A stretch of DNA of 22,573 nucleotides, taken from positions 1-22,573 of the IMG/VR virus record IMGVR_UViG_3300031951_001292. One strand, written 5' to 3'. The notes beneath the pieces were generated by a model. That model worked only from the letters and a program-made list of their open reading frames with translations. It was not told where the DNA came from and made no database searches. Position numbers and translations under genes: made by a program. Each line of letters opens with the position of its first letter. Positions within the stretch are counted from its first letter, which is position 1. This DNA comes from a virus. This document shows positions 1 through 22,573 of this stretch, in pieces.

Positions 1-62
1 CGAACTCGCTCAATGTGGCGAAAGGTGTCATTGTTTGTCGCCTTCTGTTCAGTCGTCAGCAT
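1..62 (-). CDS. 5' end of an unidentified phage gene (runs off the left edge)
   Basis: An ATG at 62 is preceded by a strong ribosome binding site (AAGGAGAGG, about 5 bases upstream) and opens a frame that stays open to the window edge. About 20 residues are visible, beginning MLTTEQKATNNDTF and continuing RHIERV. The TFRHIERV stretch recalls the opening of small phage proteins of the DUF5662 kind, but that is a memory-based guess on very little sequence. Unlike most genes here it is separated from its upstream neighbour by about 60 bases holding interleaved repeats, and it has its own good ribosome binding site, so it may be expressed separately from the upstream cluster. Confidence is good that a gene starts here and low for its identity. 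Confidence 0.6.
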   Translation of the reverse strand, partial: MLTTEQKATNNDTFRHIERV

Positions 63-96
63 TAAATCCTCTCCTTCGCAACTCAATGCCTTCAGT

Positions 97-129
97 GCGC
101 TAGGCTGTGGGTGTAGCGCAGCGCTAGGC
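97..129. repeat. Interleaved direct and inverted repeats in the gap before the leftmost gene
   Basis: GCGCTAGGC occurs at 97-105 and again at 121-129. Between them TAGCGC at 114-119 can pair with either GCGCTA copy, giving a perfect odd palindrome (TAGCGC-A-GCGCTA, 114-126) or a hairpin with an 11-base loop (97-119). The stop codon of the upstream gene (124-126) lies inside the right-hand copy. Two mutually exclusive hairpins could form in the transcript, as in an attenuator or a weak terminator. No T-tract follows on the minus strand, so I do not call a terminator. It may equally be an operator. Confidence 0.4.
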
Positions 130-441
130 CGGAGGCGTCGATGGCGGCAGCAACGCCAACGCCTCGCCAATCGGCACCACATCCACGCTGGGCAGCAGAA
201 CAGCCTTATCTGCCGCCTGCCACATAGCGTGGAGCAAGCCGCCCGGCTCGCACTCCGTCAGGATGTCAGCGGTCAGCATGAGCCGCCCATCGGTAAGGGC
301 CAGCGGAACCGGCACGCACTTTTGCGATCCATGCTCCGCGTGCAACTGGGCGAGCCGACCGGCGAGGGCTGGAGTGAACAGAAGGGCGTGATTGCAGCCC
401 CACTCATAGCCAATCGGGAATGTTACGTCTGCCAGTGTCAT
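124..441 (-). CDS. Hypothetical protein, 105 aa
   Basis: The ATG at 441 overlaps the stop of the upstream fibre gene as ATGA, which decides the start; a longer in-frame extension would lie wholly inside the fibre gene. The protein begins MTLADVTFPIGYEWGC and shows no transmembrane segment or signal peptide. It alternates short hydrophobic stretches with polar turns, consistent with a small globular or beta-rich protein. The proline-rich end (LLPPSTPPA) is probably disordered. Translational coupling to a tail-fibre-like gene suggests a fibre-associated role, such as a chaperone or small virion protein, but this rests on position only. I do not recognise the family. Confidence 0.65.
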   Translation of the reverse strand: MTLADVTFPIGYEWGCNHALLFTPALAGRLAQLHAEHGSQKCVPVPLALTDGRLMLTADILTECEPGGLLHAMWQAADKAVLLPSVDVVPIGEALALLPPSTPPA

Positions 442-1967
442 AGGACGTTCGCCATTGCGGAGACAAGCGTGGAGAGTCGGGCATCTAGCAGTGCAAGGTT
501 TAATGCCGTTCCGGTGGAGTAGAACGAAAGCCTTGCGTCTGAGCGGTTTGCTGTTGTTCCCTGTTGTGCGAAAAAGTGAATATCTCCGCTGCCGCCCGAC
601 GCAGAACTTTGCGATACCGTCGCGATTGTACCCGCCGTGCGATACGTAAAGGATGCCGACGCGGAACGGCTCATGCCCTTCAATCCTGTCAAACGCGAGA
701 ACGCACCAAAGCTTGCCGTCGATGTTGCCCGGCAGGCACCGCCTTCCGCATTTCCTGCAAATGGGAAGTTGTAGCATTGCGTAGTCACTGGCGAGGACGC
801 GCTACCAAAATACATGCCGTAATCGCCGAGAGGAGCGGACAGCAACTCCGAACACCACACGACACAGTGAAAGTCGTCCTGCGGATCGGAGTTGTGCGGT
901 CTATTGCTGTCCAGGAATTTTGTTGTCTTGTTTCCCTTGAGTCCTGGCGATGCACCGCCGCGAACATAATCCGCTGTTACAAATGGGCCGTTATTCGTCG
1001 GGGCCGTCCCAACCAGCGGCGTCAACGCACCGGCCAGCGTGCGAGCGCCCATCAAAATGCAGGACGCCCGAATTGCACTCCAGATGCCGTCTGCCTTGCA
1101 GCCCACGACGAAATTGTTGATCGCATCGCGGACGCTAGTTTCCAGCGCCTGCCCATCAGCGGTTTCAACGGCGGTGATGTAGGCGTTGGCGTCGGCGTCG
1201 GCGTAGGTCGGGGGCGTGTATTGCGGAATTGCAAAGCCCCACTTGCTGCTCAAATAATTTACCACCGACGACCTTTCGGCAGCACTGAGCGAACGATTGT
1301 AAAAGATCACTTCGCCAATGTGGCCGACGAAATGCTGGAAGGGCGACGATGCGTTACGGCATCCAAGGGCGACGTTGACCGCTTCGGCAGTTGTGGTTGT
1401 CGGCGTGGAGGTTCCGGTGATGCCTTCGTTGAATCTCGCCTGAACAACCGACCCGTTGTAGTCAAACGTAAATAAGCCGTTGACAAACGCTGGAAATGAA
1501 GGACTGTTGGGATTGTTTGCGCCGTTACTGACGAACAATACAGCGCTAGTGATTTGCGCAAGCTGTAGCTGGCCATTGCCTTTTCCAAACAGGGTTTTCA
1601 CAAGAGCGCTGCCGTCTGTGCTGCGGCAGAGAATGTAGATCGACCAAGGATTCCCCGGCGCGGAAACCAAGTTGTTTCCGCCAATCGTTTGCGAACCAAG
1701 GTCTAAAAATCTACCGCTGTTAAAGGTGACTCCAGGCCTGCCGGAAATGGCCGATGCCGTCAGCGCGGGCTGGCTCCCCGTAGTCGCCTGCGAAAACGCC
1801 TGACCAAGCCCGCTCTTGTCTCTCCACTCGCTGACGCCAGTTCCGGTCGTGAGCGTGCTTGAATCCATCGCGTCCCACCAGCCGCCAAGACCAGCAATCG
1901 AACGCGGATCGAACGCACCGGCAGTCGCGGAGGCTCGCGGTCGCAGGAGTCGGGGCGACATTGGCAT
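438..1967 (-). CDS. LamG/concanavalin-like tail fibre or receptor-binding protein, 509 aa
   Basis: The frame is open far upstream, but that part is arginine-rich shadow sequence over the preceding gene; the first plausible starts are ATG at 1967 and ATG at 1961, neither with a good ribosome binding site. Residues about 24-245 look like a LamG/jelly-roll lectin-type domain: the opening GLGGWWDAMDSS, the WRDKSG turn, and the closing HIGEVIFYNRSLSAAER followed by VVNYLSSKWGF are typical. A short PPTYADADANAY linker (about 252-263) leads to a C-terminal domain (about 262-509) with VETADGQALE and NNFVVGCKADGIW, a module I associate with tail proteins of environmental phages. The likely job is glycan or receptor binding at the tail tip. 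It is one of the last genes of the structural block. Confidence 0.8.
   Translation of the reverse strand: MPMSPRLLRPRASATAGAFDPRSIAGLGGWWDAMDSSTLTTGTGVSEWRDKSGLGQAFSQATTGSQPALTASAISGRPGVTFNSGRFLDLGSQTIGGNNLVSAPGNPWSIYILCRSTDGSALVKTLFGKGNGQLQLAQITSAVLFVSNGANNPNSPSFPAFVNGLFTFDYNGSVVQARFNEGITGTSTPTTTTAEAVNVALGCRNASSPFQHFVGHIGEVIFYNRSLSAAERSSVVNYLSSKWGFAIPQYTPPTYADADANAYITAVETADGQALETSVRDAINNFVVGCKADGIWSAIRASCILMGARTLAGALTPLVGTAPTNNGPFVTADYVRGGASPGLKGNKTTKFLDSNRPHNSDPQDDFHCVVWCSELLSAPLGDYGMYFGSASSPVTTQCYNFPFAGNAEGGACRATSTASFGAFSRLTGLKGMSRSASASFTYRTAGTIATVSQSSASGGSGDIHFFAQQGTTANRSDARLSFYSTGTALNLALLDARLSTLVSAMANVL
1176..1209. repeat. Short GGCGTC-type tandem repeat encoding a fibre linker
   Basis: Near-perfect hexamer units (GGCGTT, GGCGTC, GGCGTC, GGCGTA on the plus strand) lie exactly at the boundary between the lectin-like N-terminal domain and the C-terminal domain of the fibre protein. 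On the coding strand they read as the Ala-Asp repeats of the linker. Such repeats can change length or serve as crossover points for swapping fibre domains. This is inference from position and sequence. Confidence 0.45.
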
Positions 1968-2011
1968 GGCTTGTGCGCTACCGTAGGGATGTAAGGTCAG
2001 TGTACCAGACG

Positions 2012-2488
2012 CTACAAGGCGGCTGGAATCAAGTCGGTGTTTCGTTTGATCGGTGCGAGGTCGGTGCTCTTGGCAACGCCGTAGCTTGTCAGCGCCTGCT
2101 CGATGCCAGCGCCGCCATCTGCGGTCACAACGGTGGATGCGGCTGACTGAATCAAGAGGGTTTGGACTCCTGCGGAGTAGGCGATTGGGTCGCCTCCTGG
2201 TCCGCCGACGAGGTTTCCGCCGGCGACTCGGGCGACGTAGTTTCCAGCGGCAAAACGAAGCTGCCACGCCCCCAATAGTTCGACGGTGAGGCCGACTTGT
2301 ACGCCTTGCCCGAGGCTGACAAGCCCTGATCCTGCGGCGATTCGCTCATAGATCACGCCCTCCTCGCTCGCCTGGGCGAGCTTGCAGGCAAGGTACAGAT
2401 CGCCGCAATCAACGTCCGAGACGCCTTCGGCCACGTCGATCTTCGACGTTGCGAAATTGAACGTGTACGGGCCGGTGAGAAATGACAT
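2012..2488 (-). CDS. Probable phage structural (tail) protein, 158 aa
   Basis: The protein starts MSFLTGPYTFNFATSKID at ATG 2488, 3 bases after the stop of the upstream gene. It is rich in Gly, Ala, Val, Ser and Thr, with alternating hydrophobic residues that suggest beta structure. The segment YLACKLAQASEEGVIYERI looks helical. The end (APIKRNTDLIPAAL) resembles short C-terminal tails that mediate assembly. There is no signal peptide or membrane helix. It sits between two large virion-type proteins and is read in the same direction, so a baseplate or tail-tip role is likely. The exact family is not recognised. Confidence 0.7.
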   Translation of the reverse strand: MSFLTGPYTFNFATSKIDVAEGVSDVDCGDLYLACKLAQASEEGVIYERIAAGSGLVSLGQGVQVGLTVELLGAWQLRFAAGNYVARVAGGNLVGGPGGDPIAYSAGVQTLLIQSAASTVVTADGGAGIEQALTSYGVAKSTDLAPIKRNTDLIPAAL

Positions 2489-2491
2489 GGC

Positions 2492-3928
2492 TTACACATC
2501 GGAGTTACGGCTGGCATTGACGCTGGCACCGGCAGACGTGACCGACAGGAGCGTGGAAAACGGAATGATCGGGGCCACGCCCGAGCCGTTTCGCACGTCC
2601 ACGCGAGCCGAGAAGTTGCTGCTGTAGATGAACGTGACGCTCTCAGACGCACCACTCGCCACGCGATCGACGTAAGGCACGAACACGTCGTCGGCCGTGA
2701 CGATATTCCCAGCCAGGGCGGGCGACAAACCCGAGAACGTCTTCGTCCCAGCGTTAAACGCGGAGTAGGTGTACCGCAGCCCCTTGATGCGGATCACGCC
2801 CGACGAGGGCGTGTCGGTCTTGATGTTCTCGACCACCGTGAGCGACGTGGCCCCGGCGCTCGCCGCGACGGGGGTGTATTCGTCCCGCAGGATGCCGCCG
2901 CTGCCGTTCTCGCGAGCCACGAGCACGCGGTCACCGCTGACGAGGTTGCCCACCGTGATGCCGATGAGCGTCGGGGGCGTCTGCGTCGTGCCATCGTCGG
3001 CGATCAACTGGTAACGGGTGGACTCGCCCGAGAGCACGCCCGTCACGAACCAGCCACGCGCGGCGAACAGGGTGCCACCGGCAAACGTGCCGAACGGGGC
3101 CGCTGGAATCTCGGTGTAGGCCGAGTTGAGCACGCGATAACGCCAGCCGGGAATCCCGTTGAGCGTCGTCGTGCTTCCCTCCCGAGTCACATACTGGAGG
3201 TACTGATAAGCCTCCTGAAGCGTGCAGCCGTTCGAGAGCGTGATCGTGCCACGGTAGAGCTTCGGCCCGTTGCCGTTGCCGAGGTCTTGCGTGGTGTTGC
3301 CGAAGGTGATCGACACCTTCGAGGACAGGGCCGCCGCCTGGGCCTCGGAGAGCACGACGTTGGGATCGACGGCGGTCGAGAGAGCCGCGTTGCTCTCGCC
3401 ACCCGCCGAGAGGTTCACGTCGAAGTGCGAGTAGGTTTGGCCGAACTTCCGCGAGAACGCGGTCACGTTGCCCGAGTCGATGAGCGATCCAGCCGACCGC
3501 ACCTTGACGAGAATCTGGACGTGGCCGTCAGCCCAAAACTTCGTCAGCTTGTTGCCGCTCTGCACGACGTAGATCGGCGAGCCAGCGACGATGCCACCGA
3601 TCGTCTTAAGACCTGAATACTGCGTGTTGCCGCCATCCTGCTTGACCGACCCGAAGTTGATGTATTGCGCCGCGTCGTCGTCGAGGTTGAACGCGACCGC
3701 GCCGCTCGTGAGCAGGTTGAGTCGAGACGCCACGGCCACGTCGCGCGGGCCGTCGAGCCGCGACGGGTTGGGGGCGAGGATGTCTACGAGGTCGTTCGAC
3801 GTTGCCGCCGCGTCGTCGGCCAGGTCTTGCAGCCAGGCGTGGAGATCGAGCACCGAGTAGACCGTGGTGCCGCTGACGTGGCGAATGTCGCCGTTCGCGG
3901 AGATCGAGAAGTCATTGAAGATGCTCAT
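2492..3928 (-). CDS. Large phage virion protein (tail/fibre type), 478 aa
   Basis: The start at ATG 3928 follows the stop of the upstream gene (3932) almost directly. The opening MSIFNDFSISANGDIRHVSG resembles virion proteins in which a 'frame number' or index is declared before repeated beta modules. Residues 80-480 are Gly/Ser/Thr/Val-rich with many short beta-type segments, for example around VQILVKVRSAG and YQLIADDGTT, and few charged helices. No enzymatic motif is seen. The tandem arrangement with the 771-, 158- and 509-residue proteins indicates a tail or fibre assembly operon. It could be a fibre, a tail spike lacking obvious catalytic residues, or a decoration protein. Confidence 0.75.
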   Translation of the reverse strand: MSIFNDFSISANGDIRHVSGTTVYSVLDLHAWLQDLADDAAATSNDLVDILAPNPSRLDGPRDVAVASRLNLLTSGAVAFNLDDDAAQYINFGSVKQDGGNTQYSGLKTIGGIVAGSPIYVVQSGNKLTKFWADGHVQILVKVRSAGSLIDSGNVTAFSRKFGQTYSHFDVNLSAGGESNAALSTAVDPNVVLSEAQAAALSSKVSITFGNTTQDLGNGNGPKLYRGTITLSNGCTLQEAYQYLQYVTREGSTTTLNGIPGWRYRVLNSAYTEIPAAPFGTFAGGTLFAARGWFVTGVLSGESTRYQLIADDGTTQTPPTLIGITVGNLVSGDRVLVARENGSGGILRDEYTPVAASAGATSLTVVENIKTDTPSSGVIRIKGLRYTYSAFNAGTKTFSGLSPALAGNIVTADDVFVPYVDRVASGASESVTFIYSSNFSARVDVRNGSGVAPIIPFSTLLSVTSAGASVNASRNSDV

Positions 3929-3931
3929 GGG

Positions 3932-6247
3932 TTAGCCCTCTGACTGCAAAAGTAACGTGGACGAAAAGCCTGCGGACGAGATCGTTCCGGCGATTCGTCC
4001 CTCGATGTAATTCGGCGGGCCGCTCGCCTTGCGTGCCCAGCCCGAGACGTTGACCGGCGTGCCGCCCGCCCACACGGCGGAAATCTGCCCGCTGGCGTTG
4101 GTGGTGCCGCTGATGACCGTGACGTTGGCGTCGGTTCGCACGAGCACGCGCACGCCCGAGATCGGAAGGGATGTGGCCGCGTCGATGCACGTCACGGTCG
4201 CGGTGACTTGCGGCTGGTCGAACACGACCGTAGCCCCCGCCGTGTCAAACGTGGGCGTCGCCTGCCCCGCCGCGAGGAGGATCGTGACCGTGCCGCTCGT
4301 CGCCAGCACGTTGATCGGCTTCGCGTAGCCGCTGTAGGTGGCGTTCGACAGATCGACCGTCCCGGTGCCAAACACCTCGACGGCGTAGGTCTCCGATCCC
4401 TTGGTGAACGACGCCCCGACGGCGCTGCCGCCGTCTGCGAGCCGCAACGCGGCGTCGGTCGCGACGCTGGTCTTGATGATGCAGTTGTCGAAACTCGACC
4501 CCTTGCCGTCGATCTTGCGGCAGCGTGCGAACGTCGCGCCGACCATCGGCACGCCCGTGCGGGCCGTCACGTTCCACCCAAGGAACGTCCCCGCGAATCC
4601 GTAGGTCGCCGCCGTGCTGCTCGCGGGATCGATCACGAAATCTTGGACGGTCGCGGTGCCTGTGATGCCTGCATCGAGGCGGATCGTATCGCTCGCCCCG
4701 GCCCGCACGCGGATCGTCTGCCGGTTCGCAGCGACCGCATAGCCACCCACGCCACCGGGGCGCGGGTATTCGAGCGACTGCGCCTCGTTGTCGATGTAGG
4801 TCACGGCTGAGCCGTCGCCCAACTGGAAGGGCAGCGCCACGACCTGTTGCCCCTGCCCCTGCGCCAACGCCAGATTCCACGCTGCGCCACTGGCGAGCAT
4901 GGCAGCGACGGTGCGAGCTGTGATCGGGTTGGTTGGCCCGCCGCCCGTCAGCGTGAGCGGAGTGGCGAACGGCTGGATGCACTCGGCGCGCAGGTTGAAG
5001 ATTCGCCCGGCCGTGAATGCGCCGGTCTGGCGGTACGCGATGCCGCGCCGCGTGATCGCCGACAGGTCTGGTGGCGTGGTGCTGCCGTCCACTCGCACCT
5101 CGTCGGGCAGGTGGCGCACGAGCGTAATGAAGGGAACGCTTTCCGTTCGCGTCGCGAACCGGTAGACCGACCAGTTGCCCGCAGCATCCTCGAAATAGTG
5201 CAGCAAGCCGAGCGGGTCGTCTTGGGTGAAGAAGGCTCGCTGAAGGAACAAACACCACAGGCCCGTCGTCAGGTTCGCAGGCGCGGGCAAATCCCACCGC
5301 ACGCCGTAGACCACGTTGCCGACGCCGGGCGGGTTGAGCGTGATGGTGCGAAACCAGTTCTCGATCAGCGGAGCCGCATTTCCCGGCGTTATCGAGGTCG
5401 TGATGCTGCTGAGGTTTACAACCGGCCAGCCTGCAATCGTGCTGCGAACAAAACTGAGTTGCGTGAGGCTCGACAAGCCGAAGTTGCCGTCGGCGAAATA
5501 GTCGAAAATCTTCGTCGGCGGATTCGCCACACCGAATGGCCGCGCACCGCCGGTCTTGTTGCGGACGGCAATCGTCCAGAGTTGCGCGCGATTGCTAGTG
5601 CCGCCGTGGACCATCTGATAGGTCGGCGTCGCCCCCGCCGTCGGCGCGGCCCGCGTGGAAATCATCATCTTGACCTGCGGCTGGGTCGTTCCAGCGTCGT
5701 CGCCGACGCGCGCCACATTGAGGTCCACGCCCCAGAACGGATCAGGTGATTCAAATGCCGTACCGCTATTGCCGAAGGCCATCACCTGCACCAGCAGGCA
5801 GTCGGGCGCGGTGGTCGTGACGCTCGGGATCGTAAAAGTTCGCGCTGCCGTCGGCGGGTCTGATCGCGCCGTCACGTTGATCCACGACTGATCCGCCACG
5901 TCGGGGGCGTCACGGATCACAAAGGCCGCCACGGCCCAGCGGTTGACCGCACCGCCGCCAATCGTCGGCGCAGTGGGCAGCGTCACGCCGTCGTATTTCG
6001 TCCACCAGATTTGTGCCGAAAAGTTCGCGCCGATGCGCGGCGCGTTCGTGTTGTCGAGTCGCGTCCATGTGCCGACGCTCGACGTGATCGTCAACGGCGT
6101 CGCGACACCACCGGCGTTGATCGCGGCGACCATGATGTAGTCGCCCGCGACGAGATCGCTGGCGGCGAACCACTCGGAGAACGTGACGCTCGCGGCGAGC
6201 ACGCCGTCGGTACGGGCCTGCCGCGTGATGTCGAGGACGTAAGCCAT
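3932..6247 (-). CDS. Large phage structural protein with C-terminal Ig-like domain, 771 aa
   Basis: The start ATG 6247 overlaps the upstream stop as TGATG. It is the longest gene in the window. The N-terminal 240 residues (MAYVLDITRQARTDG onward) look like a beta-sandwich with TFSEWFAASDLVAGDY and an internal WTIAVRNKTGG closing strand. The middle (about 250-650) is long, Gly/Ala/Thr-rich and includes right-handed repeat-like stretches such as FARCRKIDGKGSSFDNC, suggestive of a beta-helix. Residues about 680-771 resemble a CNA_B/carboxypeptidase-regulatory Ig-like domain (VTCIDAATSLPISGVRV, TNASGQISAVW). This is the kind of architecture found in phage tail fibres and appendages. No catalytic set was recognised. 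Confidence 0.8.
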   Translation of the reverse strand: MAYVLDITRQARTDGVLAASVTFSEWFAASDLVAGDYIMVAAINAGGVATPLTITSSVGTWTRLDNTNAPRIGANFSAQIWWTKYDGVTLPTAPTIGGGAVNRWAVAAFVIRDAPDVADQSWINVTARSDPPTAARTFTIPSVTTTAPDCLLVQVMAFGNSGTAFESPDPFWGVDLNVARVGDDAGTTQPQVKMMISTRAAPTAGATPTYQMVHGGTSNRAQLWTIAVRNKTGGARPFGVANPPTKIFDYFADGNFGLSSLTQLSFVRSTIAGWPVVNLSSITTSITPGNAAPLIENWFRTITLNPPGVGNVVYGVRWDLPAPANLTTGLWCLFLQRAFFTQDDPLGLLHYFEDAAGNWSVYRFATRTESVPFITLVRHLPDEVRVDGSTTPPDLSAITRRGIAYRQTGAFTAGRIFNLRAECIQPFATPLTLTGGGPTNPITARTVAAMLASGAAWNLALAQGQGQQVVALPFQLGDGSAVTYIDNEAQSLEYPRPGGVGGYAVAANRQTIRVRAGASDTIRLDAGITGTATVQDFVIDPASSTAATYGFAGTFLGWNVTARTGVPMVGATFARCRKIDGKGSSFDNCIIKTSVATDAALRLADGGSAVGASFTKGSETYAVEVFGTGTVDLSNATYSGYAKPINVLATSGTVTILLAAGQATPTFDTAGATVVFDQPQVTATVTCIDAATSLPISGVRVLVRTDANVTVISGTTNASGQISAVWAGGTPVNVSGWARKASGPPNYIEGRIAGTISSAGFSSTLLLQSEG

Positions 6248-6699
6248 CAGGCGTACCCCACGCTGGTGAGGGTGTCGCCCGTGTAGCCAAGCGTCTTCGT
6301 CGTGGCGATCCCCGCAGGCAGCGAGCCGGAGAGGACGATGCTCGCGAGCCGACCGGCCGAACGCACGAACGTCTTCACGACCGCGCCGCCCGGCGTCGCG
6401 TACGAGATCGACGCCAACTCACCCGCCGAGTAGGTGAGCGTCGCGGGGTAGGAGCGGAGGTTTTTGCTGACCGTCTCGTAGGTTTCGGGGGCGGGCGTGG
6501 AATCGCCGCTTGACGGCGGCACCGCCGGAGACACGACCGCCTGAAACACCGACGATTGAGAGACGCTCACCGGAGCCGGCAATGCACCGGCAACGGACAC
6601 CGCGACGGGCTGCGGGGCGGGCGTGCTGGCAAATACTGACTGCTCCGTCACAGCGACGCTCGGCGCGCTCGCCGCAACGGTCACTGTGATGTCGCTCAC
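6247..6699 (-). CDS. Probable tail-associated protein, 150 aa
   Basis: The start is GTG 6699, overlapping the upstream stop as GTGA. The N-terminal 75 residues are a low-complexity Val/Ser/Ala/Pro stretch with two similar segments (SVAVTEQSVFAST and PVSVSQSSVFQAV), an apparent small internal duplication likely to be extended or trimeric. The C-terminal half (PETYETVSKNLRSYPATLTY to the end) has paired beta strands with YSAGELASISYATPGG and GYTGDTLTSVGYA, two similar hairpins as in tail proteins carrying YD-like or 'Y-T-G-D-x-L' repeats. It lies immediately upstream of the 771-residue protein, so an adaptor or tip role is plausible. Confidence 0.65.
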   Translation of the reverse strand: MSDITVTVAASAPSVAVTEQSVFASTPAPQPVAVSVAGALPAPVSVSQSSVFQAVVSPAVPPSSGDSTPAPETYETVSKNLRSYPATLTYSAGELASISYATPGGAVVKTFVRSAGRLASIVLSGSLPAGIATTKTLGYTGDTLTSVGYA

Positions 6700-7013
6700 G
6701 GCAGCACCTCGACGAAACCCTGAAACAGCGTGCGGGTATTCCCGCCGACGGTGCCGACAACTTCCCAGCGATAGGTGCCGCGAGCCAGCGAAGCCGTCTG
6801 CGTGTCAGTCAGCGACACGACCGCGATGCCGTTGGCGTCGTCGGTGACGCTGACCGATAGCGGCAGGACAAGCGAGCCTGCGGTGACGGTGTAGATAGCC
6901 GCCGCAAGGGAGTAGCCCGTGAGGGGCATCGAAAAATCGAGGGTCACTGCGAAATCATCCCCCGCCCGGAACTCCAGGTTGAACCGGCCCGGTCGCTGGG
7001 AGAAGGTTTCCAT
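6696..7013 (-). CDS. Ig-like/baseplate-type structural protein, 105 aa
   Basis: The start ATG 7013 is one base past the upstream stop. The sequence METFSQRPGRFNLEFRAGDD, then FAVTLDFSMPLTGYSLAAAIYT, has the pattern of the N-terminal beta domain of phage BppU-like or tail-collar proteins, in which a G-D-D/T motif precedes a hydrophobic strand. Later strands include IAVVSLTDTQTASLARGTYRWEV split by turns, ending in GNTRTLFQGFVEVLP. This is a compact all-beta protein without catalytic residues. It begins the structural block after the holin-like gene. The assignment is by pattern only. Confidence 0.65.
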   Translation of the reverse strand: METFSQRPGRFNLEFRAGDDFAVTLDFSMPLTGYSLAAAIYTVTAGSLVLPLSVSVTDDANGIAVVSLTDTQTASLARGTYRWEVVGTVGGNTRTLFQGFVEVLP

Positions 7014-7014
7014 G

Positions 7015-7278
7015 TCAGTTCACGTCGCGCCCGGCGTCGGTGCCAGTCGCGGTCGTTCTCGGTTGTAACGCATAGAGCAAGCGGGTTTGCTCGGCGACCG
7101 CCTGCGAAATCTCCCGCTGCGTCTCGCTCAGGCTTTTCACAAACGATCTGTGCTCCTCGACCAGAGGCAGCAGCACGTCGTGCCGCAGCACCCAGCCAGC
7201 CGCCAACGCCACGAGCACCGGGAAACCCCAGCGTTCCATGATGCTGCCGACCGTGCCGCCAAGTTCTTCGCGCGTCAT
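7015..7278 (-). CDS. Holin-like small membrane protein, 87 aa
   Basis: The start ATG 7278 overlaps the upstream stop as ATGA. A short N-terminus with GGTVGSIMERWG leads into one hydrophobic helix (about residues 19-38, FPVLVALAAGWVLRHDVLLP), followed by a charged, probably coiled-coil segment (about 42-70) and a short polar tail. One helix plus a coiled coil is the layout of BhlA/UviB-like and similar putative phage holins. Holins permeabilise the inner membrane at the end of infection. The neighbouring genes encode another one-helix membrane protein, a lipoprotein and a cysteine peptidase, in keeping with a lysis cassette. It could instead be a tail-associated membrane protein. Confidence 0.55.
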   Translation of the reverse strand: MTREELGGTVGSIMERWGFPVLVALAAGWVLRHDVLLPLVEEHRSFVKSLSETQREISQAVAEQTRLLYALQPRTTATGTDAGRDVN

Positions 7279-7637
7279 TTCGTCAACTCGTGTTGCATCA
7301 CGGTGAGCAGTGCCCGGTGCGACAGCCGCTCAAGCCACCAAGTTACTAGCCACTGTACTACCGCCGCCGCAACGGCTTGCAGCAGGAAGATCCAGATGAA
7401 CCCGTACTCGCGCGGCTCCTGCCCGCTCATCGCCTGATGCTCACGCTTGATCTGGGTCAGCAACGCATGCACGTACACGTCCCGCTGCTGGTTGTCGCGG
7501 CAGGCGGCGAGGTAGTCGCCCGACCAGTTCGCGACCGAAAGCTGCACGAGGTCATTGACCGTGTCGCGGCCGACGAGCCTTTTGCGAATCGGCGGCAGGG
7601 CGGCCCAGCACTGGGCTTGGAGGTCGGCGAGGTTCAT
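7275..7637 (-). CDS. One-helix membrane protein of unknown function, 120 aa
   Basis: The start ATG 7637 overlaps the upstream stop as TGATG and has AAAGG about 7 bases upstream; an upstream extension lies inside the previous gene. The N-terminal 75 residues (MNLADLQAQCWAALPPIRKR onward) are soluble and probably helical, with Trp/Tyr-rich turns. A hydrophobic helix follows at about 78-102 (FIWIFLLQAVAAAVV then QWLVTWW), and a short basic tail ends in MQHELTK. The Trp-rich helix and small size would fit an accessory holin, an antiholin or a membrane anchor. Its position between a lipoprotein and a holin-like gene supports envelope work, but no family was recognised. Confidence 0.65.
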   Translation of the reverse strand: MNLADLQAQCWAALPPIRKRLVGRDTVNDLVQLSVANWSGDYLAACRDNQQRDVYVHALLTQIKREHQAMSGQEPREYGFIWIFLLQAVAAAVVQWLVTWWLERLSHRALLTVMQHELTK

Positions 7638-7888
7638 CAGCGGACCTTTCCTGTGCCGTCGCACGGCTGGCATTTCACCTTAACGCGACCATCACCCACG
7701 TAACCGCGCCCCTCGCAGTTCTCGCAACGGTCGCCCGGCTTCGGCTTGTCGTCGGGGGCGTCGGGCTTGCGGCTCTCGATGATGGCCCTCGCCGTCTCGA
7801 CAGCCAGATCCGCAGTGATCGTCGGGTCATCCGGCAGCGTAGCCACGCAGCCAACTAGCACGACGGTAAAGCAAACCACCCACCTCAC
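7637..7888 (-). CDS. Lipoprotein with DnaJ-type CxxCxGxG zinc-finger signature, 83 aa
   Basis: The start is GTG 7888, overlapping the upstream stop as GTGA. A short hydrophobic signal (VRWVVCFTVVLVGC) ends in a lipobox L-V-G-C with the lipidated Cys at position 14, so the mature chain should be membrane-anchored and outside the cytoplasm. A linker of about 40 residues follows. The end carries two CxxCxGxG motifs (C55-G62 and C73-G80), the repeat that binds zinc in DnaJ/Hsp40. A secreted lipoprotein with this finger is unusual. Its size and lysis-region position recall outer-membrane spanins (Rz1 type), but those are normally proline-rich, and no embedded or adjacent inner-membrane spanin is obvious. 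Confidence 0.75.
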   Translation of the reverse strand: MRWVVCFTVVLVGCVATLPDDPTITADLAVETARAIIESRKPDAPDDKPKPGDRCENCEGRGYVGDGRVKVKCQPCDGTGKVR

Positions 7889-8811
7889 AGCACGTCTCCT
7901 GTCCAGTCGGGGAGCTTCGTCGGCTGGAAGCCGGAGAACCCGGCGTACACGTAGCTGTCGCGGCCAGAAAGCATCTTGGTGCACGTCTCGGCGTCGATCC
8001 AAAACGAGCAGTTGCGAACCGGCGTGGGCATCGTCTCTGGGTAATGCTTGCCGACCGTGTTGCTATCGCCCCACGAGTTGAGGCAGAGCAGTCCGGGTCG
8101 CCTCCCGAAGCGGCAGCCTGCCAGAACCATGCAGTGCCACCAAACACCGCCGGGCCGGCAGAAGCCGTCCTCATCGCGGCTCATCGAAAATCCTTGGCCA
8201 CTGCACACCACCGTTGGAAAACCGTTTTGGATCGCCGCAGCGGCTTCCTCAAACGTGGTGGCAAGTGTGGTCTCGCTGCACCGCCGCAGCTTGGCGAACG
8301 GCTCCAATGCGTCGGGCACGCCGTTGCGGCCCCAGTCCCGATCTCGCTGCTGCTTATCCCGCTCGGGGATGATCGTGCCGCCGTAGTCGATGCCGTAGTG
8401 CAGAGAGCCGAAGTCGCGGATGCTTTTGGCCGCGTGGAACCCAGTGGACCCGTCGCCTCCGTTGTTCACCCGCTGGCCGCGAGCCTCGACGCGAGAGAAC
8501 CCGTACAGGCTGGCCTCGACCGTGCGGCCCACCACAACTTCGGGCTCCTTCCGATAGACCACGTCACAAGCCGCAACGAAGTCCACCGCGAGCGCCGCGC
8601 CCCAGCCCACGCACGAGCCCACATTGCCCTGCGATCCACGACGCCAGCCGGGGAGGCATTGCAGCAGGGCGGGGTACAGCATCACCTCCCGCTTATCATC
8701 AGCGTGGAAGCCTGGAGCCGCCGTCGCCAGCGTCGGATGCGGCAGCGTAGCCACGAAGGCTTCGGCACCGGCAGGATCGGGCAAATACCCAAAGGCATGC
8801 GGCTCGGCCAC
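7885..8811 (-). CDS. Papain-like (C1 family) cysteine peptidase, 308 aa
   Basis: The start is GTG 8811 with GGAGGT seven bases upstream, three bases past the preceding stop. The whole papain catalytic set is recognisable in order: Gln61 and Cys67 in QGNVGSCVGWG (oxyanion Gln and nucleophile), His226 in VWWHCMVLAGC, and Asn245 in the hallmark LNSWG. Additional features such as GFHAAKSIRDFG before a Gly-Tyr-rich loop match the fold. No signal peptide and no obvious inhibitory propeptide is seen, so it acts in the cytoplasm, is packaged into the virion, or leaves through membrane holes. Substrate is unknown: host peptidoglycan cross-bridges, a virion precursor, or host proteins. C1 peptidases are uncommon in phages. 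Confidence 0.85.
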   Translation of the reverse strand: MAEPHAFGYLPDPAGAEAFVATLPHPTLATAAPGFHADDKREVMLYPALLQCLPGWRRGSQGNVGSCVGWGAALAVDFVAACDVVYRKEPEVVVGRTVEASLYGFSRVEARGQRVNNGGDGSTGFHAAKSIRDFGSLHYGIDYGGTIIPERDKQQRDRDWGRNGVPDALEPFAKLRRCSETTLATTFEEAAAAIQNGFPTVVCSGQGFSMSRDEDGFCRPGGVWWHCMVLAGCRFGRRPGLLCLNSWGDSNTVGKHYPETMPTPVRNCSFWIDAETCTKMLSGRDSYVYAGFSGFQPTKLPDWTGDVL

Positions 8812-8814
8812 GGC

Positions 8815-9417
8815 TCAACCTCCGGTGCCAGCCCACGCAATCGCCCGCGCGACTTCGGCGTACTTCGACAGAACCTCTGGCGATGCCGGCACGGCATCCA
8901 GCCCGACAGCCGTCCGCATTGCCGTCTCGACAGCATCCCGCAGCCCATCGACAGAGCCGGGCTGCTGGCCCGCGATCCGCCGCCATGCGATCTCCAGAGC
9001 CGTCGCCGTGAGCAGTCGGAGCGTGGGCGTGTCGGTGAACACCGCGCGGCTCGTCGCCCCTTCAGCCTGGGCGACCAACGCCGCCTTGCTCCAAGTCGTC
9101 GCCCACACCGCACGCTTGTCGGCAGGCAGCGACGCCAGCCGGGCGCGCACTGGCTCGACCAGCGATCGCATCTCGGCACTCGGCTCGGGAACGGTAATCG
9201 TCACGCTCGACGCCAAGGGCAACTTCGGCATCGGCACCTTGCCCCAAGCCGCCGCAACGATCAGAGCGGCAGCGGCGATGCGTGCGAGGAGCCCGGCTTT
9301 TTCTTTGCCGGCTTCCAACGCACGACTCGCGTAGGCTTGGATCTGCTGCCGGTAGGGAGCAAGGAGTAGAGCCGCCGCAGCAAGGACGGCAGCGATGCGA
9401 AGTGAGGAGTCATTCAC
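8815..9417 (-). CDS. Membrane protein with two N-terminal helices, 200 aa
   Basis: The start is GTG 9417, overlapping the upstream stop as GTGA; the longer frame upstream is arginine-rich shadow. Two alanine/leucine-rich hydrophobic helices are clear (about residues 5-22 and 43-60), separated by a polar stretch with RQQIQAYASRALEAGKEK. The remaining 140 residues are soluble and mostly helical, beginning at PKLPLASSVTITVPEP. A possible lysis or anchoring role follows from its neighbours: a cysteine peptidase immediately downstream and holin-like genes beyond. The family is not recognised, and its large soluble domain argues against a simple holin. Confidence 0.65.
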   Translation of the reverse strand: MNDSSLRIAAVLAAAALLLAPYRQQIQAYASRALEAGKEKAGLLARIAAAALIVAAAWGKVPMPKLPLASSVTITVPEPSAEMRSLVEPVRARLASLPADKRAVWATTWSKAALVAQAEGATSRAVFTDTPTLRLLTATALEIAWRRIAGQQPGSVDGLRDAVETAMRTAVGLDAVPASPEVLSKYAEVARAIAWAGTGG

Positions 9418-9719
9418 CGACGCATCCCTTCGATCTTTTCCACGGCCCACCGCACGAGCTGCTCGCCCTCTTTTGTCTTGAGCACGGCTGCGAGGTGCCG
9501 CACGAGTTCGTCGTCGAGGCCGCTGTCCGTTTTGCTTGCGAGCCATTCGGCACACTCCGAAACCACAACTGCCTTGGCGAACGGGTCGAACGCGGCGAGG
9601 TACCGCTGCCCAAACGTGAGCAGCGGAGCCCAGGCCTGGATTAGGGCGAGCTTCTGCCAGATGGTGAGGTTGTTGCCGTACTGCCCGACTTCCTCGGGCG
9701 TCATCTCGAAGCTGGGCAT
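9414..9719 (-). CDS. Hypothetical helical protein, 101 aa
   Basis: The start ATG 9719 has GGAG about 7 bases upstream. The protein is acidic to neutral, without membrane segments, and mostly helical: MTPEEVGQYGNNLTIWQKLA, then FDPFAKAVVVSECAEWLASK, and a C-terminal LVRWAVEKIEGMRR helix. The pattern suggests a small adaptor or a DNA- or membrane-associated regulator. It is translationally coupled (GTGA) to the two-helix membrane protein that follows, so the two may form a pair. I do not recognise it. Confidence 0.65.
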   Translation of the reverse strand: MPSFEMTPEEVGQYGNNLTIWQKLALIQAWAPLLTFGQRYLAAFDPFAKAVVVSECAEWLASKTDSGLDDELVRHLAAVLKTKEGEQLVRWAVEKIEGMRR

Positions 9720-9735
9720 GGGCGTTCTCCTGCGT

Positions 9736-9993
9736 CTATTCCGTTTTCGCAGGGGGCTCGCCCTCCCTTGCAGAGTCGTCGTCGTAGCCCCCGTTTATCG
9801 TGTCGTTCAGCCAGTCGTAGATGAACGAATACAGGTCAACCACCTCGCCGATAGCGTCCTGCCGGTCGAGCCGAAACGGGTGGGCGAAATGATCTTCGTC
9901 CACCACTTTCCCCTCGCCGTCGCAGCGGAAGATCGACACGTACTTCCGCGACACGTCGATGACGATCTTTCCTTCGACCGGGTTCGTTACCAC
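9736..9993 (-). CDS. Hypothetical protein, 85 aa
   Basis: Two in-frame GTG codons (9999 and 9993) compete; 9993 has GGGAG five bases upstream, whereas 9999 would overlap that site, so 9993 is chosen. The visible pattern VEGKIVIDVSRKYVSIFRCD, then a Phe/His-rich loop (DEDHFAHPFRL) and LYSFIYDWLND, suggests a small alpha/beta protein. The acidic C-terminus (GGYDDDSAREGEPPAKTE) is probably disordered. No membrane segment is present. It follows the HTH-like protein directly. Function unknown. Confidence 0.6.
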   Translation of the reverse strand: MVTNPVEGKIVIDVSRKYVSIFRCDGEGKVVDEDHFAHPFRLDRQDAIGEVVDLYSFIYDWLNDTINGGYDDDSAREGEPPAKTE

Positions 9994-10388
9994 TGGCACT
10001 CCCGGTTCAAGTCATCGAACGTATCCCGCAGTTCCTCGGGCATCTCGACGGGTCGCAACTGGAAGGCGGCTGGCTTCGTCACCTGACGCGCCGCACGCAC
10101 CTCGTCGGTCCAGTGGGCCGAGACGCTGGTGGCCCGTGCCGCCACCCACGGTGCGAGGTCGAGGCTGGCTTCGCTGGCGGCGATCTCCTCGGGCGTCGGC
10201 TTCTCGGCTCGGGGCGGGCGGAACCGCAGCCGCCGGTCGTGCCGCAGCGGCAGGGGCAGCACATCGCGCAGGCGCACGAGTTGATCCCTGGAGACCGTCC
10301 AAAAAGAGCAGATCGCGGCGTAGCTGGAATGGCTCGCCCACTGGACGCGGAGCGTCTCGATGTCGATGCGTGAGGTGTCACCCGCCAC
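9987..10388 (-). CDS. HTH-like protein, paralogous in layout to the QLDLF protein, 133 aa
   Basis: Two GTG starts are possible (10400 and 10388). GTG 10388 is preferred because GAGG lies six bases upstream; it overlaps the glycosyltransferase end by 11 bases. The segment LRVQWASHSSYAAIC, then SRDQLVRLRDVLPLPLR (about residues 13-48), fits a helix-turn-helix, and a second piece, LDLAPWVAARATSV (about 76-89), follows an acidic linker. The same order is found in the QLDLF protein: LHAAWANS, TDKRLAVLADRHKLPPR, then LELSPWVQARI. The resemblance suggests duplicated regulators. It may control the surface-modification genes lying upstream of it, but this is inference. Confidence 0.6.
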   Translation of the reverse strand: MAGDTSRIDIETLRVQWASHSSYAAICSFWTVSRDQLVRLRDVLPLPLRHDRRLRFRPPRAEKPTPEEIAASEASLDLAPWVAARATSVSAHWTDEVRAARQVTKPAAFQLRPVEMPEELRDTFDDLNRECQW

Positions 10389-11268
10389 TCGGCACCTCAC
10401 GCGGTATCCAAAAGCTCACGACCCGCATTGCCGGATTAAAACCAAAACGCCCCTGCGTCTCGGGATGCTCAGCGATGGACTTGTGCAGGGTGCAGTGCTC
10501 GCACGTCTCGCCCGTGTAGACGCCACGCAGGTAGGCGTCGGCCCGGTACAAGGCAAGCTGCCCGAACGCTGAGTTCACTGGCACCGGAGGCGCGCCAATC
10601 GGCGGTCGCATCAAGTGAAACCAATCGAGCGGCGTGCGATGCTGCCAACCGAACCAACGGAAAGCGAAACCGTCGTAATGGGCGGGAATGATCGCGCCTC
10701 CGTTGGCTCGCATCTCGCACCACGAGTACGCCCCGAGCCCCCACCAGTCGCTTTGCTCCATGTGGGCCACGCTGGTCATCAGCCCGTCGATGCTCCATCC
10801 GCCCCAACTGTCGGAATCCAGCACAGCGACGTAATCCACTGGCTCGCCGTTCCGAACAAACGTCTGGCACGCCGCCCGATATTCCGCCAGTGCATGAGTC
10901 CGCACGGGGTCAATCGTGTAATTCAGGTGCGGTCGATGGTTGGTGTTCAGCGACACATGCCGCTGCCGCCCATCGCTCCAGGCTGACAGCACTTCCTTCG
11001 TGTCATCCTGGCTATCGTTCTCAAATGCGAAAGCCTGCCACGAAGCGAAGCAGTCGCCGGTCTTCTCTAGGGCCGCGAGCGTTCTTTCGAGCCACGGCTG
11101 CGAGTTCCTGCAAATCATCACGAACGCGATGCTGCGTTGCTTCGCCGCCTCCCGCCCCGCCCGCACCGCTGCCGCGTAGTCCTCGGCGAACTCAGGGTCG
11201 GGCGGTAGCAGCACGTCGGGATGGTGCCGCTCAATCTCGTCAAGCGTGATGGTTGCCATGCCAGCCAT
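10378..11268 (-). CDS. GT-A type glycosyltransferase, CAP59/GT69-like, 296 aa
   Basis: The start could be ATG 11268 or ATG 11259; neither has a strong ribosome binding site, and the first is given. A 45-residue N-terminal extension precedes a Rossmann-like segment, RSIAFVMICRNSQPWLERTL, with FENDSQDDT (about 82-90) where nucleotide-sugar binding is expected. DSDSWGG (about 151-157) supplies the metal-binding D-x-D. A Trp-rich acceptor region (FRWFGWQHRTPLDW) and CEHCTLHKSIAE follow. The overall pattern resembles alpha-mannosyltransferases of the CAP59 type. It likely transfers a sugar from a nucleotide donor in the host cytoplasm, for surface-glycan or virion modification. Confidence 0.75.
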   Translation of the reverse strand: MAGMATITLDEIERHHPDVLLPPDPEFAEDYAAAVRAGREAAKQRSIAFVMICRNSQPWLERTLAALEKTGDCFASWQAFAFENDSQDDTKEVLSAWSDGRQRHVSLNTNHRPHLNYTIDPVRTHALAEYRAACQTFVRNGEPVDYVAVLDSDSWGGWSIDGLMTSVAHMEQSDWWGLGAYSWCEMRANGGAIIPAHYDGFAFRWFGWQHRTPLDWFHLMRPPIGAPPVPVNSAFGQLALYRADAYLRGVYTGETCEHCTLHKSIAEHPETQGRFGFNPAMRVVSFWIPREVPSGG

Positions 11269-11281
11269 CGTCGCGCCAGCG

Positions 11282-11905
11282 TCAAGCCTGCGGCCACTCG
11301 TGATGCACCATCCGCCCCGTCACCGCCATCGTCGTCAGTTCGGGATAGGCATACGTGCCGATCACACTCAACTCGCCTTCGGGGCGACCCGTGCCTTTGT
11401 GGTTGTGGTACGTGCGGATCGAGAGGGCAGGGTTCACCACGGCATAGCCCGCTTTCATCGCCTCGCCTGCAATCGCGTTGTCGCATCCGATGTAGCCGAG
11501 CGGGATGCGGTCGCCGATCCCGACAAGCTCGCCGCCCATGAAAGCCCACACGTCCTGCGAGCCGGAGTAGAACCGCTCGTCGCGGTACTGCCCGATCATG
11601 CGTGGCGTCGCGGGCGACTCCCACCGGGTCAGCGTCACGAACCGCTTCGGGTCGCAGACCGCACCTTCGAGCAACCTCGCCGTGTAGTCGAACTGAATGT
11701 CGGCGTTCGCCAGCACGCAGATCCGACCCGCGAACTTGTCGGCACAGAGCCGGAACACATGCCCGTACCGCAGCCGCTCCTCGCCTACGCTCATCGGCAC
11801 GATGTGCTCAAAGACGCCGAGTTCCATGTTCGCCTTGAGCGTGCCGTCGAGTTCGGCGAGTCGCTCGGGGTCACTCGGCTTGTAGTGCTCGATGAGCAGG
11901 ATCAC
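11282..11905 (-). CDS. Glycosyltransferase-like protein, 207 aa
   Basis: The start is GTG 11905, overlapping the upstream stop as GTGA; the upstream open frame is shadow. VILLIEHYKPSDPERLAELD opens the chain, and GRICVLANADIQFD (about 60-73) provides an N-A-D motif where GT-A enzymes bind metal and sugar nucleotide. DVWAFMGGE and IPLGYIGCDNAIAGEAMKAG follow the usual acceptor-site order. The end has RTYHNHKGTGR, reminiscent of a conserved H-x-H...R tail in capsule or teichoic-type sugar transferases. It sits between two other transferase genes and overlaps one by four bases. Confident that it is transferase-like; donor and acceptor are unknown. Confidence 0.7.
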   Translation of the reverse strand: MILLIEHYKPSDPERLAELDGTLKANMELGVFEHIVPMSVGEERLRYGHVFRLCADKFAGRICVLANADIQFDYTARLLEGAVCDPKRFVTLTRWESPATPRMIGQYRDERFYSGSQDVWAFMGGELVGIGDRIPLGYIGCDNAIAGEAMKAGYAVVNPALSIRTYHNHKGTGRPEGELSVIGTYAYPELTTMAVTGRMVHHEWPQA

Positions 11906-12600
11906 AGTCGCGGCTCCACTTCCACGAAATCGCGGATGATCTCGCCGCCCAGGTCGTCGGCGGTCTGCGGAACGTGGTGGTACTTCGCGTGCCACTCTGG
12001 CCCCGAGACGTGCGTGCCCTTCTCGGCCCCAATATTTTGAATCCGGCTCACGGTCGGAAACGCCTCCCACCGCGTGCGGCGGATGACGTTGTTCACGATG
12101 ATGTCCCAAGATGGCCCGTCTTTGCTTGTCCATCGCGGAGCCATCTCGACCCAGCGATCAACCCAGGTGCCCCAGCCCCAGGGCGTGAACCATCGCCGCG
12201 TGCCGCACTCCGCGAGCCGCCCATTGCTCGCCTGCTGGTAGCCGCTCACGGTGAACACGTTCGGGTCGTGCCGGTACTGGTCGCGTGCCCACGAGAACCA
12301 GAGCAAGGCATCGCGAGTCGGTACGGTGTCGTCCTCAAAGTGCAGATGGAACTCGCTCTGCATGATCTCGAACCCGTACCGCATGCACGTATAGATCGCG
12401 TCGTTACACCCGGCGTGCTCCTCAAACGTCAGGCACTCGAAACCGTACTTCGCGGCGATCTCTTTGCTCGCTTCGGTCTCTTCGCACGGGTCGAGCAGTA
12501 CGGCAACGCGACAACTCGACACGCCGACGCAACGCGAGACGGCATGACAGGTCTGGTCAAGGTACGCGGGGCGGTTGTATCCGCTGATGGTGATGTTCAC
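11902..12600 (-). CDS. Family 2/GNT-I-like glycosyltransferase, 232 aa
   Basis: The start is GTG 12600, overlapping the upstream stop as GTGA. The opening VNITISGYNRPAYLDQT is the classic start of a family 2-type Rossmann fold. LHFEDDTVPTRDALLW (about 86-101) contains the E-D-D that replaces D-x-D and binds the metal-nucleotide. WFTPWGWGTWVDRW (about 137-150) is the acceptor-site signature seen in GNT-I-like and bacterial surface-polysaccharide transferases. The enzyme should act in the cytoplasm on a nucleotide sugar. It begins a run of three transferase genes that are coupled with a methyltransferase three genes upstream, suggesting a small pathway for decorating the host surface or the virion. 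Confidence 0.8.
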   Translation of the reverse strand: MNITISGYNRPAYLDQTCHAVSRCVGVSSCRVAVLLDPCEETEASKEIAAKYGFECLTFEEHAGCNDAIYTCMRYGFEIMQSEFHLHFEDDTVPTRDALLWFSWARDQYRHDPNVFTVSGYQQASNGRLAECGTRRWFTPWGWGTWVDRWVEMAPRWTSKDGPSWDIIVNNVIRRTRWEAFPTVSRIQNIGAEKGTHVSGPEWHAKYHHVPQTADDLGGEIIRDFVEVEPRL

Positions 12601-12944
12601 GACAGCTTCTCTACGAGCTTCCCGAGCAACTCGCACACAGACTCCATCCTCTTCAGCAGTTCGCTTGTTGCGTGATCTGCCTGCCGCAAGGCTGGCTGCT
12701 TGCTGCGGCTTGCCTCGCTCTCGGCAAACCGACGCAGAAACGCATCGGCTTCGTCCTTCTTGACGAGCGTTCCGTAGACGCCGCGAATGTTCTGCACGCC
12801 GAACTCAGGCGGGTTCTTCTTCGACGCAGCCAGCAACCGGCGGTAGTCGTTTGATGGACCGCCCGCACTCTTGTCCTCTCGCGTGTCGTAGAACGACATG
12901 CGGACCCATCCCTCTGGAATATCGCTCACTTGTTTCCCTTTCAT
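12597..12944 (-). CDS. Hypothetical protein with coiled-coil tail, 115 aa
   Basis: The start ATG 12944 overlaps the methyltransferase stop as ATGA; the longer frame upstream is antisense-like arginine-rich sequence. The N-terminal part (MKGKQVSDIPEGWVRMSFYD) is followed by a basic patch (NDYRRLLAASKKNPPEF) and a Gly/Tyr turn (IRGVYGTLVKKDEAD). The last 45 residues (AESEASRSKQPALRQ, then a Leu-rich heptad-like helix ending in ELLGKLVEKLS) look like a coiled coil that could oligomerise. No catalytic motif is seen. It lies between the methyltransferase and the first glycosyltransferase and may scaffold that pathway, or be unrelated. Confidence 0.6.
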   Translation of the reverse strand: MKGKQVSDIPEGWVRMSFYDTREDKSAGGPSNDYRRLLAASKKNPPEFGVQNIRGVYGTLVKKDEADAFLRRFAESEASRSKQPALRQADHATSELLKRMESVCELLGKLVEKLS

Positions 12945-13519
12945 TTCTTCTCGCACCACGCCACTAGCAGCCCGTTCCAGTAGCCCGCCGCATCGTTCAG
13001 CCGGTCGCTCGGATACACGTTGCGGCTTACGACGTTCATCCTGCCACCGAGTGCAAGCATTCCAGCGTCGCACCCACGATGCACCTGCTCCCATGAGTAG
13101 TCGTCCACGATGTAGATGAACGCTTCCGCTAGATGCGGCCACGCAATCGCAAGCTCGCGGGCGTGATGCTCTTCCTCGTGCGGCCCATCGTAGAGGTACA
13201 CGGTGAACGTCATGCCGCCGAACGTGTCGGCAGGCAGCGGCGCAAACCAATCGCGGTCGTGAATCGTCGCCGGCAAGCCGACACGCTCGCACGTCGCCAG
13301 TAGCTCCGCTCGCGTGTCGCCGAACTCGCTGTGATTGTCGATCATGTGGATGCACTCCACGTCGTTTCCGTGGCACATCGCTACGGCGGTCGAGCCCTTG
13401 TAGGAGCCGACTTCAAGGATGCGGGCACGCGGCACCGTGGCGACGGCATCATTCAGCAGTCGCCGGTTCGCGGCAGAGGAGAAGCCCGGTAGGGCGAGTG
13501 CGTCGAGCCAGGATGCCAT
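12941..13519 (-). CDS. Class I SAM-dependent methyltransferase (Methyltransf_24-like), 192 aa
   Basis: The start ATG 13519 overlaps the RusA stop as TGATG. ARILEVGSYKGSTAVAM (about 32-48) is the glycine-rich SAM-binding loop (motif I), and HMIDNHSEFGDTRAELL gives the acidic residue at the end of strand 2. VYLYDGPHEEEHHARELAI (about 108-125) and FIYIVDDYSW (about 134-143) match the D-G-x-H and V-D-D signatures of the Methyltransf_24 group. That group often methylates sugars, cephalosporin precursors or small molecules. Adjacent glycosyltransferases make sugar O-methylation an attractive guess. It could also be a nucleotide or protein methylase, so the substrate is open. Confidence 0.8.
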   Translation of the reverse strand: MASWLDALALPGFSSAANRRLLNDAVATVPRARILEVGSYKGSTAVAMCHGNDVECIHMIDNHSEFGDTRAELLATCERVGLPATIHDRDWFAPLPADTFGGMTFTVYLYDGPHEEEHHARELAIAWPHLAEAFIYIVDDYSWEQVHRGCDAGMLALGGRMNVVSRNVYPSDRLNDAAGYWNGLLVAWCEKK

Positions 13520-13923
13520 CAGCAGATCCGCACGGTGGTGCGGCCCTCCGTTCCCCACGACTTCTCGACCACCACCCGCCCCACCTGGGTGTCGTCCACC
13601 CACGCCACGCCATTGAGCGAGTCTTCGATTCCCTTGAGCACGTTCGAGCAGTCGGCTCGCGGCAGCTTGGGGGCGTCTTCCCGCAGCCCGCTCTTGCGGT
13701 AGTGCGACTTCGGGCGGGCGAACACGAGGTCAATGATGAGCGTGATCGGTGCCGCGTCGGTCGGCGTCGCGCCAGCTTCGACGGCAGCCGCCGCAATCGC
13801 AGCCCGATAGGCGTGAATCTTGTGATCGCTCGGCGTGTAGGCGTGCCCGTGCCGACCACGCACCGTAATGCGTGCACGAGGCTGCGGCACCGGATCACCT
13901 TCGACAGAGAACGCAATCGCCAT
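13519..13923 (-). CDS. rusA: RusA-family Holliday junction resolvase, 134 aa
   Basis: The start ATG 13923 is two bases past the stop of the upstream 48-residue gene; GGGGAT lies close upstream. The family pattern is complete: VEGDPVPQPRARI near the start, GHAYTPSDHKIHAYRAAI, and then the acidic active site in ADCSNVLKGIEDSLNG (Asp91, Lys97, Asp101) and WVDDTQV (Asp110, Asp111). RusA is a Mg-dependent dimeric endonuclease that cuts four-way junctions and is common in lambdoid and other phages, where it resolves recombination intermediates before packaging. Length is slightly above the 120 residues of the E. coli enzyme. Together with the Sak4-like ATPase and SSB-like protein it forms a recombination set. 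Confidence 0.9.
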   Translation of the reverse strand: MAIAFSVEGDPVPQPRARITVRGRHGHAYTPSDHKIHAYRAAIAAAAVEAGATPTDAAPITLIIDLVFARPKSHYRKSGLREDAPKLPRADCSNVLKGIEDSLNGVAWVDDTQVGRVVVEKSWGTEGRTTVRIC

Positions 13924-13925
13924 CC

Positions 13926-14072
13926 CTATCCCCTTGCCGCCAGATACAGGCCAACATTGGCAAACGCATAACCGAGGTAGGCGAGACCTAGCCCCGCTTT
14001 GCCATGCAGGGCTAGGTCTGCCGCTACCACGAGGTAGATCGCTCCCGTCAGTGCGATCAGCCAGGGTGCCAT
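13926..14072 (-). CDS. Small membrane protein with two helices, 48 aa
   Basis: ATG 14072 opens three bases past the stop of the exported-protein gene; the frame ends with TAG at 13926, two bases before the RusA start. The product begins MAPWLIALTGAIYLVVAADL (first helix about 4-20), then ALHGKAGLGLAYLGYAFANV and GLYLAARG (second helix about 25-46). Both stretches are strongly hydrophobic with a short charged loop (HGK) between. Its exact fit between two real genes makes it convincing despite the small size. It may be a holin-like or superinfection-exclusion peptide, but no family is recognised. Confidence 0.65.
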   Translation of the reverse strand: MAPWLIALTGAIYLVVAADLALHGKAGLGLAYLGYAFANVGLYLAARG

Positions 14073-14075
14073 GAG

Positions 14076-14372
14076 TCACCGATACCGGATGACAGCGAAC
14101 CACATGCGGCGAGCCGGCGAGTAGGCGACGCCCTCTTCGACAATCTGCCGCTTGCCGAAGTAGCAGCAGTTCCTTCTCGCTTGCTCGGGCGTCGCGCCCA
14201 TCCCGATACCCTCCCACTGGTTGCACCGCGAGTGAACCAGCGAGCCACGGCGGGCGATGATCGTGGCGTGATCCTGAGCCGAGACAACGGCAGGGCCACG
14301 AACCACGACCCGTGTGTCAGCCTGAGCCGAGACAGCAGCGAGACAGACGAGCAACGCGAACAGACAACGCAT
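14076..14372 (-). CDS. Small exported protein with signal peptide, 98 aa
   Basis: The start ATG 14372 has GGAGG about 7 bases upstream, a strong site. A signal peptide is plain: MRCLFALLVCLAAVSAQA, with predicted cleavage after A18 (AQA|D). The mature chain begins DTRVVVRGPAVVSAQDHAT and ends with a Cys-Cys-Tyr turn (RNCCYFGKRQIVEEG) and a Tyr/Trp/Arg-rich strand (MWFAVIRYR). Three cysteines (C53 region and the CC pair) may form a disulphide in the periplasm. A periplasmic phage protein at this position could block superinfecting phages, inhibit an envelope enzyme or act in lysis; this is inference. Confidence 0.7.
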   Translation of the reverse strand: MRCLFALLVCLAAVSAQADTRVVVRGPAVVSAQDHATIIARRGSLVHSRCNQWEGIGMGATPEQARRNCCYFGKRQIVEEGVAYSPARRMWFAVIRYR

Positions 14373-14423
14373 GGCGTGTCCTCCGGGGGTGATGAAACCA
14401 CGCCCCGGAGGATGCCAAGCGTG

Positions 14424-14768
14424 TCAAGCAAACCGCCTCGCCTGCGTCCACTCGCCAGCGAGGTTCAGTTCGCGGATTCTCGCCTGCACCCACGGCGACA
14501 GTTCGAGCGTCTCTTCCGCCTCGGGCTCGCCGAAGTCATCAGGGCACGCTTCGTACTGGTTCTTCAACGTCGCCGGTCGCGGCGGCAGTTTGTGGCGATC
14601 CGCGAGCACCGCCAGCCGCTTGTCGGTGATCCCGAGTTCGCGGGCCACATCGGCTTTCGTCCACTGGCTATTCGCCCAGGCGGCATGTAGCTGCGGGAGC
14701 GCCACGTTCGCCGCCTTGCGGCGGCGCGGAGGGCGAGTCCGCGCCGCCGTGAACAGGTCTAGTTGCAT
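14424..14768 (-). CDS. HTH protein with N-terminal sliding-clamp-binding motif, 114 aa
   Basis: ATG 14768 starts five bases past the dnaN stop with GAAGGA upstream, and is preferred to the more upstream GTG-type start. The chain begins MQLDLFTAAR: QLDLF matches the canonical beta-clamp-binding pentapeptide (QL[SD]LF). A basic stretch (TRPPRRRKA) follows, then an HTH-like segment, LHAAWANSQWTKADVARELG and ITDKRLAVLADRHKLPPR (about 27-64), then an acidic linker and ELSPWVQARI (about 89-98). It probably binds DNA and is tethered to the clamp made by the gene just upstream. It could be a clamp-loading-independent regulator or a polymerase-switch factor; no family name is claimed. Confidence 0.75.
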   Translation of the reverse strand: MQLDLFTAARTRPPRRRKAANVALPQLHAAWANSQWTKADVARELGITDKRLAVLADRHKLPPRPATLKNQYEACPDDFGEPEAEETLELSPWVQARIRELNLAGEWTQARRFA

Positions 14769-14772
14769 GGTC

Positions 14773-15882
14773 TCAGTCCTTCGCAAGGGGCATGATGACG
14801 CCCGTGAACGTGTCGGTCTTCATCACCACCGCCGAGACGTGATCCTTCGCCTGGATCGACACAGTCGGCTCACCATCCGCCGGCAGGCCCGCGAGCCACT
14901 CACGCACGAAGAGCGGATCGAGCTTCACCGTGCAGTCGTTGCCCGCCTCCACGATCTCGCACGTCACGCTCGACTCACCCGCCTCGGACGATTGCCCGTG
15001 AAGGTGAATCCCCTCCTTCGTGAACGTGTAGTCCACGCCCTTCGACTGCTCGCTCGTCACGACCGCCGCCGCCCTGGTCGCCGCGAGCAACTGCTCGGCA
15101 GTCACCGTCGTCGGCTCAACGTCGTGCTCAGGCACGGCGTCACGCCAACGCGGGAACCGACCGTCCACAAGCCGACCCGTGACCGTCGTGCTGCCGATCT
15201 CCACGATCACCTCGTTGGTGGTCGCGTCGATCTGCACACCCTCGTCACCGGCAGCGTGGGCGATCTTCGCCACGATGGCAGCAACCCGGCTCGGGATGAG
15301 CGTGGTGGAATCGTCCACCGCGAGGTCGTGGCTCATCTCGGCAATTGACAGCCGCCGCCCGTCAGTTGCCACAAGCGTCACCGCGTCACCCTGCACTTCG
15401 AGCAGCACAGCCCCGAGGGCGTACCGGCTGCTCTCGCCGTCCACCGCGTAGCCCACGCCCTTGATCGAGCGGTAGAGCTGGTCCGCCGGCAGCCGCGTCA
15501 CCGGCTTCGGGTCGGTCGGCTCCCACGTCGGAAACTCGGCAGCGTCCTCCGTGGGCAGAGTCCACGTACCAGACCCGCACCGCACGACGCACTTCGTGCC
15601 GTCAGGGCTCAGCGTCACCTCGTCGCCGCTCGATGCCGACAGGATCGCCGCGAGCCGCTGATAGGGCAGCAGGATCGCGTCGCCGTGGTAGTCGAGCACA
15701 ACGTCGATCCGAACTTCGAGGTCGGTCCCGGTCACCAGACCGTCACCAATTCGGACGTTTTGCAGGATCGGCTTCGGGCTTCGGCTTGGTACAGCCGGGC
15801 CGACAGCCGCCAGAGCAGCCCGCAGTTCGTTCGCCGGCAACGTGATGCCGGCCGACTTCGCCTTCCGTGTTGCAGTCGCCAT
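14773..15882 (-). CDS. dnaN: DNA polymerase III sliding clamp (beta subunit), 369 aa
   Basis: The start ATG 15882 is preceded by AAGGAAGGAACC. The sequence is a full-length three-domain clamp: ITLPANELRAALAAVGPAV (domain 1), ALGAVLLEVQGDAVTLVATD with the hallmark ATDGRRL (172-178) at the end of domain 2 strand, GRFPRW (241-246) equivalent to G-x-F-P-x-Y, and the end GVIMPLAKD where bacterial clamps have V-M-P-M-R-L. The clamp encircles DNA and holds polymerases and repair enzymes. A phage-borne clamp presumably recruits host Pol III or a phage polymerase encoded outside this window. Length agrees with the family (about 366). A linked clamp-binding protein follows immediately. Confidence 0.9.
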   Translation of the reverse strand: MATATRKAKSAGITLPANELRAALAAVGPAVPSRSPKPILQNVRIGDGLVTGTDLEVRIDVVLDYHGDAILLPYQRLAAILSASSGDEVTLSPDGTKCVVRCGSGTWTLPTEDAAEFPTWEPTDPKPVTRLPADQLYRSIKGVGYAVDGESSRYALGAVLLEVQGDAVTLVATDGRRLSIAEMSHDLAVDDSTTLIPSRVAAIVAKIAHAAGDEGVQIDATTNEVIVEIGSTTVTGRLVDGRFPRWRDAVPEHDVEPTTVTAEQLLAATRAAAVVTSEQSKGVDYTFTKEGIHLHGQSSEAGESSVTCEIVEAGNDCTVKLDPLFVREWLAGLPADGEPTVSIQAKDHVSAVVMKTDTFTGVIMPLAKD

Positions 15883-15994
15883 TGTCAGGTTCCTTCCTTT
15901 TCACGAGAGAACAACCAACCAGAACGCCAAGAACGAACGTCAAGGCGTTGAACGTCATGCCGATGGTCACGGCGGTGATTTGTTCGAGGGTCAT
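15743..15994 (-). CDS. Small membrane protein overlapping the start of dnaN, 83 aa
   Basis: ATG 15994 overlaps the upstream stop as ATGA, favouring real translation. A hydrophobic helix spans about residues 8-30 (AVTIGMTFNALTFVLGVLVG and CSL), followed by a positive-inside patch (VKRKE). About the first 37 residues precede the dnaN start; the remaining 46 overlap dnaN in another frame and are Gly/Cys/Pro-rich (GCSGGCRPGCTKPKPEAD). Either the entire frame is used or only the membrane part matters, the tail being incidental. It could anchor something to the membrane; no family is recognised. Confidence 0.5.
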   Translation of the reverse strand: MTLEQITAVTIGMTFNALTFVLGVLVGCSLVKRKEPDNGDCNTEGEVGRHHVAGERTAGCSGGCRPGCTKPKPEADPAKRPNW

Positions 15995-16230
15995 AGACCG
16001 AGGCCCGGATCGTCTTCCGGCTCCAGTAGCGGCCAGTGCGGATGTACAGCGGCCTCGGCACGTTCGAGGTGCAGGGCTTGCCGCAGCAGCCGCCGCGCGG
16101 AATTGCGGAGCGTGTCGGCTGCGATGTTCAGCGTGATCCGAACGTCAAGCGGCACGCGGAGGTCGGATGCTGTACTAGCGCACAACTCCGCGACCGCATC
16201 GACGCTGAGGGCTCTAGGACGCGATCTCAC
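15991..16230 (-). CDS. Hypothetical helical protein, 79 aa
   Basis: The start is GTG 16230, overlapping the LexA-like gene stop as GTGA. The protein is helix-rich: ALSVDAVAELCASTASDLRV, then VRITLNIAADTLRNSARRLL, then a His/Glu-rich segment and a short acidic tail (PLLEPEDDPGLGL). Arginine-rich helices could bind nucleic acid or a protein partner. It is followed directly by the overlapping membrane protein and dnaN. Function unknown; it may be a small regulator in the replication block. Confidence 0.55.
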   Translation of the reverse strand: MRSRPRALSVDAVAELCASTASDLRVPLDVRITLNIAADTLRNSARRLLRQALHLERAEAAVHPHWPLLEPEDDPGLGL

Positions 16231-16472
16231 GCCACACCTCCAATCACCCGCACCGTGCGTGCCTTGCCGGGCTCGCTGGTCACGTAGCCCTTCCTGTGCA
16301 ATCTGGCGAGCACTTCCTGCGCAGCGTTGGGTGACGAGTACCCCATCGCCGCCGCAAGCTCTCGCCGAGTTGCTGGATACCCGGGCTCGATCTCGTGGCG
16401 AGCCAGGAACTCCATCGCTCTCCGCTCCCGCTCAGTCAACGCGGGACGATCAACCGCAACAGCAGCAGCCAC
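16227..16472 (-). CDS. LexA-type DNA-binding domain protein without peptidase domain, 81 aa
   Basis: The GTG at 16472 is chosen because AAGGAGG lies six bases upstream; a TTG start at 16511 in the same frame is less likely. Residues 12-77 align in pattern with the N-terminal winged helix-turn-helix of LexA: LTERERRAMEFLARHEIEPG, then YPATRRELAAAMGYSSPNAA, QEVLARLHRKGYV, and a wing with KARTVRVIGG. LexA would continue into a self-cleaving Ser/Lys peptidase domain; here the chain stops, so it cannot autocleave. It probably acts as a small repressor or as an origin-adjacent regulator, possibly binding the palindrome at 16500-16519 just upstream or competing with host LexA. Confidence 0.8.
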   Translation of the reverse strand: MAAAVAVDRPALTERERRAMEFLARHEIEPGYPATRRELAAAMGYSSPNAAQEVLARLHRKGYVTSEPGKARTVRVIGGVA

Positions 16473-16473
16473 A

Positions 16474-17052
16474 TCAGCCTCCTTGCTTCTCGCCCGGCTG
16501 GCCGTTTCCAAAAACGGCCTCGCCGGGCGTGGGGGAATTACTTATTCCCCCCTTGGTATTACTTGGAATACCAAGGGGAATAACTTGTAAGGGTGCACCG
16601 GGGGTGTGCGCTGCGCACACCGCTCGTGTGCGCTCTGTCCACACCGTGTGTGCGCTCCGTACACGGCTCGTGTGCGCCCCGTACACCGGGGGTGTGCGCT
16701 CTGTACACGGCTCGTGTGCGCCTTGGTCTTGTTTTTGAGTCATCAAAATCTCGTACTCAGCCCGCCCTGTCGGTGTCTTTCTGACCAACTTCAGGGCGTT
16801 GGCCTGTACAAGCTGCTGGATGCCACGGATGACAGAGTTCGGGCTGACGCCGATGGTGCGGGCCGCTCCGCGAAGGCTCACCTTGAGCAGGCACGTACGA
16901 AAATCCGCCCAGCAAAACACGTAGAACGCCATCATCCGGCCCTCACTCCGCAGGCTGGCGAGGGTGCCAGACTCCACGAAAGCCCTGTGACGCCTCCGTA
17001 GCTCGCCACGGGGGTCTTTCGGGCGAACCTTGGCTGCCGGCTTCTCAGGCAT
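16474..17052 (-). CDS. Replication-initiator-like winged-helix protein containing the iterons, 192 aa
   Basis: ATG 17052 overlaps the end of the helicase gene by 8 bases, with GGAG about 8 bases upstream. Residues about 40-103 look like a winged helix: MMAFYVFCWADFRTCLLKVS, LRGAARTIGVSPNSVIRGIQ, and QLVQANALKLVRKTPTG with a RAEYEIL strand, as in phage replication and plasmid Rep proteins. The last 80 residues are low-complexity and encoded by the 22-bp repeats and the long palindrome, so the DNA rather than the protein is probably what is conserved there. By analogy with lambda O it may bind the repeats and load the helicase encoded just upstream. It could instead be an autoregulator. Confidence 0.7.
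   Translation of the reverse strand: MPEKPAAKVRPKDPRGELRRRHRAFVESGTLASLRSEGRMMAFYVFCWADFRTCLLKVSLRGAARTIGVSPNSVIRGIQQLVQANALKLVRKTPTGRAEYEILMTQKQDQGAHEPCTERTPPVYGAHTSRVRSAHTVWTERTRAVCAAHTPGAPLQVIPLGIPSNTKGGISNSPTPGEAVFGNGQPGEKQGG
16500..16519. promoter_or_regulatory. Perfect 8-bp-arm palindrome upstream of the LexA-like gene
   Basis: GGCCGTTT at 16500-16507 and AAACGGCC at 16512-16519 form an exact inverted repeat around four bases (CCAA on the plus strand). It ends 28 bases upstream of the GTG start of the LexA-like gene and lies inside the C-terminal coding end of the upstream gene. It is a good candidate operator for that repressor-like protein, or an RNA hairpin. No run of T follows closely on the minus strand, which argues against an intrinsic terminator. 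Confidence 0.5.
16537..16586. other. A+T-richer block with phased ATTACTT-type motifs and a long hairpin (candidate DNA unwinding element)
   Basis: Three related motifs lie in phase: ATTACTT at 16537-16543, ATTACTT at 16558-16564 and ATAACTT at 16580-16586, spaced 21 and 22 bases, about two helical turns each and matching the 22-base period of the neighbouring iterons. Overlying this is a near-perfect palindrome: the arm at 16542-16560 (TTATTCC..TTGGTATT) pairs with 16567-16583 (AATACC..GGAATAA) around a six-base loop, with two extra C. GGGGGAAT at 16531-16538 can alternatively pair with ATTCCCCC at 16544-16551. Local G+C is clearly below that of the surroundings. Confidence 0.6.
16590..16721. 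repeat. Six tandem 22-bp dyad repeats (iteron-like array, candidate replication origin)
   Basis: Read on the minus strand, six units each begin GCGCACAC and contain a dyad of the form CACACG-AGC-CGTGTAC. Plus-strand boundaries are 16700-16721, 16678-16699, 16656-16677, 16634-16655, 16612-16633 and 16590-16611; the last is the most divergent. The period is 22, not a multiple of three, so the encoded peptide changes frame from unit to unit, which argues that the DNA is what is maintained. Position inside an initiator-like gene and next to a primase-helicase gene matches the plan of lambda ori. Operator function for a regulator is the alternative. Confidence 0.75.
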
Positions 17053-18790
17053 TGCCTTGGCTCCACGAGGCGAATTCGGGGATTTCCAGCATCACGTCCT
17101 CGAACGTCTGGTACTGCCCGTGGAACCACAATTCCACGTCCTTCCGCTCGCCCTGCCGGAGCTTCTTGCACAGCCACCGGATCTTCAGTTCGCCGTTCTC
17201 GCCTGTCTCGTCAGTCCGGTGCCCGAACAGGAAGTTGTCCACGTCGAAGTCGATCTGGTTGCTTCCCTTGCCGATGTTGCCGATCTCGGTCGTGTGATCC
17301 ACGCCCTTGGCGATGTTCGTGACCAGGATGGTGGCGACGTTCCGGGTGGTCGTCAGTTCTCGCAGCTTGAGCAAGCATTCGTTGATCTCGCCCGTCTTGT
17401 CGGTGAACGCCCGCGTGCTCCGCACTAGCTGGAGGTAGTCCACGATCAAGAGCTTCACGTCGTCCTTCACGACGGCCCGCTCGATCTTGTCGATGACCAG
17501 TGGAGCCTCGATCAGCTTGAGCCGCCGTCCGATGGCCTCGCTCAATGACGCGCCGATCTCCTTCGAGTTGCCTTCCTTGCGGATCACCTGTTGCAGGGTC
17601 AGCCCTTCGTTCATGCCGCCCCAGTTGGTGATCGCACGAGCCGCCAGTGCCGGCCGCGTCATCTCGCCCAGGCACCACGCCGCGTTGAGCACAGGGTCTT
17701 CGGCGAGGCAGAGCAACGCGAGTTGCAGGGCGAGCGCCGACTTGCCGACGCCTGGAGCCGCAGCCACAGCCGTCATCTGGCCGAGCGGAAGCCCGCCGTC
17801 GAACAGCTTGTCGATAGACGCGATCCCGGTCTTGACCGCTGGCGTCTCTTCTTGGTCGTGCCACGCCTGGATCGCGTCGCACAGCGTGGGCGTCGCCACG
17901 TTGTCGTCGGCATCCTGCACGGGCTGCGCCTCGTCAGCCGAGCCGAGCACCGGAAGACGAGTCCGCTTCCAGGCGTTGGCGATCTGACGCGGGCAGTCTT
18001 CGAGGTCGTCCTGCCTGAGCCCGACCGCACGCATGCGGCCCATGATGAGCGTCGTAGCCTCGCCCACGCCCCAGCCACGCGCCGCCAGATCGCAGGCCAC
18101 CGTGAACATCGTCTGCCGGCGACCGGCCGCGAGCGTGAACCCCTCTTCGAGGAACCGTCGCGTAAGGTCGCTCATGCTCTTTGGCGTGACAACGACCGAC
18201 TGCGAAGCCATCCTTGAGAAGCGAGAGAGCGGATACACCCGCGTCGCGTCGCAATCCTTCAGCACCGACAGCGGTCGTTGCTCATGCTTCCAGTTGATGA
18301 AGCCCGGCAGCCGCATGATTCGCGGCCAATCGCAGACCGACGAGTCGGACCCGAGAGCCCCGGCGATAGCCTTCATCCGCACGGTCCACGCCTCGTGGTC
18401 GGTCATCGGCTCTTCGAGCCGCCACCACGCATGCACCCCGCCGCCGCTTTCGAGGATGGCTGTGGGCCAGGGCAAGCTCGCCGCCTTGATCCGCGAGTAC
18501 GCTTCCTCAAGGATCACGCCGCCGTCGAAGTCAGCGAACAAACACCGGGCCAGCTTCACGCCCTCGGCCTGGGATGCCCCCTTCTCCTTTCTCGGGTTAG
18601 CCCCGAAGTAGGCATGAACCCGCTGCTGCTCATCGGAGTTGACCCGTTGGAGCCAATCCACGATGTCGGGGATCTCGGCGAGCGGGCACCACCGCCGACC
18701 GGCAGATGGCGGCAGCGGGCGGAATTCGATGATGTCCTCGGGCTCGAAGATCGCGCCGAGAAAGTCAATGCACTGGGAAAGCGTGTCCAT
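17045..18790 (-). CDS. Primase-helicase fusion: AEP-type primase plus DnaB-like helicase, 581 aa
   Basis: ATG 18790 has AGGGG upstream. The N-terminal half has archaeo-eukaryotic primase (RepB/PriCT-like) motifs: FADFDGG with Asp87 and Asp89 (metal-binding DxD), ESGGGVHAWWRL with the SGGGVH motif (115-120), and VCDWPRIMRLPGFINW (Asp154). A linker with helical PriCT-like content (about 205-280) leads to a RecA/DnaB helicase domain: GIASIDKLFDGGLPLGQ, Walker A AAPGVGKSA (about 344-352, Lys350), Walker B LLIVDYLQL (447-455, Asp451) and a motif H4-like LCKKLRQGE (540-548). It should unwind the fork and lay primers. Such fusions occur in phages, and plasmid RepB-type primases are related. The initiator-like gene is coupled just downstream. 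Confidence 0.85.
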   Translation of the reverse strand: MDTLSQCIDFLGAIFEPEDIIEFRPLPPSAGRRWCPLAEIPDIVDWLQRVNSDEQQRVHAYFGANPRKEKGASQAEGVKLARCLFADFDGGVILEEAYSRIKAASLPWPTAILESGGGVHAWWRLEEPMTDHEAWTVRMKAIAGALGSDSSVCDWPRIMRLPGFINWKHEQRPLSVLKDCDATRVYPLSRFSRMASQSVVVTPKSMSDLTRRFLEEGFTLAAGRRQTMFTVACDLAARGWGVGEATTLIMGRMRAVGLRQDDLEDCPRQIANAWKRTRLPVLGSADEAQPVQDADDNVATPTLCDAIQAWHDQEETPAVKTGIASIDKLFDGGLPLGQMTAVAAAPGVGKSALALQLALLCLAEDPVLNAAWCLGEMTRPALAARAITNWGGMNEGLTLQQVIRKEGNSKEIGASLSEAIGRRLKLIEAPLVIDKIERAVVKDDVKLLIVDYLQLVRSTRAFTDKTGEINECLLKLRELTTTRNVATILVTNIAKGVDHTTEIGNIGKGSNQIDFDVDNFLFGHRTDETGENGELKIRWLCKKLRQGERKDVELWFHGQYQTFEDVMLEIPEFASWSQGNA

Positions 18791-18810
18791 GCTTGGTTGC
18801 CCCTGCTAGC

Positions 18811-19278
18811 TCAGAACGCATCGGCCGGATGGCAGAAGCGAACGTGATCCTTGTGGATGGTGTAGAAGTCGCACTCGCGCCGCTGGATCGGGTCGCGGCG
18901 TCGCTCGATCTGCCAGAGGTGACGCTTCCAGCCGTAGACGACGGCCGCGTGCGTGCGGCTTGAGTTCTCGATGATGTATGCAAGGACCGGATCTGAAGCC
19001 TTGGCGTCTTCCTTGTAGACCTCGTCCACGATCACCGTGTCGTACGGGTAGTCCTCACGACAGGTGAAGTGAAGGTTCGTCCGCACTTTGTGCTCCACTC
19101 GACCCTGAACCATGATGTCGCCCTGGTCGCTGTAGTCGCGGCGCACATTCGCGTCGGGCCTGACGAACTCTGGTGGCAGCCATATCTGCCAGCCCTTGTC
19201 GCGAAGCCTCGCGGCAAACTCATTGACTGCCATGCGGCTCGCAGAGAGGTCGCGAAGAAAGCCGTTGTCGTCTTTCAC
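18811..19278 (-). CDS. PD-(D/E)XK-like putative nuclease, 155 aa
   Basis: The start is GTG 19278, overlapping the upstream stop as GTGA; the longer frame upstream is arginine-rich shadow. The segment DYSDQGDIMVQGRVEHKVRT (about 48-67) carries an Asp (D54), then E-x-K (E62, K64) seven residues on, the arrangement of the PD-(D/E)XK active site in which two beta strands hold D and ExK. A helix with MAVNEFAARLRDKGWQIWLP precedes it, as in restriction-like nucleases. Later motifs (YPYDTVIVDEVYKEDAKA, KRHLWQIERRRDP) are consistent with a small alpha/beta protein. This is a motif-level inference; it may bind DNA without cleaving it. It is located between the wHTH-like protein and the primase-helicase. 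Confidence 0.55.
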   Translation of the reverse strand: MKDDNGFLRDLSASRMAVNEFAARLRDKGWQIWLPPEFVRPDANVRRDYSDQGDIMVQGRVEHKVRTNLHFTCREDYPYDTVIVDEVYKEDAKASDPVLAYIIENSSRTHAAVVYGWKRHLWQIERRRDPIQRRECDFYTIHKDHVRFCHPADAF

Positions 19279-19640
19279 GATGCGGCGGCCTCCGTCGCCT
19301 GCCAAACCCTCGCCCCCGCCGTCCCGTGCCCTTTCCTGCGTGCCGCAAAACCCACCGTGGCGATCAGCCCGCGTCGGGCCAGCACGCCGAATACCGGGCC
19401 GAAAGCCCGCGCGTCGTGCGGCACCAAGCCGAGCCGCTGGCAGTGATCGACAATCTCTTCGCCGGTTCTCGGCTGCCCATCGGCCAGGAGATCGAGCACG
19501 GCGGCACGAGCCTTGTCCGCGTCGAACCCGGCGACACGTTCTGCCTTCGCAAGGCACGCCTCGCCGGCATTACGCCCGGCAGCGCGATCCGCGACGGTGG
19601 CTCGCTGAGCAAACAGCGGCAGTTCTTCTATGGCATCCAT
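19275..19640 (-). CDS. Winged-helix-like protein with ELPLF near its N-terminus, 121 aa
   Basis: ATG 19640 is selected over an upstream in-frame start because TAAGGAGG ends six bases upstream; it begins 11 bases after the integrase stop. The chain opens MDAIEELPLFAQRATVADR: ELPLF resembles a degenerate clamp-binding pentapeptide (Q replaced by E). The C-terminal half (DADKARAAVLDLLADGQPRT, GEEIVDHCQRLGLVPHD, ARAFGPVFGVLARRGLIATV and a basic KGHGTAG wing) is a typical winged-helix arrangement. It could bind DNA near the origin or at a fork. The clamp link is weak compared with the QLDLF protein. Confidence 0.6.
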   Translation of the reverse strand: MDAIEELPLFAQRATVADRAAGRNAGEACLAKAERVAGFDADKARAAVLDLLADGQPRTGEEIVDHCQRLGLVPHDARAFGPVFGVLARRGLIATVGFAARRKGHGTAGARVWQATEAAAS

Positions 19641-19651
19641 GCCGATCCTCC

Positions 19652-20470
19652 TTACGCCAGCCGTGGCGTTCTCGGGGTCTTCGTTCTCAACTGGGTCCAA
19701 TCTGCGTAGGCAGACTCAAATAGTCCGACCGATCTGTGACCGAGGTGCATCCGGCCTGCGCCGGGCGAGGCCATCTCGCAGTGAGTCGCGCCCGATCGCC
19801 TCAGCCACTTCGACGTGCCGCCGACGCCAACCTCATCGAGTAGCTCGCGGATGATCCGCATGGCTTGCCGGGGCTTGCACGCCCATCCGAGAATCCGCCC
19901 GTCTGGGCTGGCTGCGAGCATGGCCCGGCAGGCTTCGATGCAAGGCTCAGAGAGCAGCCGCACAATCGCGTCGCCGGTCTTGCCCTGCGTCCACGCGATG
20001 GCGTCGCCGTCCATGTGCTCGCCAGTAAACCGCCACAGGTCGCCGTGCCGGGCTCCGCACTCGTAGCCGAGCAGCACCCACGCCCTAAGAAACTGCCCCT
20101 TGTCGGCACCGCTGCGGAGGAGCCGCTTGTCGTATTTCCGCGTGGCCTCGACCACCGACTGAAGCTGTTCGACAGTCCACGCCCGCGTCGGGGCACGCCG
20201 GGCCTTGATCCGCATGATGCCGCGCGGGGCTTCGTCAATGAGCCCGGATTCGTATGCCCACTTCCACAACGACACGAGGATGACACGCTCGCTGCGAACC
20301 GTGACCGTGCTGCACACAGCAAGCCGCCGACGCAGGTGATCGTTGATCGCCTGGGCGGAAACCGTAGGGCAGCCCCGGCAGACTCGCTTCACGTTGTATG
20401 CGTAGAGCTTTGAAACCACTCGCTCGGCGAGGTATCGCTCGGCAAGTTCAGCCATCTTGATCGTCTTCAT
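19652..20470 (-). CDS. int: Tyrosine recombinase (phage integrase), 272 aa
   Basis: ATG 20470 has AAGGAAGC upstream. The N-terminal 95 residues form a SAM-like core-binding domain (LAERYLAERVVSKLYAYNVK, then RRRLAVCSTVTVRSERVILV). The catalytic domain contains Arg141 in GARHGDLWRF, Lys164 in WTQGKTGDAIV, a box II R224 in KWLRRSGATH where the usual His is replaced by Lys (K221), His245 in LGHRS and Tyr255 in FESAYADW. All required Arg, Lys, His/Trp and Tyr functions appear, so it should be active, with the H-to-K change in box II as a point of note. It implies a temperate lifestyle or dimer resolution. Its position inside the replication cluster rather than beside an evident att site is unusual. 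Confidence 0.85.
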   Translation of the reverse strand: MKTIKMAELAERYLAERVVSKLYAYNVKRVCRGCPTVSAQAINDHLRRRLAVCSTVTVRSERVILVSLWKWAYESGLIDEAPRGIMRIKARRAPTRAWTVEQLQSVVEATRKYDKRLLRSGADKGQFLRAWVLLGYECGARHGDLWRFTGEHMDGDAIAWTQGKTGDAIVRLLSEPCIEACRAMLAASPDGRILGWACKPRQAMRIIRELLDEVGVGGTSKWLRRSGATHCEMASPGAGRMHLGHRSVGLFESAYADWTQLRTKTPRTPRLA

Positions 20471-20622
20471 GCGTCCTGCTTCCTTGTGCGGTATGCCGCG
20501 TTTCGTGCGGCTGCCGGTCGAGTCTCTGCCCTGGAGGTTTGCGTCTCTCGACTTCCGGCGTTGATCCGCACTGGGCCGGCGTTACGGGCGAACGCGGCTC
20601 CGATGCAAGCCGCTGCGGCCAT
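20467..20622 (-). CDS. Possible small basic protein, 51 aa
   Basis: This frame fills the 170-base gap between the 81-residue gene and the integrase; its stop overlaps the integrase start as ATGA. ATG 20622 is the only internal methionine and lacks a convincing ribosome binding site. The product is Ala/Arg-rich (AAAACIGAAFARNAGPVRIN, then SRETQTSRAETRPAAARNAA), with no recognisable domain, and could be composition-driven. The integrase has its own ribosome binding site, so the coupling is not needed. I report it because otherwise the gap has no explanation. Confidence 0.3.
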   Translation of the reverse strand: MAAAACIGAAFARNAGPVRINAGSRETQTSRAETRPAAARNAAYRTRKQDA

Positions 20623-20641
20623 CGCGGGCCGGTCGCAAAGT

Positions 20642-20887
20642 TCAGTAGCCGAGGCGATCAGCCAGGGCTTCCTCTTGTTCCGTTCGTGGTCCGTTCGTTC
20701 CCGGCCGCAGCCGCACGGGCGGCAGATTCCTCCACCGCTCGCGGGCCGCCGCCTCACGCTTCCGCTCCTCGATCACTTCCGGTCGCTGCTCGTCGGCGAT
20801 CTCCCGGTCGATCTCATCGAGGTACGCATTCCAGCGGCGAGCCGCCTGCATGCGATCCTCATCCGGCTCGAAGTCGTCAGCGTCCAT
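20642..20887 (-). CDS. Small charged hypothetical protein, 81 aa
   Basis: ATG 20887 has GAGGTGAAGC upstream, partly overlapping the SSB-like gene's TAG stop region. The protein is highly charged and helical: MDADDFEPDEDRMQAARRWN, AYLDEIDREIADEQRPEVIE, then ERKREAAARERWRNLPP, and a Gly/Arg/Glu end. There is no membrane segment. The acidic N-terminus and basic middle suggest a coiled-coil or DNA-mimic-type protein that could bind the SSB-like protein or a host factor. It lies immediately after the ssDNA-binding gene. No family is recognised. Confidence 0.65.
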   Translation of the reverse strand: MDADDFEPDEDRMQAARRWNAYLDEIDREIADEQRPEVIEERKREAAARERWRNLPPVRLRPGTNGPRTEQEEALADRLGY

Positions 20888-20896
20888 GCTTCACCT

Positions 20897-21376
20897 CTAG
20901 AACGGGATGTGGTCGTCGGTCATGCCGGCCGCGACCTTCGCAGCCTGAGTGCGGGGCTTGGCCTGCATCGCCGGCTTCGGCGTGCCGCTGGCCTTCACGT
21001 ACTTCTTCACGACGGCCGAGGTCTTGCCCGCCTTGCTCGTGTAGTGGCTAACCTCGACGGTGAGTTCACGACCTTCGAGCGTCGCCGGATCGAGGCTCAC
21101 CGTCGCGCCGTTGGCAGCCACGCCGAGAGCGTCGGCCAGTTGCTTGGCCCGCCAGCCCAAATGAGCGGGGATGTCGTCGAACACGAAGCGGTAGTCGCCC
21201 GTGGTCGTCGCCAGCCGCAGCTTGAGGCAGAGCCCCTGCGGGTTCTCGTCGGAGGTCTTGTACTGATTCGGCCCCTCTTCGGCGTGCCGGATGGTCATCG
21301 TGTGAACGCCAGCGGGCACGATGTCCCGCTCGATGTTCACGGTCTGGGTCGGTTCGTCGTTGAATGTGAAGTCCAT
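20897..21376 (-). CDS. SSB-like/DUF669-like ssDNA-binding protein, 159 aa
   Basis: ATG 21376 follows GAAAGGACTCCAGAG. The chain MDFTFNDEPTQTVNIERDIV, then GVHTMTIRHAEEGPNQYKTS, GLCLKLRLATTTGDYRFVFD, DIPAHLGWRAKQLADALGV and GRELTVEVSHYTSKAGKTSA is an all-beta OB-like arrangement as in phage single-strand-binding proteins of the DUF669 type. The end is a Pro/Lys-rich linker followed by the acidic tip DDHIPF (154-159), which matches the SSB tip that recruits RecO, RecG, PriA and clamp-loader factors. It probably coats replicating or recombining ssDNA and works with the Sak4-like ATPase encoded just upstream. Confidence 0.8.
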   Translation of the reverse strand: MDFTFNDEPTQTVNIERDIVPAGVHTMTIRHAEEGPNQYKTSDENPQGLCLKLRLATTTGDYRFVFDDIPAHLGWRAKQLADALGVAANGATVSLDPATLEGRELTVEVSHYTSKAGKTSAVVKKYVKASGTPKPAMQAKPRTQAAKVAAGMTDDHIPF

Positions 21377-21414
21377 CTCTGGAGTCCTTTCGTCTTTGGG
21401 TTCTGTCCGTTCCG

Positions 21415-22314
21415 TCAGTTCGCAGCCGCCGGCTCTGCCGGCACCAACTGCTCACGCTTCAAGTCGATGCGGGCCGTCAACTCCCGCTGCTGCACGCTCG
21501 TGATCCGGCCGGCATCGACCAGGGCGTCGATGCGAGCGGCGACGCGGTCGAGAAACTCCGCGTTGCCAGCCGAGTCGATGGTCTGCGTCACCGACGCGAT
21601 CAGCGTCTCGTCGGGCGAGGGCAACGCCTGCCCGCCGGCCAGCCATTCGGCGATCCGCTTGCCGGTCTCGACCGAAAGCGGCTTCGGGTCGCCGGCAAAG
21701 ATGCCCGTGCGATCCTTCGACGCCGTGGCGTAGTGGCCGTCGTGCACGAGGTCGAGCACCGTGGTGAACTCGTACTCCAGCCCGTCGCGGGCTTCGAGCT
21801 TCATGCCGAGCTTCGCCACCTTTTTCTTGCCGTGGTCGTCCACCTGGGCGGTCTCCGTTTTGGAGCGACCCGTGCAGATGACGTGAGCCGGCGAGCGGAG
21901 CAGCTTGTCCACGAAAGCCCGCCACCTGGGCGTGATGACCGAAAACGCCGACCACGTATTCCCGCGAAACTGGGCCTTGGCAACGTCTTCGAGGATCTCC
22001 AGGCAGCCGCCCGCACCGCTCCAGCAGTGCGTCACGCTGTCCACAATGATGACTTCGTAGCCGGCCTCTTCGGCTGCGGTGATCGCCTCGATGTACCGCT
22101 CAGGGCTGAACGGCGGGCGAAGGTCGATCACGTCGAAGTCGTGCAGCGTGTCGTAGAGGTCGCTGCTGCCCTCCTCCGTGTCGATCACGACGGTCTTACC
22201 GCCGAGCCCCTTCGCGAGGAGCAGAGCCCCGTAGGTCTTGCCGCCTCCGCTGGGGCTAGTGAGAAGCAGCCGCAGTTTGGTGGCACTGCGGCGGGCCTTG
22301 CGAATCTGAACCAT
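21415..22314 (-). CDS. Sak4-like recombination ATPase (RecA/Rad51-type), 299 aa
   Basis: The start ATG 22314 has AAAGGAA about 7 bases upstream. RLLLTSPSGGGKTYGALLLA (15-34) contains a Walker A motif (Lys26, Thr27; the first Gly is Ser). GYEVIIVDSVTHCWSGAGG (85-103) includes Walker B with Asp92 and the V-D-S-x-T-H-x-W pattern common in phage Sak4-type proteins; VICTGRSKTETAQVDDHGKK resembles the following sensor region. Sak4 proteins are Rad51-like single-strand annealing or exchange helpers that work with an SSB, here encoded by the next gene. The last 60 residues look helical and may interact with partners. Phage AAA_24 ATPases are the same broad group. Confidence 0.8.
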   Translation of the reverse strand: MVQIRKARRSATKLRLLLTSPSGGGKTYGALLLAKGLGGKTVVIDTEEGSSDLYDTLHDFDVIDLRPPFSPERYIEAITAAEEAGYEVIIVDSVTHCWSGAGGCLEILEDVAKAQFRGNTWSAFSVITPRWRAFVDKLLRSPAHVICTGRSKTETAQVDDHGKKKVAKLGMKLEARDGLEYEFTTVLDLVHDGHYATASKDRTGIFAGDPKPLSVETGKRIAEWLAGGQALPSPDETLIASVTQTIDSAGNAEFLDRVAARIDALVDAGRITSVQQRELTARIDLKREQLVPAEPAAAN

Positions 22315-22533
22315 GTCGAGTTCCTTTCGTTTCTGTCCCTTTTGAAAATCCCGGCTCCGCGTCCTGCATCACCGGGCTCGATCCCTTCCTTGGCTGCGGC
22401 GTCTCCGACGCCTCTCCTTGTCAGTGGTTATTCCCCCTGCTTTGGTTCTGTGTGTGTGTGCATCCGCAAACTGGGGGAGTACCGTAAGCGGGGGGGGGGG
22501 GGTCAATCCCCGTACCGTTTCGCCCGTGAAAAA
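22315..22533 (-). other. Non-coding leader upstream of the Sak4-like gene
   Basis: About 220 bases lie between the end of the rightmost partial gene and the Sak4-like start. I see no convincing gene. Near the ATG there is an AAAGGAA ribosome binding site. Upstream are a GT dinucleotide run (22448-22460), TTATTCCCCC at 22429-22438 that repeats the left part of the origin-region hairpin (16542-16551), a 13-base G run at 22490-22502, and two GTACCGT copies. It is a plausible regulatory leader for the early operon. Confidence 0.5.
22478..22518 (-). promoter_or_regulatory. Candidate early promoter with homopolymeric spacer and flanking repeats
   Basis: On the minus strand TTGACC (22506-22501) matches five of six bases of a sigma-70 -35 box, and GGTACT (22483-22478) is a weak -10 (three of six) at exactly 17 bases. 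Eleven of the 17 spacer bases are C, belonging to the 13-base tract at 22490-22502. Copies of GTACCGT (plus strand 22479-22485 and 22512-22518), 33 bases apart, flank the site and may be operator half-sites. A change in tract length would alter promoter spacing. This is inference from sequence only. Confidence 0.4.
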
Positions 22534-22573
22534 TCAGAACGGCACCGTCTGCTCCTCGGTCACCGCGTAGTGC
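22534..22573 (-). CDS. 3' end of an unidentified gene (runs off the right edge)
   Basis: A frame enters from the right edge and stops with TGA at 22536-22534. Only twelve residues are seen, HYAVTEEQTVPF. The tail resembles the acidic-plus-PF end of replication or recombination proteins that dock like SSB tips, but such a short stretch proves nothing. It is upstream of the Sak4-like gene and in the same direction, so it probably belongs to the early region. Confidence is low because a short open frame in G+C-rich DNA can be accidental. Confidence 0.35.
   Translation of the reverse strand, partial: HYAVTEEQTVPF

Follow-up and report, generated by a model that had tools for sequence, protein, structure and literature searches.

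A region around six tandem 22-bp units in the 3' part of a winged-helix gene is very probably the replication origin of this phage lineage, located within its own initiator gene. The best reading of the sequences is a lambda-like origin, with iterons inside the initiator gene, that would serve an AEP-primase/DnaB-helicase fusion. This reading is based on the finding of the array wherever the winged-helix gene was present and of no array in relatives lacking the gene, and on a near-invariant half-site with an 11-bp pitch, a codon-position pattern in a frame that stays open, and co-change of positions -6 and +6 at the level of the phage. It draws further on a joint switch of iterons and protein in one clade (class II), on two more distant loci with the same plan, on O-like PHROG matches and on hairpins with compensatory changes. 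The points against it are that there was no GC-skew reversal, no family match for the protein of the window and no link to lambda O.

The window, which is the whole stretch of 22,573 bases that was analysed, is an IMG/VR record representing a phage fragment in which the recognized genes all lie on the minus strand. The array had been placed, in an earlier note on this DNA, inside a winged-helix gene coupled to a gene for a helicase fused to a primase, and this was confirmed: the 192-aa ORF reads through the array and overlaps by 8 bases the primase-helicase ORF (Table 1), whose single 581-aa product carries an AEP-type primase domain (PF16793, E 8.3e-8) and a DnaB helicase domain (PF03796, E 1.8e-22) according to Pfam. 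Residues D87, D89, H120 and D154 and the Walker A motif PGxGKS were invariant in 19 relatives of this protein.

Table 1. Positions of the putative origin elements and adjoining genes in the window
Feature	Position	Strand	Evidence
Primase-helicase fusion, 581 aa	17045–18790	-	Pfam, PHROG
192-aa ORF, winged-helix domain and origin-encoded C-terminal tail	16474–17052	-	ORF list, homologues, AlphaFold model, PHROG matches of relatives
Winged-helix domain, aligned part	16756–17037	-	Alignment; invariant R14, R16, G24, A59, R71, G72
Iteron array, six 22-bp units, each GnnCAC-n5-GTGnnC	16593–16721		Two repeat programs, motif scan, relatives
Hairpin 1, AT-richer inverted repeat CCCCTTGGTATT-ccaagt-AATACCAAGGGG	16549–16578		Inverted-repeat search, relatives
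Hairpin 2, GC-rich stem-loop CGCCCGGC..GGCCGTTT-ttgg-AAACGGCC..GCCGGGCG	16491–16529		DNA fold
Next gene, protein with LexA-type DNA-binding domain	16227–16511	-	Pfam PF01726, E 2e-17
DNA polymerase sliding clamp, DnaN-like, replication gene in same cluster	14773–15882	-	Pfam; PHROG phrog_947, E 5.6e-56

The six tandem units, originally reported at 16590–16721, proved to be real, and a period of 22 was returned both by Tandem Repeats Finder (5.7 copies, 16596–16721) and by a second repeat search (unit spacings 22, 22, 22, 22). Identity at lag 22 was 0.72 over 16593–16721, compared with a mean of 0.29 (sd 0.047, maximum 0.45) in 1000 dinucleotide shuffles, and no 132-bp stretch in the rest of the window exceeded 0.43. 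Read on the minus (gene) strand, the units are GCGCACACGAGCCGTGTACAGA / GCGCACACCCCCGGTGTACGGG / GCGCACACGAGCCGTGTACGGA / GCGCACACACGGTGTGGACAGA / GCGCACACGAGCGGTGTGCGCA / GCGCACACCCCCGGTGCACCCT. The motif GnnCACn5GTGnnC was found at 16593, 16615, 16637, 16659, 16681 and 16703, and the remainder of the window contained a single further match, at 18384. As had been pointed out, 22 is not a multiple of three and the reading frame shifts at each copy; the six units together (132 bp) are a multiple of three.

Comparison of 163 units from 25 representatives gave the consensus GnnCAC-n5-GTGnnC, in which CAC and GTG were almost invariant, with G at -8 in 154 units and C at +8 in 156. The half-sites are 11 bp apart, centre to centre, both within units and between adjacent units, and alternate in orientation, giving one half-site per helical turn throughout the array. 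Most of the seven-unit arrays shared the spacing 22, 23, 22, 22, 22, 22. The inverted symmetry within units, described previously as internal dyads, was present, but is better read as dimer half-sites than as hairpins. When right halves were shuffled among the units of one phage, pairing at -6/+6 and -7/+7 did not fall, whereas shuffling between phages lowered -6/+6 pairing (fewer than 1 in 2000 shuffles). Positions -6 and +6 thus change together by phage and not by unit. The symmetry is a property of the phage, which would fit the reading of both half-sites by a dimer specific to that phage, and not of individual units, which would be expected if each of them had to fold. Folding of the 22-bp units into hairpins was rejected at most positions by the within-phage shuffles; position -2/+2 was a modest exception (unit-level pairing 0.62, compared with 0.50), and some hairpin role of the units may therefore remain.

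A single-sequence search of viral contigs with the 192-aa protein of the window returned no relative, because this protein diverges fast, and the helicase was used as the query instead. This identified 42 loci, 34 of which had DNA beyond the helicase; 32 of the 34 had a homologue of the winged-helix gene in the corresponding position, and the contigs of the other two ended at that point. Beside the helicase, the same kind of array was present in 31 of these 32 loci, and the remaining one (L025) carried other iterons. A search with the winged-helix profile found 33 contigs, largely those already found via the helicase, and the array was present in all 33, although many of the contigs are close kin and the counts are not independent. 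Relatives having the protein without the repeats, a combination that the earlier note considered would speak against an origin, were not found among these matches. In a large group of relatives (L094–L132) with primases 32–50 % related and quite different downstream genes, the next gene did not encode this kind of winged-helix protein and there was no such array. The winged-helix protein was not found in any annotated phage, and this gene order was absent, as annotated, from the phages with the nearest primases (Moraxella Mcat23, Pseudomonas Ab19, Rhizobium TM26 and Aeromonas KLEA5). Genome matches were few and were all in Planctomycetota or Phycisphaerae MAGs, which suggests, weakly because the matched loci are distant, that the hosts are probably planctomycetes.

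Seven contigs (L025, L065–L068, L070 and L071), referred to here as class II, carry a different 22-bp array (TGTTCC/GGAACA) with the period unchanged. The three of these that were put into trees formed one clade in both the helicase and the winged-helix tree, on a short branch in the former (0.16) and on the longest branch of the latter (1.22). The class II helicase was 75–76 % identical, whereas the winged-helix protein was very divergent and the C-terminal tail encoded by these phages was different. The hairpins after the array aligned with those of the other class. This joint switch, together with the presence–absence pattern, provides the best evidence from sequence comparison that the winged-helix protein and the repeats may work together. 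The same plan was seen in L090, whose helicase is 45 % identical and whose iteron unit is AAGGGGCTATACAATCACGAAC (2.8 copies). In L052 (Phycisphaerae MAG, 7551–8117) a winged-helix gene follows an AEP-DnaB fusion (30 % identity) and carries GCTCnnnnnGAGC repeats in its 3' part, a layout which may mean that the plan predates this group of phages.

Substitutions at codon positions 1, 2 and 3 were counted in eight non-overlapping pairs of relatives. The counts were 101/78/249 for the winged-helix domain, 35/35/35 for the array and 51/44/47 for the stretch after the array, with per-site rates of 0.171, 0.089 and 0.117, respectively, and the pattern differed between domain and array (p = 1.7e-5, chi-square). 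The equal and slower change at all three positions of the array indicates that the DNA, not the peptide, is conserved; this answers in the affirmative the question, raised in the earlier note, of whether the repeats persist as the peptide changes, and agrees with the view given there that the protein does not explain the repetition, the domain before the array being strongly biased by codon position. The frame of the ORF was open in 24 of the 25 arrays (the other two frames were stopped in 7 and 12) and, over the 110 bases after the array, in 22 of 25, compared with 10 and 1 for the other frames. Taken with the codon-position result, this suggests that the C-terminal tail is probably translated, but with a sequence that would be dictated by the DNA. 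Selection for a repetitive peptide encoded by the repeats would also account for the open frame, but this is scarcely credible given that the codon-position test contradicts it, that the frame shifts at each copy and that class II encodes a different tail.

The earlier note missed two more inverted repeats, hairpins 1 and 2, which form part of the same conserved structure. An inverted repeat was present just 3' of the array in all 25 representatives, with the AT-rich repeat 11–23 bases and the GC-rich stem-loop about 63–76 bases past the last unit. Compensatory changes were detected at 11 of 14 pairs in hairpin 1 and at 8 of 10 pairs in hairpin 2 (19 of 24 in total), these being few counts from related sequences in an alignment of 23 relatives that was made on sequence and not fitted to structure. 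In the hairpins 91 % of cells were paired, compared with 33–46 % with slid partners, and one pair showed all four Watson-Crick types unbroken (T-A 9, A-T 6, C-G 4, G-C 4). The stem sequence of hairpin 2 varied between phages while its pairing was kept, and the loop usually contained GG. The conserved hairpin 1 region lies directly after the array, in the manner of the AT-rich tract beside the iterons of lambda-type origins, and is possibly a duplex-unwinding element. Hairpin 2 is a possible single-strand priming site; ssi sites are likewise hairpins.

On the gene (sense) strand, G-T mispairs outnumbered A-C mispairs by 16 to 3 in the two hairpins, which suggests a structure formed by that strand, either in RNA or in single-stranded DNA. 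The hairpins are candidate priming or RNA signals. This excess, together with the strong folding computed for the sense strand (RNA z -6.9, DNA z -8.8), would also be compatible with the units and hairpins acting in RNA, as a structured mRNA that is bound, is processed or regulates translation of the following genes. We consider this unlikely, since the repeated units show no unit-level covariation at -6 and -7 and keep their CAC/GTG sequence, and since no Rfam family scored above threshold (two chance-level matches were far below it).

AlphaFold predicted a confident winged-helix-type fold for the domain of the 192-aa protein (pLDDT 88.9; helices H31-43, H55-62 and H66-78), for which Foldseek found only generic winged-helix folds in the PDB, none below E 0.001. 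The protein of the window had no family match in Pfam or PHROG, and the label 'initiator-like' given to it previously is thus not borne out directly; it is supported through relatives that match PHROG replication-initiation families, the best being L025 with the 'replication initiation O-like' family phrog_678 (1.3e-8), and through the L052 protein, which matches a PHROG 'replication initiation O-like' family (E 5e-4). Comparison of the winged-helix profile with lambda O by hhalign gave no match. The IncQ RepC family was absent from the Pfam and PHROG matches listed, and weak RepL and RP-C matches were obtained for two relatives each. On these data the winged-helix protein probably works like O.

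Generic HTH matches were also obtained (MarR, GntR and Crp types), and initiators often autoregulate, both of which would be in keeping with a regulatory protein that recognizes the array as an operator inside its own gene and so controls transcription of the operon. This is very unlikely, as the array lies within the operon and, with six to eight dyads, has far more of them than an operator needs, and as hairpins 1 and 2 would be left unexplained; an influence on transcription may be a further consequence of binding. Partition sites, too, combine a small winged-helix protein with tandem dyads and with repeats adjacent to a gene, and one relative encodes a ParB-like/methyltransferase fusion elsewhere. 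The array might accordingly be a centromere or partition site (parS/parC-like) and the protein a TubR-like or other adaptor of a plasmid-like prophage. This interpretation is very unlikely, however, as no ParA, ParM or TubZ gene was recognized beside the array in the window, the gene overlaps and travels with the primase-helicase gene, the relatives match replication-initiator PHROGs, and the AT-rich and GC-rich hairpins beside the array are more in keeping with an origin.

Comparison of the relatives thus favours the candidate origin embedded in an initiator-like gene that was first proposed, with the putative origin extending past the array into the two hairpins. A reversal of GC skew at the array, looked for as a further sign of an origin, was not seen: the skew kept one sign along seven contigs of 37–49 kb, its slope changing at most some kilobases ahead of the array, and it therefore neither localizes nor excludes an origin. 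From the sequence patterns we infer binding, dimer state, unwinding, helicase loading, priming and the start of replication at the array, as follows. The winged-helix protein would bind the six dyads as dimers, with one on every 22 bp (two helical turns), and would so form a protein–DNA complex resembling the lambda O-some. Strain from this complex would open the adjacent AT-rich inverted repeat, and the primase-helicase fusion, which the overlapping gene upstream encodes, would be loaded on the exposed strand and would then prime, perhaps at the conserved GC-rich hairpin.

In lambdoid origins, gene O contains inverted-repeat iterons and an AT-rich tract in its central part, and its product works as a dimer (PMC7466680). 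The present locus resembles ori-lambda in its DNA-binding initiator, its tandem inverted-repeat iterons located mid-gene in a coding sequence that stays open, its AT-rich tract and its neighbouring helicase-step gene, and, as in lambdoid Stx phages, extra iterons lengthen the initiator protein (PMC7466680). The likeness to lambda suggested earlier holds for the iterons in an initiator gene beside a helicase-step gene. The winged-helix profile has no detectable sequence relation to lambda O, although some relatives match O-like PHROG families. An adjacent P-like loader of host DnaB is absent, its place being taken by the primase-DnaB fusion. In addition, the helicase-step gene here precedes the initiator gene, and the iterons are 22 bp long with the half-site GnnCAC and are followed by two conserved hairpins. 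This is the same plan as that of lambda, but a separate, fast-changing version of it.

The IncQ origin oriV of RSF1010 is served by the RepA helicase, the RepB' AEP primase and the RepC initiator, and has the sites ssiA and ssiB (PMC4538821). Similarly, the phage locus encodes a candidate iteron-binding initiator, its own replicative helicase and its own AEP primase of the RepB_primase type (PF16793), with invariant catalytic-type residues, and has candidate single-strand sites near the iterons (PMC4538821). It differs from RSF1010 in that primase and helicase are fused, the iterons lie within the initiator gene, the hairpins are putative as priming sites and no RepC-family initiator was among the matches listed. 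The protein set is closer to that of RSF1010, while location and design match lambdoid origins. The SaPI Rep origins and the SCCmec Cch2/CCPol-MP system are also mobile elements with their own helicase, primase and nearby iterons, but there the helicase itself binds the iterons (PMC7581432), whereas the candidate for this role in the phage locus is the winged-helix protein, which is distinct from the helicase. No single phage module combining these features, with primase and helicase fused, was found in the literature searched. Rather tentatively, the locus could be a self-contained module of an O-like initiator, a loader-free AEP-primase/DnaB fusion and a two-hairpin origin, in which the hairpins would be primase start signals and initiator and iterons would switch specificity together between close relatives, the helicase remaining unchanged.

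The group offers a natural series of fast-diverging initiator–origin pairs beside a nearly unchanged helicase, in which the co-evolution of initiator and iterons can be followed at the level of single residues. Origin hairpins preserved through compensatory change beside an AEP primase are here open to experiment, and the site of replication initiation is predicted for uncultured phages (bacterial viruses) without a named relative.

The gene after the winged-helix gene encodes a LexA-type protein, and if it starts at the GTG near 16472, as we read the sequence, the two genes would overlap at the stop codon of the initiator ORF. Pfam and PHROG scans of the window proteins showed that the cluster also encodes an SSB-like protein, an AAA_24 protein and an integrase-like protein. 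No DNA polymerase was recognized among the scanned window proteins or the ten larger ORFs of a 48.8-kb relative; the polymerase may come from the host and be paired with the phage-encoded clamp. The integrase-like gene is situated within the replication cluster (19652–20470; phrog_1, E 9.7e-21), which may point to a temperate phage or to a role of this gene in some other recombination. A protein with a methyltransferase domain (PF13578) is encoded at 12941–13603, among several ORFs without a Pfam match.
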